64,000 nucleotides of DNA from Aequorivita aurantiaca (GTDB lineage Bacteria > Bacteroidota > Bacteroidia > Flavobacteriales > Flavobacteriaceae), in contig NZ_JAUGQQ010000003.1 in NCBI RefSeq assembly GCF_030410135.1, positions 248,001 to 312,000 on the forward strand, read 5' to 3'. Positions 1 through 64,000 of this stretch are shown here, in pieces (within the stretch, counting starts at the first letter, position 1; every line of letters starts with the position of its first letter). The notes under the pieces were generated by a model. It was not told the origin of the DNA, did no database searches, and saw nothing but the letters and a program-made list of their open reading frames with translations. Position numbers and translations under genes: made by a program.

Positions 1-827
1 TGAAACTCTTAATAAGCAATTTGAAATCGATGGGTTCCACCGTTAAAATTTTGCTGATTGTGGTCTGGGCGCTTTCAATAATCGGTTTGGCAGTTCTGGG
101 AATAAAACAAGCTACAGAGCAAGCCTATGACGGTAATTTTATTGAAGAACGTGCGCTTGCTATCAATACTGGTGATACTTTGCGAATTGCGATGCGTGCC
201 GACAAACAATTCAGTTATGAAGTGAACCGCGAAAGTGGGCTGGAAATAAAATACACCGAAGATGATAAAAGAGTTATCTATTCCAATGATATTTTGGTAA
301 CAGTCAAACCTTCCAAAGATTCTGTGGGCAAAGTAATAATTGAAAAATCGGCGGAAGGCAACAACCATCTTGATGCAAAAAAACGAGCCGAGGCAATTGA
401 GTACACATTTTCCCACGAAAATAACACCCTACTATTGGACGGATTTTTTATAACCGATACAAAAAATAAATACCGCGATCAACAAGTTGAGATCACAGTT
501 TTGCTCCCGGTCGGAACAGTGGTATATTCTGAGGAAAATACGGCGTCATTCTATAGTTTCAATTCAGATTTTGCCGAGTTGAGCAACTGGGACTATCGGG
601 AGCATTATTTCAGAATTTTAAAGAATGGAGCGGAATGTTTGGATTGTTATGAAAAGGAACAGCAAATTAGAGAGAACGATTCCATCCAAATTATTTCCGA
701 GGAACCCCGTGACACGTTGAATCGCACCAAAAATTCCAACTGGGAAAATGATGTAAAAAATGGTTTCCGAAGAAATAACGACGCTACCAACAATAGCAGT
801 GAAACCATAACGATAACAATTGATTAA
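1..827 (+). CDS. PspC-domain protein, C-terminal part (5' end outside window)
   Basis: The reading frame is open to the first base, so the gene starts upstream; the ATG at 30 and TTG at 21 are internal candidates only. A transmembrane helix lies just after the left edge (hydrophobic run with LLIVVWALSIIGLAVLG), followed by about 220 residues of periplasmic beta-rich sequence with a CLDC pair. This pattern matches the C-terminal half of flavobacterial PspC proteins, which couple an inner-membrane PspC module to a sheet-rich exported domain. The N-terminal PspC domain itself is not in the window, so the call rests on the C-terminal resemblance and on the head-GIN gene next door, a usual partner. 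Function is presumed envelope-stress related. Confidence 0.65.
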   Translation, partial: KLLISNLKSMGSTVKILLIVVWALSIIGLAVLGIKQATEQAYDGNFIEERALAINTGDTLRIAMRADKQFSYEVNRESGLEIKYTEDDKRVIYSNDILVTVKPSKDSVGKVIIEKSAEGNNHLDAKKRAEAIEYTFSHENNTLLLDGFFITDTKNKYRDQQVEITVLLPVGTVVYSEENTASFYSFNSDFAELSNWDYREHYFRILKNGAECLDCYEKEQQIRENDSIQIISEEPRDTLNRTKNSNWENDVKNGFRRNNDATNNSSETITITID

Positions 828-846
828 TCACCATAAAACCAACAGT

Positions 847-1566
847 ATGAAAACAAAAATCTATTTATTGGCAGCAAGCGCCGCAATTGTTTTGAGTGCT
901 TGCCATTTAAACATTAAGACAGGAGAAAAAGGCAACGGAAAAGTTGTTACCCAAGAGCGTGAAGTAACCGCAGATTTTAATGAAGTGCGTGGCAGTGCGG
1001 GCTTAGACGTTTATCTCACCCAAGGAAATGAAAATAAAATTGTTGTAGAAGCCGATGAAAACCTACTACAATTTATTGAAACCGATATCGAAAACGGAAA
1101 ACTTCATGTTACCACATCAGAAAACATTGGCAAATCCAAGTCGAAAAAAGTATATGTAACTTTTAAGGAATTGGAAGCCGTGGAGGCCAGCAGCGGTGCA
1201 GATGTAACCGGCAATTCAGTTATAAAAAGTCAAAAACTAATGCTAAAGAGTAGCAGTGGTGGAGAACTGGAAGTTGAAATTTTTGCTCAGGAAGTTAGTG
1301 CCAGAACCAGTAGCGGCGCCGAACTACAGGTTTCTGGTAAGGCAACCTCCTTACACGCTGATGCCTCCAGCGGCAGCGAACTTGATGCAAAGGAACTTTT
1401 GGTATTAAACTGCAACGCCGAAGCGTCCAGCGGGGCCCAAGTTACCGTAAATGTGCAGGAAAAACTTGAAACCAACGCAAGCAGCGGTGGCGAAATAAAC
1501 TATTATGGAAATCCAATTTCCGTAAATTCCAACAAAAGTCATTCGGGAAGCGTCAAGAAAATGTAG
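847..1566 (+). CDS. Head GIN domain (DUF2807) lipoprotein
   Basis: Start chosen at 847 because it gives a clean lipoprotein signal (MKTKIYLLAASAAIVLSAC, lipobox LSAC); an in-frame ATG at 820 overlaps the previous gene and would spoil the signal. The mature part is a DUF2807/head-GIN repeat protein: a recurring unit carrying ASSGA/SSSGGE motifs appears at least six times, typical of a right-handed beta-helix of short repeats. About 240 residues, normal for the family. It sits immediately after the PspC-type gene and is probably co-transcribed. Role is unknown; an envelope-surface structural or sensing part is inferred. Confidence 0.85.
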   Translation: MKTKIYLLAASAAIVLSACHLNIKTGEKGNGKVVTQEREVTADFNEVRGSAGLDVYLTQGNENKIVVEADENLLQFIETDIENGKLHVTTSENIGKSKSKKVYVTFKELEAVEASSGADVTGNSVIKSQKLMLKSSSGGELEVEIFAQEVSARTSSGAELQVSGKATSLHADASSGSELDAKELLVLNCNAEASSGAQVTVNVQEKLETNASSGGEINYYGNPISVNSNKSHSGSVKKM

Positions 1567-1608
1567 AGCTATCGACGCAAATTTTATGAATTAATAAACC
1601 AAATTGCC

Positions 1609-1650
1609 AAAAAAGGCTTAACAGTACGCTAAAACTCTGTTAGGCCTTTT
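1609..1650 (+). terminator. Rho-independent terminator after head-GIN gene
   Basis: AAAAGGCTTAACAG is followed after a short loop by CTGTTAGGCCTTTT. A strong stem with a T tract lies 45 nt past the stop of the head-GIN gene. Confidence 0.8.
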
Positions 1651-1716
1651 AGGATTTATAATATTTTTAAGAGGATTTTCTTTCAAAAATTACAATTTTG
1701 AAGAAAACAAAAAATT

Positions 1717-2148
1717 ATGAAAAAGATATTAATTTTACTAGCAATCGTTACGTTTGTTTCATGCAGTTCTGATGATGACTCTGGCAATGTAAACACAAAC
1801 GAATTTGAACAAATTAAAACAACCCTGCCGCAAGGTGAGTGGAAAGTGAGCAAATTAATTGACGGAAATTCAGATCATACTGTCGATTTTGAAAGTTTTG
1901 TTTTCACATTTAATGAAGATGGAACCGTTCGCGCCCAAAATGATTTATTTACGGAAAATGGAATTTGGGCCTATGATAATTCATCGAGCAACAGAGAAGA
2001 ATTGGTATTGCAATTCAGTGAACAAACACCCTTCGATGAAATAAATGACGATTATGATATTGTGTCCGTAAGCAATTCAACAATAGAACTTTCCGATGAA
2101 AGTGGAGATAACGGTGAAATTGAACTATTAACCTTCACCAAACTCTAA
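1717..2148 (+). CDS. Lipocalin-like small lipoprotein
   Basis: 143 residues with a lipoprotein signal (lipobox region FVSCSS, then Asp/Ser-rich DDDSG, typical of Bacteroidota surface lipoproteins). The body has GEWKVSKLIDG, a FTFNEDGTV strand and an ENGIWAYD segment, the usual pattern of lipocalin-like domains that measure out a small beta barrel. Monocistronic between two terminators, convergent with trxB. The ligand cannot be inferred. The lipocalin-like call is by pattern only. Confidence 0.65.
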   Translation: MKKILILLAIVTFVSCSSDDDSGNVNTNEFEQIKTTLPQGEWKVSKLIDGNSDHTVDFESFVFTFNEDGTVRAQNDLFTENGIWAYDNSSSNREELVLQFSEQTPFDEINDDYDIVSVSNSTIELSDESGDNGEIELLTFTKL

Positions 2149-2162
2149 ATATCAATTTATAA

Positions 2163-2190
2163 AAAAAGCCGCTTCACAGCGGCTTTTTCT
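2163..2190. terminator. Bidirectional terminator
   Basis: AAAAAGCCGCT TCAC AGCGGCTTTTT is a perfect hairpin with A and T tracts on both sides. It serves the lipocalin-like gene (+) and trxB (-), which converge here. Confidence 0.9.
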
Positions 2191-2209
2191 TTTGTAAAAA
2201 TTATTTCGA

Positions 2210-3172
2210 TTAAGCAGTTACTTCTGTTTCAATTGTAGCCAAGTATCGCTCGGCGTCCAGTGCCGCCATACATCCAGTCCCTGCGGCGGTAACAGCTTGA
2301 CGGTATTCCTTGTCCTGCACGTCTCCACTGGCAAAAACTCCAGGTTTGTTTGTTTTCGTGCTTTTACTGTGGGTAATTAAATAACCCGTATCGTCCATTT
2401 CCAGCTGACCTTTAAAAATTTCAGTATTCGGTTTATGGCCAATGGCTATAAAAAGTCCAGTAATAGGAATTTCCTTTTTTTCACCAGTAAGATTGTTTAC
2501 CATTCTAAGACCCTCTACTACTTGTTCGCCCAAAACCTCATCAACCTCTGTGTTATACAGCACTTCTAAATTTTTTGTGTTGTTCACCCGGTGTTGCATG
2601 GCTTTTGAAGCGCGCATATAATCCTTCCGCACCAGCATGGTCACTTTTTTGCAAATGTTCGCCAAATAAGTTGCTTCTTCGGCTGCGGTGTCGCCCGCGC
2701 CCACAATGGCAACATCTTGTCCTTTATAAAAAAAGCCGTCGCAAACTGCACAGGCCGAAACGCCGCCTCCGCGCAATTTTTGTTCGCTGGGAATACCTAA
2801 ATATTTTGCCGTTGCTCCGGTTGAGATTATAACGGTTTCTGCTTCCAGTTTTGTTGTATTGTCCACTGTAATTTTATGAATTCCGCCCACTTGGTCGCTG
2901 AACTCCACCTCGGTCACCATTCCTATTCTCACCTCCGTGCCAAATCTTTCCGCCTGCTGCTGTAATTGCACCATCATTGTTGGGCCGTCAATTCCATCGG
3001 GATAACCGGGAAAATTATCCACTTCAGTAGTTGTGGTCAATTGGCCGCCTGGTTCCATTCCTGTGTACATAACGGGTTTTAAATCGGCCCGCGCCGCATA
3101 AATAGCAGCCGTATATCCGGCTGGCCCGGAACCAATTATAAGGCATTTTACTCTTTCAATAGATTCATTCAT
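2210..3172 (-). CDS. trxB: Thioredoxin-disulfide reductase
   Basis: 320 residues, standard for low-molecular-weight thioredoxin reductase. FAD-binding GSGPAG is at residues 14-19, the redox-active CAVC pair at about 141-144, an NADPH-binding GAGDTAAEEA near residue 165, and the C-terminal FAD-contact ASGDVQDKEYRQ. It reduces thioredoxin with NADPH in the cytoplasm. It is transcribed alone, ends at a shared bidirectional terminator and lies next to tRNA-Pro. It provides the electron source for the thiol-dependent defences in the neighbouring region (catalase and DsbA-like cluster), though no operon link is visible. Confidence 0.97.
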   Translation of the reverse strand: MNESIERVKCLIIGSGPAGYTAAIYAARADLKPVMYTGMEPGGQLTTTTEVDNFPGYPDGIDGPTMMVQLQQQAERFGTEVRIGMVTEVEFSDQVGGIHKITVDNTTKLEAETVIISTGATAKYLGIPSEQKLRGGGVSACAVCDGFFYKGQDVAIVGAGDTAAEEATYLANICKKVTMLVRKDYMRASKAMQHRVNNTKNLEVLYNTEVDEVLGEQVVEGLRMVNNLTGEKKEIPITGLFIAIGHKPNTEIFKGQLEMDDTGYLITHSKSTKTNKPGVFASGDVQDKEYRQAVTAAGTGCMAALDAERYLATIETEVTA

Positions 3173-3409
3173 AATTTATTGCTTCAATATTTTTTTACGA
3201 TGGTAAAAATAACAACTTTAGAAGGAAAGTGGGACTAAAAGTTATGAAGAATTGTTATTGCCGCATTGTTAGTTTTAATGAACGTTGTCTCACCCCGTTT
3301 GTTTAAAATACTTTGTTGGAGATTTTTGGTAAAAAAATATATTTCAATAACTATTTAAGGCCTTTCAAAAATTGAAATCTTCCTTAAAAACTATTTATTA
3401 GAAAAGCTG

Positions 3410-3440
3410 TTTGCCAAAGTCTTTAATTTGATTATTTTTG
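3410..3440 (+). promoter_or_regulatory. Bacteroidota-type promoter of tRNA-Pro
   Basis: TTTG at 3410-3413 (-33 box), a 19-nt spacer, then TATTTTTG at 3433-3440, an exact match to the Bacteroidota -7 consensus TAnnTTTG. The expected start near 3447 is about 10 nt before the mature tRNA. Confidence 0.75.
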
Positions 3441-3457
3441 CCATTCAAAATTAAATT

Positions 3458-3531
3458 CGGGATGTAGCGCAGCCTGGTAGCGTACACGTCTGGGGGGCGT
3501 GGGGTCGCAAGTTCAAATCTTGTCATCCCGA
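3458..3531 (+). tRNA. tRNA-Pro (anticodon GGG)
   Basis: 74-nt cloverleaf. The acceptor stem CGGGATG pairs with CATCCCG, followed by discriminator A. The D arm is GCGC-AGCCTGGTA-GCGT. The anticodon stem CACGT/GCGTG (one T-G pair) encloses loop CTGGGGG with anticodon GGG. The T arm is GCAAG-TTCAAAT-CTTGT. The 3' CCA is not encoded (next bases are CAA), as is common in this phylum. Confidence 0.95.
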
Positions 3532-3555
3532 CAAAATTTAAAATTTTGACTTCTA

Positions 3556-3588
3556 ACCCTGTAAATCGATCGATTTGCAGGGTTTTTT
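3556..3588 (+). terminator. Terminator after tRNA-Pro
   Basis: AACCCTGTAAATCG pairs with CGATTTGCAGGGTT and is followed by T6. The stem starts 25 nt past the tRNA end. A very similar stem recurs at 17842-17879 without an obvious gene in front of it. Confidence 0.85.
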
Positions 3589-3592
3589 ATTT

Positions 3593-3992
3593 TCTGAACC
3601 ACATAAACGGCTACTATAAAAAATTTAATCTAAAGAATTGTGTGATTACACGACGCTGAAATCCTGCAGAATCCGGACTCAAAAATATCTACCGTTGAAG
3701 CTAGTCAATTCGACACTTATAAAGAGCAACGGTTTTCACTGTCACCGTTAGATTATTGAACTAATTATATTCTTCCCTTGTTATCAGAATTCCGTAAACA
3801 GCTTGTGATATGACCTCGGTCATTTCACACCTAATTTAAAATACAAAAATTTAGGTTTTTAATATCCATGGGTGGTATTACCAAAATAGAATTTAGCAAT
3901 TCTCATTTTCCATAAAATCAAACCCTTAAGACTTTAAATTTTCGTAAATTCATTTTTTTAAAACAACCAAAATAACTCAAAATCCGAACGGC
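3593..3992. other. 400-bp intergenic stretch before catalase
   Basis: No protein-coding frame or RNA fold was recognised. It must hold the catalase promoter. A TTTCGTAAAT sequence about 45 nt before the start also occurs about 60 nt before the lipoprotein gene at 33476, but it does not match the TAnnTTTG consensus, so I do not call a promoter. Confidence 0.4.
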
Positions 3993-5507
3993 ATGGAAGA
4001 AAATAAATCAAATCTTACAAGACAAACTGGGGCACCAGTTGGAGACAATCAAAATGTCCAAACCGCAGGACCACGTGGTCCGATGTTAATGCAGGATGCC
4101 TGGTTTCTTGAAAAAATGGCAAATTTCGATAGGGAGGTCATTCCTGAAAGAAGAATGCACGCCAAAGGATCGGGCGCTTTTGGCACCTTCACGGTAACCC
4201 ACGATATAACCCAATACACTAAAGCCAAAATTTTCAGCGAAGTTAGCAAAAAAACAGAAATGTTCAGCCGATTTTCCACCGTTGCCGGAGAGCGTGGCGC
4301 TGCCGATGCCGAAAGGGATATCCGAGGTTTTGCATTAAAATTTTATACCGAGGAAGGAATCTGGGACATGGTAGGCAATAATACACCTGTATTTTTCTTC
4401 CGCGACCCTATGAAATTTCCCGACTTGAACCACGCCGTGAAGCGCGATCCAAAAACAAATCTTCGGAACGCCAATAATAATTGGGACTTTTGGACCCTAC
4501 TCCCCGAAGCCCTGCACCAGGTTACCATTGTTATGAGCGACCGTGGTATTCCTAAAGGGTATAGACATATGCACGGTTTCGGTAGTCATACCTATAGTTT
4601 TATTAATAGTGAAAATAAAAGACATTGGGTAAAGTTCCATTTCGTTACTCAGCAAGGCATAGAAAATTTTACCGACAGGGAAGCCGTAGAATTGGTAGGC
4701 ATAGATCGGGAATCCTCCCAAAGAGATCTCTTTGAAGCCATTGAAAAAAAGGATTTTCCAAAATGGAAGATGTTCATTCAGGTGATGACCGAGGAAGAAG
4801 CAAAAACATACCGTTTCCATCCTTTCGATTTAACCAAGGTATGGTCAAAAAAGGATTTCCCTTTAATACCCGTGGGTGAATTTGAATTAAACAGAAATCC
4901 CGAAAATTATTTTCAGGATGTAGAACAGGCCGCATTTAACCCCACCAATATTGTTCCCGGAATTGGGTTCTCTCCAGACAAAATGCTTCAGGGAAGGTTA
5001 TTTTCCTATGGAGATGCGCAACGGTATAGACTTGGGGTAAACCATTATCAAATTCCCGTAAATAAACCAACCTGTCCCTATCACGCCTTTCATCGCGATG
5101 GAGCCATGCGTGTAGACGGGAATTATGGCGGCACCAAACATTATGAGCCAAACAGTTTCGGTGAATGGCAGGAACAACCAAATGCCAAGGAACCCCCTTT
5201 AGAGCTTAGTGGCGATGCATATGCCCATAATTTTAGGGATGACGATGAGGATTATTTCACCCAGCCGGGCAATCTGTTCCGCATAATCAAAGCAGATGGT
5301 AAGGAGCAGCTATTGTTTGAAAATACTGCAGCCCAAATAGGCGGAGCAGAAAAATTTATTCAAGTGCGCCATATCCGAAACTGTTATAAGGCCGACCCTG
5401 AATATGGTGAAGGTGTAGCAAAAGCACTGAGTTTATCGATGGATGAGGTGAACAGCTTTGATATGGCTCCTTATGATAGATATGCCCCGAGACCCAGCCA
5501 TCGTTGA
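3993..5507 (+). CDS. katA: Small-subunit heme catalase
   Basis: 504 residues, the length of clade-3 small-subunit monofunctional catalases. The catalytic distal His is H56 in RRMHAKG, the active-site Asn is N129 in VGNNTPVFF, and the heme-ligand Tyr lies in [14 protein letters not shown] around residue 338. It converts hydrogen peroxide to water and oxygen in the cytoplasm. No signal peptide and no C-terminal flavodoxin-like extension, which excludes large-subunit KatE. It stands at the head of a same-strand set of redox-defence genes, 37 nt before the broken FMN reductase, so read-through is possible. Confidence 0.97.
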
Positions 5508-5544
5508 TTTTTATAAAATAATAAACCAAACAAAAATCGAATGA

Positions 5545-6108
5545 ATGAAAAAATATAATATCGCAGTTGTTGTAGGAAGCCTTCGTAAAGAATCTTTTAA
5601 TCTTAAAACAGCCAAAGTGATGATGGCAATGGCTCCAGATTGATTATCCATGGAATTGTTGGACATATCGGAACTCCCAATGTTCAATGAGGATCTAGAA
5701 GCAAATCCTCCCGAAGAATGGGTTGCGCTTCGCAAAAAAATTAGAGCTGTAGATGGTCTTCTCTTCTTTACTCCGGAATATAATCGCTCAGTGCCTGGAG
5801 TTTTAAAAAATGCAATTGACGTCGGTTCTCGCCCATATGGAGAAAATTCGTGGAATGGAAAGCCTGGTGGCATTGTGAGTGTTTCTACAGGCGCCATAAG
5901 CGGCTTTGGAGCGAACCATCATTTAAGGCAATCTTTAACTTTCGTAAATGTTCATGCAATGGCACAACCTGAAGCGTATCTTGGAGGCGCTGCAGAACTT
6001 TTTGACGATAACGGAAAACTGACCAACAGCGCTACCGAAAAATTCTTAAAGAGCTTTTTGCAAGCCTTTGAAATTTGGGTGCATACAAATGCAAAAAAAC
6101 CTCAGTAA
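5545..6108 (+). pseudogene. NADPH-dependent FMN reductase, interrupted by in-frame TGA
   Basis: ATG at 5545 opens a flavodoxin-like FMN reductase with the FMN phosphate loop VVVGSLRKESFN. The frame meets TGA at 5641-5643 after 32 codons and then continues in the same frame to 6108, through LFFTPEYNRSVPGVLKNAID (the family flavin-binding signature). The total of about 187 residues is normal for the YieF/ChrR-type family. Family members usually have a small residue such as Ser where the TGA falls (after AP-D, before LSMELL), so TCA to TGA is the simplest change. Restart at ATG 5650 would give a 152-residue piece lacking the phosphate loop. A true nonsense mutation is most likely; a sequencing error is possible. 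Confidence 0.8.
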
Positions 6109-6143
6109 TCGAAAGTAGTATTAACTTTTAAAAAGTAAATTCC

Positions 6144-6719
6144 ATGAAAAATATAATAATATTAGTTGTAGCGATATTCCTGTCTCTCGGGTCATTTGCA
6201 CAGGCACAATGGACGGTAGACCCTTACCACTCCTCATTAAATTTCAATATCTCCCATTCCGGAATTAGTATCGTAAACGGAAAATTCCTGGACTACTCCG
6301 GCACGTTGACCACAAAGGGAGAAGCATTAACCGATGCCAATTTCAATTTTATCGTACAGGTGCAAAGTATAAACACAAATGTGAATGACAGGGACAACCA
6401 CCTGAGAAGCTCAGACTTTTTTGACGCGGAAAAATATCCAAATATGACCTTTAAGAGTACTAAAATCTTGGCTACAGGAAAACCGAACGAATATCTACTT
6501 TACGGAAAGCTCACAATTAAGGATGTGACTAAAGATGTAATTTTTGATGTGCATTATGGAGGAATCGCCAAGAGCGATCAGGGTGAGAAATTGGGAATGA
6601 AAGCTACCACCACCATCAATAGGTTTGATTATAACATCAATTTCGATCCCACCGGCAGCGCTGTTGGCAAAGATGTAAACATTGTGGCTCATTTACAATT
6701 CGCAAAACAAAAACCTTAA
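6144..6719 (+). CDS. YceI family periplasmic protein
   Basis: 191 residues: signal peptide of about 20 residues (MKNIIILVVAIFLSLGSFAQ) followed by a full YceI lipocalin-like barrel, starting WTVDPYHSSLNFNISH, with DNHLRSSDFFDAEKYPNMTF in the middle and a GKLTIKDVTK strand. YceI proteins bind polyisoprenoids or amphiphilic molecules in the periplasm and are often induced by alkaline or oxidative stress. It lies between the broken FMN reductase and the NTF2-like gene. A second, truncated YceI copy lies at 9434-9676. Confidence 0.9.
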   Translation: MKNIIILVVAIFLSLGSFAQAQWTVDPYHSSLNFNISHSGISIVNGKFLDYSGTLTTKGEALTDANFNFIVQVQSINTNVNDRDNHLRSSDFFDAEKYPNMTFKSTKILATGKPNEYLLYGKLTIKDVTKDVIFDVHYGGIAKSDQGEKLGMKATTTINRFDYNINFDPTGSAVGKDVNIVAHLQFAKQKP

Positions 6720-6729
6720 AAAAAGCATT

Positions 6730-7110
6730 ATGGAAAATCCAGCCAAAACAGTAGTTAATAAAATGTTCGAAGCCTTTAGCGCGGGAGATGTTGACAAATT
6801 TGTGGCAACAGTTTCAGATGATACACTTTGGATTTATCATGGTACCCAAATTATTCCCGCCGGCACTTTTGGAAAAAAGGAAGGAGTACGTACATTTTTT
6901 ACCAATATTATGGAACGTACTGAAATCATCAATTTTGAACCCACACAATATATTGTGGAAGGTAATATGGTGGTAGTACTCGGCCAGGAACACCAAAGGG
7001 TAAAACGGTCCGGGCGCGAACTAAAACAAAAATGGGTCCAGATATATACAGTAGAAAATGGTTTGATTACCAGAATGGAAGAATTTGCGACTTCGGAAGA
7101 AGTAAATTAG
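6730..7110 (+). CDS. SnoaL/NTF2-like protein
   Basis: 126 residues from the ATG at 6730, ten bases after the YceI stop. The N-terminal helix VVNKMFEAFSAGDVDKFVATV, the LWIYHG strand and the C-terminal ENGLITRMEEFA motif are typical of SnoaL-like NTF2-fold proteins (nuclear transport factor 2 family). Members bind small hydrophobic ligands or act as isomerases; the substrate here is unknown. It is close-packed in the redox-defence run and probably co-transcribed with YceI. Confidence 0.8.
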   Translation: MENPAKTVVNKMFEAFSAGDVDKFVATVSDDTLWIYHGTQIIPAGTFGKKEGVRTFFTNIMERTEIINFEPTQYIVEGNMVVVLGQEHQRVKRSGRELKQKWVQIYTVENGLITRMEEFATSEEVN

Positions 7111-7178
7111 TGGATTGACATAAAACTATAGGACTTAAAACGAAAACATTAGTCTAAACATAATTAAAATGAAAGAAT

Positions 7179-8099
7179 ATGAAGAACGAGACTTTAAAAA
7201 ACAATCCGCTTTTGTGCGATATAGAAACCGGGATGTGTGAAACAACAGACGGAAATACTGCAACTTCCTCTAACAGTGTGCAATCTGGAAAAAAATCCAT
7301 CAAGCTAATCTATTATACAGACCCCATTTGTTCCTCCTGCTGGGGAATAGAGCCACAATTGCGCAAACTAAAATTGGAATATGGCAATACTATTGAAATA
7401 GATTACAGAATGGGCGGGCTTTTGCCAGATTGGAGTTATAACAGCGGAGGTATTGGCGAACCTTCGGATGTAGCCTCACATTGGGACGAGGTGAGCGCCC
7501 ATTACGATATGCCCATTGACGGAGATGTTTGGCTGGAAGATCCGTTGGATTCGTCCTATCCGCCATCCATTGCCTTTAAGGCTGCCCAAATACAGGGCCA
7601 GGATAAAGCGATTTTGTTTCTTAGGAAAATCCGGGAAATGGTTTTTCTGCAAAAGAAAAATATTGCCAAATGGGAACATTTAGCAGCGGCGGCCAAAACT
7701 GTTGGACTCGATGTGGAGCAATTGAAAAGTGATTTTGATGGGAAGGCAAAAACAATGTTTGAGGAAGATTTGAAGTTGGGGAAAGAACTCGGCGTAAGAG
7801 GATTTCCTACCATATTTTTTGTTGATAATTCTGGCAAACAGGAAATCGTTTACGGCTCACGGCCCTACCCTTTTTACGAAATGGCCATTCTGAAATTGAA
7901 TCCCAATGCCACAAAAAGTGAATACCGCAAAGATTGGGAAACCCTTTTCTCTAAATATCATTCGCTTACGGCAAAAGAGTATTCCGAACTTTCTGGAACA
8001 CCACGATCCGAAAGTGAGGCGGTCTTAAACGAACTTTCTAATACAGGTCATCTGAAGAAATTTTCAACTAAAAATGGCTCCATTTGGAACCTTCTTTAA
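7179..8099 (+). CDS. DsbA-family (SpxH/FrnE-like) thioredoxin-fold protein
   Basis: 306 residues without a signal peptide. Conserved N-terminal NPLLCDIETGMCE leads into a thioredoxin-fold domain with CxxC as CSSC at residues 51-54 (TDPICSSCWGIEPQ), a helical insertion, and the cis-Pro loop GVRGFPTIFFVD. The C-terminal about 80 residues form a helical tail. This matches cytoplasmic DsbA-like proteins related to FrnE and the ClpXP adaptor SpxH/YjbH, which occur in thiol and electrophile stress operons. The predicted role is disulfide exchange or adaptor function in the cytoplasm. The start overlaps a preceding ATG at 7170 in another frame. Confidence 0.85.
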   Translation: MKNETLKNNPLLCDIETGMCETTDGNTATSSNSVQSGKKSIKLIYYTDPICSSCWGIEPQLRKLKLEYGNTIEIDYRMGGLLPDWSYNSGGIGEPSDVASHWDEVSAHYDMPIDGDVWLEDPLDSSYPPSIAFKAAQIQGQDKAILFLRKIREMVFLQKKNIAKWEHLAAAAKTVGLDVEQLKSDFDGKAKTMFEEDLKLGKELGVRGFPTIFFVDNSGKQEIVYGSRPYPFYEMAILKLNPNATKSEYRKDWETLFSKYHSLTAKEYSELSGTPRSESEAVLNELSNTGHLKKFSTKNGSIWNLL

Positions 8100-8120
8100 T
8101 AAAATGAAAATTAGTAAATT

Positions 8121-8278
8121 ATGACATCAAACGAATTTTCAAACGGAGAGATAACCATTTTATGGAAAATTGAAAGATGTATACCTGCGGGTATATGTGT
8201 AAAAACATTGCCACAAGTTTACAATTCTAAAAAAAACCTTGGATAAAACCCAACAATGCAACTTATGATGCACTTTAA
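8121..8278 (+). pseudogene. Broken 4Fe-4S mono-cluster mini-protein (YjdI/Fer4_19-like)
   Basis: ATG at 8121 encodes ITILWKIERCIPAGICVKTLPQVYNSKK, the N-terminal half of the divergent 4Fe-4S mono-cluster family (YjdI-type). At an eight-A run (8229-8236) the frame is lost and stops at 8246. One added A would continue as PWIKPNNATYDAL, which matches the family, but that frame stops at 8276-8278, before the usual C-terminal CPSGAL cluster motif. So the gene carries a single-base deletion and has also lost its 3' end. It lies in the gap between the DsbA-like and DUF5996 genes. Confidence 0.7.
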
Positions 8279-8329
8279 ACTTATCGCATTAATTAATGGT
8301 ATAAGACTAAAATATTAATATTAAAAGCC

Positions 8330-9238
8330 ATGAGTAATCAAACTATATTTCCAGCATTTCCATTATCTGAATGGTTGGACACCAAGGAAACATTACATCG
8401 TTATTTTCAAATTGTCGGTAAATTGCGACTCTCATTGAATCCGAAAAAGAACCATTGGTGGCATATAACATTTTACGCAACAACACGAGGTGTTACCACG
8501 CGCGGCATTCCTTTTAATGATATTTCATTTGAAATCTACTTTGATTTTATCAGCCATACTTTGAATGTTTGGACAAGCAATGGAGAGCAACGTTTCTTTG
8601 AATTGATGGATGGACTTTCAGTAGCTGAATTTTATAAAAAATTGGAAGCTATCCTGAAGGAACTCAATATCACATTTGATATATTGGAAATACCATTTGA
8701 CCTCTCCGATAAAATCCCTTTTAATAAATGCATAGAGCATCATAGCTATGATAAAGAGGCAGTGCATAAAGCTTGGAAAATTTTACTACGAATTGATATG
8801 ATTTTTCAGGAATTTAGCGGAAGATCTTACAGCAAAACCTGTCCAGTTCATATTTATTGGCATCACTTTGATTTGGTAGTTACACGATTTTCAGGCAAAA
8901 AAGGTCCAAAGATGAACACTAATTCTCAAGTGGAATTAGAGGCTTATTCTCATGAAATGATAAGTTTTGGATTCTGGTTTGGAGATGACAACATTAAAGA
9001 ACCTGCATTTTATTCTTATACATATCCGTCCCCGAAAGGAATAGATAAAGAACCGTTGAAACCTAATACTGCTAAATGGCAAGACTCCAATGGCAGTCCT
9101 CTGGCTTTATTACTTTACAGCGACTTAATAAAAAGTGATAATCCTGAAGAGCAAATTTTAGACTTCTTACAAAGTAGTTATCAAGCTGGGGCAAAATTGG
9201 CTGGTTGGAACATTGAAGAATTGAAAGTTCCGAGCTAA
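8330..9238 (+). CDS. DUF5996 family protein
   Basis: 302 residues, soluble. It starts with FPAFPLSEWLDTKETLHRYFQIVGK and contains NHWWHITFYATTRGVTT, an IYWHHFDLVVTRFSG strand, and a SFGFWFGDD block, all typical of DUF5996 proteins. The biochemical function of the family is not known. In other bacteria the family sits beside small redox or VOC genes, as here, but that is only a context hint. The start at 8330 follows an AT-rich spacer; no ribosome binding site is visible. Confidence 0.8.
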   Translation: MSNQTIFPAFPLSEWLDTKETLHRYFQIVGKLRLSLNPKKNHWWHITFYATTRGVTTRGIPFNDISFEIYFDFISHTLNVWTSNGEQRFFELMDGLSVAEFYKKLEAILKELNITFDILEIPFDLSDKIPFNKCIEHHSYDKEAVHKAWKILLRIDMIFQEFSGRSYSKTCPVHIYWHHFDLVVTRFSGKKGPKMNTNSQVELEAYSHEMISFGFWFGDDNIKEPAFYSYTYPSPKGIDKEPLKPNTAKWQDSNGSPLALLLYSDLIKSDNPEEQILDFLQSSYQAGAKLAGWNIEELKVPS

Positions 9239-9433
9239 GGTGCGCTATTTGTCAATAATTCAAAATATAATTTTGTGGAATTTTCGGAATATATTTAGAA
9301 CGCTAAATGTTTCAATTGATTGAAAATAAGAATTATGAAGATAATGAAAGCAACTCGCGGGCATGCAGCGAAAGACATTAGAGTGGAAGAAACGTCAATT
9401 GCAACCTCAAAAGATAGTTAAGTAAATTTCGCA

Positions 9434-9676
9434 GTGAAATTCATAAGAATCTGTAGATTGGTTTTGCAAGAATATTTAAATGACCTACAGATAATTCCTC
9501 TAGATGAACCCTATGCATTTAACGGTCATCAAGGAACTACAATTGGCAGCCATAAAGCGGATTTTTCTATAGTAGGAAAAATAAATTGGAAAGAATTTGG
9601 CCTCCCTTGGAATGCTGCATTGAAAGCCGGCAGAGTAGTAATGGCCAATGAAGTTAGCATCAATGCAGAAGTTTAA
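9434..9676 (+). pseudogene. Truncated YceI remnant (C-terminal half)
   Basis: An 80-codon frame whose last 45 residues match the C-terminal strand pair of YceI (IVGKINWKEFGLPWNAALK then a VSINAEV end). The first two thirds of the barrel and any signal peptide are missing. Just upstream an ATG-led frame at 9335 reads a fragment ending RVEETSIATSKDS before TAA, which may be further debris of the same gene. Only a GTG at the fragment's own start is available. I call it a pseudogene; a functional intact YceI lies 2.7 kb upstream. Confidence 0.6.
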
Positions 9677-9701
9677 TTTAAAAAGGAAAATCGATTAGAA
9701 T

Positions 9702-10637
9702 ATGAAAAAGATAAAAGGCATACATCACATTACTGCTATTGCAGGCGATGCACAGCGCAATTATGATTTTTATACCAAAACACTCGGACTGCGTCTTGTG
9801 AAAAGGACTGTAAACTTTGACGACCCTCAGACCTATCACTTCTACTTTGGGGATGAAGTTGGCAACCCTGGAACCATTCTTACCTTCTTTCCTTGGAAGA
9901 ATGTAAGGCAGGGAAAAAACGGGGCTGGAATGGCCACAGATATTGGTTATTCGGTACCTATAGGAAGTTTGAATTTTTGGAGATCGCATTTTGATAAACT
10001 TCGTATTTCCTACGATCTGGGGGAGCGATTTGAGGAAAAATCACTAAGCTTTCAGGATCCAGATGGCTTACATCTCACTTTAATTGAGTCCAGGGAAAAC
10101 GATAGCCGCGAAGGTCATAAAACCGATGAAATAAACCTGGATGTTGCCCTGAAAGGTTTTCATTCGGTTACGTTAACCTTAAATGATATAAAACCTACAG
10201 CGGCAATCCTCACCGAAATATTCGGTTATAAACAGATCGCCCAGAAAGAAAACTTATATCGATATAAAACCGACGCTGTCGAAAATGCTGCTATTGTAGA
10301 TCTATTGGAAATGCCCAAAGAACAAAGAGGCTTAAATGCAGGAGGCACAAATCACCACGTCGCATTTCGCGTAAAAGATGAAGAGGACTTGATGGCAATG
10401 AGAGAAAAAATTGTAGCCAGGGGTCTTCACATCACTGAGAAAATAAACCGTGACTATTTTTTTTCACTTTACTTCCGTGAGCCTGGAGGCGTTCTTTTTG
10501 AAATTGCCACCGACAATCCGGGATTTGCTACGGATGAAACCGTAGAAAACCTAGGAAGTTCGTTGCAATTACCCGATCGATATAAAGCGATGCGAAACCA
10601 GATTGAAAAAGCACTCCCGGATCTTCAAACCAATTGA
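9702..10637 (+). CDS. Ring-cleaving dioxygenase, VOC family (MhqO-like)
   Basis: 311 residues with two vicinal-oxygen-chelate (glyoxalase) modules. Module 1 starts IKGIHHITAIAGDAQRNYDFYTKTLG; module 2 starts LKGFHSVTLTLNDIKPTAAIL. The metal ligand candidates are H9-H10 in GIHHI, H217-H218 in TNHHVAF and the Glu in GGVLFEIATD. It resembles MhqO/YfiE-type proteins of Bacillota, which are induced by quinones and electrophiles. It overlaps the next gene's leader by a few bases, and the pair mirrors the mhqO-mhqD partnership. Substrate not determinable. Confidence 0.85.
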   Translation: MKKIKGIHHITAIAGDAQRNYDFYTKTLGLRLVKRTVNFDDPQTYHFYFGDEVGNPGTILTFFPWKNVRQGKNGAGMATDIGYSVPIGSLNFWRSHFDKLRISYDLGERFEEKSLSFQDPDGLHLTLIESRENDSREGHKTDEINLDVALKGFHSVTLTLNDIKPTAAILTEIFGYKQIAQKENLYRYKTDAVENAAIVDLLEMPKEQRGLNAGGTNHHVAFRVKDEEDLMAMREKIVARGLHITEKINRDYFFSLYFREPGGVLFEIATDNPGFATDETVENLGSSLQLPDRYKAMRNQIEKALPDLQTN

Positions 10638-10645
10638 TAAATGTT

Positions 10646-11263
10646 ATGCATAGAAAGAATATCATAAGGGCAGGTAAATCTTTACAAGATGCGGAAAAAG
10701 CTTTGATTATGGTTCATGGCCGGGGAGCCGACCCCCATGACATCATCCGTGTTGCTTCCCACTTAAATGTTTCGGAATATGCCTTGCTCGCTCCCGCGGC
10801 AACAAACAACACCTGGTATCCGTACTCGTTTATGGCACCACCTGCGCAAAATGAGCCTTGGCTTTTCTCGGCTCTTGATTTGTTAGAAGAAGTTGTGGCT
10901 GAAATAACAGAACAGGGAATTACTCCTAATAGCATTTTCTTTATGGGTTTCTCACAAGGTGCGTGTCTTACGCTGGAGTTTGTTGCCCGCCATGCCCAAA
11001 AATATGGTGGTGTTGCCGCATTTACCGGAGGCATGATAGGTGACACATTATCTCCCGAAAATTATTCCGGCGATTTTGAAGGGACATCCATCTTTATCAG
11101 CACTGGAGACCCCGATCCACACGTTCCGCTTGAACGTGTAAAGGAAAGTGTTGCCCTGCTGCAAATAATGAATGCCTCAGTGCATATAGAAGTTTATAAA
11201 GGAAGGCCACATACCATTTCCCAAGATGAGATTGATAAGGCGAATAAAATGATCTTTGGATGA
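10646..11263 (+). CDS. Phospholipase/carboxylesterase, alpha/beta hydrolase (MhqD-like)
   Basis: 205 residues from the ATG at 10646, which lies 8 bp after the dioxygenase stop (a TTG at 10634 in frame would overlap it). The alpha/beta-hydrolase catalytic triad is visible: Ser in GFSQGA, Asp in GDPDPHVP, His in GRPHTI. The oxyanion motif MVHGRGADPHD is near the N-terminus. It belongs to the MhqD-like carboxylesterases, predicted to hydrolyse ester products downstream of the VOC dioxygenase. Clearly co-transcribed with it. Confidence 0.88.
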   Translation: MHRKNIIRAGKSLQDAEKALIMVHGRGADPHDIIRVASHLNVSEYALLAPAATNNTWYPYSFMAPPAQNEPWLFSALDLLEEVVAEITEQGITPNSIFFMGFSQGACLTLEFVARHAQKYGGVAAFTGGMIGDTLSPENYSGDFEGTSIFISTGDPDPHVPLERVKESVALLQIMNASVHIEVYKGRPHTISQDEIDKANKMIFG

Positions 11264-11396
11264 TTGTGGGGTTAGATATGAGACGTAAAATTATCGTATC
11301 GTTTTTTAGATTTAATCAATACATCTTGCACAGGGATTTCAATATTTTAAATCGGATTTATTAACATAAAACAATTCTGTGGTCTACTTATCCATT

Positions 11397-11669
11397 ATGA
11401 TTGCTTCAACATCACGATTATTATTGGCAATTTATTCACCGATGAGTTTAATTTATCTCGCCATTGCCCTGTACATACCCGGTATTATCACTGCATTCTT
11501 TTCAAGCAATTCACTCGGTTGAACAGATGGAGCAGTGATAAAATGTCAATGGAAATTTGTTGTTTGGGCCAATTGCATCGTTTTCTTGCTTATGGCATTT
11601 ACAATAAGAGCTGCTAGTGAAACAAACAGAGTTCCCACGCCAACTTTGAAAAAACGTAGTGTAACTTAA
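11397..11669 (+). pseudogene. Small membrane protein ORF interrupted by TGA
   Basis: ATG at 11397 opens a frame that stops at TGA 11520-11522 after 41 codons, then continues open to TAA at 11667-11669 (91 codons in all). Both halves are hydrophobic: LIYLAIALYIPGIITAFF before the stop, and FVVWANCIVFLLMAF after it, ending in a basic tail. This looks like a two-helix membrane protein with a nonsense change, for example a TGG Trp codon. No family recognised. It fills the 490-bp gap between the esterase and the AraC gene, where nothing else is visible. Confidence 0.4.
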
Positions 11670-11756
11670 AGAAATTTATGGCGTCTACTTACAACACCAT
11701 ACTATTAGCAAAAAATAGATTTTAGTAATTCTCAATCGGTTCCTTTGGTGATTCTT

Positions 11757-12623
11757 ATGAAAACTAAACTTTTCAAACCCAGTTCTCCTTTAAGCAATTA
11801 TATAGACAACTATATGCTTGTGGATATTGATTGGAGTAAAACAACGGAGCTGGCTAATGTTTGGAGACTTATTCCTTATGGAAAGGTGGCCATGTTTTTT
11901 CTATATGGTGATACTTGGGAATATAACTTTCAAGGAGCAAATGCACCCATGCAACGCGAGAGGCGGGCTTTTTTGGTGGGTCCACTTGTTCAGCCTATAT
12001 GGCTAAGATTTACCGGTCGCTCCCGCCTCATTAAAATACAGTTTAGATCTTCCGGGGCCCAACGGTTTCTTCCCGTTAATATGGAAGAATTTCGAAACAT
12101 GCCCAGTCTGGATCTGGAAGCGGTTTGGGGCAACGCCACCCATGAACTTTTGGAACAATTGGAAGCATCTCCCTCAGATTCTGAAAGCATAGAAAAATTA
12201 AACAGTTTTTTGGAAAAGCGCCTTTTGCCACGGCAAGAGCATATTGATTATGTGGACTATACCATTGAACAAATGAAAGCCAACAACGGGAACATTTCCA
12301 TAAAAGGCCTAGAGCAGAAATTAGGAATCTGTACTAGGCAACTACAAAGACACTTTCTTTCGAAAATTGGGATATCGCCCAAGGAAATGTCTAAACTCAT
12401 TCGGCTTAACAGTGCTTTTTGTTCATTGGAAACAGATCCGAGCATTTCTCTTACTAACCTATCCTATGAAGCTGGGTATTATGACCAATCCCACTTCTAT
12501 AGGGATTTTAAAAGTCTGTCTGGTGAAAGCCCTAAAAACTTTTTCTCTAATAATTCCGATGAGTTGTTTGTAACTCACGGCGCTAATTTTGTTGAGCAAA
12601 GAATACAAATTACCAGCTCATAA
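11757..12623 (+). CDS. AraC-family regulator with DUF6597-type sensor domain
   Basis: Start at ATG 11757 (an in-frame TTG at 11745 is less likely). 288 residues. The N-terminal part, about 1-150 (PSSPLSNYIDNYMLVDID, FLVGPLVQPIWLRFTGRSRLI), is the DUF6597-like cupin-type domain typical of Bacteroidota AraC proteins. The C-terminal 95 residues are an AraC double helix-turn-helix (LEQKLGICTRQLQRHFLSKIG; LSYEAGYYDQSHFYRDFK). It lies directly upstream of an operator-like element at 12701 and is the leading candidate to bind that element and its twin at 16495. Target control is inferred. Confidence 0.88.
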   Translation: MKTKLFKPSSPLSNYIDNYMLVDIDWSKTTELANVWRLIPYGKVAMFFLYGDTWEYNFQGANAPMQRERRAFLVGPLVQPIWLRFTGRSRLIKIQFRSSGAQRFLPVNMEEFRNMPSLDLEAVWGNATHELLEQLEASPSDSESIEKLNSFLEKRLLPRQEHIDYVDYTIEQMKANNGNISIKGLEQKLGICTRQLQRHFLSKIGISPKEMSKLIRLNSAFCSLETDPSISLTNLSYEAGYYDQSHFYRDFKSLSGESPKNFFSNNSDELFVTHGANFVEQRIQITSS

Positions 12624-12700
12624 TTCCTTCAGTTATTAAATCTTTTTTCTGAACGTTCCGTAAGGGGGGTTAATTCCTTCTTATTAAATAAGAAAGGCAG

Positions 12701-12744
12701 GTCGCTTTTGTACAAGTTTAATTTCCAGACGCTTTTGATATTTG
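12701..12744 (+). promoter_or_regulatory. Operator plus -7 module, copy 1
   Basis: GTCGCTTTTGTACAAG at 12701-12716 contains the palindrome TTGTACAA. Twenty bases after it GATATTTG (12737-12744), one mismatch to TAnnTTTG, is followed by TTCCC. Copy 2 at 16495-16538 has the same arrangement at identical spacing. Probably an activator site for an AraC-type protein; it lies 78 nt after the AraC stop and 165 nt before the barrel gene. Confidence 0.5.
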
Positions 12745-12844
12745 TTCCCTAATTCCTAATAATCCGTAAATCAGAAATTAACTGTATTGCGTATCATCGA
12801 AAACGTAAATCCCTCAATTTCTAATTTACATCCTTAAGTAAAGA

Positions 12845-12877
12845 TTTGTGATCGTCCCACTCATCGATACATATTTG
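12845..12877 (+). promoter_or_regulatory. Possible promoter of barrel/S41 operon
   Basis: TTTG at 12845-12848, a 21-nt spacer, then CATATTTG at 12870-12877 (one mismatch to TAnnTTTG). Its spacing resembles that of the tRNA-Pro promoter, and the expected start is about 25 nt before the ATG at 12910. Confidence 0.4.
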
Positions 12878-12909
12878 TGAAGGATTATTACTGAAACAAA
12901 AATTATCAA

Positions 12910-13728
12910 ATGAAAAATATTATACACGTAGTATTTCTGTTTTTAATCGTTAGCATTTATGCACAGGAAAGCGAAGTAAAAAACACGTTTTCGCTCCATT
13001 GGGGAACAAGCTATCTTGCAAGACAGGATTTAATTTTTTCACCACTATACCATACAGATTTTACGTTGTTGAATGTGGGAATTGAATATACCCGAAACGC
13101 AAAGATGTTTCAAAAAATTAGCTTCCGTTATGGAAATTTCGATCCAATTGTATCATCACCATATGATTATACCGAAGCCGGTGAAACCGAAACTACTACT
13201 CCACATAGCTTCATTTTTATTGATGTGGATTATCAATTGGGAAAAAATATAAAGGAATCTTCCAAAAATTCATTAACCATCGGTGGTCTTTTTGCGATAG
13301 ATGTGCAATCCTTAAATTACGAATATGGTAGAACCAGCAGTTTTGGATACTATTCCACACTTAATTTAGGCGTATTTGGGAAGTATAAATACACAATCAA
13401 TTCAAAAAGTAATTTAAGCACAACGCTTCAACTTCCACTTATTGCTTGGCTAGCTCGTTCGCCTTATTTGGTAAATGATGATGAATTCATAGAAAATACA
13501 AGTTCCCACTCCGGAATTAAAACATTTTTTTCCTTTATAGGCGATGGTGAATTTGCAACTTGGAATAAGTTGCAAACTTTCAATTTTGATTTAAAATATA
13601 CCTATAGCCTCAATGAAAAATGGAGCATTGGCGCTGCGTATTTATTTGAATTTCTTCATTCCAGCGAGCCCAGAAATCTGCTGTCCTATCGCCAAACATT
13701 AAATATTGGTACAAACTTCAACTTCTAA
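12910..13728 (+). CDS. Outer-membrane beta-barrel protein, unknown function
   Basis: 272 residues with an N-terminal signal peptide (MKNIIHVVFLFLIVSIYAQ), then alternating amphipathic strands rich in Tyr/Phe and a C-terminal aromatic residue (GTNFNF), the features of a small outer-membrane barrel. No family name recognised. The gene after it starts 2 bp past the stop, so the two form an operon with the S41 peptidase. Operator module copy 1 and a likely promoter precede it. Confidence 0.65.
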   Translation: MKNIIHVVFLFLIVSIYAQESEVKNTFSLHWGTSYLARQDLIFSPLYHTDFTLLNVGIEYTRNAKMFQKISFRYGNFDPIVSSPYDYTEAGETETTTPHSFIFIDVDYQLGKNIKESSKNSLTIGGLFAIDVQSLNYEYGRTSSFGYYSTLNLGVFGKYKYTINSKSNLSTTLQLPLIAWLARSPYLVNDDEFIENTSSHSGIKTFFSFIGDGEFATWNKLQTFNFDLKYTYSLNEKWSIGAAYLFEFLHSSEPRNLLSYRQTLNIGTNFNF

Positions 13729-13729
13729 T

Positions 13730-14746
13730 ATGAACACAACAAAAAAAATTATAGCAATAGTATTCCTATATCTCGCCACGGTGGGATGCGAAAAAATGTT
13801 TATTGAAGAGCCTTCCAACAATCCGGAAGCAATTTTTGAAAATCTGTGGAATACCTTTAATGAAGAATATGCTGTTTTCGAAGAAAGAAATATCGATTGG
13901 CAGGCTGAATATAATATCTATCGTCCCATGGTAAACACTAACACTACCGATGATGAACTTTTTAATATTTTATCACAAATGTTGGCCAAACTAGATGATG
14001 GGCACGTAAATCTTACTGCTCCCAACAGAGAGATTTTTTATTCAAATAAAATTAAAAATGAACGTATTGATGATAACTTATTCAGCATTCCAATAACAAA
14101 AACATACCTTGAATTTGGTTATAAAGAAGGTGATGAAAACAGTTATCTGTACGGTAAAATTAAGAATGAAAATGTAGCATATATCTATTTTGATTATGTG
14201 GGCGAAAATTTTTTCAAATTAGAAGATTTTCTGAATCAATACCATAATGTTAACGGTTACATCATTGATCTGCGCCACAATCAAGGCGGTGATTTCACCT
14301 ATTGCTTTTCGGAAATGGGCCGATTAACAGACCAACCCCATTATGTGTTCCGCAGCAAAACCAAAAATGGAAAGGGACCGGATGATTTTACGCAATGGCA
14401 CCATTGGACCATAAACCCCGCTGGTGCCTATATTGACAAACCTATTATAGTCCTAATTGACCGCTATACTATTAGTGCTGGTGAACGCGCAGTTATGGCA
14501 TTCAAAACCCTTCCCAATGTGAGGCTAATGGGAGAAATCACCAATGGTGCTCACGGCACAATGATAGGAAGGGAATTGGCCAATGGCTGGTTCTATTCGC
14601 TTGTCACTCAAAAAACGGAAATGTTTGATGGAAATTCATACGAAGGTATTGGCTTAGAGCCTGATATTTACAGTAAAAACATACTCTCCGATGTTACTGC
14701 GGGAATAGACAAAACACTTCAAACGGCCATTGATAGTTTAAAATAA
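13730..14746 (+). CDS. S41-family (tail-specific) peptidase, lipoprotein
   Basis: 338 residues from ATG 13730. The N-terminal lipoprotein signal ends ATVGC. A helical tri-helix segment is followed by the S41 catalytic domain: GYIIDLRHNQGGDF, then IVLIDRYTISAGERAVMAF carrying the catalytic Ser, then the TNGAHGTMIG strand and the GIGLEPDI end. No PDZ domain is evident between them, as in the short Bacteroidota S41 type. It acts in the periplasm or at the cell surface on the C-termini of substrate proteins. Co-transcribed with the upstream barrel gene. Confidence 0.88.
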   Translation: MNTTKKIIAIVFLYLATVGCEKMFIEEPSNNPEAIFENLWNTFNEEYAVFEERNIDWQAEYNIYRPMVNTNTTDDELFNILSQMLAKLDDGHVNLTAPNREIFYSNKIKNERIDDNLFSIPITKTYLEFGYKEGDENSYLYGKIKNENVAYIYFDYVGENFFKLEDFLNQYHNVNGYIIDLRHNQGGDFTYCFSEMGRLTDQPHYVFRSKTKNGKGPDDFTQWHHWTINPAGAYIDKPIIVLIDRYTISAGERAVMAFKTLPNVRLMGEITNGAHGTMIGRELANGWFYSLVTQKTEMFDGNSYEGIGLEPDIYSKNILSDVTAGIDKTLQTAIDSLK

Positions 14747-14779
14747 TTTTATTCGACGTTAAAAAATAGGAAGAAGGTT

Positions 14780-15373
14780 ATGAAAGCCAAGGAAGATTTA
14801 TATGTATCCTTAATCAATACCATCAAAAATACAGTTCCCATCTCAGATAGTGACCTGAACTTGGTCATTGAATTATTTGAACCCAAACAATTAAACAAAA
14901 AGGAATTTCTGCTATTTAAAGGTGATGTCTCCCATCATATGCGATTTGTCTGCGACGGTTGCTTGAGGGTTTATTCCAATAATGAAAAGGGTGAAGAATT
15001 TATAGTTCAATTCGGCATAAAAAATTGGTGGGTAAATGATTTGCATAGTTATTTATCAAATGCGCCCGCACAATATACTATTCAAGCCATAAGGGCATCT
15101 ACAGTTTTACAGATCCATAGAGATAAATTGGAAACGCTTTTTAATAAGGTTCCAATAATGGAACGTTTTTTTAGAATTAAAATACAGAGTGCATACGTAG
15201 CTACTCAAGTTCACACGTTAAAAGCTATAAGTGAGACTTCGGAATCTCGTTACTTAAATTTTTTATCAAAGTATAGGGATATTGAGCAGGCAGTACCACA
15301 ATATATGGTTGCTTCATATTTGGGCATTTCACCGGAACATTTAAGCACCATACGAAAAAAACTTCATCAATAA
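14780..15373 (+). CDS. Crp/Fnr-family regulator
   Basis: 197 residues. The N-terminal cNMP-binding-like beta roll (KKEFLLFKGDVSHHMRFVCDGCLRVY) is typical of Bacteroidota Crp/Fnr relatives, and a C-terminal winged helix-turn-helix ends VPQYMVASYLGISPEHLSTIRKK. There is no Fnr-like N-terminal Cys cluster, so oxygen sensing through Fe-S is unlikely. It is 33 bp after the S41 gene and 75 bp before the unknown exported protein, so it may regulate either neighbour; no matching palindrome was found locally. Confidence 0.88.
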   Translation: MKAKEDLYVSLINTIKNTVPISDSDLNLVIELFEPKQLNKKEFLLFKGDVSHHMRFVCDGCLRVYSNNEKGEEFIVQFGIKNWWVNDLHSYLSNAPAQYTIQAIRASTVLQIHRDKLETLFNKVPIMERFFRIKIQSAYVATQVHTLKAISETSESRYLNFLSKYRDIEQAVPQYMVASYLGISPEHLSTIRKKLHQ

Positions 15374-15448
15374 CGGTTCTTAAGATTTCTTAATTTTTTT
15401 TATCCCAATAAGCTAAACCTTTGTCCAGTAATTTAAAAAAGAACACAA

Positions 15449-16294
15449 ATGGAAATTTCAATTAAGAATTCAGTAAAAGAACAATTAGGCATCCTAAAAA
15501 AAATCAAGGTATTTCAACTCTTTTTTGCTTTTGTATCAATGGCATCGACCTCTTGGTCTCAAAATCAAAATCTTCAGAATATTACACTATCCTTTAGCGA
15601 TGGCAGTGCAGATATTGTAGGGGTGGAAAAAATTAATTCAATTTTGAAAACGATAGGCGTGCACGTTAGTACAGTCACTATACCTGACGAAGCGAAACCA
15701 TTAATTAAAAATTCAAGAAAAAGAGCTTTAACGAATGCCGAAGCGGAGTCGCTAATCTCCCTTTTTTATCTGGACAGAAATGAATTATTGGAGCAAATAG
15801 AAAAAGCCGGAAGGAAACCGGAAGCCATTGGGGGCGGGTTTTTATCTACAAAAGAGGAAGCTATGTCTCCATATCCCAAAGTTTATGATATGAAATCATT
15901 GTCACCCGAAGTAATTTTTTTTCTGCAGAATAAGTTTGGAAAACTACACGTAAATATTTCAGACAACGGAATGGGAATTGACGAAGTGATGACAATAGTA
16001 TCGGGCGGCCCGTGGACCTGGTTTTTTGTATTACCCAATAATAATGTTGCGAAATTAACATTGGAAAATGTAGCTGTCCATAACATTGGATGGCGCATCA
16101 GCTATCCCGGTTTAATTCCTCATGGCGGATTTTTTGATGCTGACTATGGTTTGGTTGTAGCCTTTGCCCACGGTCCGGAAAAATTCGAAATGAAATATGA
16201 GGAGCCTTCCGTTGAATCATATAAATGGATGGGGAAAAATCCGTGGATAGATTTTTCAGGAAAAAACCCAAAGTTGTTAGACAGGATTAACTAG
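15449..16294 (+). CDS. Exported protein of unknown function
   Basis: 281 residues. A hydrophobic stretch at about residues 22-38 (VFQLFFAFVSMASTSWSQ) with a signal-peptidase-like SWSQ end follows an unusually long basic N-terminus. The mature part has no motif I recognise. Conserved-looking patches are RALTNAEAESLISLFYLDR, GGPWTWFFVLPNNN and ISYPGLIPHGGFFDADYG. Its placement straight after the Crp-type gene suggests that regulator as its controller. Function unknown. Confidence 0.7.
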   Translation: MEISIKNSVKEQLGILKKIKVFQLFFAFVSMASTSWSQNQNLQNITLSFSDGSADIVGVEKINSILKTIGVHVSTVTIPDEAKPLIKNSRKRALTNAEAESLISLFYLDRNELLEQIEKAGRKPEAIGGGFLSTKEEAMSPYPKVYDMKSLSPEVIFFLQNKFGKLHVNISDNGMGIDEVMTIVSGGPWTWFFVLPNNNVAKLTLENVAVHNIGWRISYPGLIPHGGFFDADYGLVVAFAHGPEKFEMKYEEPSVESYKWMGKNPWIDFSGKNPKLLDRIN

Positions 16295-16494
16295 TATTTA
16301 TAGTACGCCTTTCAGTGATTTAGAAACCGAAGTTGAAAACACTCGATTTCAGCATAATCGCTAGCCCTTAGTATCTACTTATACACATAAAGAAAACTCA
16401 GATCACATATTTCACATTTTTTACCCACTCCCTTAGTGAGTATGAAATTCTATGTATCAATTTTTGGATAATATAAAGTGGAACATTAAACCAC

Positions 16495-16538
16495 GTCGTT
16501 TTTGTACAAGCGTATTAAGCCATTGGTTGTGACCTTTG
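16495..16538 (+). promoter_or_regulatory. Operator plus -7 module, copy 2
   Basis: GTCGTTTTTGTACAAG at 16495-16510, identical to copy 1 in 15 of 16 positions, with GACCTTTG at 16531-16538 followed by TACCC at the same offset as in copy 1. It lies 72 nt before the T9SS cargo gene. The rest of the 316-bp gap (16295-16494) holds nothing I can recognise. Confidence 0.5.
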
Positions 16539-16610
16539 TACCCTACATAAAATCATTCGGAAAAGTTGAAATACTTTTCAAAAAATCAACACACAAACAA
16601 AAAGAAAATT

Positions 16611-17636
16611 ATGAAAACAAAACAGCTATTATTTTTCTCTGCCGTATTTCCGACATTTGCCGCACTATCACAGCCAATAATTAATTTAAGTGATTTAACA
16701 CCTTCCGTTGGCGACTCATTTACCCTAACTACTGCCGCTTTTATTGAGCCCGGCCAAGGAGGGGCAAATCAAGTTTGGGATTATTCCGAGTTAGAGGATT
16801 TTGATTCCAATAGCATGACATTTCAATCGCCCGAAAATAAACCGGGCAGTGATTTATTTCCTAATGCCACCCACCTTTCCGTGAGTGATGATGGTACTAT
16901 TTTTAAATATAGCTACTACGGAGAATCCCGTTTAGACAGATTGGGAATAGTAATGCCATCAGATGACTTACAGGCAGTGTATGTAAACCCTTTTCTGGAA
17001 CTACAATTTCCATTTACAATGAATGACAGCTTTGTGGATGACTGGATATTTGAAACGAAAATTGGGAGTAATAATGTTACGCAACAGACGGGCACATCAA
17101 CAATCACAGTGGACGGTTACGGAACGCTTTTACTTCCCACCGGAAACTATGCAGATGTATTGCGAGTAAAAAATGCAATCGAATCAGAAATAGTAATAAC
17201 TTTAGATGGTATCGAGATTTTCAGAGGTCCCTGGATCGAAAACTCATATACCTTTTTCAAAGCTGGCATACCAAATCCTTTGCTTTCAATGCGTACTACC
17301 ATCTTCAATGGACAAACAATTCGCACAGGCGACTATCTTTCCAATTTGGTATTGGCAATTTCTGATGTTAATTCTGAATCTGCCAAAATGAATATTTTTC
17401 CCAATCCTGCGAACGATTTTGTAGAAATTGCCTTTCAAACAGATCAATATTCACAGGTAGCCGCAACGCTATTTTCAATGGACGGGCAGCCCGTTCACTA
17501 TTGGGGTGTGCAGAATATTACGTCAGGAAAGAACAAACTACATTTTGATCTTCCAAATGTTTCGGAAGGAATATATCTTCTTAAGTTAAACACTGCAACC
17601 GAAACACTTACAGAAAAAATTGTTATACACCATTAA
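16611..17636 (+). CDS. T9SS-secreted protein with type A sorting domain
   Basis: Start at ATG 16611, giving a proper signal peptide (MKTKQLLFFSAVFPTFAALSQ). 341 residues. The N-terminal about 240 residues form an unknown beta-rich domain. The last 80 residues are a type IX secretion C-terminal sorting domain: MNIFPNPANDFVEIAF, ATLFSMDGQPV, and the GIYLLKLNTATETLTEKIVI end. It should be carried across the outer membrane by T9SS and released or surface-attached. Operator module copy 2 lies just upstream. Confidence 0.88.
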   Translation: MKTKQLLFFSAVFPTFAALSQPIINLSDLTPSVGDSFTLTTAAFIEPGQGGANQVWDYSELEDFDSNSMTFQSPENKPGSDLFPNATHLSVSDDGTIFKYSYYGESRLDRLGIVMPSDDLQAVYVNPFLELQFPFTMNDSFVDDWIFETKIGSNNVTQQTGTSTITVDGYGTLLLPTGNYADVLRVKNAIESEIVITLDGIEIFRGPWIENSYTFFKAGIPNPLLSMRTTIFNGQTIRTGDYLSNLVLAISDVNSESAKMNIFPNPANDFVEIAFQTDQYSQVAATLFSMDGQPVHYWGVQNITSGKNKLHFDLPNVSEGIYLLKLNTATETLTEKIVIHH

Positions 17637-17669
17637 AGTTTGGTTGCCATTTATGGAAGTGTATGCATC

Positions 17670-17713
17670 CAGTATGGATACAGTATGGATACAGTATGGA
17701 TACAGTATGATTA
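17670..17713. repeat. 11-bp tandem repeat
   Basis: Three perfect copies of CAGTATGGATA (17670, 17681, 17692) and a fourth degenerate copy, CAGTATGATTA (17703). It lies 33 bp after the T9SS gene in a non-coding gap. The unit is not a multiple of three, and no protein reads through it. Confidence 0.95.
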
Positions 17714-17841
17714 GTACATTAAAAATACATTAGAAAGTCAAATGAAAATATGCATAATCCCAAAGGATGTTTAATGCATTTGAAAAAGAAATATGCGCTT
17801 CGGAAAACTCCACTTTAGGCAAATTCAAAAATATTTTAATT

Positions 17842-17879
17842 TTCCCTGTGAATTAAGCGATTTACAGGGATTTTTTTTT
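17842..17879 (+). terminator. Terminator with no obvious gene in front
   Basis: TTCCCTGT, a loop including AATTAAGCGATTT, then ACAGGGA and T9. The previous gene ends 205 nt earlier. The 130 nt between the tandem repeat and the hairpin hold no recognisable protein or tRNA. The stem is very like the terminator of tRNA-Pro at 3556. A small RNA or a lost tRNA is possible. Confidence 0.7.
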
Positions 17880-18007
17880 GAATCCTTTCAATTTGAAAGC
17901 ATCAATTTTATAAGCTATACCGATAAGCCTTTTGCGCTCCGTTAAACAAATTTTAAATTGCCTTTCCCTCGCCATAAAATTCTGTAGTTTTAGAAAGAAT
18001 ATGGAAA

Positions 18008-18553
18008 ATGAATAGTATGGAAATTGAAGAAAAAGCCTTGTTTTTTGCCACCGAAGCACACGGCACACAACGGCGCAAATACAAAAATGAGCCATATATT
18101 GAACATCCCAAACGTGTGGTTGAAATTCTTAAAACTGTACCTCACAATTCCGCGATGGTCTGTGCTGCCTATTTGCACGACGTTGTAGAGGATACACCCA
18201 TAACCCTCGCTGAAATAGAAGATAATTTTGGCCCGGATGTTGCCAAACTTGTTGACGAACTCACTGACGAATATATCAAGGAAAGTTATCCATCGCTCAA
18301 TCGAAAAAAGCGTAAACAAAAAGAGGTTGAGCGACAAAAATTAATAAGCAATACCGCCAAGACCATTAAATTGGCCGATATTATTGATAACACTCCGGAC
18401 ATTTCCAAAAACGACCCACAGTTCGCACAAAGATATATTCCTGAAATGGCTTCACTATTGCAGGCCCTTAAAGGCGGCGATCCAAACCTTTGGGAAAGGG
18501 CTAAATATGAAATAGATCTCGCCAAAAAAAGATTGGGAAACAGCAAGAAATAA
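18008..18553 (+). CDS. HD-domain hydrolase, MESH1/SpoT-HD-like
   Basis: 181 residues, one HD domain of the RelA/SpoT type without a synthetase or TGS domain. Motifs in order: EPYIEHPKRVVEI (HD metal His), AAYLHDVVEDTPITLAEI (the HD pair and ED), and TIKLADIIDNT (late Asp and Asn). Length and motif order match MESH1-type small alarmone hydrolases, which cleave (p)ppGpp or NADPH. It is a cytoplasmic enzyme. An alternative start at ATG 18017 would remove three residues. Nothing adjacent clarifies the substrate. Confidence 0.82.
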   Translation: MNSMEIEEKALFFATEAHGTQRRKYKNEPYIEHPKRVVEILKTVPHNSAMVCAAYLHDVVEDTPITLAEIEDNFGPDVAKLVDELTDEYIKESYPSLNRKKRKQKEVERQKLISNTAKTIKLADIIDNTPDISKNDPQFAQRYIPEMASLLQALKGGDPNLWERAKYEIDLAKKRLGNSKK

Positions 18554-18753
18554 TTGTAGATCCTACATTTTCCCAGATAATTTATTAGCGCTTTGAAATA
18601 TAAAAATGCCTTATGAAACCTTCACGCTTCTTTTGCTCAAAACGAATTTTTTTAATCCATTTGGTTATTAACTGTTAAATCATTTTAAAAGCCATGGAAT
18701 GGTTCGTTCATCATCTTTAAATTTATAGTTGAATTAAAAAAAACTCTATAACG

Positions 18754-19236
18754 ATGAAAAATTTAGAAGAACTTTTTGAACATCAATTAAAGGATCTTTA
18801 CAGCGCTGAGGATCAACTTACTAAAGCCTTGCCCAAAATGGCCAAAAAGGCTAAGGACGCAAAATTAAAAAAGGCGATTGAAGACCACTTGGAAGAAACC
18901 GAAGAACAGAAAAAACGTTTGGAGGAAATTTGTGACGAACTTGACATAGATCCAAAAGGCGAAACGTGCAAGGCCATGAAAGGGCTTATAAAAGAAGCGG
19001 AGGATTTTATGGATGAAGTTGATGACGATGATGTTCTAAATGCAGGCATGATTGCCGAAGCACAGCGAGTGGAACATTATGAAATTTCCGGCTACGGCAC
19101 GGCGGTACGTTACGCAAAGGAGTTGGGGCACGATGCCATTGCTAAAAAACTCCAAAAAACGTTGGATGAAGAATACAACGCTGACAAAAAACTTAACGAT
19201 TTAGCCGAAAAAAGGTTGAATGCCAAAGCTAAATAA
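18754..19236 (+). CDS. Ferritin-like DUF892 (YciE/YciF-type) stress protein
   Basis: 160 residues, the typical length. Four-helix bundle: LEELFEHQLKDLYSAEDQLTKALPKM (helix 1), DHLEETEEQKKRLEEICDEL (helix 2), then MIAEAQRVEHYEISGYGTA (helix 3) and the EEYNADKKLNDLAEKRLN end (helix 4). Metal-binding Glu/His positions of the ferritin-like fold are present (E in LYSAE, E and H in VEHYE). The family is induced by osmotic or general stress in enterobacteria. It is monocistronic with its own terminator. A truncated relative is encoded at 34070. Confidence 0.93.
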   Translation: MKNLEELFEHQLKDLYSAEDQLTKALPKMAKKAKDAKLKKAIEDHLEETEEQKKRLEEICDELDIDPKGETCKAMKGLIKEAEDFMDEVDDDDVLNAGMIAEAQRVEHYEISGYGTAVRYAKELGHDAIAKKLQKTLDEEYNADKKLNDLAEKRLNAKAK

Positions 19237-19252
19237 TAGGATTTACAATAGG

Positions 19253-19280
19253 AAAAAGCCCGTTTAAACGGGCTTTTTTT
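19253..19280 (+). terminator. Terminator after DUF892 gene
   Basis: AAAAAGCCCG TTTAAA CGGGCTTTTTTT, a perfect hairpin starting 17 nt past the stop. Confidence 0.92.
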
Positions 19281-19296
19281 ATAAAAAAAATACAGA

Positions 19297-19818
19297 ATGG
19301 AAAATTCATTACAAGAAATTCTTATGAATTCATTGCATATATTCCTTAGTTGCCTGGGAATTTATATTGCTGTCATTTTATTCACCAGATTTTTTGGCAA
19401 ACGCAGTTTCAGTAAAATGTCCAGTTTTGACTTTGCAATGACGCTCGCCATTGGGTCTATTATTGCCTCTACAACCCTTCCACAGAAAGTTACTTTGTAC
19501 GAAGGTATTATTGGTTTATTTTCTGTTTATCTGCTTCAATCAACCGCTGCATACTTTCGACGCTTCAGAAAATTTCAAAAAGTGATTGATAACGAACCTA
19601 TATTATTAATGGACAGAACTGAAATATTACATGAAAATTTAAAAAAAGTCCAAGTTACTGAGGGTGATTTACGTGCCAAATTAAGGGAAGCAAACGTGAT
19701 TGCCCTATCACAGGTCCGCGCGGTTATTTTTGAAACCACGGGTGATATGGTGGTACTTCGAAGCAACGATGAACAGGAACTTGAACAATGGATAATGAAA
19801 GACGTAAAACTAAAATAA
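19297..19818 (+). CDS. DUF421 (YetF-like) membrane protein
   Basis: 173 residues. Three hydrophobic segments near the N-terminus (about 12-30, 43-62, 65-85) surround the family signature GKRSFSKMSSFDFAMTLAIG. The cytoplasmic C-terminal domain carries the YetF-type block KVQVTEGDLRAKLREANV and AVIFETTGDMVVL. DUF421 proteins are inner-membrane proteins of unclear function, often near stress genes. The stop overlaps the start of the SemiSWEET gene by one base (TAATG), which implies translational coupling. Confidence 0.9.
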   Translation: MENSLQEILMNSLHIFLSCLGIYIAVILFTRFFGKRSFSKMSSFDFAMTLAIGSIIASTTLPQKVTLYEGIIGLFSVYLLQSTAAYFRRFRKFQKVIDNEPILLMDRTEILHENLKKVQVTEGDLRAKLREANVIALSQVRAVIFETTGDMVVLRSNDEQELEQWIMKDVKLK

Positions 19819-20093
19819 TGGAAATTGAAGAAATATTAGGATTCGTGGCAGGGGCGTGCACCACCGTGGCGGTTATTCCACAAATCATAAAATCATGGCG
19901 CACCAAAAAAGTAATGGACGTATCGCCCATTATGTTTTCAATATTAATTCTGGGTGTTGGCCTATGGGTTGTTTATGGAATTATTAAAAACGATTTGCCC
20001 ATTATTATTACCAACGGTGTTTCATTTCTATTAAATCTTTCAATGTTGGTGCTAATGTTTTTCTTTAAATCCAAAGAAAAAGAGAATGATTAA
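19818..20093 (+). CDS. SemiSWEET-type PQ-loop transporter
   Basis: 91 residues, three transmembrane helices with the PQ motif in TTVAVIPQIIKSWRTKKVMDVS and the second conserved block FSILILGVGLWVVYGI. This is the size and pattern of bacterial SemiSWEETs, which dimerise to move sugars across the inner membrane. The ATG at 19818 shares one base with the DUF421 stop. Co-transcription is certain; a functional link to DUF421 is inferred. Confidence 0.9.
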   Translation: MEIEEILGFVAGACTTVAVIPQIIKSWRTKKVMDVSPIMFSILILGVGLWVVYGIIKNDLPIIITNGVSFLLNLSMLVLMFFFKSKEKEND

Positions 20094-20125
20094 ATCCCTC
20101 CCACTGTTGCCAAAGAGTAAAATGG

Positions 20126-20563
20126 TCATTTAAAAAACCAATAAATTAAAAAAGCAGTTACGCTAAATATTATATGTGCGAAAAATAACTGGATATAAAA
20201 CGTTTTAAAATGAAGTTCCGGCGGTTTGGGATGTATTTTGAACATCACCTTCCATCCCATAATCCCCACCAGACCAATGAGCATTCCAAAAATAATACTC
20301 CACCACAAAGATCTTATTACATCTGTAAGCATCCATAAAAGTTCGTAACAAGCCATAAAAAAAAGTCCGAAAGCAAAATGCACAATCCACCCAATGAGCA
20401 CACTTGGTTTTCCCGAACTGTGTCCTTTATATGTATGTAGCAATTGTGCCAGCAACAAGTGTTCACGCAGTTCCCGTTTCAAAAGTTGGGTAATTAAAGC
20501 ACTAAATCCTGTCATAGTCAGGATAGCCGCAATCCACGCAATAATAAAAATGTGAAACCCCAT
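20126..20563 (-). CDS. Four-helix membrane protein, unknown
   Basis: 145 residues with four predicted helices (roughly 5-27, 57-80, 86-106, 120-143) and a cytoplasmic loop RELREHLLLAQLLHTYKGHSSG. Family not recognised. It is convergent with the SemiSWEET gene, 32 bp apart, and monocistronic. A coding region is supported by the regular hydrophobic helices and by an AT-rich promoter-like region on its 5' side. Confidence 0.7.
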   Translation of the reverse strand: MGFHIFIIAWIAAILTMTGFSALITQLLKRELREHLLLAQLLHTYKGHSSGKPSVLIGWIVHFAFGLFFMACYELLWMLTDVIRSLWWSIIFGMLIGLVGIMGWKVMFKIHPKPPELHFKTFYIQLFFAHIIFSVTAFLIYWFFK

Positions 20564-20763
20564 TTATGTACCTTTTTAAATTGTTAAAAAATGCACCTTC
20601 CCTCCAGTGCTCAATATTTAAAATTACTGCATTCTATTTTCCATTTTAACTGAATCGGAAAATAAATTAACTCAATGAAAATCGAGATTAGGCGTCCTCC
20701 AATTTTTTCATTATTTTCTCTGAAACTATATATTTTTAAACAAAACTTTCAAATTTAGTTATA

Positions 20764-21240
20764 ATGAAAAAATCACATGATACCTCAAAAGCTTATTCAA
20801 GATTTGCACTAATGTTGGCCTGTTCCTTTATTGCAATGTACATTACAATGTATTTGAACACTTACGCTTGGGACCATATATATTTTAGTCTCACCCGTTT
20901 TTATATGGTTTGTCTGGGCATTTCCGCAATGGCGATTATCATGTGGGGTTTTATGCGGCCCATGTATAAAAACAAAATGAAAAATAGAATTATTATTTGG
21001 GGCAGCATTGGCCTTTTCTTAGTGGCTTTAATTTTGGTGCGCAGCCAAATTCCAGTAGGCGAAGTAGCTTATATGAAGGCCATGATCCCGCATCATTCCA
21101 TTGCAGTACTCACCAGTAAAAGAGCAAAAATCAAAGATCCCGAAGTGCAACAATTGGCGAAAGAAATTATTGAAGCTCAGGAAGAAGAGATTGCTGAAAT
21201 GAAACGTTATATCAAAAGAATAGAAAATAAGGAGCACTGA
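20764..21240 (+). CDS. DUF305 membrane-anchored protein
   Basis: 158 residues. Helices occupy about residues 13-31, 43-62 and 75-92; the C-terminal tail is the DUF305 helix pair with the signature YMKAMIPHHSIAVLTSKRA and LAKEIIEAQEEEIAEMKRYI. DUF305 domains hold a conserved MIPHH motif and are often found next to copper or heavy-metal handling genes; metal binding is plausible. No neighbour here is clearly a metal transporter except the distant CDF gene. Likely monocistronic. Confidence 0.85.
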   Translation: MKKSHDTSKAYSRFALMLACSFIAMYITMYLNTYAWDHIYFSLTRFYMVCLGISAMAIIMWGFMRPMYKNKMKNRIIIWGSIGLFLVALILVRSQIPVGEVAYMKAMIPHHSIAVLTSKRAKIKDPEVQQLAKEIIEAQEEEIAEMKRYIKRIENKEH

Positions 21241-21364
21241 AAGGAAAACTATAATTATGAAAAATTAACTGCTCTGTATTTATAGGATTAAACTCCTTCG
21301 CGTTATGACGCATCCAATTTTCAAATGTCTTTTAATTTTAATATTAATTTTAAAATATATTTCC

Positions 21365-21493
21365 ATGGGCACACAAAAGGAAAAAAACAGAGACACCAAT
21401 CAGAAAAATTCCGGAACCCAGCCGGCGGCGAAAAAGTCGGATAATAATAAGAACACCGCAACCGAAAAAAAAGAAAATTCCAGACGTAAATAG
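21365..21493 (+). CDS. Very small hydrophilic disordered protein
   Basis: 42 residues from the ATG at 21365. Almost entirely Lys, Asn, Glu, Gln and Ser, with no hydrophobic core, ending KKENSRRK. An in-frame ATG at 21305 would add a hydrophobic 20-residue leader, but that part lies in AT-rich promoter-like sequence, so I prefer the shorter start. A good terminator follows. It belongs to a recurring class in this window (also 22684 and 41522) of tiny hydrophilin-like proteins. Confidence 0.6.
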   Translation: MGTQKEKNRDTNQKNSGTQPAAKKSDNNKNTATEKKENSRRK

Positions 21494-21508
21494 GTCTTTT
21501 GTTTTATG

Positions 21509-21547
21509 AAAAAGCCTTTCCTTTCTTCGGAATGGAAAGGCTTTTAT
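21509..21547 (+). terminator. Terminator after small hydrophilic gene
   Basis: AAAAGCCTTTCC, loop TTTCTTCGGAAT, then GGAAAGGCTTTTATT. Strong stem 16 nt past the stop. Confidence 0.88.
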
Positions 21548-21624
21548 TATTTCACTAAAAATGTTTTAATTTTAAGAAGCAAAGAAAATCTAATTGCATT
21601 GCATAATGCGAAAGACTCCCTAAT

Positions 21625-22413
21625 ATGAAGTTAGCAGGAACCGAAATTACAAATCCGGAAAAAATTCTCTTCCCACAAAAACAAATCACCAAATTACAAT
21701 TGGTGGAATATTATCATAAAGTGGCCGAAAAAATGCTGCCTTATTTGAAAAACAGACCACTTACCCTACATCGTTTTCCGAATGGAATTGACGCCGATGG
21801 CTTCTATCAAAAAAATGCTTCGGACTATTTTCCCGATTTTATAAAAACGGTACAAGTTAAAACTGAAGATGGCACCAATACCCAAATAATCTGCAATGAC
21901 AAAAAAACTCTTGTGTATTTGGCCAACCAAGGAACGATCGCTTTTCATATTTGGTTATCACAAAAAGATATGCTTAATAAACCAAACAAAATAGTTTTTG
22001 ATTTGGATCCATCGGAAAATTCATTTGAGGACATAAAAAAAGCAGCTAAAATTGTGGGGGATTATATGCGAAATCAAGGTCAGGAACCGAAAATAATGAC
22101 CACTGGCCAGCACGGACTTCATGTGTGGGCGTCCATCAGAAGAACAAAGAACTTTGATGAAATAAAGGAAATTGCAAAAAACCACGCTCAAAACCTAGAA
22201 AACGAGCATCCCGAACTTTTTACCACCTCCATTAGAAAGAATAAACGAAATGGAAAAATATTTCTGGACTATTTGCGAAATGCCTATGCACAAACTTCCG
22301 TCTGCCCCTACTCCGTAAGGGCCAACGACACTGCTTCAGTCGCGATGCCGATTGATTGGAAAAGTTTGGATGATCTGAAAAGCGCCGATGCCTTTACAAT
22401 AATCAATATTTGA
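21625..22413 (+). CDS. LigD-type DNA polymerase/primase domain protein
   Basis: 262 residues made of only the LigD polymerase (archaeo-eukaryotic primase-like) domain. It opens ITNPEKILFPQKQITKLQLVEYY, holds the DLDPS metal-binding Asp pair, TTGQHGLHVW in place of the usual TSGxxGLHV, and FLDYLRNAYAQTSVCPYSVRA. It makes or fills short DNA/RNA ends in non-homologous end joining. The C-terminus stops at FTIINI, some 20-30 residues short of the family. No Ku gene or LigD ligase domain is in the window; these may be elsewhere or absent. Confidence 0.9.
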   Translation: MKLAGTEITNPEKILFPQKQITKLQLVEYYHKVAEKMLPYLKNRPLTLHRFPNGIDADGFYQKNASDYFPDFIKTVQVKTEDGTNTQIICNDKKTLVYLANQGTIAFHIWLSQKDMLNKPNKIVFDLDPSENSFEDIKKAAKIVGDYMRNQGQEPKIMTTGQHGLHVWASIRRTKNFDEIKEIAKNHAQNLENEHPELFTTSIRKNKRNGKIFLDYLRNAYAQTSVCPYSVRANDTASVAMPIDWKSLDDLKSADAFTIINI

Positions 22414-22417
22414 TTTT

Positions 22418-22573
22418 CTAACTCTTCTTGGCTGAAACCGGTTCCAACGATTCACATTGTGTGGTTTGGTTTTCTGATATTAGTTTTTCTAAAAAATTCT
22501 TGGCCTTTTGATAAGAATCTAATTTATAATTAGCACAGGTTGTCGCATTACCTAAAAAACATCTACGGTAGAT
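22418..22573 (-). pseudogene. Possible degenerate ORF tail
   Basis: On the minus strand a frame of 52 codons ends at TAG 22418-22420. It reads protein-like sequence (CFLGNATTCANYKLDSYQ, then KNFLEKLISENQ) with three Cys, but lacks any start codon: in-frame TGA lies directly upstream, and an adjacent frame holds another short protein-like piece. It could be the 3' end of a decayed gene. The family was not recognised. Nothing else is seen in the 270-bp gap between the LigD-like and Pro-rich genes. Confidence 0.25.
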
Positions 22574-22683
22574 TCATCAATAGGATTTGGATTAATTTTT
22601 TATTTTTTTCAGCACGGGGTAGTTATCAATTGGAAGTATTTTTATATTCTTAAAATAATCCAACTAAATAAATTTTAATTAAA

Positions 22684-22932
22684 ATGGGTAATTCTGACAA
22701 AAATCCGAATAGAAATAAACCACTTGAGGTGCCAAAGATTCCTCCGCCGCAAAAAGATCCTATCACAAAATCTCCGGCGGAGGTTCCGCAAGTACCGGAG
22801 CCAAAACAAACACCGCCCGTTAATCCAAATGAAGTTCCGGTTCCAAAACCGAAGGAACAACCGGAAATAAATGAGCCGGAAATAGCACCTGATTCCCCTC
22901 AAGATTTACCGGAAGCTGATCGCCCAATATAA
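22684..22932 (+). CDS. Proline-rich disordered small protein
   Basis: 82 residues, about a quarter Pro, with Glu and Lys repeats (KIPPPQKDPITK, VPQVPEPKQTPP, EVPVPKPKEQP). No hydrophobic segment, so no membrane anchor or signal. It must be intrinsically disordered. A strong terminator follows, supporting a real transcription unit. Function unknown; it belongs with the other tiny hydrophilic proteins in this stress-gene region. Confidence 0.75.
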   Translation: MGNSDKNPNRNKPLEVPKIPPPQKDPITKSPAEVPQVPEPKQTPPVNPNEVPVPKPKEQPEINEPEIAPDSPQDLPEADRPI

Positions 22933-22962
22933 AAAGATAACAGTGGAGCAAATTGCTTCATC

Positions 22963-23004
22963 AAAAAATCCTTCCTTCTTGGTCGCTCTCGGAAGGATTT
23001 TTTA
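22963..23004 (+). terminator. Terminator after Pro-rich gene
   Basis: AAAAAATCCTTCC, loop, then GGAAGGATTTTTTA. It starts 30 nt past the stop. Confidence 0.88.
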
Positions 23005-23020
23005 TTTAAATAATTTATAA

Positions 23021-23503
23021 ATGCTACAGAATATGACAGAATTGGATAATACCGATTTCATAATAAACATAGTAATAGCTATGGCTGCCGGGGTTTGCAT
23101 AGGCATTGAAAGGCAAATAAAGGATAAAAATGCAGGTATAAAAACAAATGCACTTGTTGCTGTAGGAGCTGCCATTTATGTAAATATATCTTATCAATTT
23201 CTCAATTTACCCGACGTAGATATTAGCAGAATAATTAGTCAAGTGATTGTGGGAGTGGGTTTTTTGGGCGCGGGGGTAATCGTTCAAGGAAAAAGAAATA
23301 TCAAAGGCTTGGCAACTGCCGCTGCAATCTGGTGCAGTGCGGGATTGGGTTGTTTGGCAGCTCTTAAAATGTATGTTCCGCTAGTGGCCAGTACGGTGTT
23401 GATAATTTTGATAAACATGTTTTTTGGTTATTGTTCCCGACTCATTCAAAGAAAAAACAAAAGAGAATCCTCCAAAAAGCAGGAAACGGAAGAGCGCCTT
23501 TAA
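23021..23503 (+). CDS. MgtC/SapB family membrane protein
   Basis: 160 residues with four to five transmembrane helices. Family signatures: AAGVCIGIERQIKDKNAGIKT at the N-terminus, VIVGVGFLGAGVIVQ, and GLATAAAIWCSAGLG. MgtC/SapB proteins act in magnesium limitation, acid tolerance or regulation of the F-type ATPase. It has only the membrane domain; the C-terminal ACT-like domain of longer members is missing. Start could also be the ATG at 23033. It converges on the CDF transporter gene. Confidence 0.88.
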   Translation: MLQNMTELDNTDFIINIVIAMAAGVCIGIERQIKDKNAGIKTNALVAVGAAIYVNISYQFLNLPDVDISRIISQVIVGVGFLGAGVIVQGKRNIKGLATAAAIWCSAGLGCLAALKMYVPLVASTVLIILINMFFGYCSRLIQRKNKRESSKKQETEERL

Positions 23504-23534
23504 TTGCAGAAACGGAATATTTGAAAAATTTTGA

Positions 23535-24482
23535 CTATCCTTCCCATTCGGTGCCGACCGTGAGGGTAACTTCATGAATTTTCCAATGATAGGCAAGGAT
23601 TTCTTCCCTCCCTTTTACTAAATTCTTTATGATATCGGTTTGCTCCCTTGGCCTTATTTGTACCTCCCCGATGAAAACCTGCCCCTCTTCCCGAAACTTG
23701 GCGTGTGAATCTATAACCCAGTCCCAGCCATTTACCATTTCTTCGATATGCTTAACTATGGGGTGTGGTTTTTCTTTTTCTATATCCACCGGATATCTAT
23801 CCATTAAATCACAAATTGCATTTCTTAAATTTTTATAACCGTCCTTCATCACCGAAAATGAAATGAAAAGTGCCGCAAGTGCATCAGCCCACCAAAGTCC
23901 AAAACCTATTCCGACAATTCCTATTATTGCGGCTAAAGCAGTCATATAATCGGCTTTTTGAGTGTCAGCATCCGTATATAAAATTTTATTGTGAAGCTTT
24001 TTTGCTAGTGGCAATTTTTTATAACCCAACCATACCGCCGGCGCGCCACTGTAAATAAGGGCCGCAATCATAATCCATCCCATCCAAATTTGATGTCCGA
24101 AAATAAAGGTACTGCCTATGGTGGGGTGCTCCATTTTTATCAAATTGATCAAGGAATCCACCGCCAAATAAAGCCCCATGCCGAACAGTGCCACAGAGCC
24201 CGTCAAAAATGCGATACTAAAAACGCGGTGGTACCCATATGGAAAAGTTGCATTCGCCGGGCGATCATAAATTCGGGAAGCTATTAAAAATGAAATTGCC
24301 GGAAGCATACTCAACACATCTTCTAACCAAGCGGTTTTCATTGCCTGCGAAGTTCCCATTACCAGGTACATTAGAACGGTTACGGAAATTAAATAAGCGA
24401 TTGTAATGTATTCGAGTTTGCGCACTTTTTTCATTACCGGTTGAAGATCGGGCGGTAACTCGAAATCTTTGAATTGTTTCAT
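23535..24482 (-). CDS. Cation diffusion facilitator family transporter
   Basis: 315 residues, six helices. Key patches: ASRIYDRPANATFPYGYHR (helix II-III region), YTDADTQKADYMTALAAIIG (helix V, with an Asp pair likely for metal binding) and a C-terminal cytoplasmic domain ending in IHEVTLTVG. It resembles cation-efflux (CDF) transporters, although the HxxxD sites are changed to DxxxxD-like ones, so the substrate may not be zinc. Its start overlaps the previous gene's stop by 4 bp (ATGA), so it is translationally coupled to a binding-protein-like lipoprotein. Confidence 0.82.
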   Translation of the reverse strand: MKQFKDFELPPDLQPVMKKVRKLEYITIAYLISVTVLMYLVMGTSQAMKTAWLEDVLSMLPAISFLIASRIYDRPANATFPYGYHRVFSIAFLTGSVALFGMGLYLAVDSLINLIKMEHPTIGSTFIFGHQIWMGWIMIAALIYSGAPAVWLGYKKLPLAKKLHNKILYTDADTQKADYMTALAAIIGIVGIGFGLWWADALAALFISFSVMKDGYKNLRNAICDLMDRYPVDIEKEKPHPIVKHIEEMVNGWDWVIDSHAKFREEGQVFIGEVQIRPREQTDIIKNLVKGREEILAYHWKIHEVTLTVGTEWEG

Positions 24483-24895
24483 TGCATTTGATTATAAAAA
24501 AATTTTTCAATTTCGAAAACAAGTCTGTTTTCTCCCTTTTTCACTAACCAAACATGTTCTTTATCATAGGGCGCGGTTAGGGCGGCTTTATCTTTCCATA
24601 AAGTTTTTTCTGTAAATCCGCCGATAATAATATCAATTTTATCTTTTTCCAACTGTTTCACAAGCTGGGTTTCTGTACTGTGGTTATAGGATACTTTTAG
24701 GTTATTTGCCGCAACAAATTGATCCATCAAATTTTTCTCAAATACACTGATCGAAGAAAGCGAATCGGTACGAACCACAACTCCTACGTGTAGAGATTCC
24801 TTTTTTGCTTTTTCAAAAGTGTCTTTGGTATCACGCGGTAAATCGCATCCCCACCAAAAAAAGAGGACACAGAAAATTATAATAAACTTTTGCAT
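24479..24895 (-). CDS. Solute-binding-protein-like lipoprotein (short)
   Basis: 138 residues. The lipoprotein signal ends FFWWGC. The rest matches the first lobe of amino-acid-type periplasmic binding proteins (SBP_bac_3-like): LHVGVVVRTDSL, FEKNLMDQFVAANNLKVSY, QLEKDKIDIIIGGFTEK. The second lobe is nearly absent: full members are 240-270 residues. It is coupled to the CDF gene by a 4-bp overlap, which suggests a periplasmic partner or sensor for the transporter, not an ABC system; no ABC permease or ATPase is nearby. Confidence 0.65.
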   Translation of the reverse strand: MQKFIIIFCVLFFWWGCDLPRDTKDTFEKAKKESLHVGVVVRTDSLSSISVFEKNLMDQFVAANNLKVSYNHSTETQLVKQLEKDKIDIIIGGFTEKTLWKDKAALTAPYDKEHVWLVKKGENRLVFEIEKFFYNQMQ

Positions 24896-24991
24896 AGAGT
24901 TTAAACCAATATTATCAATTTATTTCTCTTAGAAATATTTATAAAAAAGTTTTCGGTTATTCGACAAATTCTAAGTCATTTCGTCCAAAAA

Positions 24992-26488
24992 TTATTTAAT
25001 CTTGGCCAAGCCGTGGAACGCGGGTCCTTCAATAACACAGCCCGCAGCATCAAAACGGCTACCGTGGCAGGGGCAGTCCCAACTTTTTTCGGCGTTGTTC
25101 CAATGTACGGTACAGCCCATGTGTGGGCAAATGGCGGAAAGTTTGGTTATGCTTCCTATTTCATCTTTGTGTATTGCCATTTTTTTACCGTCTACCTGCA
25201 CTATTTTTCCCTCTCCTAATTCCAAATCAACATCTTTCGAATCAAATCCGGGCATTGAAAAATCCTTTATAAGTTGTGCGGCAACGTTTAAATTTTCCTT
25301 CGCAAATTTGGATGCAGCTTTAAGGGGTTGATGGCGGGAAGCTTTATATAGTTCAGCAAATGGGTTTTTCTTTTCGTTAATTTCATCAGCCAAAAGCATT
25401 CCGGCCAAGGCCCCATAAATCAATCCATCCGTTGAAAATCCTGTGGCAATATATTGTTTTGAGCCCGCAGATTTCTGCCCGATATACGGCAGCAAATCGG
25501 CCGATTTATAATTCTGCCCACCCCAGCGATGCGTGATTCGTTCCACTTCAAAATGATGCTTCACAAATGTTTCGAGTTCGCGTATATGCTCTTTATTATC
25601 CTTCGCCTGCCCTACTTTGTGCATACTTCCAATGCACAATAAATATGGTTCGTCATTTAATATATAAGATCGTACGGAATATTTTTTATTCTCAAAATGG
25701 CCCCAAAAAATACCTTCGGGATATTGATTGTTTCTTAGCTTCACCCCAATTCCATACTCGCGATACGGGCCCAAAGTTGTGTGGTATTGAATATGCAAAC
25801 CCATAGGCGTGTGTGTGGCATGGATCACATAATTTGCCGTAACAGTTGCCGTCTCAGTTTTAAGGATTATATGTTCATCCTTCTCATCAATTTCTAAAAC
25901 GCGTGTGTTTTCATAAATACTACATTTTTCGTCGTGAAGATGCTTCGCCATGTGCTGTATGTAAAGCAACGGATTGAATTGTGCTTGGTTGGGATATTCA
26001 ATTCCCTCATTGAAATTAAAAGGAATTCGCCCATTTTTTAATGCTGTAAACGGAAGACCTATTTTTTGAGCGACGCTTTTTTCCTTATCGAAATCGATAT
26101 CGCCGTCGTTCTCAAAAATAAACATGGAACGCTCCTGAAAATCACAGTCAATATTGAATTGGCTAATATTATTGGTTATATAATCTAGTGCTGCCTTGCG
26201 AGATTGCACTACTTTATTTACGGTTTCGAGATCATATTTTTCCTCAATTTCATAATTGGGATATTCGGTAACGGCGTACAAATTTCCGGTACTTTGGCCC
26301 GAAGTTCCCTTTCCCACGGCTCTCGATTCCAAAACCGCAATTTTGTGGCCGTGTTTTTTTAATTGTTCGGCTGTGGTGATGCCGGTAATTCCAGCACCAA
26401 TTATTGCCACATCAACTCTAATGTTTTTGTTTAGCTGAGGAAAATTGGTTTTTATTGACTTTTCGCTCCATATTGGTTTTGTTTCCAT
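24992..26488 (-). CDS. FAD-dependent oxidoreductase with Rieske domain
   Basis: 498 residues. The N-terminal FAD-binding Rossmann motif GAGITGITTAEQLKKHG begins a DadA/glycine-oxidase-type domain (to about residue 410). The C-terminal 75 residues are a Rieske 2Fe-2S domain: first pair CPHMGC, second pair CPCHGS. The fusion is known in bacteria (DadA-Rieske), with substrates largely unassigned. There is no signal peptide, so it is cytoplasmic. Monocistronic. It is 96 bp downstream of the binding-protein-like gene's start on the same strand, which faces away, so an operon is unlikely. Confidence 0.9.
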   Translation of the reverse strand: METKPIWSEKSIKTNFPQLNKNIRVDVAIIGAGITGITTAEQLKKHGHKIAVLESRAVGKGTSGQSTGNLYAVTEYPNYEIEEKYDLETVNKVVQSRKAALDYITNNISQFNIDCDFQERSMFIFENDGDIDFDKEKSVAQKIGLPFTALKNGRIPFNFNEGIEYPNQAQFNPLLYIQHMAKHLHDEKCSIYENTRVLEIDEKDEHIILKTETATVTANYVIHATHTPMGLHIQYHTTLGPYREYGIGVKLRNNQYPEGIFWGHFENKKYSVRSYILNDEPYLLCIGSMHKVGQAKDNKEHIRELETFVKHHFEVERITHRWGGQNYKSADLLPYIGQKSAGSKQYIATGFSTDGLIYGALAGMLLADEINEKKNPFAELYKASRHQPLKAASKFAKENLNVAAQLIKDFSMPGFDSKDVDLELGEGKIVQVDGKKMAIHKDEIGSITKLSAICPHMGCTVHWNNAEKSWDCPCHGSRFDAAGCVIEGPAFHGLAKIK

Positions 26489-26781
26489 ACCTAAAATTTT
26501 AATTTACCTAAACTACCTTTTTCCACTAAAGTTAAATAAGAAAGAAATGGGCCGCAACTTGGTCTTCCATTTTTAACAAGCATTTAAATATTGGGTTAAA
26601 AAAAATGGACCTGTTCGAGGCCATAAAATAGAACCATTCACAGTGTTTTAACGCTCTTATGGCATATGGGTTATTTGAATTTTAAATGAGCAATCAATAA
26701 AATTTTTTGGACACAAATAAATTTTTTTAGGATGCCTCAACTGCTTTTGTCGAATGTAATTTCGTTAAAAAAAAAGCTATT

Positions 26782-27930
26782 ATGACTAAGATAAAGACAA
26801 AAAAGACGGGATCCCTGCATAACGATGTCCTGGCAAAAAATAAAACCCAAAGACGGCAGGATAATACAAATTATGACATGGTGGTATTCTGCCACCTTCG
26901 ATGGAAGTTCGTTTACCAAAGGCCCCAACATATTATTAGCCGACTGTCAGCTACCCAAAAAATTCTTTTTATTGAAGAGCCTATACCTTTCTCCTCTTCG
27001 GAAGAATTTGAATACAATCTCGAAACAGTGACGGCAAATTTAACCGTAATGCAGCCAAAAGTTTCAACGTTGGCTGACATCGGAAAAATTCTGAAAAAAT
27101 TAAACCTACAGACATTTGAATACGCGTGGTTTTATTCCCCCGCTTTTGCTGAGCTGCTACCGGATTTAAAAGTGAACACCATAATTTACGATTGTATGGA
27201 TGAACTTTCCCTGTTTAAAGGCGCTTCGGAATCATTGCAGAAAAAGGAACAATATCTAATTAAGGAAGCGGATATCATATTCACCGGAGGTAAATCTTTA
27301 TATGAGTCAAAATCGAAACTCTCCCAAAACGTGCATTGCTTCCCGAGTTCGGTGGACTTGCCGCATTTCAAAAAAGTGGAGCGTCAGTTGCCCTGTCCGG
27401 AAGATCTTGTAAATATTCAGCATCCCGTTGTGGGCTATATTGGCGTAATTGATGAGCGCATTGACCTGCCGTTGGTTGCCGCCACTGCGGAAAAGCTGCC
27501 ACACTTTCAATTTGTAATGATTGGACCTTTGGCAAAAATTGATGAAAATGACCTTCCGCGACGGGAGAACATCCATTATCTCGGGATGAAAGAATATAAA
27601 GAACTACCGAATTATCTCAAAGCAATTGATATTGCGATGATGCCCTTCGCCTTAAATGATGCAACAAAATACATTAGCCCAACGAAAACCTTGGAATATA
27701 TGGCTGCCGGAAAACCTATTATTTCAACGCCTGTAAAAGATGTGGTTCGCGATTATCAAGAACACGTACATATTGTGGAAACTGAGAGTGAGTTTTGCAC
27801 CGCGCTCGAATCCATCGTGAAATTGGATAAAGTAGACTATTCCGCCCGCTATTGTGAAATATTGCACAAAACATCGTGGGACAATACGGTTTCACAAATG
27901 TTTACTCTTATTAAAAAAGTTGCACAATGA
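26782..27930 (+). CDS. Glycosyltransferase (GT-B fold)
   Basis: 382 residues. Characteristic opening FCHLRWKFVYQRPQHIISRL, a middle NTIIYDCMDELSLF, and the C-terminal nucleotide-sugar pocket SPTKTLEYMAAGKPIISTPV with the EYMAAGKPI signature. Soluble, predicted to act at the inner face of the membrane. The stop overlaps glf by 4 bp (ATGA), so it probably uses UDP-galactofuranose or a related sugar made by the next enzyme. A later start at MVVFCHLRW is possible, but the ATG at 26782 follows a spacer with a likely promoter. Confidence 0.88.
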   Translation: MTKIKTKKTGSLHNDVLAKNKTQRRQDNTNYDMVVFCHLRWKFVYQRPQHIISRLSATQKILFIEEPIPFSSSEEFEYNLETVTANLTVMQPKVSTLADIGKILKKLNLQTFEYAWFYSPAFAELLPDLKVNTIIYDCMDELSLFKGASESLQKKEQYLIKEADIIFTGGKSLYESKSKLSQNVHCFPSSVDLPHFKKVERQLPCPEDLVNIQHPVVGYIGVIDERIDLPLVAATAEKLPHFQFVMIGPLAKIDENDLPRRENIHYLGMKEYKELPNYLKAIDIAMMPFALNDATKYISPTKTLEYMAAGKPIISTPVKDVVRDYQEHVHIVETESEFCTALESIVKLDKVDYSARYCEILHKTSWDNTVSQMFTLIKKVAQ

Positions 27931-29078
27931 TGGCTGATATATTGATAATTGGCGCTGGAATATCAGGATCAGTGTTGGCCGAACGTTATGCAAATTCGGG
28001 AAAAAAAGTTTTAATTCTCGAAAAACGCGACCATATAGCCGGCAATTGCTACGATTATATTGACGACAATGGAATTTTGGTGTCAAAATATGGAGCACAT
28101 CTTTTTCACACAAATTTTGAGGACGTTTGGGAATACGTGAATCGATTCTCAAATTGGTATCCGTGGGAACATAAAGTGCTGGCGAAAGTTGATGGGCAAT
28201 TGGTAAATATTCCTATTAATATCAATACGGTTAATTCCATTTTCAACCTCAATATCCAAAATGAGGAAGAAATGAAACAGTGGCTCGAAGAAAACCGTGT
28301 GGAAATTGACAATCCCTCGAATGGAGAGGAAGCCGTAATCAGCAAAGTGGGCACGGTTTTATACGAAAAAATGTTTCGCCATTACACTAAAAAGCAATGG
28401 GACAAATATCCCGAGGAATTGGATGCCTCCGTTTTGAACCGCATTCCGGTCCGCACCAATACGGACGACCGTTATTTTTCGGATAAATATCAAGCCCTTC
28501 CCTTAGGCGGTTATACCCAATTGTTCGAAAATCTATTGAACCATCCCAATATTGAAGTCCGTTTGAACACCGATTATTTCGATGTAAAGGAAACTATTGG
28601 AGGGTTTGAACAAATATTTTATACTGGCCCAATTGACAGATTTTTTTCCTTCAAGCACAGTGTGGAGCATCAGTTGGAATATCGCTCCATTAATTTTGTT
28701 TCGGAAACGGTAGATAAAGAATTTTTTCAGGAGAATTCTGTGGTGAACTATCCCGGAATGGAAGTGAATTTTACCCGTATCGTGGAATACAAACACTTCG
28801 GTAACCAAAAATCGGACAAAACCACGATTGTAAAAGAATATACCACCGATGAAGGGGAGCCTTACTATCCAGTTTTGAACGATAAAAACCGGGCGATTTA
28901 CCAGAAATATAAATTGGAAGCTGAAAAGCACCCGCAGATACATTTTGTGGGAAGGCTCGCAAATTATAAATACTTCAATATGGACGAAGCCTTTAAAAAC
29001 GCTTTGGACCTATTTGATACCTTGGAAAATAAAATCCAAACAAGGCATGAACTTGAAAAATCCTCTTCCGCCACTTAA
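27927..29078 (+). CDS. glf: UDP-galactopyranose mutase
   Basis: 383 residues, normal length. FAD site IIGAGISGSVLAERYANSGKK at the N-terminus, RDHIAGNCYDYIDDNG (conserved flavin and substrate loop), YGAHLFHTNFEDVW and the late VGRLANYKYFNMDE block with substrate and FAD contacts. It converts UDP-galactopyranose to UDP-galactofuranose in the cytoplasm. It lies between the glycosyltransferase and the glycosidase in one operon, which suggests a galactofuranose-containing surface glycan or glycolipid. Confidence 0.97.
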   Translation: MMADILIIGAGISGSVLAERYANSGKKVLILEKRDHIAGNCYDYIDDNGILVSKYGAHLFHTNFEDVWEYVNRFSNWYPWEHKVLAKVDGQLVNIPININTVNSIFNLNIQNEEEMKQWLEENRVEIDNPSNGEEAVISKVGTVLYEKMFRHYTKKQWDKYPEELDASVLNRIPVRTNTDDRYFSDKYQALPLGGYTQLFENLLNHPNIEVRLNTDYFDVKETIGGFEQIFYTGPIDRFFSFKHSVEHQLEYRSINFVSETVDKEFFQENSVVNYPGMEVNFTRIVEYKHFGNQKSDKTTIVKEYTTDEGEPYYPVLNDKNRAIYQKYKLEAEKHPQIHFVGRLANYKYFNMDEAFKNALDLFDTLENKIQTRHELEKSSSAT

Positions 29079-30219
29079 CAGTTTTTTTATGGGCGGTTTT
29101 GAATGTGCCGACCATATAAACCGATCCGGTGAGCGCATCAATCTGCAACGCGAAACCCACCATCACATTCGCGTTGCGGATGATTATGAAGCCTTGAAAA
29201 GATTGGGTATTTCCGTAGTTCGGGAAGGAGTTTGCTGGAGCGCCGTTGAAGTGAAACCATATATTTTTGATTTCTCTGCATTGTTGCCTTTTTTTAAGGC
29301 GGCACGAAAATATAAGATTCAAATTATTTGGGATTTGTGCCATTTTGGATATCCGGAAGATCTGGTTCCCACCCACCCCCTGTTCGTATCGCGCTTTGTT
29401 TCCTTTTGCGAACAGTTTCTTCAATTTCATTTGCGGCATAGCAACCAGCGCCCCTGGCTGATACCCATAAATGAAATAAGTTTTCTATCATGGCATTCCG
29501 GCGATATGCGCGGTACGGTACCCTTTGCTGTCAACTCCGGATGGGATATAAAATATCATTTGTGCAAAGCGAAAATTGAAGCCATAAAAGCCATAAAAAC
29601 TATTGAACCCTGCGCGGTAATTATGGCCGTGGAGCCACTTGTGAAAATTCACGCTGCCGATGACACGATCGACTCCCAAAAATTGGAAGAGCTAAATTCC
29701 CTTCAATTTCAGGCGATGGATATTATTTTGGGAAGGAAATGTCCTGAATTGGGAGGTGATGAAAATTTGGTGGATGCATTGGGTTTCAATTATTATTATA
29801 ACAATCAATGGAACCATCTAAATGTTACGCTGCCCTGGCCGGATGTTGAAAAAAAACATACCCCATTATCCCACTTGCTCTTTGAAGCTTATTTCAAATA
29901 TAACAAACCAATAATTTTAACTGAAACTGGACACTTCGGAAAGGATCGGGATTTATGGTTGGAAGAAATTTCCGCGGAATGTAAAAAAGCATTGGAAATG
30001 GAAATTGACCTTCGCGGAATATGTATTTATCCCGTTATCGACCGGCCCGATTGGGATAACCTTAATTCATACTCCAACTGTGGCATTTGGGATTTGGATG
30101 TACATAAAAATAGAATTCCCTTTTTGCCCTATTTAAAATCATTACAGAATTGCACTCCCCTATTTACGAATAATGATAAAAAACTTAAAAGCAAAGAAAT
30201 ATCAGCCATAGACGCCTAG
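29047..30219 (+). CDS. Glycoside hydrolase family 1-like protein
   Basis: 390 residues from the ATG at 29047, overlapping glf by 32 bp. It starts with SFFMGGFECADHIN, the opening of family-1-like glycosidases linked to glf genes. The clan GH-A catalytic acid lies in LIPINEISFLSWHSGD and the nucleophile in ILTETGHFG. No signal peptide, so cytoplasmic. It ends tail-to-tail with the AI-2E gene, sharing 4 bp. A start at ATG 29089 is also possible. Substrate unknown. Confidence 0.82.
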   Translation: MNLKNPLPPLNSFFMGGFECADHINRSGERINLQRETHHHIRVADDYEALKRLGISVVREGVCWSAVEVKPYIFDFSALLPFFKAARKYKIQIIWDLCHFGYPEDLVPTHPLFVSRFVSFCEQFLQFHLRHSNQRPWLIPINEISFLSWHSGDMRGTVPFAVNSGWDIKYHLCKAKIEAIKAIKTIEPCAVIMAVEPLVKIHAADDTIDSQKLEELNSLQFQAMDIILGRKCPELGGDENLVDALGFNYYYNNQWNHLNVTLPWPDVEKKHTPLSHLLFEAYFKYNKPIILTETGHFGKDRDLWLEEISAECKKALEMEIDLRGICIYPVIDRPDWDNLNSYSNCGIWDLDVHKNRIPFLPYLKSLQNCTPLFTNNDKKLKSKEISAIDA

Positions 30220-31280
30220 CTCTTTTTTCCGTCAATTTTTCCCGCCAATAGCTCTCCTAAAGGTTTTAAAGTGGGAATATGCAATATTATAACAACCAAA
30301 ATTGCAAGAATAGGGATACACAAAATCATACCGATAACGCCCCACATTAAATTGCCGATTATTACCACCAGAATTACAAAAAACGGATGCAGGTCCACTT
30401 TGTCGCCCACCACGTAAGGTTCCAAAATATAACTTTCCACAAATTGTGCAACCCCAAAGGTTAGCGCAATGCCTATGAGAACGCTGGTGTCTCCCGTTGC
30501 GGCAAAACCTAAAGCCACGGCAAGTGCAAAACCTATAATATTACCAATGTATGGAATGAGGGAGAAAAGAGCCGCCAAAATACTGATCAAAATAAAATTA
30601 TCAATGCCTGAAATCCCTAAGCCTATGGCATACAACCCGGCGAGAATGGCAATCATGGTAGCTTTTCCGGCCAAGTAGCGGGGGGCAATGCGAGCGCATT
30701 CATTTATAATGCGTTTAACTTCATTTCTTTTTTCCTCAGGAAATATTTTCAGCAGAAAAAGTTTGAAATGGTTTCTGTAATTCAACAAAAAGAAAACGTA
30801 AATAAACGTAAGTAGATAATTGCCGAGAAATGAAAATGCCTTTCCCAACATTCCGGCCAAAGTGCTTCCGCCGCTACCATCACCCACTGATTCCAACTGT
30901 TTGCCGCTTTCTATTCCGCTTAAATCCGATTCTTTTATAGGTGTATTTTGAGTTATAAAAGATTTCAATTCCTGCCATTTCGGAGCCAAAGTCTCCTTCA
31001 ATTTTGGCCAATCCTCGATAAAAATTTGTGCCTGATACAAAATCAGTCCAATAAAACATAGGCTTATAAGAAAGAGTAAAAACGTACACAATATTGAAAC
31101 CCAATTTCTGCTTTTTATAAATCTTTCCAGCTTATTGGCTATAGGCAGCATCATCAAACTGAGAATGACGGCGGTGGCAAAAGGGGCGAAAAAAACTTGC
31201 GCCTTAATAAGTCCCAATATCAAAAAGTAGGCACCCACTATCAATATAAATGAGTGCCGAAACCAATTTTTTATCTCCAT
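30216..31280 (-). CDS. AI-2E family transporter (PerM-like)
   Basis: 354 residues with seven to eight transmembrane helices and the family block LLTFIYVFFLLNYRNHF, then ISILAALFSLIPYIGNIIGF and the C-terminal YVVGDKVDLHPFFVILVV. AI-2E transporters (PerM/TqsA group) include the E. coli AI-2 exporter and Na+/H+ antiporter-like members; the substrate cannot be assigned. It is 50 bp downstream of the big membrane/coiled-coil gene on the same strand, so the two are likely co-transcribed. Confidence 0.92.
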   Translation of the reverse strand: MEIKNWFRHSFILIVGAYFLILGLIKAQVFFAPFATAVILSLMMLPIANKLERFIKSRNWVSILCTFLLFLISLCFIGLILYQAQIFIEDWPKLKETLAPKWQELKSFITQNTPIKESDLSGIESGKQLESVGDGSGGSTLAGMLGKAFSFLGNYLLTFIYVFFLLNYRNHFKLFLLKIFPEEKRNEVKRIINECARIAPRYLAGKATMIAILAGLYAIGLGISGIDNFILISILAALFSLIPYIGNIIGFALAVALGFAATGDTSVLIGIALTFGVAQFVESYILEPYVVGDKVDLHPFFVILVVIIGNLMWGVIGMILCIPILAILVVIILHIPTLKPLGELLAGKIDGKKS

Positions 31281-31330
31281 TAGCGAAAGATACTATAAAA
31301 TTATAATCTGTACTACCTGGATATTATTTT

Positions 31331-33010
31331 TCAAAAACTATAGACGCCAAGCACACTGGTCGCGCCCGCAACGAGTATGGTAATTAGCAACCACCACGCC
31401 GCTATGGCCGCAGTTTTTCGAGCATGTTCCGCTTGGATTACGGCTTTACGTTTAGTCATTTCATATGCTTGTCTTGCTTTGATTTCAATTTCCTCAACCT
31501 GCGATTTTACTTCCGCCACAGCAGCTTCATATTGGTCGGAAACCTTATTTATATTTTCTTGGCTCACCAGATTATTTCGAACTAAATATGTCTCAAAATC
31601 ATTTCGGTTAAAATTAGCGATTGCATACTTAATATTCTCAAACGCCTCCGATGGATTGTTTATTAAGTGAACAAATTCATTCTTAAGAGCAGTGGCATCA
31701 AAGTTCTGCGTTGCATCCATATTTAGGAAACCTTTTATGCGCTCCTCCAATTTTTGGGTGAAATCCTCTAAATTCTTTTTGCTGAAGGTTTCCCGAAAAT
31801 CAGTAATGGATTTTTCCACAGTATCGGCATATTCTTCAAGTTTGGCTTCCGGAATGTTCGTGTTTCTCTTCAAAACATTTAATAAATCTTCCCGCGAGAC
31901 GGAAAAATTATTTACAAACGCCTCGGTTACCGTTTCTTCTCCCTTAAATATTTTATTGAGTTCGGATTGAATATTTTCAATATTTAAGTTTGAGGGAGTG
32001 GCTTGACCCACAAAATTTTTAAACCCTTCCAAAACCTTATCCAAATCCTCTTTTGAATAATTAGTATGTTCCGAAATGATGGTAGTTGCGCCGTCCTTGA
32101 CGGAATTCTCCTGTTTCGCCTGCTCCTTAATTTCCTTGCCCAATTGAGCGAGGGCGGTCCAATTGTCATTTTTTTTATCGCTGTTTTCTTCAATCAATCG
32201 GGTGAGCACTTGCTGCACGGCCATCCATTTTGCCGAACTGTTCTGCGGCTTGTTGGCTTTTGCAATTTCTTTGATATCATTTTTAAGCGAATCATAATCG
32301 GGCATTTTTTTATCTACTTTATTAAGAAATTTTTCCAAAACATTGGAAATTTTTTCAGAATTGAAATTCGGCACCAATTCCTTTCTGAATTTCTCAATGG
32401 TATGGTCAATAGTTTCTTCAATTTTATCATTGGGGGATTTTGAAAATAGCTGTTGAATTGAGCTCGATGTATTTTTCAAGGCTCCCACTACTGTGGAAAA
32501 TAATCCGCCAATAATGGTTTGTGCAAACTTTATTTCCAAATAAAATAGAATGAGGAAAAAGATAGCCCAAATAACCAAAGCTAGGGTTACATTGATTCCA
32601 AAAGTAGAAACAGTTGCTAAGTTCAAGGCCAACATTGTTCCGAACAATAGCGCCAAACTGGTGGTAATCATGGACCACACGCCAAAAGCGGTGGATATAT
32701 TCTCTCCCATTCCCGGCCCATGATTGTTGTAATCTTGCGAGAATTCATATTCCTTTCTGAGCTTCTCACCAACATTATCTCCAGTATGGTTTGAAGCTTT
32801 TACAAATTTCTTCCGAAAATCGCCTATTGCGGAAATGCCCAAAGAAACGGAAAGGACCACGAAAATTATTTGAAAAATGAGCGCCAAGATCACGCCGGCA
32901 ATTATTATCATGGCATAACGTGGGAAAATGAATAACCCATCACCATACTCCGACGGTTGTAAAAGGGTTGAAAATGCAAAGTTTTTTAGAAAAAATGTAG
33001 TCGTCTCCAT
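31331..33010 (-). CDS. Large membrane protein with degenerate helical repeats
   Basis: 559 residues. Hydrophobic helices at about 31-59, 108-133, 137-165 and a single one at the C-terminus (536-556). Between them lies about 370 residues of soluble helix. Three degenerate repeats stand out: TNYSKEDLDKVLEGFKN, NNFSVSREDLLNVLKRN and IANFNRNDFETYLVRN, each followed by a spacer with LSxxxVxxI-like pattern. No family recognised; the layout resembles a tethered helical repeat protein. Its operon partner is the AI-2E transporter. It could be a scaffold or mechanosensory protein; the function is unknown. Confidence 0.75.
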   Translation of the reverse strand: METTTFFLKNFAFSTLLQPSEYGDGLFIFPRYAMIIIAGVILALIFQIIFVVLSVSLGISAIGDFRKKFVKASNHTGDNVGEKLRKEYEFSQDYNNHGPGMGENISTAFGVWSMITTSLALLFGTMLALNLATVSTFGINVTLALVIWAIFFLILFYLEIKFAQTIIGGLFSTVVGALKNTSSSIQQLFSKSPNDKIEETIDHTIEKFRKELVPNFNSEKISNVLEKFLNKVDKKMPDYDSLKNDIKEIAKANKPQNSSAKWMAVQQVLTRLIEENSDKKNDNWTALAQLGKEIKEQAKQENSVKDGATTIISEHTNYSKEDLDKVLEGFKNFVGQATPSNLNIENIQSELNKIFKGEETVTEAFVNNFSVSREDLLNVLKRNTNIPEAKLEEYADTVEKSITDFRETFSKKNLEDFTQKLEERIKGFLNMDATQNFDATALKNEFVHLINNPSEAFENIKYAIANFNRNDFETYLVRNNLVSQENINKVSDQYEAAVAEVKSQVEEIEIKARQAYEMTKRKAVIQAEHARKTAAIAAWWLLITILVAGATSVLGVYSF

Positions 33011-33227
33011 AGTTTTTTATTTGAAAAATAGCTAGAAAGATTCGCCATTCTTAACTCAATAAAAATCATTTATACAGCAAAAAATAATTTTTTGCATAGG
33101 TTCATTTTTAGTGTAAGTCCATTTTATTCAGTCAATCATTTAATTGATTGCACTACTTACCGACACAATAGGTTTTTATTTTTGGATACCCCCGCCCCTA
33201 ATCATAATTCATCTTACATACTAAATT

Positions 33228-33365
33228 ATGGCTGCGCGATTTTATAAAATTCAAACTAACAATTCCTCTATTAATCCGAACACAATTTTAATTTTATATA
33301 TGATAGTGGCAGTTATGGCGACACTTTTAACCACTGCTTCGGTTTATTTCTTTTCCTTTTATTAA
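33228..33365 (+). CDS. Possible 45-residue membrane peptide
   Basis: ATG at 33228 to TAA at 33363-33365. A polar N-terminal 18 residues precede one hydrophobic helix (LILYMIVAVMATLLTTASVYF). No family. It is the only coding candidate in the 465-bp gap between 33011 and 33475, which also contains the promoter for the following lipoprotein. Plausible but unproven. Confidence 0.35.
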   Translation: MAARFYKIQTNNSSINPNTILILYMIVAVMATLLTTASVYFFSFY

Positions 33366-33475
33366 GATATTATTGGGTTTTAATTGAGGCAAAACAATCA
33401 TTTTCCGCGCACACTTTCGTAAATGAATTCGATTAAATTAGTAATAAAAAATTCTAATTTTTAAAAATGTAAACT

Positions 33476-33937
33476 ATGAGAAAGTTAACTTCACTTTTAA
33501 TGATTGCCTTTTTGGCAATCCTAACCTCTTGTGGCAGCGGAAGTACTGCTCCCGCTGCCACAACCAACAATACAGATGGAAGGGATGATACTACAGGAAC
33601 TATTTATAATGCGAACGTGAACACAAATCGTGATTCGCGCACACCTGAAATAGACGAACCCTCAACCACTACGGTAAATAGAAATATCAATACCGTGCGG
33701 CAGCAGCAAATGCGCGAGATGTATTCGAATTTGAATATGACTGACGAGCAAATAAGGCGCTATGAAGATGCTTCAAATACTGCTAATGAAACTTGGATGA
33801 GAAACAATCCCGGAAATACGATGAACAATGATGATATGAGGATGCAGCGGGACCAAACTTTGAGACCGATATTAAATGACACGCAGTATAATCAATATCA
33901 ACAGTGGTCCAAAGACAATCCAGACATACGGTTTTAA
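33476..33937 (+). CDS. Asn/Thr-rich lipoprotein, paralogue 1
   Basis: 153 residues. Lipoprotein signal ending LTSCGS. A low-complexity Asn/Thr/Asp-rich segment (about 25-75) is followed by a structured C-terminal domain of about 75 residues starting QMREMYSNLNMTDEQIRRYE and ending with QYNQYQQWSKDNPDIRF. The domain is shared with the lipoprotein at 40726: LNM-[T/S]-x-EQI-x-R-[Y/F]-E and QYxQYxxW occur in both at the same spacing. It resembles periplasmic helical-hairpin (Spy-like) proteins. No operon partner seen. Confidence 0.8.
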   Translation: MRKLTSLLMIAFLAILTSCGSGSTAPAATTNNTDGRDDTTGTIYNANVNTNRDSRTPEIDEPSTTTVNRNINTVRQQQMREMYSNLNMTDEQIRRYEDASNTANETWMRNNPGNTMNNDDMRMQRDQTLRPILNDTQYNQYQQWSKDNPDIRF

Positions 33938-34069
33938 TTATTTTAAGGTTAAACGATTAATTGCAAACACAGATTATCTTAATTTTTTTAATGGGTATTA
34001 TTTTAATTAGCCAGATAGTTGTCTAAGAAGTAACATAATTTTTAAAGCAGGCGTCCAGAAGTTTTAGAT

Positions 34070-34357
34070 ATGAATATTTTCAACTTTATGGGAAAAGACT
34101 TTGAAAGTTACTTTTTGGACAACTTCTTTATAATAACTTTTGAGGAAATGCCAAATGAGAATTCAAATTTTATGAATCAGCCTCCTGAGAAAAGCATGTA
34201 TCGATTATTGCTGGCAGTAGTGAAAATGGCGGAAAAAGCCGGAAATAAGAAAATAAAAACATTTGTCGAAAATCATTTAAAAGAAACCCGACATCACCAA
34301 AATATTCTTCATAAAATTTTGGAACCCAGGCAAATTTATCCCTTTAAAAAAAATTAG
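34070..34357 (+). CDS. Truncated DUF892-like ferritin-fold protein
   Basis: 95 residues. Helix segment VVKMAEKAGNKKIKTFVENH then LKETRHHQNILHKILE aligns with helices 1-2 of the full DUF892 protein at 18754 (KMAKKAKDAKLKKAIEDHLEETEEQKKRL). The second half of the four-helix bundle, with the other metal ligands, is missing, and the first 35 residues are unrelated. Either a degraded paralogue or a short derivative that could pair with the full-length protein. The helix signal is clear; the functional state is unknown. Confidence 0.6.
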   Translation: MNIFNFMGKDFESYFLDNFFIITFEEMPNENSNFMNQPPEKSMYRLLLAVVKMAEKAGNKKIKTFVENHLKETRHHQNILHKILEPRQIYPFKKN

Positions 34358-34570
34358 AAAGAGACTAAGTTTAACTCAACAATTTGGACATTAAATTATA
34401 ATCAAATTTTAAAAACAAATTTCTACTTCAGAAAACATCTTAAATCTTCAATAATGGATAATGAATAATACCGATCATTGATAATTTAATTTCTGCTCCT
34501 TCTTGTGTTATAATCCATTAAGCACTGCTACTTCCTCTGGTAACTTCCGATAAAATAGTCAAAAAACATA

Positions 34571-34599
34571 AAAAGACCGTTCAAAAATATGAACGGTCC
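34571..34599 (-). terminator. Terminator of CsbD-like gene
   Basis: On the minus strand GACCGTTC, loop, GAACGGTC, then a U tract (AAAA at 34571-34574 on the plus strand). It is 30 nt past the stop of the minus-strand gene. Confidence 0.8.
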
Positions 34600-34627
34600 A
34601 TAATAAGAAATCGGCTCTGGCTACTCC

Positions 34628-34864
34628 TCAATAGTTGCTGCCCATTTCCCAGTCTCTTATCTCGCTTAATACGTCTTCACGTCTTCGGTTGGTTCTCTTT
34701 GCAATACGATCTGTCATGGAGTCAAATTCTCCTTCGCGATAATCCACATCCTGTTCTGTTATAGATGGATACATTTTTCTGTAGGATGGAGCAATATCAT
34801 TCCATTTGGTTTCCAAATCATTTTCAGCGTTTCTGTTTAGGTTCTGTAAATTATCGTTTTCCAT
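34628..34864 (-). CDS. CsbD-like small hydrophilic protein
   Basis: 78 residues, no hydrophobic segment. The core KWNDIAPSYRKMYPSITEQDVDY then EGEFDSMTDRIAKR and REDVLSEIRDW follows the pattern of CsbD-like stress proteins (W..I...K..W..LT..D, then G..D.L...I). Family members are induced by general stress or phosphate starvation. Divergent from the SRAP-like gene (151 bp apart), so they could share a regulatory region. The call is by pattern; the C-terminal CsbD half is weak. Confidence 0.6.
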   Translation of the reverse strand: MENDNLQNLNRNAENDLETKWNDIAPSYRKMYPSITEQDVDYREGEFDSMTDRIAKRTNRRREDVLSEIRDWEMGSNY

Positions 34865-35015
34865 ATCCGTTATTTTATCGATTAAAGATGGCAGATAATT
34901 TCTGCCTGTATTTATGCAATAAATAAAAATATGTGCCTTATTGGATTTACAGCAAATTAATATAGTATAAGATTTGTATTTTTTGAATTAATAAGTTGAA
35001 TTTTTCAGTTTTATA

Positions 35016-35738
35016 TTGCATTCATTTAATATTAAAAAATCAGACTTTCGTCCGGTGATCACGCATCTATCAAATACCGCTACTCAATCAGAAATAGAAA
35101 CTTATTTAGGTATTCCATTTTTATTTCAAAATATTTATAAGCCGCAAATAATAATTAATGGCCGTGAGGAAACCTCTGCCATTTTAGTTACTTCCGGTTT
35201 TCCTGATGCCGTTCAATTCGGAATTTGGGGTATTTTACCAAAAAATTATTCCCAAGCCTGGCAGCATTTTCAAAATTATGAAATTTCACTCTCCACGGAC
35301 CTTGAAACTATACAGCCTGAACATTGGCTCTACGGAGCTCTAAAAGAACGGCGATGCTATATTATAGTTACTGGTTATTTCAATTATTTTTTAAAAAACA
35401 AAAATTTGCAACCCTGGTTTTCTTCTAAGGATTCGCAAAAGGCATTTTGTTTGGCAGGAGTTTATAATAAAACGGATGACGGTTTCATTACGTTTACCCT
35501 TCTTACCAAAAAATCAACCCATTTTCAAATTAAAACTAGTTTTACTCCCATCCTACCGATAATTCTTGCTAAAAAGGAGCGAGAATTATGGATTGGAAAT
35601 CACATAGAACCAGATGCCCTTAGTATTTTTCTCGAAAATATCTCATCCCCAAATTTAAAACAGCATGCTGTAAATCCAGCCATAATGGGCAAAGGGAAAA
35701 AAACTTTGCAAATGCTGGAACCGTATACAAAGAAATAG
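35016..35738 (+). CDS. SRAP (YedK/HMCES) homologue lacking catalytic residues
   Basis: 240 residues, normal for SRAP proteins. Fold landmarks align well: EIETYLGIPFLFQNIYKP and IIINGREETSAILVT at the N-terminus, FGIWGILPKNY (canonical WGLIP.W), ERRCYIIVTGYFNYF (RCLIPxDGFYEW), KAFCLAGVYN (FAFAGLWE) and TFTLLTKKSTHFQIKTSFTPILPIIL. But the residues that form and resolve the AP-site thiazolidine are gone: the frame starts TTG-CAT, so Cys2 is His; the Asn of NARxET is absent (STDLETI); the Glu of YEW is Asn; the His of HxRMP is Thr. No ATG is available for the first 230 codons. A pseudoenzyme is inferred. Confidence 0.75.
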   Translation: MHSFNIKKSDFRPVITHLSNTATQSEIETYLGIPFLFQNIYKPQIIINGREETSAILVTSGFPDAVQFGIWGILPKNYSQAWQHFQNYEISLSTDLETIQPEHWLYGALKERRCYIIVTGYFNYFLKNKNLQPWFSSKDSQKAFCLAGVYNKTDDGFITFTLLTKKSTHFQIKTSFTPILPIILAKKERELWIGNHIEPDALSIFLENISSPNLKQHAVNPAIMGKGKKTLQMLEPYTKK

Positions 35739-35742
35739 CGTG

Positions 35743-36753
35743 CTACTTTAAATTTTTACGGTATTCTGTAGGCAATATCCCATAGCGTTCCGAAAAAATT
35801 CTGGAGAAATAGCTCCTGTTTTTATATCCTATACTATAAACCACTTCTGAAACTGAAAGCTCTGTGTTTTTCAACAGATCCCGGGCTTTGAGCAGCTTTA
35901 ATTCTTTAATATATTCACTTACGCTTTGGGAAAAAAGCAATTTAAACCCCAATTGAAGTTTTGAGGGCACAAGGTCAACTTTTCTGGCAATCGCGTTAAC
36001 TGATATACTTTCGCTTAAAGTAGCTTGAATAAAGTTTGTGGCATCGTGGATTTTCTCAATATCCTTTTGCGATATTGATTCGGGCAGCCAGATATTATTT
36101 ATGAAATTCTCGTGCTCCAACAATTGTAGGCCCAAAATAATGTTCATATGGCCCTCAATTATTAAGCTTCTAACAATGCCGTCATGCGGTATGGCCTCCA
36201 ATTGTTGGATTTGATCTGCTATTTTTAAATTGAAGTTGCCGAAATGGCTATAAATGGAAACGGGCTTTTTAGAGTTAAAGATGTCCTGCAAATCTGCCTG
36301 TAAATATTCAATATTATTGTTCTTTTTCTTGATATATTCTTCTGGATCAATACGTATTATATTGAGATGAACACTTTCCTTCGCAGGAAAAATAAAATCA
36401 TTGTTAGAATTTTTGTGGTAATTGACAATTACGTTCTGATAGCTTTTAAGAGTATGAACTGTTTCTGAAGGCATAATGAAATCGACAGTTCCGCGGGTGA
36501 GGAAAATGAAATCTAGGGGCACTACATCTTCAAATGCAAAAGTTAATTTCAGATCTTCACGAAACGTCAGGTGAAAACGCATTAAATTCACGCCATAAGT
36601 AAATACCATATTACGTACTGTACCTGTTCCAAAACGGTTATTTATGGCAATGGATGTTTCTCCGTATTCATTTTGAACATCTACATCGAAAAATTCGGCT
36701 AGATGGTCAATCAACTCTTTACCGATCCCGTCCTCATAAACGATATTCGTCAT
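35743..36753 (-). CDS. AraC-family regulator, cluster member A
   Basis: 336 residues from ATG 36753 (an upstream ATG at 36798 would add 15 residues and no homology). The N-terminal about 200 residues share patches with the next regulator: VRNMVFTYGVNLMRFHL with GYIRGTIFNGGIGLIQY, and FIFLTRG with FLYCLRG. The C-terminus is an AraC double helix-turn-helix (ARKVDLVPSKLQLGFKLLF, EVVYSIGYKNRSYFSRIF). It is convergent with the SRAP-like gene (5 bp) and divergent from member B. No inducer domain of known family. Confidence 0.88.
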   Translation of the reverse strand: MTNIVYEDGIGKELIDHLAEFFDVDVQNEYGETSIAINNRFGTGTVRNMVFTYGVNLMRFHLTFREDLKLTFAFEDVVPLDFIFLTRGTVDFIMPSETVHTLKSYQNVIVNYHKNSNNDFIFPAKESVHLNIIRIDPEEYIKKKNNNIEYLQADLQDIFNSKKPVSIYSHFGNFNLKIADQIQQLEAIPHDGIVRSLIIEGHMNIILGLQLLEHENFINNIWLPESISQKDIEKIHDATNFIQATLSESISVNAIARKVDLVPSKLQLGFKLLFSQSVSEYIKELKLLKARDLLKNTELSVSEVVYSIGYKNRSYFSRIFSERYGILPTEYRKNLK

Positions 36754-37013
36754 TGGTGTTTCTTTCTTTAGATTACAAAGAAATTGGAATATTAACAATT
36801 GATTTAACGTTATTGAACTTTAGATTAACGAAAATTTGGAACAACCTTCACCGAGTGCTAAAGCCTTTATTTTGTTAAGATTAGAGTTACTTTTTTCCTA
36901 AAGAATTTCACTAAAAAAGGGCTTTGGACTAATTTAAATTACCAACATTGAAAGAAAAAAAAAACTTCCATCATAATGGAATAATATATTGTATCTTTTC
37001 GAAAATATTATTC

Positions 37014-38039
37014 GTGAAAAGTTTTGCCATAAATTCACTGCCGTTGAATGAGGTGCTTCATGATTTAAGTGAATGTCTTGGCACGAAGTGTATTAAAAAT
37101 TGTAACGAATATTCAATTAAAATCCCCGCCGACTGGGGAAGTGGTTATATTCGAGGAACTATATTTAATGGAGGTATTGGACTTATTCAATATCAATGCA
37201 AATTTAAAAAAGAGCTTGAAATCCGTTTTGTAGTTAATAAAATACATCCCGTAAAATTCTTATACTGTCTGCGCGGAAAACTGGAACACCGCTTTGAAAA
37301 TAGCCGGACCGTCAATTCCCTAACAAAATACCAGAATGCCATTGTGGCCAGCAAAGGAAAAAATGGGCATGTCTTGCGTTTTGCTGCAAATATTACCACA
37401 GATCTTTCCAGCCTTGAGATTACTCGGAAAGAATTTAAGCGGGAAATGTTCTGCTATTTACATAAATCGAGTGAATCCATAAAACATTTATTCAAGGACG
37501 AAACGGCAAAAAACTCCTTTTATTACGAGGGTTTGTATTCACTTCAAGTTTCCAATTATTTTGAGGAAATGAGTGCTTTTGGCCATAAAAATTTAATAAA
37601 ACATTTGTTTATGCAAGCTAAGGCGCTTCAAATTCTTATTGGGCAACTAATTCAATATGAAGATGATCTTGCCGAAAAGGATGAAAGAAGGATCTTGCGA
37701 AATTCCGAGGTACGCTCCATTGATGAAGCGGTCAAAATTATAGAACTTGAATTGGAAAATCTCGAACCGGTACTTTCCCTGGCACATCGGGTTGGACTTA
37801 ACCAAAACAAATTGCAGGACGGATTCCATATTCTATATTCGCTTTCGGTGAATGCCTACATCCAAAAAGAACGCCTGAAATTGGCCGTCTCTTTACTAAA
37901 AAACACGAATATAACTATGGTTGAAATAATGGAGCGTTTGGGGCTGAGCAGCCAAAGCTATTTTTCCAAAATTTTCCGAGATCGTTATGACATTACTCCC
38001 TCCCACTATAGGAAATTACACCGGGCAAAACCTGCCTAA
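37014..38039 (+). CDS. AraC-family regulator, cluster member B
   Basis: GTG at 37014 is preferred (about 341 residues) because alignment with member A begins here; a TTG at 36948 would add 22 residues. No ATG is available. It shares the same unusual N-terminal domain (GYIRGTIFNGGIGLIQYQ, PVKFLYCLRGKLEHRF) and ends with an AraC DNA-binding domain (AHRVGLNQNKLQDGFHIL; EIMERLGLSSQSYFSKIF). Divergent from member A across a 260-bp region. Control by autoregulation or cross-regulation between A and B is an inference. Confidence 0.87.
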   Translation: MKSFAINSLPLNEVLHDLSECLGTKCIKNCNEYSIKIPADWGSGYIRGTIFNGGIGLIQYQCKFKKELEIRFVVNKIHPVKFLYCLRGKLEHRFENSRTVNSLTKYQNAIVASKGKNGHVLRFAANITTDLSSLEITRKEFKREMFCYLHKSSESIKHLFKDETAKNSFYYEGLYSLQVSNYFEEMSAFGHKNLIKHLFMQAKALQILIGQLIQYEDDLAEKDERRILRNSEVRSIDEAVKIIELELENLEPVLSLAHRVGLNQNKLQDGFHILYSLSVNAYIQKERLKLAVSLLKNTNITMVEIMERLGLSSQSYFSKIFRDRYDITPSHYRKLHRAKPA

Positions 38040-38045
38040 ATAAAA

Positions 38046-38069
38046 AGCCTCTTCTAAAGGGAAAAGGCT
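38046..38069. terminator. Weak hairpin between convergent regulators
   Basis: AGCCTCTTC pairs with GAAAAGGCT (8 of 9 bases) around a short loop. The T/A tracts are poor. It lies between members B (+) and C (-). Confidence 0.45.
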
Positions 38070-38091
38070 CTTCTGTCTCTCAAAAAATATA

Positions 38092-39063
38092 TTAAGCTGT
38101 AACAGCTAACGAAATTTGTTGACGTTGATAATCCGTAGGGGTGCATTTATATTTTTTCTTAAAAATGCGCGAAAAATAGCTTCGGCTGCACAAACCCACT
38201 GTATAGACTATTTCAGAAATGTTTAGGTCTGAATTAACCAACAGTTCTTCTGCTTTCAGCAACCGCACCTCACGGATAAAGTTAGCAATGGTATGGCCGT
38301 GCATTTCCTTAAAACCTTCCTGCAATTTTGGGATACTAACGCCGCTTTTCCTTGAAAGCGACTTAATGGAATAATTCTGTTCAGGATGCAACCTTATTTC
38401 TTCGGTAATTCTTTGAAGTTCCACAATCTCCCATTCACGCAGGCACGAGCGGAATTTTTCCCTTCCACTTTTTGCTTCAATATATTGGTTCAGCAACATC
38501 CCAATAATTATATTAACGTAACCTAAGGAGATAAGATTTTCAGGAAAGGTTTTTTTGCATTCTAAAAGTTTATGCAAATAATCTGAGATTTTCAAATTCG
38601 GAAGACCTTTATACATAATATCCTTCTCAAAATAGATCTTACTATTTTCACCAACAAAACCTTTTACGTGACTTTCAAAATTTGAGGTGTCCATTATAAA
38701 GCAGCAAAATTTATAATTCCCATTTTTTTGTAAAATAATTTCCAGTGAAGCTTTCTTTTTGAAATATAAAAAGTTATGTAGCTCTCCCAGCGGGAACCTC
38801 TCGGTTTCGCTTTCGCTGAATTGCAATTTATCATTAAGGTTAAATATGAATAGGTATTTATTCGAAATTTCCACCGGAAAACGAAAGTTGCGGGATGCTG
38901 TCTGTTTAAATTCACATTGCAGAAATTTTATACCCTTCCCGAGGGTGAATAATTTATAAGAGTGTTCGTTCAATTTTTTTTCCGCACGTGTGGCGGATAA
39001 TAAAAAATTGGGGGAGGCGAAGGCCTGCCGCGCCGAGGCGGAAAAAAGTTCATTCGTTTTCAT
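38092..39063 (-). CDS. AraC-family regulator, cluster member C
   Basis: 323 residues. The N-terminal part differs from A and B in detail but has a similar layout: FLFIFNLNDKLQFSES and the NFLYFKKKASLEIIL strands. The C-terminal AraC domain is clear (SRKSGVSIPKLQEGFKEMHG; EIVYTVGLCSRSYFSRIFKKK). It is convergent with member B and precedes a small two-helix membrane protein 9 bp from its start on the same strand (39072-39284 upstream), so that protein and C may share an operon. Confidence 0.88.
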   Translation of the reverse strand: MKTNELFSASARQAFASPNFLLSATRAEKKLNEHSYKLFTLGKGIKFLQCEFKQTASRNFRFPVEISNKYLFIFNLNDKLQFSESETERFPLGELHNFLYFKKKASLEIILQKNGNYKFCCFIMDTSNFESHVKGFVGENSKIYFEKDIMYKGLPNLKISDYLHKLLECKKTFPENLISLGYVNIIIGMLLNQYIEAKSGREKFRSCLREWEIVELQRITEEIRLHPEQNYSIKSLSRKSGVSIPKLQEGFKEMHGHTIANFIREVRLLKAEELLVNSDLNISEIVYTVGLCSRSYFSRIFKKKYKCTPTDYQRQQISLAVTA

Positions 39064-39071
39064 AGGTCATT

Positions 39072-39284
39072 TTATCCACTTTTTGTAAGCTCCTCCTGCA
39101 TTAGTTTTAGCACATATATTATGGCTGCCAACAATACTAATAGATGAACTGTAATTCCATGCTCAAAAAGCGTAAGAATCACAATCCATCCACCAATTAT
39201 GGTAATCCATAGAATATTTAGAAACAGGGTGAGCATAAGTTCCAAAGTGATAGTTTTTTTGTTTGAAGTAAATTTAAACATCAC
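39072..39284 (-). CDS. Two-helix small membrane protein
   Basis: 70 residues with two hydrophobic helices (ELMLTLFLNILWITIIGGWIV and VHLLVLLAAIIYVLKLM) and a short C-terminal tail. No family recognised. Its stop is 9 bp before the AraC member C start, so co-transcription is likely; it might be a membrane partner of the regulator, but this is only context. Confidence 0.6.
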   Translation of the reverse strand: MMFKFTSNKKTITLELMLTLFLNILWITIIGGWIVILTLFEHGITVHLLVLLAAIIYVLKLMQEELTKSG

Positions 39285-39410
39285 TTGTAAGAGAACATTT
39301 ACATATATGTCAATTTTCCTTATATAATTCGGAGATTATGCAATTTTTAATGTTAAAATATTTAAACGATAAAAAAAGAATCGAATTTTTATTACAAAAA
39401 AATATTTTCA

Positions 39411-39857
39411 CTACATCCGAAGCACGAAATGTTGACGATCGGAGCCGGTAGAATAAACTCTCCAATTGATTACAATTAATTGTCTTAGCATGCTATCAAA
39501 TTCCGATGCGGTTTTGGGGTATTTAAAAAAGATATTCGCCCCCTCAATGAAAATTTTCTTTATCACTTCTTCATCCTCAACACGACTGTAGGCAATGAGA
39601 ATTAAATTGTTGTATGCTGTTTTGGCTCGAACTGCTTTCAGACACTCCATGCCCACGTTTACGGGATCGTCCATATCCAACATTACAATATGGTATTCTG
39701 AGGAATAGTTAATGGATAGATAATCCATTAGCTTCTCACAATCCTGAAGTCGGTGAAATTTAGTTTTTATGGGAATTCCGGACAAACCTTTTGCTATGGC
39801 CAAATGATGTTTTTGGTCCCCCGTTACCAACGTAAAATGTAATCCTGTTCGTTCCAT
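39411..39857 (-). CDS. Stand-alone receiver-domain (CheY-like) protein
   Basis: 148 residues, a single response-regulator receiver domain without an output domain. The phosphoacceptor region is HIVMLDMDDPVNVGMECLK, with the Asp in LDMDD; the conserved Thr/Ser region is ILIAYSRVEDEEV and the Lys is in FFKYPKT. The first acidic pair is weaker (VTGDQKHH). No histidine kinase is near. It is 5 bp downstream of the short AraC gene (39863-40429), forming a two-gene operon. Confidence 0.75.
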   Translation of the reverse strand: MERTGLHFTLVTGDQKHHLAIAKGLSGIPIKTKFHRLQDCEKLMDYLSINYSSEYHIVMLDMDDPVNVGMECLKAVRAKTAYNNLILIAYSRVEDEEVIKKIFIEGANIFFKYPKTASEFDSMLRQLIVINWRVYSTGSDRQHFVLRM

Positions 39858-39862
39858 TCATT

Positions 39863-40429
39863 CTAACCCATGATTTCCACTTCAACAATTTTTCTTTGGA
39901 AGCGTGCGGAAATTATTTTTTGAAATTCTTGAAAGGTAAGTCCTGTGGTTTGCTTAAACTGTCGTGACAAATGGGCAACACTGCAATAATTCAAGCGGAA
40001 GGCTATTTCGGTCAAGGTAAGATTTTCATCGATGGCCAATTTTTTTACCATTTCAATTTTCTGGAAAATAACGAAGCTTTCTATAGAACAATAAGTAGCT
40101 TTTTGAAAAAGATGAGAAAGATGCCTATAGGAATACTCCAAATGCCTACAAAGATAATCGCCGGTTTTTTCCGTGCTCTGCTCATGGATCATTTGAATGA
40201 TCAACTTTTTTATCTCCATTACCACTTGTGCAGAATGGTCGCGGGTAATCTCAATATTGAAATTTGATAGATACTTGGATACTACATTCATTTGTTCATT
40301 GTTCAATGGGGAATCCAATTGAATTTCAAAGGCACTAATTTTGTGGAAGGGAATACCCACGGAGTTAATTAAATCTTTGATAAATAGCTCCATCGCAACG
40401 TGTGGATCATATTTTAAATGTAATTTCAT
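39863..40429 (-). CDS. Short AraC-family regulator
   Basis: 188 residues: an N-terminal alpha-beta segment of about 80 residues and a C-terminal AraC helix-turn-helix pair (DYLCRHLEYSYRHLSHLFQK; EIAFRLNYCSVAHLSRQFKQTTG). This short type is widespread in Bacteroidota near stress genes. It is followed 5 bp later by the receiver protein, so the two probably act together. DNA target unknown. Confidence 0.82.
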   Translation of the reverse strand: MKLHLKYDPHVAMELFIKDLINSVGIPFHKISAFEIQLDSPLNNEQMNVVSKYLSNFNIEITRDHSAQVVMEIKKLIIQMIHEQSTEKTGDYLCRHLEYSYRHLSHLFQKATYCSIESFVIFQKIEMVKKLAIDENLTLTEIAFRLNYCSVAHLSRQFKQTTGLTFQEFQKIISARFQRKIVEVEIMG

Positions 40430-40725
40430 TGGTTTTTTGCCTTGAAGTTAAGCAAATTTCCATATTATAAAATTTTTAGAATGATAATATTGAACTTAAA
40501 ATTAACGATGCTATTAACTCAAATACATGAAAAATGAATGGTATTCCTATAATTTTGTATTTACAATGTCATAATCTGGCCTATAAGGGAAAATAGCAGC
40601 TAGTTATTTTTAGATTTCTTTACTATATTTTTAGAATTTAATGAGCAACATTTTAATTTTTTCGCAACACAAAATTTTACCCATCCCAGTTAAATTTAAT
40701 CCCATAAACCATAAACTTATAAAAA

Positions 40726-41205
40726 ATGAAAACCATAAAATTTGTTTTAGTTACAATAATGATCTTGGGATTTACAAGCTGTAATAACTCCAATCGCGAC
40801 CGAACGGACAATGTGAACAATCGTGATATTAATCTTGAAGACACGGCTGATGACATGGATAGTATGGAAGCTGGTAATAACACCAATGCCTCCAATGCTT
40901 CCCAAAATAATGATCCAACGGCGATGTATAAACAATTAAATATGAGCCCCGAACAAATTCAACGATTTGAAAGTGAAAATCCAAATTTCAGGGATTCCAT
41001 CGGAAATTCCCAATGGAGAAGCAATGCCACCATGGACAACAGTATGCGCAACATTTTGAGCACCGACCAATACCAACAATACGAAACCTGGAGGGACAAC
41101 AGAACAGGGAACAATAACGCTGGATCAAATTCCACCAATAATAACACTAACACCCAAACAAATAATTACCAAAACGGAACAAATCAGAATAATAGAAATA
41201 ATTAG
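40726..41205 (+). CDS. Asn-rich lipoprotein, paralogue 2
   Basis: 159 residues. Signal peptide with lipobox GFTSC; an acidic/Asn-rich linker, then the domain shared with the 33476 lipoprotein (AMYKQLNMSPEQIQRFE, QYQQYETWRD), and a C-terminal Asn/Thr tail of about 45 residues. It is divergent from the short AraC-receiver operon across 296 bp, so it may be one of its targets. Function unknown; a periplasmic chaperone-like or stress role is speculation. Confidence 0.8.
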   Translation: MKTIKFVLVTIMILGFTSCNNSNRDRTDNVNNRDINLEDTADDMDSMEAGNNTNASNASQNNDPTAMYKQLNMSPEQIQRFESENPNFRDSIGNSQWRSNATMDNSMRNILSTDQYQQYETWRDNRTGNNNAGSNSTNNNTNTQTNNYQNGTNQNNRNN

Positions 41206-41310
41206 TAAAACAATAGGAAGCTGTTCAATAACTGAAGGAATAAAGATAGAAAAACCCATAGCCGTTGTAACATATGCAATAGCTATTATCGTTGATTTTT
41301 GTTCAGAAAA

Positions 41311-41336
41311 GGAGACTATAAAAAGTCTCCTTTTTA
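41311..41336 (+). terminator. Terminator after lipoprotein paralogue 2
   Basis: GGAGACT ATAAAA AGTCTCC, then TTTTTAT. It lies 105 nt past the stop. The rest of the 316-bp gap to 41521 holds no gene I can see; a TATATTTA box near 41485 might be the next promoter. Confidence 0.85.
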
Positions 41337-41521
41337 TATTTATTATTGAAAAGCCAACTATAGCATTACCAGGGCCCAGAAATTCCCAAGAATTAACCTC
41401 AAATTATTCCGTAGCGTTAAAATATAGAAAATTTAATCTTAATTAACTGTTAGCAAGCTATATCCGAATAAGATTGGAGGTTATATTTATATCAAATAAA
41501 AAAAATTTAAAAATAAAAGTT

Positions 41522-41827
41522 ATGAGTGCACAAGAAAAAAACCAGCAAAGAGGCCAAGAGCGCCCGGGGGATAATCAACAAAATCCCAATCAGATGAATA
41601 ACCCCCAAAACCAACGCCAAGAACAACAATGGCAAGAGCAGCAAAAAAACGATCCCAATAAACAACAGCAACAACGCGAATGGGAACAAAATCAGGGGCA
41701 ACAGCAAAATCAAACCCAAAACCAGAATTCTAATATCGATCAGAACTGGAATGAACAAAATCCTGGGGAAAACCAACGAAATCAAGATCCGACCCGTAGA
41801 GGTGATAGATGGCAGGAAGAAGAATAA
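41522..41827 (+). CDS. Gln/Asn-rich disordered small protein
   Basis: 101 residues from ATG 41522. Composition is about 60% Gln, Asn and Glu with QQQ and QNQ runs, few hydrophobic residues, and RRGDRWQEEE at the end. It cannot fold into a stable globule and looks hydrophilin-like. An in-frame ATG at 41474 is less likely. Followed by a strong terminator. The sixth member of the small hydrophilic/CsbD-like set in this region. Confidence 0.75.
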   Translation: MSAQEKNQQRGQERPGDNQQNPNQMNNPQNQRQEQQWQEQQKNDPNKQQQQREWEQNQGQQQNQTQNQNSNIDQNWNEQNPGENQRNQDPTRRGDRWQEEE

Positions 41828-41850
41828 CGAAATACGTTTAGGACTTGAAG

Positions 41851-41887
41851 AAAGAGGTTGTTCATTATTCGAACCACCTCTTTTTTA
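41851..41887 (+). terminator. Terminator after Q/N-rich gene
   Basis: AAAGAGGT, loop, ACCTCTTT then T tract. It starts 24 nt past the stop. Confidence 0.85.
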
Positions 41888-41939
41888 TTTTATTGAACGT
41901 ATCTTATTAATTATTTTCCACTGCACTTCAAAAAACAAT

Positions 41940-42887
41940 CTACATCGATATAATGGCCAATAAAGCGCCGATAGAAATAAAAACCCAAAGCGAAACCCCT
42001 AAAATCATAGGTTGCCAACCGGCAGATTTAATTTTTTCAATGGAAAGTCCTGCTCCAATTAAAAATAAGGTGAGCACCAATAAAGATTTTGAAATAGTGG
42101 TAATACTTTCCGTTACAAAAAAAGGAATCGGCAAATAACTATTCAAAATTATGGCCAAAATAAATAAAAAGATAAAATATGGTATTTTCACGCTTTTACC
42201 TTTTCCTTTAAATAGAAAAACAGATAATAATGAAAGCGGAATGATCCAAAGTGCGCGAGCAAGTTTTACGGTTGTTGCCACTTTTAATGCTTCTTCGCCA
42301 AAAGTATAAGCCGCACCAACCACTGAACTTGTATCATGGATTGCGATGGCGCACCAAAGTCCAAATTGATGTTGATTAAGCCCCACAAAATGCCCAAGTG
42401 GAGGGAAAATTATTAAGGCTATGGAGTTCAATAAAAATATCACCCCCAGAGAAATGGAAATGTCCTTTTCGGAAGCATTGATTACCGGGGCAACGGCGGC
42501 AATAGCACTTCCTCCGCAAATGGCCGTTCCAGAACTTATTAAATGGCTGCTCCGGCGGTTCATTTTTAACAGTTTTCCGAAAAAATAGCCAAGGATTAAG
42601 GTAGCCGCAATGGAAAAAACAGTCAACAGAAAACCATCCTTTCCGGCTGCTAAAGTTTCTTTTAAGTTCATCCCAAAACCTAAACCTACCACTGCAATTT
42701 TGAGTAACCAGTTCACTGCTTTGCTGTTAAGTGTTAAAAATGGATGACCTAAAAAATACGAAAATAGAAATCCGCCAACCAAAGCCACCGGACTACTAAC
42801 AAAGTCCAGGATGCACAAGACCATACAAATTATAAACAGTACCTTAACTAAAGTTTCGTTACGCCTGGCAATTCCTCTCATTTTCAA
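41940..42887 (-). CDS. YeiH-family putative sulfate exporter
   Basis: 315 residues with about ten hydrophobic helices. Family blocks: FLGHPFLTLNSKAVNWLLKI, GFGMNLKETLAAGKDGF, SHLISSGTAICGGSAIAAVAP and the late GAGLSIEKIKSAGWQP. This is the UPF0324/YeiH group of putative anion exporters. The start overlaps the MscS stop by 4 bp (ATGA), so the two membrane proteins are translationally coupled. The substrate is not proved for the family. Confidence 0.9.
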   Translation of the reverse strand: MKMRGIARRNETLVKVLFIICMVLCILDFVSSPVALVGGFLFSYFLGHPFLTLNSKAVNWLLKIAVVGLGFGMNLKETLAAGKDGFLLTVFSIAATLILGYFFGKLLKMNRRSSHLISSGTAICGGSAIAAVAPVINASEKDISISLGVIFLLNSIALIIFPPLGHFVGLNQHQFGLWCAIAIHDTSSVVGAAYTFGEEALKVATTVKLARALWIIPLSLLSVFLFKGKGKSVKIPYFIFLFILAIILNSYLPIPFFVTESITTISKSLLVLTLFLIGAGLSIEKIKSAGWQPMILGVSLWVFISIGALLAIISM

Positions 42888-44014
42888 TTTTCTGGTTTAG
42901 TGGTTGGCTCCTTTTGAAGGTCGCTATCGGGTTCTTTTTCTGTTCTTAAAACTACAGTACGATACGGAAACGGAATTTCAATTCCTTCACTCTCGAAACG
43001 CATTTTTATACTTTCCAGCAAATCACAGCGCATTTCAAAAGATTCGGAATAGTTTCGCGCCCACGCCCAAGCGCGGACTGTAACGGAGGAATCGTTCAAA
43101 GAAATAAGTGCCGTTTTCACTTTCGGCTTTCCTTCCAAAATGTCACTCGCCGAACGGTTATCGAAAATAAATGGATGGTTTTCGCATTCTTCCTGCATTA
43201 TTTTTTTTGCTAAAGAAATATCGCTGGAATAGGAAATACCGATTTCAATTCTTTCGCAAATTTTCAATTCGCCCAAATCATAATTAATAAGTTTTTCCTT
43301 ATTAATAATTGCATTGGGAATTACGATCATTTTATTTTCGAAATTTCGGATCACCGTGTGCCGAAGGGTAATGTCTACAACCGTCCCAACCATAGTGTCT
43401 GTAACTTTTATAACATCGCCAATTTTAAATGGTTTAAATGAAATGATAAACACCCCGCCCACCAAGTTGGACAATGCTTCCTGTGAAGCCACACCAGCTA
43501 TTAGTGCGATAACACCGGCACCTCCCAGCGCTGTTTGCGCCACTCCTTTCAAAGACGGAAATGCCAAAAGCGCAAAAAGGACTCCCGTAGTATAAATACC
43601 GATAATAGAGATATATCTTAAGAATTTAAAACTAGTGGGGTCTTCCAGATTTGTTATTTTTCGCTTAATACTAACGCGAAACCAAAGATTTGTGGATGCG
43701 GCGCCAGCAATGGTTACCACGGCCACAGTTCCCAAATAAAGAATAAGTTTAAAGTTGTGACGCAACACTTCATACTTTTCTTCATTCACAAAAAGAAAGC
43801 TTAAAAGTATAAGCCCCAAAACCAGCCAAAGTGTATTTAGAATTCGCTTTACCCAGTTTACGGCTCTTGGCTGCACCTCAGGATATTTCCTTTTTTCGTG
43901 TCTTACCAACCAATTGTGCAGCAAATTGGTAAAAAACCGCAATACAAAAATGGCACTAATCACAATTAGTCCATAAATAATATCCGATTTGTAAATTAAT
44001 AAAAGCTCTGACAT
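42884..44014 (-). CDS. Small-conductance mechanosensitive channel (MscS family)
   Basis: 376 residues. Four hydrophobic helices, then the pore helix TM3 as LGGAGVIALIAGVASQEALSN and the beta domain GVFIISFKPFKIGDVIKV with VVDITLRHTVIRNFENKMIVIPN. The C-terminal alpha-beta domain ends FPYRTVVLRTE. It opens under membrane tension to release solutes in osmotic downshift. Larger N-terminus than E. coli MscS. It is transcribed ahead of the coupled YeiH gene. Confidence 0.92.
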   Translation of the reverse strand: MSELLLIYKSDIIYGLIVISAIFVLRFFTNLLHNWLVRHEKRKYPEVQPRAVNWVKRILNTLWLVLGLILLSFLFVNEEKYEVLRHNFKLILYLGTVAVVTIAGAASTNLWFRVSIKRKITNLEDPTSFKFLRYISIIGIYTTGVLFALLAFPSLKGVAQTALGGAGVIALIAGVASQEALSNLVGGVFIISFKPFKIGDVIKVTDTMVGTVVDITLRHTVIRNFENKMIVIPNAIINKEKLINYDLGELKICERIEIGISYSSDISLAKKIMQEECENHPFIFDNRSASDILEGKPKVKTALISLNDSSVTVRAWAWARNYSESFEMRCDLLESIKMRFESEGIEIPFPYRTVVLRTEKEPDSDLQKEPTTKPEN

Positions 44015-44166
44015 AAATCAATAAATGTTAAACAGAATATGTTTGAAAAGCAAAAAATTTAGAATGCACCCAATTCGTTAGTTTTTTTTCACTCATCTAT
44101 ATTCCACATCACCTTTGTCAAAAGTAATCATTAGGTTGGACTGAATATAAAAACAGCCGTAAAGAT

Positions 44167-44196
44167 AAAAGCAATTGCAGTTTGCAATTGCTTTTA
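44167..44196. terminator. Terminator downstream of M16 gene
   Basis: AAAAGCAATTGC AGTTT GCAATTGCTTTT, a perfect hairpin with A/T tracts on both strands. It lies 40 nt past the minus-strand M16 stop. Confidence 0.88.
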
Positions 44197-44236
44197 AATC
44201 TATATTTCTTTATTTTAAAATCTACGTTAATGGGAT

Positions 44237-47017
44237 TTATTCCAAAGGCTTTCCACTTTGGTCCAAGGAGCCTGCCTCAATTATAATCAGTTTGTCAACA
44301 TCAATATATTTTTTTATTGCCGCATTAACCTGTTCTAAAGTAACGGCTTCCAAATCTGTGGGATATTTATAGATATAATCTGGTTCCAAACCTCGTTGCA
44401 CAACAGCCAGAATATTGCTTGCCATTGCTTGCGTGGTGGCCAGACCAATCTTGAAACCACCAATCAAACTGGACTTTTTATCTTTCAATTCCTCCGCGGT
44501 AATCCCGTCTTTTCTCCAGGTCTTTAGCTCTTTCAATGTCGCTTCCTTGCCCGTTGCAGATAATTCCGGATTAAAGGAAGCATTGATAAACCAATAACCA
44601 TCGGCGAAAGTGTAGCCATCCTGCCGGGCTGAAATTCCGTATGTCAGGCCAGCTTCATCGCGCACGGTTTTCATCAATCTGCCCGAGAAACCACCGCCCA
44701 AAATACTGTTGCCAATATAGAATGGAAGGAAATCCGAATCACTGCGGCGTATGCCTGTATATTGGCCGATGAAAAGTTCAGCGCTCGGTTTTTCGGGAAT
44801 GGTTACCACTTTTGAAAGCGCATTACCTTTTTTTACATTGTAATTTTTTTGTGTTCTCTTAATGCCTCCGGTCCAATTTTTAAAACTCTTTGCCAATGAA
44901 TTATATAAGGTTTTTGTATCCACATCACCCACGGCAACAAGATGCAAATCTGCCGGGCCAAAATATTTTTTATGGAATGCCGTAATGTCTTCCAACTTTG
45001 CATTTTTAATATTCTCAATAGTTTTTTCAATGGAAGTTGAATAATTTGGGTGCCCCGGCGGATACAAATTCTGTGTTAAGGCAATGCTTCCCTGGGTTCC
45101 CGGATCGGAAAGACTCTGCTGCATATTGCCGATGTATTGCTGTTTCAACAACTCAAATTCCCTTTCGTCAAAAAGCGGGTAGCGCAATTCTTCGGCCAAC
45201 AATGAAATTACGAAATCAACATCCTGTGAAAGACATTTAAAACTGATGGTCACGTTATCATTATTAGAGCCCACATAAATATCAACCCCCAATTTTTCAA
45301 GCTTTTGCGAAAACTGGAATTTATCGTTTTTTGTAGTTCCCTTGCTCAACATAGAAGTCGTAAGGGTTGGAACCATCTCGTTATTTTTTCCGTCGAAATA
45401 ATCGCCAATAGGGAAACTCGCTGCTACTGTCACGAAGCCTTTGGCACCTGTTTTTTTTGAAATGACATCAATGCCCGCAACTGTTTTTCTTTTGAATTCT
45501 TCGTTGGCAACACTCTTATCCGAAACTGTTATTTTTTCTTCGGAAGCAATAAAAGTTGAAGTATTCACGAACATTTCAGGATTTCTGTAGAAATATTTTC
45601 CGCCTGTTTCCACCGCGCGTTTTGCTTCACCTTCCGCAGATTCCATATTTGAACCGGAACTTTTTGGAATGAAATATCCGGTGGTGCTTTGGTCGGCAAT
45701 CAAATAAGTATTCGCCACTCGCGCCACATCTGCAGCCGTTACTTTTGCCAGCTTTTTGCTCTCGTTAATATAATCCGTCCAATCGCCACCGGCAATATAT
45801 TCTGTCAATTCCGAAGCAATGCTGCCCGAGCCGTCGCGGCCCAAAATGGTTTGTGCATTCAAGTTGGCAATAATCCGGTCAATGTCTGTTTGGGGAATTC
45901 CTTCTTTCTTCACTTTTTCAAGTGTTTCCAAAAGCTTCGCATTCATTTCTTCAGAATTTTTCGAAGGGTCAAAACCCAAATTCACAGAAAACAATCCGTT
46001 TTCCGCAAATTGTGATGCGGATGCAAAGGCGTAATACGTCAGACCGCTATCCACAAATTCCTTGTTCAAAACCGAAGAGGGACCGCTGCCCAAGGCCTCG
46101 GCCAAAACTACCAATGCCGGAACATCCGCGTGCAAAGTGCCCGGAATTTTATAAGCCACTGAAATCACGCTGGTTTCGCCGGCTTTGCTTACCGTAATTT
46201 TTCGGGGGCCGTATTGTGGCGGTTCTTCGGTGTAAGTTTGCGGAATGGCGTTGGTAGCCTTTGGAATTTTTCCGAAGTAGTTGTCCACCAATTCAAAAAG
46301 GTTTTCCTCCTGAAAATCGCCCACAACGGTCAACCACGCGTTGTTTGGCCAATAGTAGGTATCATAAAAATCGCGCAGGACCTGCATCGGCATATTTTCA
46401 ATATCAGATTTCCACCCGATGGTGGAGTGGTGATAGCCGTGCGCCATATAGGCCGTGGCCCAAATTTCTTTGGACAAAAGGGAATTTGGATTATTCTCAC
46501 CGCGTTCAAATTCATTGCGAACTACCGTCATTTCAGCTTCTTTATCCTCTTTCAGCAGAAGCAGATTTCGCATTCTGTCGGCTTCAATTTCAATTGCCAG
46601 TTCTATTTTATCACTCGGAATTGTTTCGTAATAATTCGTACGGTCATTCCACGTGGTGGCGTTCATTTGTGCGCCATAACGGGTCAATTCGGCATCAATG
46701 GAAGTGCCTTTCTTTTTGTTGAACTTTTCCGTTCCCTTAAACATCAAATGTTCCAAAAGATGCGTGGAACCCGTGTTGCCGGGCACTTCGTGCTTTGAAC
46801 CAACCATATAAACCATTTGCACGGTAACTACCGGCGCGGCATTGTCCTGCACCAGCAAAATTTTCATGCCATTGGGCGTATAAAGAAATTCTTCAACCCC
46901 CTCTAATTCCTGGACTTTTTTAAATTTGGAATTTGTTGTTTGCGCAACTGCCGATAGCTGCACCGCGAATAATGATAGCAAAAGCGGCAATGTTTTACTG
47001 AAATTTATTTTTTTCAT
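44237..47017 (-). CDS. M16-family zinc metallopeptidase, two-domain, exported
   Basis: 926 residues, two fused M16 (insulinase-like) units. Signal peptide MKKINFSKTLPLLLSLFAVQ. The first unit has the inverted zinc motif HLLEH at residues 86-90 and the distal Glu in TVVRNEFERG. The second unit (from about residue 500) keeps the fold, including GNSILGGGFSGRLMKTVRDE, but not the HxxEH motif, as in this family. It degrades peptides in the periplasm. It follows TlpA, SusD and SusC on the same strand, so it may digest peptides brought in by that transporter. Terminator at 44167. Confidence 0.93.
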   Translation of the reverse strand: MKKINFSKTLPLLLSLFAVQLSAVAQTTNSKFKKVQELEGVEEFLYTPNGMKILLVQDNAAPVVTVQMVYMVGSKHEVPGNTGSTHLLEHLMFKGTEKFNKKKGTSIDAELTRYGAQMNATTWNDRTNYYETIPSDKIELAIEIEADRMRNLLLLKEDKEAEMTVVRNEFERGENNPNSLLSKEIWATAYMAHGYHHSTIGWKSDIENMPMQVLRDFYDTYYWPNNAWLTVVGDFQEENLFELVDNYFGKIPKATNAIPQTYTEEPPQYGPRKITVSKAGETSVISVAYKIPGTLHADVPALVVLAEALGSGPSSVLNKEFVDSGLTYYAFASASQFAENGLFSVNLGFDPSKNSEEMNAKLLETLEKVKKEGIPQTDIDRIIANLNAQTILGRDGSGSIASELTEYIAGGDWTDYINESKKLAKVTAADVARVANTYLIADQSTTGYFIPKSSGSNMESAEGEAKRAVETGGKYFYRNPEMFVNTSTFIASEEKITVSDKSVANEEFKRKTVAGIDVISKKTGAKGFVTVAASFPIGDYFDGKNNEMVPTLTTSMLSKGTTKNDKFQFSQKLEKLGVDIYVGSNNDNVTISFKCLSQDVDFVISLLAEELRYPLFDEREFELLKQQYIGNMQQSLSDPGTQGSIALTQNLYPPGHPNYSTSIEKTIENIKNAKLEDITAFHKKYFGPADLHLVAVGDVDTKTLYNSLAKSFKNWTGGIKRTQKNYNVKKGNALSKVVTIPEKPSAELFIGQYTGIRRSDSDFLPFYIGNSILGGGFSGRLMKTVRDEAGLTYGISARQDGYTFADGYWFINASFNPELSATGKEATLKELKTWRKDGITAEELKDKKSSLIGGFKIGLATTQAMASNILAVVQRGLEPDYIYKYPTDLEAVTLEQVNAAIKKYIDVDKLIIIEAGSLDQSGKPLE

Positions 47018-47074
47018 TTCGAAATTTTAGAATTAAAATATAAGTAGTGCTTTATGTTTATTTGATTAGAATTT

Positions 47075-47110
47075 TAAAAAAGGGCCGCCGAAATAATTTT
47101 CTTTGGCCCC
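47075..47110 (-). terminator. Terminator or attenuator between TlpA and M16 genes
   Basis: On the minus strand GGGGCC, loop, GGCCC, then U6 (A-run at 47075-47081 on the plus strand). The stem is short but GC-rich. It would reduce read-through into the M16 gene. Confidence 0.6.
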
Positions 47111-47191
47111 GATTTTCGCAATTCCGGGAAAAAAATCAAGGAACAATCCCGAAAAAACTAACTAACCAACTAAAAACAAATCAAGAAAAAT

Positions 47192-48223
47192 TTAAATATT
47201 GAGTGAGGAAAAAAGTTCCTTCAATCGTGGTTCCGATGGCCTTGGCGCATCGTAGCTCACAATATTTCCCTGCGGATCCAAAAGGATAAATCGCGGAATG
47301 CCTTGGATGAAATAATCTTGAATGAATTTTGAATCAATCTCATTATCGGCCAAAAGTTGGGTGCCGTGCAATTCCTTTTCAACGATCATTTTTCGCCATT
47401 TTTCCTCATCCTTTTTTCGGTCAATGGAAATGCCCACAAAATGGATGTTCTTACCTTCATACTCCTTTTCAATCTGGTTCATATAAGGCATTTCATAAAC
47501 GCACGGAACGCACCACGTGGCCCAAACATCTATGTAAACATATTTTCCCTTAAAATCTGCTAGTGAACTTTTTCCTCCCTTGTAGTTCACGTAATCCGTA
47601 AATTGTGGCGAAGGCATTCCCGCTCCCAAGGCCGCGTTTATCTGTAATTGCTGCTCGTGTTGCGCTTGAATATCCTTTTCAAACTGGGCAATACTTTCTT
47701 TTTCGGAAGCTATAAAAGCGGTGTCCAATGCTACATTTTTATCGTCCAATTTTTGAATTAAATCCTTTGTATAAGCTGAAGTTTTTGTATCGAAAGCATT
47801 GTTTTCAAGACCAAGGTATTCCTTGTAATCCTCACCCATCAATTCGCTACTTTTTTTGGTTTTGTATCTGAGAAAATTATTTTCTTCGGAACCTTTTCCA
47901 GAATAAGCAATGGTTTCCGAGATTTTATTTCCATCAAAATTTATTTCGATATCCATATTATTGGCGATATAAAGATTGAATACATTGTTATAAACTGCCG
48001 TATAATATGCAGGTTCCTTCAATTTTAAGGTATCTCGGAAAGTACCGTTTTCGTCCACTTTTAATATGACAGATTCCGAAGAAACAGGGTCGTAAAGACG
48101 CAAATCGATTTTTTCAATTGGGTTTGTAATTTTTCCGTGGATAACGGCGTAATCCCGTGGCGGTTGTTCCTGTTTACAGGCCACGAAAAGGCAAATTATG
48201 GCAATTAGAAAAAGATTTTTCAT
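47192..48223 (-). CDS. TlpA-like thiol-disulfide oxidoreductase lipoprotein
   Basis: 343 residues. Lipoprotein signal with the lipid-anchored Cys at residue 16 (CLFVAC). An N-terminal DUF4369-like domain of about 190 residues (AVIHGKITNPIEKIDLRLYD) is followed by a thioredoxin-fold domain with CxxC in WATWCVPCVYEMPYM and the cis-Pro region GIPRFILLDPQG. Periplasmic, reducing role expected. Located between SusD and M16 in the same orientation; such TlpA proteins often accompany SusCD loci in this phylum. Confidence 0.92.
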   Translation of the reverse strand: MKNLFLIAIICLFVACKQEQPPRDYAVIHGKITNPIEKIDLRLYDPVSSESVILKVDENGTFRDTLKLKEPAYYTAVYNNVFNLYIANNMDIEINFDGNKISETIAYSGKGSEENNFLRYKTKKSSELMGEDYKEYLGLENNAFDTKTSAYTKDLIQKLDDKNVALDTAFIASEKESIAQFEKDIQAQHEQQLQINAALGAGMPSPQFTDYVNYKGGKSSLADFKGKYVYIDVWATWCVPCVYEMPYMNQIEKEYEGKNIHFVGISIDRKKDEEKWRKMIVEKELHGTQLLADNEIDSKFIQDYFIQGIPRFILLDPQGNIVSYDAPRPSEPRLKELFSSLNI

Positions 48224-48270
48224 TTGAATGTTTTTTTAGATTTATATTCTTCTGAAATAAATGATGAAAG

Positions 48271-48344
48271 TGTCAGCTCAGGTGCAGTCGAGAATTTTAA
48301 ACATTTCAACATTAATTGAAGTCTCGACTGCGCACAACCTGACA
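48271..48344. repeat. 23-bp imperfect inverted repeat
   Basis: Left arm 48271-48293 and right arm 48322-48344 match at 18 of 23 positions; both carry GCAGTCGAGA or its complement. The 28-bp loop is AT-rich. It lies between the SusD stop and the TlpA start. The GCAGTCGAGA core resembles a palindromic repeat I have seen dispersed in flavobacterial genomes. It may also act as a transcript stem. Confidence 0.75.
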
Positions 48345-48347
48345 GTT

Positions 48348-49763
48348 TTAATATCCCGGATTTTGGATTAAGGAATTATTTCCAATCAATACTTCGGAAG
48401 GAATGGGCAGTATAAATTTATCTTCCGACGTTAGGGTCGGTTTTATAGCTGAAGCATCCAAATTGCCCAAAACATCATACCGAATCAGATCAAAAAGTGG
48501 TTCGCCATTTTCAAAGAAAAGTTCCAAAAGTTTTTCTTGTCGAATATCTTCCAACAACGTGGGAATATCAATAAATTCCTTGGGTTCCACGCCTGCCCTG
48601 TCACGAATAGTGTTCAAACTTAAAAGCGCGATTCCGGTATCGCCACCCGCCCGTATCAATGCCTCGGCATGGATTAAGTACATTTCTGCCATCCTCAAAT
48701 GATAGATTGTATTGTTCTGCGAGGCGGTGTTCGACGCAAAGGGATATTTTCCCTGAGCATTCACACCTTGGGTTTCCTCGGAATATGCGAAGCCGAAACG
48801 GGGGTCATAATTTGAACCGGCACCCAATAAATCGCCGTCATTCGGAGCGCCAATTTGTGCATCGGCCAAGGAGCGCAAGTTTTCGCTATATGTGGTTCGA
48901 TTTATCAAATTCATATTGCTTCCGCCTTCTGCGCCCGGCCCGGAAAATGGAGCGAAAATTACTTCGGGTGAATAGAACTGGTTTTGAAAAATATCGGCAT
49001 AATTGAATTCCAGTGCGTAGCCTTCGCCATTATTTATCACTTCCTCCGCGAGCGCCGCAGCCTCGGCGTATTTACCTTCGTATAATTTCACTTTTGCCAG
49101 CAATGCCTTTGCAGCAAGGCTTCCGCTATAAAAATGTTCAACGAATATGGGACCATTGGCAGCGGCAAATTCCAAATCGGCCACAATTAAGTTATAGGTT
49201 TCCTGAACGGAATTTCTCGGTTTAGATTCCAATTCCGAAGAAAAAGTGGTTCTTAAAACCACACCAAAGCTTGAATTTACATCGTAATACTGACCGAAAT
49301 AGCGAAGCAAATTAAAATATGCAAACGCTCGTTGGAATTTTGTCTCGGAAATCATTTCTGCTTTGCGTTCATCAGAAATTCCCACGGCTTTTCCGGCCTC
49401 CAATTCCTCAATCAAAAAGTTGGCAGAATTGATAATTTTATATTCAGCGTTGTAAAGATTGGTCATAAATCTATTTTCAACGGGCACTTCATTTGTGTCA
49501 AAGCCTGCGCTACCACTTAGGCCATTGCCTATTAATCCTTCATTGCCGTAACCAGCCAAATAAAGTGGAAATGAGCTAACGTCAAAAGCGCGGCCTAAAT
49601 CATAAACGCCATTTAATACCTGTTGTGCCGAGGCTTCATCGCGAATCGTATTTTCAACCGTCAGTTTGTTGATTGGCTCAATGTCATCAATACTGCAGCT
49701 GGAGATGGAAACCGCAACCGCAAGTATCAGTATTTTGTGAAATGTATTTCTATATTTTTTCAT
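48348..49763 (-). CDS. SusD/RagB-family nutrient-binding lipoprotein
   Basis: 471 residues. Lipoprotein signal with SSC at about residue 23. The tetratricopeptide-like SusD N-terminal half (VLNGVYDLGRAFDV, KAEMISETKFQRAFAYFNLLRYFG) and the C-terminal RagB/SusD domain (HLRMAEMYLIHAEALIRAGG, NTIRDRAG, EKLLELFFENGEPLFDLIRY, FILPIPSEVLIGNNSL). It binds the substrate at the cell surface beside SusC. It is 12 bp downstream of the SusC stop, so coupled. Confidence 0.95.
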   Translation of the reverse strand: MKKYRNTFHKILILAVAVSISSCSIDDIEPINKLTVENTIRDEASAQQVLNGVYDLGRAFDVSSFPLYLAGYGNEGLIGNGLSGSAGFDTNEVPVENRFMTNLYNAEYKIINSANFLIEELEAGKAVGISDERKAEMISETKFQRAFAYFNLLRYFGQYYDVNSSFGVVLRTTFSSELESKPRNSVQETYNLIVADLEFAAANGPIFVEHFYSGSLAAKALLAKVKLYEGKYAEAAALAEEVINNGEGYALEFNYADIFQNQFYSPEVIFAPFSGPGAEGGSNMNLINRTTYSENLRSLADAQIGAPNDGDLLGAGSNYDPRFGFAYSEETQGVNAQGKYPFASNTASQNNTIYHLRMAEMYLIHAEALIRAGGDTGIALLSLNTIRDRAGVEPKEFIDIPTLLEDIRQEKLLELFFENGEPLFDLIRYDVLGNLDASAIKPTLTSEDKFILPIPSEVLIGNNSLIQNPGY

Positions 49764-49775
49764 CTGTTTCGTTTT

Positions 49776-52700
49776 TTAGAATTGAAGTTGAACTCCAATT
49801 GAGAATGATTTTGACAATGGGTATGGGTCTTCAGCATTTACTTGGTCCACAATGGATCCTCTTTCGGAAAGAGTTTCAGGGTCCAATCCGGGCCATTTTG
49901 TCCACGTGGCCAGATTACTGGCGGTAAGCATCAGCCTTGCGCTGTCCAATCCAACTTTTTCCATTAAATAGGAATCGAAATTATAGGCCAACTGCAAACT
50001 TTTCAATCTTAAATAGGAAGTATCGAAAAGGTATCGGTCGGAAATCCTGCCGCTGCCCGAGGGATCCGTATAAAGTGCACGGGCGTAGCGGGCATCGGGG
50101 TTTTCCGGTGTCCAAGTATTGAGCGCATATTCGCTGTATTTATTTTCACCCAAACTGTTATAGGTTCCAAAAGCAACGCCGTCCCAAATGGTTTCTGCGC
50201 CAACTGAATATTGCAATAACGCGGAAAGACTAAAGGCTTTATAGGTAAATGTGTTTGAAATTCCTCCAAAATAGTCAGGCTCAATGCTACCGATTATTGT
50301 TCTGTCATCGGACGTTATTTCGCCATCGCCATTGATGTCCTCAAACATATAATCGCCAGCACCCGTTGAAAATTGGTCGTAAAAGCCACTTGGCGAATTT
50401 GCGTTTAATACATCTACCTCTTCCTGATTTTGGAAGATTTTAACCACTTTGTAACCTTTAATAGTTCCAACTGGTTCGCCTTCCACATAATAATCCAGAA
50501 GGAAGGGATCGATGGTTGCGCCTTTTAATTTATCCAATTTGTTTCGGTTTAAGGCCCAGTTCACAGTGGTGCTCCAAGTGAAATTTTCGGTGCGGATAAT
50601 ATCCCCGCCAAGGCTTACTTCAATTCCTTTATTTGAAACATCCAAAAAGTTTGAGAAATAAGTGTTCGGTCCAAGTTCCAATGGAAAAGGCGTGCGCACT
50701 AAGGCATCTTCGGTTTTTCGGGTGTAGGCATCAACACTTCCACGAAGTCTTGAATTGAAAAATGCGAAATCCAACCCTAGGTTTATTTCTTCGGTGGATT
50801 CCCAACCTATATTCTCATTTGGAAAATTATTGGATGGAACTACTGCCGAGCCTCCGTTGTAGATATCGCTCGCAGTGGTTTCAAAAAATTGTAGGTATGC
50901 AAAGTCGGCAACATTGGTAGAACCCACGCGCCCAATACTGGCGCGAAGTTTAAAATTATTTATTTTTTCATTTCCGTATAAAAAGCTTTCATTCGCAATG
51001 TTCCAACTTGCCGAAAGCGATGGGAAATAGGCGCGTTGATTTTCAGGGCCAAATTTTGAGGATTTGTCAGTTCTGAAATTTAGCGTGGCACTGAATCGGT
51101 TTTTATAATCATAGGTCAATCGGGAAAATATTGAGTTTAATCCAGTTTCCAATCGATTGCTCGTATAGCCCAAAACCGACTCTGCCGAGGAAGCATTTAT
51201 CAAAACCTCATCATCCGGAAAACCTGCGTAAAATTGGCTTGAGTTATCGAAATTAGTTCTTTCGTAAGCCAAACCTGCCAATAGATTGAAATGGTGATCG
51301 GACAATTTAAAGTCATAATTGGCAGTGAGGTTTGTGGTCACATTTGAAACTAAACCATCCGCTTCACTTAAAAATGAATCATTCGGGAAAACCACGAAAT
51401 CTGTTTGGGTGATTTTTGGTGTAAAGATGCTACTGGTATTGTAGAAAACCGCTGCATTAACATCGGCTTTTACCTTTAGGTTTTTAAGGGGTTCAATCTG
51501 TAAATATGTGTTCCCTATAAAATTATAGGTTTTTTCGTTATTTTTATTTTGAAGACGCATTAAAGGGTTTGGTTCCAAAGTTTCAAATCCATAGGTAAAA
51601 TCCGGCTGACCTTGAAATTGTCCAAATTCATCATAAACAGGGAGGTCCGGGCGCGCCCTAGCGATGGAAGTATTTACAGTGTACTGGCCAATGCCCTCAT
51701 CCTCACCTGAATTTGCCTCGGTGTGGCTTACGTTTGCAGATCCACCAATTTTGATGTATTGCGTTACATCACTATCGAGGGAAAGACTTAAGTTATATTG
51801 TTGCAATTCGTCCCTTACGGTAAGGCCTTCTTGGTCAATTGCAGAAAGACTTAAGGAATAATTCGTTTTGTTACTGCCACCATTGATGCTGAAATTTGCT
51901 TGTTTGGTAATTGCCATATCCCGAAAAACTATGTCATTCCAATCGGTATCGGCATTTCCGAAATAATCCTCCCGAAGTCCGTCGTAATTCACCATAAATG
52001 TATTGAAGTCCAATTCTACATTGCCAATGTTTGCAAGATCGAAAGCGAAAAATGGATCCAATTGGCCGGCGTTCATCGCGTTTACGCTGTTGCTAATCAA
52101 TTGGTCGTAAAAACTTTTATATTGATTCGCATTCAAAACATTCACATTGTTAATAGGATGCGCGATTGTAGTGGCAGTGGAGAAGCTTATGGTAGGTTTC
52201 TGATCACGTTTTCCACGCTTTGTTTGCACAATGATTACCCCATTTGCGCCTCGCGAACCATAAATGGAAGTAGCAGCGGCATCCTTCAGAATATCGAAAC
52301 TTTCAATATCATTTGGATTGATTGTCAAGAGCGGATTTGCGCCGCCAATTGCATCAATGTTGAAAGGAACCCCGTCAATAACATATAACGGTTGGTTTAA
52401 GCCATATGAAGAAAGTGGCGATGTAATTCCGCGAATGTTCAAACGCACCGGTGAACCTAAACGGCCGCTGCCCTGAGACACTTGCACCCCTTTCACCAAA
52501 CCTCCCAAAGCACGATCAAAACCTATATTTCCAACTGAGGATTGAACAATTTCTTCAGTTTTTACCGAAGAAACGGCCCCAGTTACGTTTTCGCGTTTTT
52601 GCTCGCCATAGCCAATAAGGACGACCTCGTCCAATTGACTGAAATCTTCGGTCAGCACCAAGTTTACGATATTATTCCCGTTTACTACGAAGCGTTCTGT

Positions 52701-53273
52701 TTTATAGCCAAGGGAAGAAAAAACCAGCACATTTTCGCCCTCATCCAAAGTAATTTTGAACTGCCCGTCGAAATTAGTAACCGTCCCTTTGCTCGTACCC
52801 TCAATCAACACGGTTACGCCCGCCAAGGGCATTCCGCTTTTATCGGTAATGGTACCCGAAACAGGCTGTTGTTGGGCCGACGCGGATATTATATTTTGGA
52901 CTGCGCTTTTTTCAGCTTTTTTTAGAATTATTTGGTTGCCCAAAATCTGATAGGAAATTTCGCTGTTGTTGAAAAGGTTTTGAAGCACTTCCAAAACGGG
53001 TTTATCTTCTGCCGTGAAAACAACTTTCTTTCTAACGTCCACGTCATTTCGGTTGTAAAAAAAATGGAAGTCGGTTTGGTCTTCAATTATTTGAAAAACC
53101 TGGGTCAGCGGAATTCCGTTGGCCGAAATGGATACATTTTTTCCCTGGCCGTAGCTGGTAGCAGCATGCATCTGTATAATACTGACGAGCAAAAATGTAA
53201 GGAAAAGTTTCATTTTTAAATGATTGGTGTTGAAAATGCACGTGAGCACACCTTTTGTCGGTTCATTTTTCAT
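49776..53273 (-). CDS. SusC/RagA TonB-dependent transporter with STN domain
   Basis: 1165 residues. The N-terminus MKNEPTKGVLTC.. precedes a signal peptide (MKLFLTFLLVSIIQMHAATS), so the mature start is likely around residue 45. An STN/FecA-signalling domain (NDVDVRKKVVFTAEDKPVLEV) is followed by a CarboxypepD_reg domain (VSGTITDKSGMPLAGVTV), TonB-dependent plug (VLIGYGEQKRENVTG, SPLSSYGLNQPLYVIDGVPF) and the 22-strand barrel ending GVQLQF. It imports an oligomer across the outer membrane and its STN domain signals FecR. Confidence 0.95.
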   Translation of the reverse strand: MKNEPTKGVLTCIFNTNHLKMKLFLTFLLVSIIQMHAATSYGQGKNVSISANGIPLTQVFQIIEDQTDFHFFYNRNDVDVRKKVVFTAEDKPVLEVLQNLFNNSEISYQILGNQIILKKAEKSAVQNIISASAQQQPVSGTITDKSGMPLAGVTVLIEGTSKGTVTNFDGQFKITLDEGENVLVFSSLGYKTERFVVNGNNIVNLVLTEDFSQLDEVVLIGYGEQKRENVTGAVSSVKTEEIVQSSVGNIGFDRALGGLVKGVQVSQGSGRLGSPVRLNIRGITSPLSSYGLNQPLYVIDGVPFNIDAIGGANPLLTINPNDIESFDILKDAAATSIYGSRGANGVIIVQTKRGKRDQKPTISFSTATTIAHPINNVNVLNANQYKSFYDQLISNSVNAMNAGQLDPFFAFDLANIGNVELDFNTFMVNYDGLREDYFGNADTDWNDIVFRDMAITKQANFSINGGSNKTNYSLSLSAIDQEGLTVRDELQQYNLSLSLDSDVTQYIKIGGSANVSHTEANSGEDEGIGQYTVNTSIARARPDLPVYDEFGQFQGQPDFTYGFETLEPNPLMRLQNKNNEKTYNFIGNTYLQIEPLKNLKVKADVNAAVFYNTSSIFTPKITQTDFVVFPNDSFLSEADGLVSNVTTNLTANYDFKLSDHHFNLLAGLAYERTNFDNSSQFYAGFPDDEVLINASSAESVLGYTSNRLETGLNSIFSRLTYDYKNRFSATLNFRTDKSSKFGPENQRAYFPSLSASWNIANESFLYGNEKINNFKLRASIGRVGSTNVADFAYLQFFETTASDIYNGGSAVVPSNNFPNENIGWESTEEINLGLDFAFFNSRLRGSVDAYTRKTEDALVRTPFPLELGPNTYFSNFLDVSNKGIEVSLGGDIIRTENFTWSTTVNWALNRNKLDKLKGATIDPFLLDYYVEGEPVGTIKGYKVVKIFQNQEEVDVLNANSPSGFYDQFSTGAGDYMFEDINGDGEITSDDRTIIGSIEPDYFGGISNTFTYKAFSLSALLQYSVGAETIWDGVAFGTYNSLGENKYSEYALNTWTPENPDARYARALYTDPSGSGRISDRYLFDTSYLRLKSLQLAYNFDSYLMEKVGLDSARLMLTASNLATWTKWPGLDPETLSERGSIVDQVNAEDPYPLSKSFSIGVQLQF

Positions 53274-53330
53274 AATTTTACATCGATTTTTACTTTGTTG
53301 GAAATAAGGTTAAATCACTTTTAATTAAAG

Positions 53331-53354
53331 AGGAAGATGTTGGCGCATCTTCCT
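53331..53354 (-). terminator. Hairpin between FecR and SusC genes
   Basis: AGGAAGATG pairs with CATCTTCCT around TTGGCG. On the minus strand it lies about 20 nt past the FecR stop, with a weak U-rich tail. Probably an attenuator that sets FecR and SusC levels apart. Confidence 0.55.
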
Positions 53355-53373
53355 TTTTTCGTTCAATTCGGTT

Positions 53374-54504
53374 TTATTTTTTTGGTTCATTAACAGTTAT
53401 TTTCCCATTATTGATGGAATAGTGGAAATTTTTATACGTTTGGAAAGTCTTTAAAACTTCCTCAATTGTTTCATTAGTAAACGTAGCCGTAATGCTAATG
53501 TCATTGAGCGCCGCGTAATTATTCTCAATTTTCACATTGAATTTTCGCTCTAGTTTATTCGCAATAACATTGAAGGAATCATCAACAAAAACCAATTGTC
53601 CCTGAACCCACGCGACATATTTGGAAACATTTACTTCTTCAACCTTCAATTTTTCATTTTCAAAAGATACCTTTTCATTTGGGTTTAATATTTTTCCTTC
53701 TTCGTCGACAAGTTTATTGTGTGCGGCCACTTTGCCTTCAACCAAAACGGTGTAGGTTTTTTGGTCCTCGGTATAGGAAGTAACATTAAATTGAGTTCCC
53801 AAAACCTCAACATCCATATCATCAGTATCAACAATAAAAGGGTGTTCCAAATCTTTTGCCACTTCAAAATAAGCCTCGCCATTCAAAAAAACCTTTCGGT
53901 TATCATCCTTCAAAAAATTTACCGGATATTTTAGTTTCGTACCCGCATTCAACACAACCTTCGATCCGTCCGAAAGCGATAGCCTAAAGGTTTTCCCATT
54001 GGGCACGGAAAGGATATTGTACTGCAAAGTTTGCGCAATTTCATTGTCCGAATATATAAGTGCATCACCTTTTTGTTCCGAAATGCGGTTTCCGTTGGCA
54101 TCCACAATTACGGATTCACCATTTTCATTAACGGTGCGAATGGTTCCATCCTCAAGTTGCAATGTAATTTGGGGAGCGGCCGGAATAGTATTTTTTTGTG
54201 GGGAGTTAAAATAAATACTGTATCCCAAAATGGCCACCCCCACAAACACGGCGGCATATTTCAGCCAGTTGGGAATAATTTTTCTTACGGGAATATTTGG
54301 TTTTGGGGATGCTATATTTGCCATCAACTTTTGGAAAGCTCTTTCAGAATCCACCGGTGAAGAAAGTTTGTTTAGCCGATGGTTTATTTTTACGAACTCA
54401 ATAAAAGTCCTTTGATTTTTTGGAGTTTGCAACCATTCCAAAAGCTGAAGTTTTTCGGCTTCGGAAATGGTTTCGTTCAAATATTTAATGATAAGTTGCT
54501 TCAA
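53374..54504 (-). CDS. FecR-family anti-sigma/signalling protein
   Basis: 376 residues. A cytoplasmic N-terminal domain (LLEWLQTPKNQRTFIEFVKI), a single transmembrane helix at about 82-101 (WLKYAAVFVGVAILGYSIYF), then the periplasmic FecR domain (SVPNGKTFRLSLSDGSKVVLNAGTKL) and a C-terminal DUF4974 STN-partner domain ending VNEPKK. It controls the ECF sigma factor on signal from SusC. It is divergent from the sigma gene, 114 bp apart, and upstream of SusC on the same strand. Confidence 0.94.
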   Translation of the reverse strand: MKQLIIKYLNETISEAEKLQLLEWLQTPKNQRTFIEFVKINHRLNKLSSPVDSERAFQKLMANIASPKPNIPVRKIIPNWLKYAAVFVGVAILGYSIYFNSPQKNTIPAAPQITLQLEDGTIRTVNENGESVIVDANGNRISEQKGDALIYSDNEIAQTLQYNILSVPNGKTFRLSLSDGSKVVLNAGTKLKYPVNFLKDDNRKVFLNGEAYFEVAKDLEHPFIVDTDDMDVEVLGTQFNVTSYTEDQKTYTVLVEGKVAAHNKLVDEEGKILNPNEKVSFENEKLKVEEVNVSKYVAWVQGQLVFVDDSFNVIANKLERKFNVKIENNYAALNDISITATFTNETIEEVLKTFQTYKNFHYSINNGKITVNEPKK

Positions 54505-54618
54505 ACCTCTTTTCTGTTTTATAGCGCTATGATGCTCAATTGTTGATTTACCCTTAAGCTTTTTTTAAGTATTTTTAATATTCATAACTTCGGTCCCGAG
54601 ATTTCGGAGAAAAACCCA

Positions 54619-55182
54619 ATGGACAATGACCGTTTGATAGCAGACATAAAACAGGGAAATGAACGCGCGTTCAAAACTTTGTTTGAAAAATATTATCGGC
54701 CTCTCTGCGCCTACCTCCGAAGTTTTACGCCGGATTATGATACGGCCGAAGAACTTGCGCAGATAACTTTCGTACAATTTTGGAACAAACGAGAGGACAT
54801 TGAAGTACACACTTCCGTGAAAAGTTATATTTTTAAAATGGGTTACAATTCATTTTTAAAAACAATTCGGCAGAAAAGCAAACAATCTACCTTGCTCGAA
54901 GAATTAAAATTTAAAGCTCTTGAGGAAGAGGAAAACCGCCCGGAGAACGATTTGCAGGCTGCCACAGAACATCTCAAAAAGAGTATCCAAACCCTCCCGC
55001 CGCGATGCCAGGAAATCCTGAAACTAAAACTTGAAGGTCTTAAATATCAGGAAATCGCGGATCAATTGAACATCTCCATAAAAACCGTGGAAGCCCAAAT
55101 GCGTATCGCCTTCACCAAAATAAGGGATGACTTTAAGGATGGTTTGATTTTGTGGATACTTTTGAATAAATTTTCACGATGA
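54619..55182 (+). CDS. ECF RNA polymerase sigma factor
   Basis: 187 residues. Region 2 (FKTLFEKYYRPLCAYLRSF, EELAQITFVQFWNKRE) and region 4 (LPPRCQEILKLKLEGLKYQEI, NISIKTVEAQMRIAFTKIRD) of ECF sigma factors of the Bacteroidota type. It is the partner of the divergent FecR and drives transcription of the SusC/SusD locus when released. The ATG at 54619 follows a short leader. A divergent sigma/FecR layout is less usual than the sigma-FecR operon. Confidence 0.94.
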   Translation: MDNDRLIADIKQGNERAFKTLFEKYYRPLCAYLRSFTPDYDTAEELAQITFVQFWNKREDIEVHTSVKSYIFKMGYNSFLKTIRQKSKQSTLLEELKFKALEEEENRPENDLQAATEHLKKSIQTLPPRCQEILKLKLEGLKYQEIADQLNISIKTVEAQMRIAFTKIRDDFKDGLILWILLNKFSR

Positions 55183-55282
55183 TTCTTCATTTATTTCCCG
55201 ATTGCAAAACCTTGGGCAACTGATATTGGTCATTTTATGTATTTAAAGTTGAATTTACTTTTGCATCCTCAAGAGGTTAATT

Positions 55283-56647
55283 ATGCAAAACAGTTTAGTT
55301 TCAAAATACAACGTTCCCGGGCCACGCTACACCAGTTATCCCACAGTTCCCTATTGGAACAATGATTCGTTTTCCTTAACTGAATGGAAGAAAAACCTTA
55401 TCAAAAGTTTTTCTGAAAGCAATTCCACAGAAGGAATTAGTTTATATATCCATCTTCCTTTTTGCGAAAGCCTCTGCACTTTTTGCGGTTGCAACAAGCG
55501 CATTACCAAAAACCACGGGGTGGAAACTCCCTATCTTGAATCTGTTATAAAGGAATGGAAACTTTACTCTGAAATATTGCCTCAACGCCCAATTATAAAA
55601 GAATTACATCTCGGCGGAGGAACGCCCACCTTTTTTTCCGCGGAAAATTTACGGTTGCTGCTAAAGCAAATTTTTGACAATGCCACTATGGCCGACAATC
55701 CTTCTTTCAGTTTTGAAGGGCACCCAAACAACACCAAAGACGAGCATCTGCAGACGCTTTTCGATTGTGGTTTTACCCGTGTGAGTTATGGCGTGCAGGA
55801 TTATAATCCCACGGTGCAAATAGCTATTCATCGGCTTCAGCCTTTTGTAAATGTGAAGCGCGTAACCGAAACGGCTCGCAAAATTGGGTACACCTCCGTG
55901 GGCCACGATTTAATTTTTGGATTGCCTTTTCAGAAAATGGAGCACGTTATCTATACCATTGAAAAAACCAAGGAATTGATGCCGGACCGAATTGCATTTT
56001 ACAGTTACGCCCACGTGCCATGGATTAAAGGCAATGGTCAACGAGGTTTCAAAGAAGAAGATTTACCCACGGCAACCGAGAAGCGCGAAATGTATGAAAT
56101 TGGAAAAAGAATGCTGGAGGAAGCGGGCTATATTGAAATTGGGATGGATCACTTTGCTCTTAAGAGCGATAGTCTTTACAAAGCAGTTGAAGCAAAAAAA
56201 CTGCACCGCAATTTTATGGGTTATACGGAAAGCAAAACAAAATTGATGATAGGTCTTGGCGTTTCTGCCATTGGCGATAGTTGGTACAGCTTTGGTCAAA
56301 ATGTGAAAAATGTGGAAGAATATCAAGATTTGGTGGAAAAAGGAATGCTGCCAGTGTATCGCGGCCATATTTTGAATATTGAAGATTTAAAAATTCGTGC
56401 ACATATTCTGAATTTGATGTGCCGATTGGAAACTTCTTGGGAAGATCAATCACTTCAATTTAACGAATTGCCCGAAGCACTTCTCAAACTTCAAGAAATG
56501 CAGGATGACGGGCTAATAGAAATTAGTAACACCCATCTCAAAATTACGGAAAAAGGACGGCCATTTGTTCGGAATGTGTGTATGGCGTTTGATGTGTTGT
56601 TGCAGCGAAATCAGCCCGAAACACAACTCTTTTCTATGACGGTTTAA
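55283..56647 (+). CDS. hemN: Oxygen-independent coproporphyrinogen III oxidase
   Basis: 454 residues, normal HemN length. The radical-SAM cluster motif is C61, C65, C68 with C70 (CESLCTFCGC), GGGTP follows, and the N-terminal YNVPGPRYTSYPT is the HemN-specific start. The C-terminal HemN domain is present. It makes protoporphyrinogen without oxygen, so it marks anaerobic heme synthesis. A TACTTTTG box at 55256-55263 (TAnnTTTG match) lies 20 nt before the ATG. It faces the same way as the nitrite-reduction genes just downstream. Confidence 0.96.
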   Translation: MQNSLVSKYNVPGPRYTSYPTVPYWNNDSFSLTEWKKNLIKSFSESNSTEGISLYIHLPFCESLCTFCGCNKRITKNHGVETPYLESVIKEWKLYSEILPQRPIIKELHLGGGTPTFFSAENLRLLLKQIFDNATMADNPSFSFEGHPNNTKDEHLQTLFDCGFTRVSYGVQDYNPTVQIAIHRLQPFVNVKRVTETARKIGYTSVGHDLIFGLPFQKMEHVIYTIEKTKELMPDRIAFYSYAHVPWIKGNGQRGFKEEDLPTATEKREMYEIGKRMLEEAGYIEIGMDHFALKSDSLYKAVEAKKLHRNFMGYTESKTKLMIGLGVSAIGDSWYSFGQNVKNVEEYQDLVEKGMLPVYRGHILNIEDLKIRAHILNLMCRLETSWEDQSLQFNELPEALLKLQEMQDDGLIEISNTHLKITEKGRPFVRNVCMAFDVLLQRNQPETQLFSMTV

Positions 56648-56669
56648 CCAATTCGAAAACGGGGGCTAT

Positions 56670-56707
56670 AATTCTTAAAGAATTCCTAAAATGATGATTT
56701 TCGTCAT
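56670..56707. promoter_or_regulatory. Palindromic elements before the porin/nirK genes
   Basis: AATTCTTAAAGAATT at 56670-56684 (perfect palindrome) and ATGATGATTTTCGTCAT at 56691-56707 (near-perfect, ATGAyGA-TTT-TCrTCAT). The second lies 58 nt before the porin ATG at 56765, a fitting position for an activator of the Crp/Fnr type responding to low oxygen or nitric oxide. The regulator is not identified. Confidence 0.45.
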
Positions 56708-56764
56708 ATTTTAATTTATTGGTTCGTTGGACATTTGCAATAGATATTCGGAATAATAGAAATA

Positions 56765-58045
56765 ATGAATTCTGTAAAAACCATTCTATTCTTAATTATA
56801 TTTTTAACCGTGGCCCGCGCAAATTCACAGTTTTCCGTTGATGCTCAATTGCGACCACGGTTTGAGTATAGACATGGTTATAAAACCCTATTTCCGGACA
56901 ATACCGCAGCCTTTATTTCTCAACGAACCAGATTGAACCTCACATATAAAACCGAAAATCTTCATTTTTATTTAAGCCCACAAGATGTAAGGGTTTGGGG
57001 CGATGTGCCACAACTTAATGTAGCCGATGAAAACGGATTTTCATTGCACCAGGCCTGGGCAGATATAAAATTGGCTTCAGAACTTTTCTTAAAAATAGGT
57101 CGCCAAGAAATTATATATGACGACCAGAGATTCTTTGGAAACGTAGATTGGGCACAGCAAGGCAGAAGCCACGATGCAGCTATTTTAAAGTTTGAACCAT
57201 CTTTATTTAAGGTTCATTTCGGCGCCGCTTACAATCAGGATGGGGAAGCTCTAACGGGGAATGTTTTAACAACAAACACCTATAAATCCTTTCAATATGT
57301 ATGGCTTCATAAAAACTGGGAGAAACTGGCGGCAAGTTTTCTATTTCTGAATAATGGTCTGCAATATATTGATGAAACTGACGCTGCCAAAAATGATACG
57401 CGCTTTAGCCAAACGGCCGGGGTCCATTTTTCAGCAAGCATAAAAGGCGTCAATTTTATATCAAATTTCTATTATCAATTTGGAAATGACTTGGCCGATA
57501 ATGATTTAAGTGCTTATCTGCTTTCCGTGGAAGCAATATATGCCGCAACTGAAAAGCTAAATCTCAGTTTGGGCGGGGAAATGCAAAGCGGAAATGATTA
57601 TGGCGCTCCAGCAAATGGGAAAAACGAAGCTTTCAACCCCCTATATGGAACAAACCATAAGTTCAATGGTTATATGGATTACTTCTACGTGGGCAATCAC
57701 ATTGATAATGTAGGTTTGGTCGATTTTTATGGAACCGCAAATTATTCTTTTAACACGAAGTCAAAAATTTATTTGGGGCTGCATCAATTTTTTTCCGCGG
57801 CAGAAGTTGCCAGCAATGCTTCCCAAAATTTGGGTTTCGAAATCGATTTTGTAACTTCGTATAAATTGAGGGAATATGTGGGTTTTCAAGCCGGATATTC
57901 TCATTTTTTCGCCACAAAGGGTACAGAAATAATAAAAAACAACTTTGACGGCAATACCAATAATTGGGCGTGGGTAATGGCAACCATAGATCCTGTCCTT
58001 TTTATTTGGCAAAAACCTGAAACCGAAAATAATTATAATAGATAG
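56765..58045 (+). CDS. Alginate-export-type outer-membrane porin
   Basis: 426 residues. Signal peptide MNSVKTILFLIIFLTVARANS, then an alginate-export (AlgE-like) 18-strand barrel: AQLRPRFEYRHGYKT, SQRTRLNLTYKTENL, LKIGRQEIIYDDQRFFGNVDWAQQ. The QRFFGNVDW block is the family signature. In Bacteroidota such porins often sit beside nirK. It starts 23 bp before the nirK gene and is co-transcribed. Likely an anion channel; the substrate, such as nitrite, is only inferred. Confidence 0.88.
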   Translation: MNSVKTILFLIIFLTVARANSQFSVDAQLRPRFEYRHGYKTLFPDNTAAFISQRTRLNLTYKTENLHFYLSPQDVRVWGDVPQLNVADENGFSLHQAWADIKLASELFLKIGRQEIIYDDQRFFGNVDWAQQGRSHDAAILKFEPSLFKVHFGAAYNQDGEALTGNVLTTNTYKSFQYVWLHKNWEKLAASFLFLNNGLQYIDETDAAKNDTRFSQTAGVHFSASIKGVNFISNFYYQFGNDLADNDLSAYLLSVEAIYAATEKLNLSLGGEMQSGNDYGAPANGKNEAFNPLYGTNHKFNGYMDYFYVGNHIDNVGLVDFYGTANYSFNTKSKIYLGLHQFFSAAEVASNASQNLGFEIDFVTSYKLREYVGFQAGYSHFFATKGTEIIKNNFDGNTNNWAWVMATIDPVLFIWQKPETENNYNR

Positions 58046-58068
58046 ATTAAACTTTAAAAAATCACCCA

Positions 58069-59535
58069 ATGAAAGTAAATATTAAAAACAAGGTAGTTAC
58101 CAAAATGTTGCTGGGTTTAGGCGCGGTGGCATTTCTTTCGGGCTGTATAAATGACCAGTCCGATAAAAAATACAATGACACGGTTGAAATTCCCGTGAAC
58201 CAGGAAATGATGGCAGAGCTAACAGCGCCGCCGTTTGTGCCAACGCCGGTGGGAAAACGTATGGCGAAAAAACTTATTGTTGATCTTGAAATCCAAGAAC
58301 GTGAAGGCGAAATGACCAATGGCGTAAAATACATTTATTGGACCTTTGGAGGAACAGTTCCCGGAAGCTTTATCCGCACCCGCGTGGGCGACGAAGTGGA
58401 ATTTCACCTAAAAAACCACCCGGACAATAAACTTCCGCACAACATTGACCTTCACTCGGTAAATGGTCCCGGAGGTGGTGCGGAGGCTTCATTTGTCGCC
58501 CCCGGTCACGAAAAAGTATTCTCCTTTAAGGTTCTTAACCCTGGGTTGTATGTGTACCATTGCGCCACGGCGCCTGTGGGAATGCACATTGCGAACGGAA
58601 TGTATGGACTTATTTTAGTGGAACCAGAAGGCGGTCTGCCTCCCGTTGATAAAGAATACTACATAATGCAAGGTGATTTTTATACCGAAGGCGAATATGG
58701 CGCAAGAGGTTTACAGCCATTTGATATGCAGAAAGCCATCAACGAAAAGGCAGATTATGTGGTTTTTAACGGACACGTTGGGGCTTTAACCGGGGACAAT
58801 GCTATGACAGCCAATGTGGGTGAAAAAATACGTTTGTTCGTAGGTAACGGCGGGCCAAATCTTGTGTCGTCATTCCACGTTATCGGTGAAATTTTTGATA
58901 AAGTTCACGTTGAAGGCGGTGATTTAATAAACACAAATGTTCAAACCACACTCATCCCTGCCGGCGGGGCGGCAATTGTAGAGTTTCGAGTAGATGTTCC
59001 GGGATCCTATATTCTGGTTGACCACTCGGTTTTCCGAGCTTTCAACAAAGGAGCTTTGGCAATGTTTAAGGTTAATGGTGAAGAGGATAAGCGCATATTT
59101 TCCGGTGAAATCCGAGATGATATCTATCTGCCCGAAGGTAGCGTAATCCAATCCATGCCAACAAGTGGCACTTCAAAACCGAAAGAAGAAATGAAGGCTG
59201 TAAGTTTTGAGGAGCGCATGAAATTTGGAAAGGATAAATATATGGCTACCTGCGCCGCTTGTCACCAACCCGATGGAAAAGGGATTGAAAGTGCCTTTCC
59301 TCCACTGGCCAATTCAGATTATTTAAATGCAGATGTAAATCGAGCCATTGATATTATACTTCACGGAAAAACGGGCGAGATTACCGTTAACGGCAAAAAA
59401 TATAACAGTGTAATGACCGCTCAAGCCCTTTCCGATGAGGAAGTTACCAACGTACTTACATACGTTTACAACAGTTGGGGCAATTCGAAAAAAGAAGTTA
59501 CCCCTGAAATGGTTCAAGCCGTAAGAAACAAATAG
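58069..59535 (+). CDS. nirK: Copper nitrite reductase fused to cytochrome c
   Basis: 488 residues. Lipoprotein Cys at 26 (FLSGC), then two cupredoxin domains of NirK. Type 1 copper ligands: H124, C165, H173 and M178 ([16 protein letters not shown]). Type 2 ligands: H129 and H164 with the third His in DHSVFRAF. The catalytic Asp is D127. A C-terminal class I cytochrome c domain has CAACH and the Met loop near the end. It reduces nitrite to nitric oxide; the fused heme domain can pass electrons directly to copper. Core of the local denitrification step. Confidence 0.96.
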
Positions 59536-59550
59536 AAAAAATTGTATAAA

Positions 59551-60315
59551 GTGAAATATTATAGCACCGCCCTTTTCGTAATCCTTTCATTTTTTTGTGA
59601 ACTAACAGCACAGAATGATAAAATGGTTTTGGTTAAGGGCGGTATTTATCAGCCATTATACGGTGCCGCAGACCAAAGCGTTGAAGTTGACCCGTTTTTA
59701 ATGGATGTTTATCCCGTGACAAATGCGGATTATTTAAATTTTGTTGCGCAATATCCGCAGTGGAAAAAGAGCAATGTGAAAACTTTATTTGCCGATAAAA
59801 GTTATTTGGCCAATTGGACGGATGATGGTTCCTACCCAGGCCTTGCCAACGCACCGGTAACCAACATTTCTTGGTTTGCCGCAAAAAAATATTGCGAATG
59901 TCAAGGAAAACGTTTGCCAACAATGGACGAATGGGAATTTGCCGCTATGGCGAATGAAAAATTACAGGATGCCAGAACACTGGAAACCTATAACCAGTAC
60001 ATCCTGAATTGGTATGAAACACCCAAAACTTTCCGGAATCCAATAGGTGAAACTTTTAAGAATTATTGGGGAATCTATGATCTTCACGGGTTGGTTTGGG
60101 AATGGACGTTGGATTTCAATTCTGTGTTGATTTCCGGGGAATCGCGAAAGGATTCAGATAAGGATTCCAATCTTTTCTGCGGAAGCGCCTCCATCGGTGC
60201 TTCAGATTTGATGAATTATGCCGCCTTTATGCGCTATGCATTTCGCGGAAGTATGAAAGCACGCTATTCCTCACAAAACCTAGGTTTCCGCTGTGCAAAG
60301 AATGTTGACAATTGA
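59551..60315 (+). CDS. nirV: NirV-like protein of the formylglycine-generating-enzyme superfamily
   Basis: About 254 residues from GTG 59551 (TTG at 59542 also in frame). A signal peptide (ALFVILSFFCELTAQ) is followed by an FGE/sulfatase-modifying-factor fold: VKGGIYQPLYG, VTNADYLNFVAQYPQWKK, RLPTMDEWEFAA, GIYDLHGLVWEW, SQNLGFRCAK. The two catalytic Cys of true FGE (in GGSxxCHxSYC) are not conserved; Cys is found only in FCGSAS and FRCA. This matches NirV, the noncatalytic-looking relative encoded next to nirK in proteobacteria. Its exact role in NirK maturation is unsettled. Confidence 0.85.
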   Translation: MKYYSTALFVILSFFCELTAQNDKMVLVKGGIYQPLYGAADQSVEVDPFLMDVYPVTNADYLNFVAQYPQWKKSNVKTLFADKSYLANWTDDGSYPGLANAPVTNISWFAAKKYCECQGKRLPTMDEWEFAAMANEKLQDARTLETYNQYILNWYETPKTFRNPIGETFKNYWGIYDLHGLVWEWTLDFNSVLISGESRKDSDKDSNLFCGSASIGASDLMNYAAFMRYAFRGSMKARYSSQNLGFRCAKNVDN

Positions 60316-60332
60316 TAAAATTTCAAACAAAA

Positions 60333-60956
60333 ATGAAAAATATAACATATTTAATGGTATTTATTTTTTTGACGGTAATGAGTTCCTGTAAAAATTCTTC
60401 GGAAAATAATACCGGCAATACCGAAACAGCACAGGAAAAGAAGAGGAGCGAGAGTCTTCCGGAAATGTCCATTTACCACCTTCCCTCCCACTGGACAAAC
60501 CAAAACGGGGAAACGGTTGAACTGAAGGACTTGCAGGGAAAAGTGGTGGTGATGGTTATGATTTACACAACATGTAAAGCCGCCTGCCCACGTTTGGTAG
60601 CAGATATGCGCAATATTGAAAAGCAAATTCCTGAGGATAAAAAAGAAAATGTTCTATATGTTTTTGTGAGCATTGACCCGGAAACAGATACGCCCGAAAA
60701 ACTAAAAGTCTTCGCCAAGGAAAACCAAATGGATAATGAAAAGTGGCTTTTTCTTCGCGGGACTGAAAATGATACCCGTGAATTTGCGGCCGTGCTCGCA
60801 GTTAATTATAAAGAAATTTCGCCTATGGACTTTTCCCACTCAAACATCATCAGCGTTTTTGATCAACAAGGCGAAATGGTGCATCAACAGGAAGGTTTGG
60901 GAGTGGATAATGTTGAAACGGTGGAGGCGATTATTAAAATGGCAGACAAAGGTTAA
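60333..60956 (+). CDS. SCO1/SenC family copper protein, lipoprotein
   Basis: 207 residues from ATG 60333, with a TTG at 60312 overlapping nirV as an alternative. The lipobox Cys is at residue 19 (VMSSC), and the Cu-binding CxxxC is at C81 and C85 (TTCKAACP) with the distal His in FSHSNI. The fold is thioredoxin-like. SCO proteins insert copper into cytochrome oxidase CuA or other copper enzymes; in this operon, delivering copper to NirK or reducing its Cys is likely. It ends the nirK operon at a good terminator. Confidence 0.92.
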   Translation: MKNITYLMVFIFLTVMSSCKNSSENNTGNTETAQEKKRSESLPEMSIYHLPSHWTNQNGETVELKDLQGKVVVMVMIYTTCKAACPRLVADMRNIEKQIPEDKKENVLYVFVSIDPETDTPEKLKVFAKENQMDNEKWLFLRGTENDTREFAAVLAVNYKEISPMDFSHSNIISVFDQQGEMVHQQEGLGVDNVETVEAIIKMADKG

Positions 60957-60965
60957 ATGGAAATT

Positions 60966-61007
60966 GAGAATCGAGAATGGAGAATGGAGAATGGTGAATG
61001 GAGAATT
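60966..61007. repeat. 7-bp tandem repeat, six copies
   Basis: Six consecutive units: GAGAATC, GAGAATG three times, GTGAATG and GAGAATT, between the SCO stop and a terminator. Not in a coding frame. Confidence 0.95.
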
Positions 61008-61043
61008 AAAAAAGAACGTTGCCCTATGGCAACGTTCTTTTTT
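61008..61043. terminator. Terminator shared by nirK operon and cco-linked operon
   Basis: AAAAGAACGTTGCC CTAT GGCAACGTTCTTTTTT, a perfect long stem with A and T tracts. It serves the plus-strand SCO gene and the minus-strand small membrane gene that ends at 61053. Confidence 0.92.
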
Positions 61044-61052
61044 AAGGCGTAT

Positions 61053-61247
61053 TTATAGCGTTGAATTTTGATTTTCTGGATCATCATTTGGTTTTTTTCG
61101 GTTGTGCACCATGTTCTTTCTTTTTTTGCTTCTTACTACATAATAAACAAGTCCGCCAATAATGGCAAAACATACAACAACCGAAATTATCGTAGCCACT
61201 ACGGCCCCGTCAAAATCATAAAGTGGAATGGAATTTAATAGTTTCAT
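61053..61247 (-). CDS. One-helix small membrane protein (cco cluster)
   Basis: 64 residues: a short N-terminus, one helix (GAVVATIISVVVCFAIIGGLVYYVV) and a very basic/Asn tail (RSKKRKNMVHNRKKPND). It closes the minus-strand run that begins with ccoG. No family recognised. It could be a small cbb3-oxidase assembly or stability factor by position only. Confidence 0.6.
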   Translation of the reverse strand: MKLLNSIPLYDFDGAVVATIISVVVCFAIIGGLVYYVVRSKKRKNMVHNRKKPNDDPENQNSTL

Positions 61248-61259
61248 AACAGCATTTCT

Positions 61260-61427
61260 TTAAAGGTTTTCATTTTCTGAAGAATTCATTTCGTCCTCCT
61301 TCTTCTTTTTTCCACCAAAGATGAAACTGAGCACAAGCGCCGTAAGCACTATACATACAACCGCAAAAATTGCAATAAGTATGGTTCCCGCGCCCCAATT
61401 GGCCAATGGTAAAATTATAATTGTCAT
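61260..61427 (-). CDS. Small one-helix membrane protein (55 residues)
   Basis: Start on the minus strand at 61427, stop at 61260. It encodes LPLANWGAGTILIAIFAVVC then VLTALVLSFIFGG and a hydrophilic Lys/Glu/Asn tail (KKKKEDEMNSSENENL). One transmembrane helix of about 25 residues. It fits exactly between the TauE-like gene and the next small gene (12 bp on each side), which supports coding. Same layout as its neighbour: helix plus charged tail, so the two may be distant duplicates. Confidence 0.65.
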   Translation of the reverse strand: MTIIILPLANWGAGTILIAIFAVVCIVLTALVLSFIFGGKKKKEDEMNSSENENL

Positions 61428-61439
61428 AGTCTTACAAAT

Positions 61440-62177
61440 TTAATAGTTTTTAATTGAAATATTTTCTGACACTGGCGGATCGCAATTATAGTTAGCGTCC
61501 ATTGCTTCAGTCATTGGTTTTGGGGAGATAAAGGGAATGCCTAACCCTAGACCGCGTACTATAAAAAGACACCCAATAACTACCACAAAAACAGGAATTG
61601 CCCTTCGAATGCGCTGTCGCACTTGCACATTCAAGAAATTTCCCAGATAGATGGCAGAGGTCATCAATGGCACCGTCCCGAGGCCGAATATTGCCATATA
61701 TAAGCTTCCCTGTATTGCATTTCCGGATGCGATGGCACCAAAAATGGCCATATAAACCAAGCCACAAGGAAGAAAGCCATTCAGAAAACCGATGGTTAAA
61801 AATGTATCTGGCGTTTTCTTTTTGAGTTCCTTACCCAAAGCCGATTTTACTTTTGAAATAATTTTAAAAACCGGTTTCGAAAAATTGTATTTATTGAAGG
61901 TTTGCTGTGGAAGAAATATAACGAGCAACATCAAAATTCCAATTACAATGGACAGTTGCTGCTGAAAACCGAATAGATTTAAACTTTTGCCAACCAGCCC
62001 AAAAATAAATCCCAGAATTCCATAAGCCAAAATTCTTCCGAAGTGATACAAAAATATTTGACCAAGTTTTTTAAAATTGTTGTTTCTATCCACCGGCAGC
62101 AAAAACGCGATTGGGCCGCACATTCCCACACAATGGAAACTTCCCAATAATCCGAATATGAGCGCTGTGTAAAGCAT
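61440..62177 (-). CDS. Sulfite exporter TauE/SafE-like membrane protein
   Basis: 245 residues, about six to seven helices, with FGLLGSFHCVGMCGPIAFLLP at the N-terminus: the CxGMCGP signature of the cbb3-linked TauE/SafE-like group often found in cco operons. The second pair has LNGFLPCGLVYMAIFGAI. The Cys pattern suggests metal handling, probably copper for the oxidase, not sulfite. It follows FixH on the same strand. Named from family; substrate inferred. Confidence 0.87.
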   Translation of the reverse strand: MLYTALIFGLLGSFHCVGMCGPIAFLLPVDRNNNFKKLGQIFLYHFGRILAYGILGFIFGLVGKSLNLFGFQQQLSIVIGILMLLVIFLPQQTFNKYNFSKPVFKIISKVKSALGKELKKKTPDTFLTIGFLNGFLPCGLVYMAIFGAIASGNAIQGSLYMAIFGLGTVPLMTSAIYLGNFLNVQVRQRIRRAIPVFVVVIGCLFIVRGLGLGIPFISPKPMTEAMDANYNCDPPVSENISIKNY

Positions 62178-62268
62178 TTATTATTTCGTAATTAAATCAA
62201 CAATTTAAACCTGTCATTAAAATTTTGGTTGTGAGAACCCTTCGCAAGCAATGACAATCAACTTTTTA

Positions 62269-62715
62269 TCAATATACTATTTCCTCTTTATACAAATAAT
62301 CCTCGCCGTCGTAATTCCATTGCACAATTGTGTTCCAACGGCCCGGAATCAATCGTGCATCGGGAATCAATAAATTTTGTGCCGACAGTTGAATGGGTTC
62401 CTGAAAGTCAAGTTTTTTATTGCTAGGCCTGTAAAACAACACGTTGCCCTTTATCTTGGAATAATCCAAATTACCGGGGAAAGTCAAAACCCAGCCATCA
62501 TTCGTTTTTGCTCCGCTAATATTTTCAAGAAGCGAATTGGAATTTGCCGCAGCATCTATTTCCTTTTGATATACCAATTCCCGCTTGTAATATTCTTCAG
62601 TCACCAAATCATAATCATACTTTTTATCGGTGCTTATTTTTATAACAAAAAACATTATAAAACCCACAAAAAGTATCATTCCAATCACCAAACCTGTGCC
62701 CCAGTTTATTTTCAT
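62269..62715 (-). CDS. fixH: FixH-family cbb3-oxidase accessory protein
   Basis: 148 residues. One N-terminal helix (GTGLVIGMILFVGFIMFFVIKI) followed by a periplasmic domain with LVTEEYYKRELVYQKEIDAA, typical of FixH/CcoH. It aids assembly of cbb3 cytochrome oxidase or its copper pump. It is 57 bp downstream of the ccoG stop on the same strand, in the usual flavobacterial order ccoG-fixH-TauE-like. Confidence 0.9.
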   Translation of the reverse strand: MKINWGTGLVIGMILFVGFIMFFVIKISTDKKYDYDLVTEEYYKRELVYQKEIDAAANSNSLLENISGAKTNDGWVLTFPGNLDYSKIKGNVLFYRPSNKKLDFQEPIQLSAQNLLIPDARLIPGRWNTIVQWNYDGEDYLYKEEIVY

Positions 62716-62772
62716 TTTTATTATATTTTAGTTGTTCGCTCTATAATTTCAATCGAATTTTTTTGGCTCCTT

Positions 62773-64000
62773 TTACTTATAGCTTCGAGGCCCCAAAAAT
62801 GTTACGCTGGTGGTTTCAATTAAATCATCCCCACTGTACACCTCAATCACCGCCCGATTTTTATCGCCGCTTAAAGCCGAATTGTTTATTTCTATAAAAA
62901 GTGTTCCCTCTGCCAAATCCTGCGCTGGCACGATAATTTCGCCCTGTTTTACCGTATGAATTGTACCTTTGGGCGCTTTCAATTTAAAATGAATATTTTC
63001 AATGTTGCGCGTGGTTTTATTCAACAATTTATAAGTAAAAACATTGCTGATTATATTGTTCTCCTTGTGTTCATAAAGCTGGCCTGGCAAACGGAGAATA
63101 TTTGCTTCCACATCGCTTCTTAAAAATAAAAGCCCGGTAAGCACCCCAATCAAAATGACCAAAACAGCGGTATATCCCTTCAGTCTGGGTGTAAATTTAA
63201 AGGGAATCTTTTTTTCAATATTTTCCTCACTTGCGTAGCGAATCAAACCTTTTGGAAGATTCACTGCTTCCATTATGCTATCGCAGGCGTCAATGCAGGC
63301 GGTGCAGTTTACGCACTCCAATTGGGTTCCGTTGCGAATGTCAATACCCGTTGGACAAACATGCACGCACTGAAAACAGTCAATGCAATCTCCTTTACCG
63401 GAAGCTTCGCGGTCTTCATTTTTTTTGAATTTGGCGCGGCCTACTTCCTTTTCTCCTCGTTTATGGTCATAGGCCACCACTATGGATTTATTGTCCAGCA
63501 ATACACTTTGCAATCTTCCATAGGGACAAGCAATTATGCAAACCTGCTCGCGAAACCAAGCAAAAATAAAATAGAAAACCCCTGTAAAAATAAATAGGGA
63601 AATGAGCGTGCTAATATGGTCCAACGGACCTTCAAACACATATTGAATAAGCCTGTCGCTACCAATAAAATAGGCCAAAAAGACATTCGCGATCAAAAAT
63701 GAGATTATAAAAAATATGCTCCATTTTAGCGCTCGCTTTTTTACTTTTTCGGCATTCCATTCCTGTTTGTCCAAGCGCATTTGGGCACCACGGTCACCAT
63801 CAATCCAATATTCAATTCTTCGGAAAACCATTTCCATAAAAATAGTCTGCGGACAAATCCATCCACAGAAAATTCGACCAAAAGCAGCCGTAAAGAAAAT
63901 GATGAACAGCACTCCAATAATCATCATTATCACAAACAAATAAAAATCCTGCGGCCAAAACGGAAAGCCAAAAATGTTGAAACGCCGCTCCAGCACATTG
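62773..64000 (-). CDS. ccoG: Cytochrome c oxidase accessory protein CcoG (5' end outside window)
   Basis: About 409 residues are in the window; the frame runs off the right end (NVLERRFNIFGFPFWPQDF), so about 60 N-terminal residues including the first helix are missing. Four hydrophobic helices remain. Two [4Fe-4S] motif clusters: CIDCFQCVHVCP and CVNCTACIDACDS. The C-terminus is a FixG-like immunoglobulin domain. CcoG is a copper-reducing or electron-transfer factor needed for cbb3 cytochrome oxidase biogenesis. It heads the minus-strand cco run seen here. Confidence 0.95.
   Translation of the reverse strand, partial: NVLERRFNIFGFPFWPQDFYLFVIMMIIGVLFIIFFTAAFGRIFCGWICPQTIFMEMVFRRIEYWIDGDRGAQMRLDKQEWNAEKVKKRALKWSIFFIISFLIANVFLAYFIGSDRLIQYVFEGPLDHISTLISLFIFTGVFYFIFAWFREQVCIIACPYGRLQSVLLDNKSIVVAYDHKRGEKEVGRAKFKKNEDREASGKGDCIDCFQCVHVCPTGIDIRNGTQLECVNCTACIDACDSIMEAVNLPKGLIRYASEENIEKKIPFKFTPRLKGYTAVLVILIGVLTGLLFLRSDVEANILRLPGQLYEHKENNIISNVFTYKLLNKTTRNIENIHFKLKAPKGTIHTVKQGEIIVPAQDLAEGTLFIEINNSALSGDKNRAVIEVYSGDDLIETTSVTFLGPRSYK

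Follow-up and report, generated by a model that had tools for sequence, protein, structure and literature searches.

Can a protein of the SRAP family be kept as an intact, conserved gene once the residues of its chemistry are gone? In YedK the catalytic set of the family consists of Cys2, Asn75, Glu105 and His160. The question is raised by a single gene in a 64,000-nucleotide stretch of the Aequorivita aurantiaca genome (contig NZ_JAUGQQ010000003.1, positions 248,001 to 312,000; hereafter the window, to whose numbering all coordinates refer), which a first-pass annotation had read as an SRAP pseudoenzyme with an intact frame.

The frame is indeed open at 35016-35738 on the plus strand. At 35% G+C about 7% of random codons would by simple arithmetic be stops, so that roughly 247 open codons are very unlikely to occur by chance. 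The proposed family membership also stands: the Pfam SRAP profile PF02586 matches residues 63-223 of the TTG-start protein with 58.3 bits (cut-off 27.1, E 1e-15). An NCBIfam search of the same gene product gave zero matches up to E 0.01. As judged from the sequence match, SRAP homology is significant independently of frame length. The TTG start at 35016 that had been assumed, on the other hand, is probably wrong. Relatives begin with MYNKLS, MYYKLSNTA or MFYKLSNTA and align with MITHLSNTA in the window protein, so that translation probably starts at GTG 35055 and yields 227 amino acids. The 13 codons from the TTG have no counterpart among the aligned relatives; an upstream stop nearly fixes the start in 16 listed relatives of the same clade (0 to 3 open residues before it), and in the 20 clade members whose frames extend least far upstream, 0-5 residues are open there. 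Position 2 holds no Cys from either start. The frame is divided as follows.

35055 to 35738, plus strand: pseudo-SRAP gene with probable GTG start, 227 amino acids, stop at 35736-35738; identified by the Pfam match, the starts of relatives and a clade branch with support 100/100.
35016 to 35054, plus strand: 13-codon upstream extension from the TTG, probably untranslated, without counterpart in relatives.

The window protein has I, S, N and T in place of Cys2, Asn75, Glu105 and His160, and D and I in place of Arg77 and Arg162, the YedK numbers having been assigned to alignment columns by our own mapping. All four catalytic residues are thus changed, just as had been claimed. Is this the accident of one genome? 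A two-row profile built from the window protein and one relative was searched against 397 genomes of Flavobacteriaceae, of which 48 match at E <= 1.7e-43, with the next match at 2e-32. Zobellia and Aquimarina, both Flavobacteriaceae, are among the members. For the tree and the residue tally we compared 55 intact clade members with 24 other SRAPs, leaving out duplicate loci (L055, L057, L002, L018, L013, L019, L005, L021) and broken copies (L077, L115); G611, a further genome with a clade-level match, from the order sample, also lies outside the 55. In the maximum-likelihood tree a branch with support 100/100 separates the clade members from the other SRAPs. An isolated pseudogene or a sequencing error is ruled out by these 55 intact relatives, which share the loss of Glu and in 52 cases that of Cys2.

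The clade was found here in Flavobacteriaceae only. In samples of the order (296 genomes) and the phylum (395 genomes), searched at E <= 1e-33, the listed matches all belong to this family, in listings that do not give the number of sampled genomes outside it. The threshold does not separate the clade cleanly, because one listed match, in G206 (8.8e-42), is an SRAP outside the clade (L110). A scan of genome contigs with the window protein alone found no relatives and with the two rows found seven loci, and scans of viral contigs with one canonical protein and with A3 found none. Within the genus of the window, one of 28 genomes (3 of which are below 90% complete or above 5% contaminated) has a clade-level match, at 302 bits, and the next genome reaches 109.8 bits. 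No clade-level match, and hence no normal Met-Cys copy, was seen in the 27 other genomes, in which the best matches to the neighbouring AraC protein are 26-32% identical. With a significant SRAP profile match and no such normal copy in the genus, the results that would have spoken against a pseudoenzyme did not appear. In genome G025 a relative (53%) of the window's 559-amino-acid gene is present, together with two neighbouring window genes as judged by eye; the pseudo-SRAP is absent from the stretch read, and one of two SRAP matches, with canonical motifs, lies about 11 kb away.

The residue tally shows how complete the loss is. Glu is kept in none of the 55 clade members as compared to 23 of the 24 other SRAPs, and Cys2 in 3/55 as compared to 21/24, where the remaining three rows (L012, L014, L020) have a gap at position 2, their start having been set inside the frame. 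The full quartet occurs in no clade member and in 20 of the 24 others, to which come the three rows with N, E and H that have no residue 2. Glu, His and Asn are kept together in 23/24 other SRAPs, the exception (L117b) being degenerate itself, while Asn survives in 35/55 clade members and His in 15/55. In 51 of the 55, position 2 is occupied by Y, F, I, K, N or L. Four basic columns, including the Arg that follows NA and the one that precedes MP, fall in frequency from 0.92-0.96 in other SRAPs to 0.09-0.16 in the clade, and the Trp column following WGxxP, occupied by W in 20/24 other SRAPs, has W in 0/55. The difference in core charge is non-significant (p 0.29); the median pI is 5.4 in the clade and 6.1 in other SRAPs, the window protein being basic (pI 8.9).

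W58, G59, P62, R100, G107 and P168 are present in 55/55 members, and C101, which is common to canonical SRAPs, in 54/55. Seven further residues, E39, I57, W69, Q73, D142, G143 and F144, are invariant (55/55), a combination that other SRAPs lack; the E39 column is acidic in 0/24 of these. The former Asp column is Thr in 48/55 and the former Glu column Thr in 43/55 (VTGFFT). The conserved clade positions listed contain no His. In the numbering from the GTG start, the invariant positions map to the window as follows.

35169 to 35231, plus strand: span from E39 to G59, in which E39, I57, W58 and G59 are clade-invariant.
35259 to 35273, plus strand: codons W69 to Q73, of which W69 and Q73 are clade-invariant; a helix is predicted at 69-75.
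35478 to 35486, plus strand: codons of D142-G143-F144, clade-invariant, between two predicted strands.

The tree also hints at the order of events. The state of Cys2 requires a single change, and three members that keep it (L087, L091, L092) are sister to the other 52 (support 99/93 for their own branch and 87/86 for that of the 52). All three lack Glu, with the quartets CNTH, CNTH and CNTN; the simplest reading is that Glu was lost before Cys2, because those members that still carry the Cys are already without it. The window gene groups at 99/90 with L073, L075, L076 and L107; its own branch has a length of 1.26, which makes its placement less sure. Catalytic loss seems to have recurred, since a degenerate SRAP in the window's genus (L117, or L013; G016:C1:2564425-2565000, minus strand) has a long branch and does not group with the clade. 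It lies beside a canonical SRAP on the opposite strand, keeps Cys2 and has Leu, Ala and Ile in the Glu, Asn and His columns. Separately, a viral contig holds an SRAP-like stretch (L183:801-1391) in which Gln replaces the catalytic Glu and the NAR motif is absent from the alignment.

Structure prediction, one of the checks suggested at the outset, agrees with the profile match. An AF2 model from a 39-row alignment has a pLDDT of 85.3 and a pTM of 0.85; as 31 of these rows are viral-contig SRAPs (drawn from 38 viral-contig loci) with mostly canonical motifs, the input itself favours the SRAP fold, and with eight clade rows alone the pLDDT is 38.3. Foldseek returned 20 PDB matches at E <= 0.001, all of them SRAP structures (2f20, YedK, HMCES entries, 1zn6, 2icu and 2bdv), with 2f20 as the best (TM 0.82-0.84, 18-19% identity). 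The 2013 paper on the family lists 1zn6, 2f20, 2bdv and 2icu as SRAP structures (PMC3765255). The predicted structure is accordingly that of an SRAP fold.

Is the gene under selection? The dN/dS comparison that had been called for was made on 26 clade pairs of more than 60% identity, a set outside which the window gene falls, as it has no near relative. In 17 pairs with finite dS the ratio is 0.08-0.20, and nine are saturated; the ratios are rough, since dS lies above 1 in 16 of those with a finite value, and the pair with a dS of 0.52 gives 0.20. There is purifying selection between close clade members. The window copy itself may be relaxed. Its conservation at near-invariant positions, 0.778, is lower than that of any other member (the next being 0.846), and its G+C of 35% comes with a GC3 of 0.29 as compared to 0.39-0.44 in seven large genes of the window. 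Nevertheless, of the 16 positions at which the other 54 members never vary it keeps 15, the exception being the start residue. Two clade copies elsewhere, L077 (in G344) and L115 (in G063), are broken by stops or frame changes, so that the pseudo-SRAP gene does decay in some genomes.

The surroundings of the gene provide a further line of evidence. In the window, the following genes lie next to it.

34628 to 34864, minus strand: small protein with a weakly supported CsbD-like label (NCBIfam 18.4 bits, cut-off 113; nothing above cut-off in Pfam).
35743 to 36798, minus strand: AraC-type regulator (Pfam HTH_18), convergent with the pseudo-SRAP gene, 4 bp between the ends.
36948 to 38039, plus strand: AraC-type regulator (Pfam HTH_18).
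38092 to 39063, minus strand: AraC-type regulator (NCBIfam AraC-family matches, all below cut-offs).
39411 to 39857, minus strand: protein that we take to be response-regulator-like; its cluster (X) is found at 12/55 clade loci.
39863 to 40429, minus strand: short AraC-type protein of 188 amino acids (NCBIfam AraC-family matches, all below cut-offs).

Of the neighbours first described, the AraC cluster holds up in Pfam and NCBIfam matches, while the CsbD-like gene, at 18.4 bits, is a weak assignment. Between 35743 and 40429 the cluster comprises three long genes and one short gene, and in the two AraC genes scanned with Pfam the N-terminal parts have no domain above cut-off. Elsewhere in the window, a 95-amino-acid protein at 34070-34357 has a weak partial DUF892 match (22.2 bits, cut-off 23.7) and is perhaps a remnant; a longer protein at 18754-19236 looks similar to it. 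A short protein at 21625-22413, which presumably resembles the polymerase part of LigD, has relatives at three clade loci (L073, L075, L107, all from the window gene's own branch) and at one of 28 control loci.

These controls are loci of other SRAPs, compared with the 55 clade loci over about 12.6 kb each; 22 come from genomes that also have a clade member and six from genomes without one, and the catalytic residues were checked for the SRAPs of eight, one of which (L117) has the second, degenerate SRAP. One cluster of AraC-type regulators occurs within about 6 kb at 49/55 clade loci as compared to 0/28 controls, six clade loci having no AraC of this cluster; at 20/55 the AraC gene is convergent with the pseudo-SRAP gene across a gap of at most 44 bp. 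With names supplied by Pfam, DUF2383 is found at 36/55 clade loci (1/28 controls), DUF1328 at 35/55, MscS at 29/55, YtxH at 16/55 and hemerythrin at 10/55, each with 0/28 controls, as are a presumably lipoprotein-like small gene (38/55) and a presumably topoisomerase-IB-like gene (18/55). Clusters K, O and V show no clear enrichment (5/55, 9/55 and 10/55, each against 1/28). The comparison is biased towards the clade, because the neighbour clusters were defined on clade loci, and loci of one genus are non-independent, so that the context p-values overstate its strength. An SOS or translesion-polymerase context is common, though not universal, among catalytic SRAPs; the one query used for it, a protein that we take to be Y-family-polymerase-like, was found at 8/28 controls and at 0/55 clade loci. 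The neighbours of the clade genes are thus of the AraC and stress type rather than translesion-polymerase-like.

What, then, is the protein for? That the clade is catalytically dead and conserved we hold with high confidence. The reading we favour, with moderate confidence, is that of an SRAP subfamily that has lost the residues for abasic-site cross-linking and is kept for another, probably non-catalytic job, likely in binding or as an adaptor; for the adaptor role as such the chances are about even. The earlier suggestion of another role is thereby upheld in its core, by 55 intact genes without the catalytic set and by purifying selection in close pairs, while the particular roles it had offered fare poorly. 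As a dominant-negative or dimer partner, the protein would act on a canonical SRAP. A canonical second SRAP, which had been named as something to look for, is present in the window genome at C22 (149.4 bits; MCY, NARGET, GFFE, HN..RMP), and a PF02586 search at E <= 0.001 gives more than one match in 30 of 47 clade genomes. In the other 17, however, the clade member is the sole match, so that a role depending on a canonical SRAP is unlikely in general; we reject it as a general role and regard the partner explanation altogether as very improbable.

DNA binding, the other role offered, could take the form of non-covalent binding of single-stranded or damaged DNA in a shielding or sensing role. 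In its favour, the model retains the fold, an Arg at column 126 is present in 55/55 members alongside the partly retained Asn75 and His160, core charge is not significantly below that of other SRAPs, and the pI of the window protein is basic. The claim nevertheless survives only in part, as the collapse of the four basic columns weakens binding in the canonical style, the Trp after WGxxP is gone throughout, the median pI is lower and the polymerase-like neighbour is missing; we consider this explanation unlikely. Somewhat less likely still is that the window copy alone is decaying while the clade remains functional, which is compatible with the binding or adaptor reading of the clade. Its low conservation, long branch and base composition, the lack of a clade-level match in 27 other genomes of the genus and the broken copies elsewhere would fit, but the frame is intact and nearly all clade-invariant positions are kept. 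A new enzymatic activity could use E39, Q73, D142 and the two Thr of VTGFFT, all invariant or nearly so; yet there is no His among the conserved positions listed, the one conserved Cys (C101) is shared with canonical SRAPs and D142 sits between two predicted strands, which leaves this explanation improbable.

Returning to a conserved binding or adaptor protein, how might it have come about? Glu and the basic residues would have been lost first, followed by a single loss of Cys2. Without Glu, and with a mostly bulky residue 2, the resulting proteins would be unable to form a thiazolidine and probably also a Schiff base; methionine aminopeptidase leaves the start Met in place before a bulky residue, so that this Met would cover the amine. 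A covalent cross-link to abasic-site DNA would then be absent from the clade, as far as its residues tell. E39, I57, W69, Q73 and D142-G143-F144 may form part of a putative partner or ligand site, and the neighbouring AraC regulators may control a stress programme that contains the pseudo-SRAP. Least certain is that the protein now acts in an AraC-linked stress island by binding or as an adaptor, as this rests on neighbours that possibly share a regulator or a niche only. To the whole scheme, a stepwise conversion of a cross-linking enzyme into a stress-response binding protein with an AraC regulator, the SRAP fold having gained a new ligand site and acting as sensor or adaptor, we give somewhat less than even credence.

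These observations bear on annotation. To name clade proteins as peptidases, or as protectors of abasic sites, from their family alone would probably be a mistake, and in 17 of the 47 genomes a clade member is the sole SRAP match. The early-branching trio that keeps Cys2 without Glu offers a natural series on the order of residue loss, and on an SRAP fold without its chemistry. In a search of titles and abstract openings, outside which most subscription papers lay, we found neither a dead or Cys-less SRAP clade nor the stress island of the clade loci. In the 2013 paper in which the family was named, the second-position Cys is called "absolutely conserved", and translesion and SOS operons are described as the contexts of the family (PMC3765255); 52 of the 55 clade members have no Cys2.

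How does the clade compare with known systems? With YedK and HMCES it shares the modelled fold, the PF02586 match and the WG..P, RC, G and P landmarks, and differs in having no Glu in any member, no Cys2 in nearly all, lost basic columns and no Y-family-polymerase-like neighbour. The nearest solved structure, BT_1218 of Bacteroides thetaiotaomicron (2f20), shows the canonical motifs NARADT, GYFEW and HRMP in the alignments, unlike the window protein. A likeness of another kind is found in ImuA, SulA and ImuB, described in that paper as inactive paralogues in the SOS system (PMC3765255). Like the clade, they are related to repair enzymes, have lost the activity and persist in a different role; unlike it, they are paralogues of RecA and Y-family polymerases and belong to an SOS context.
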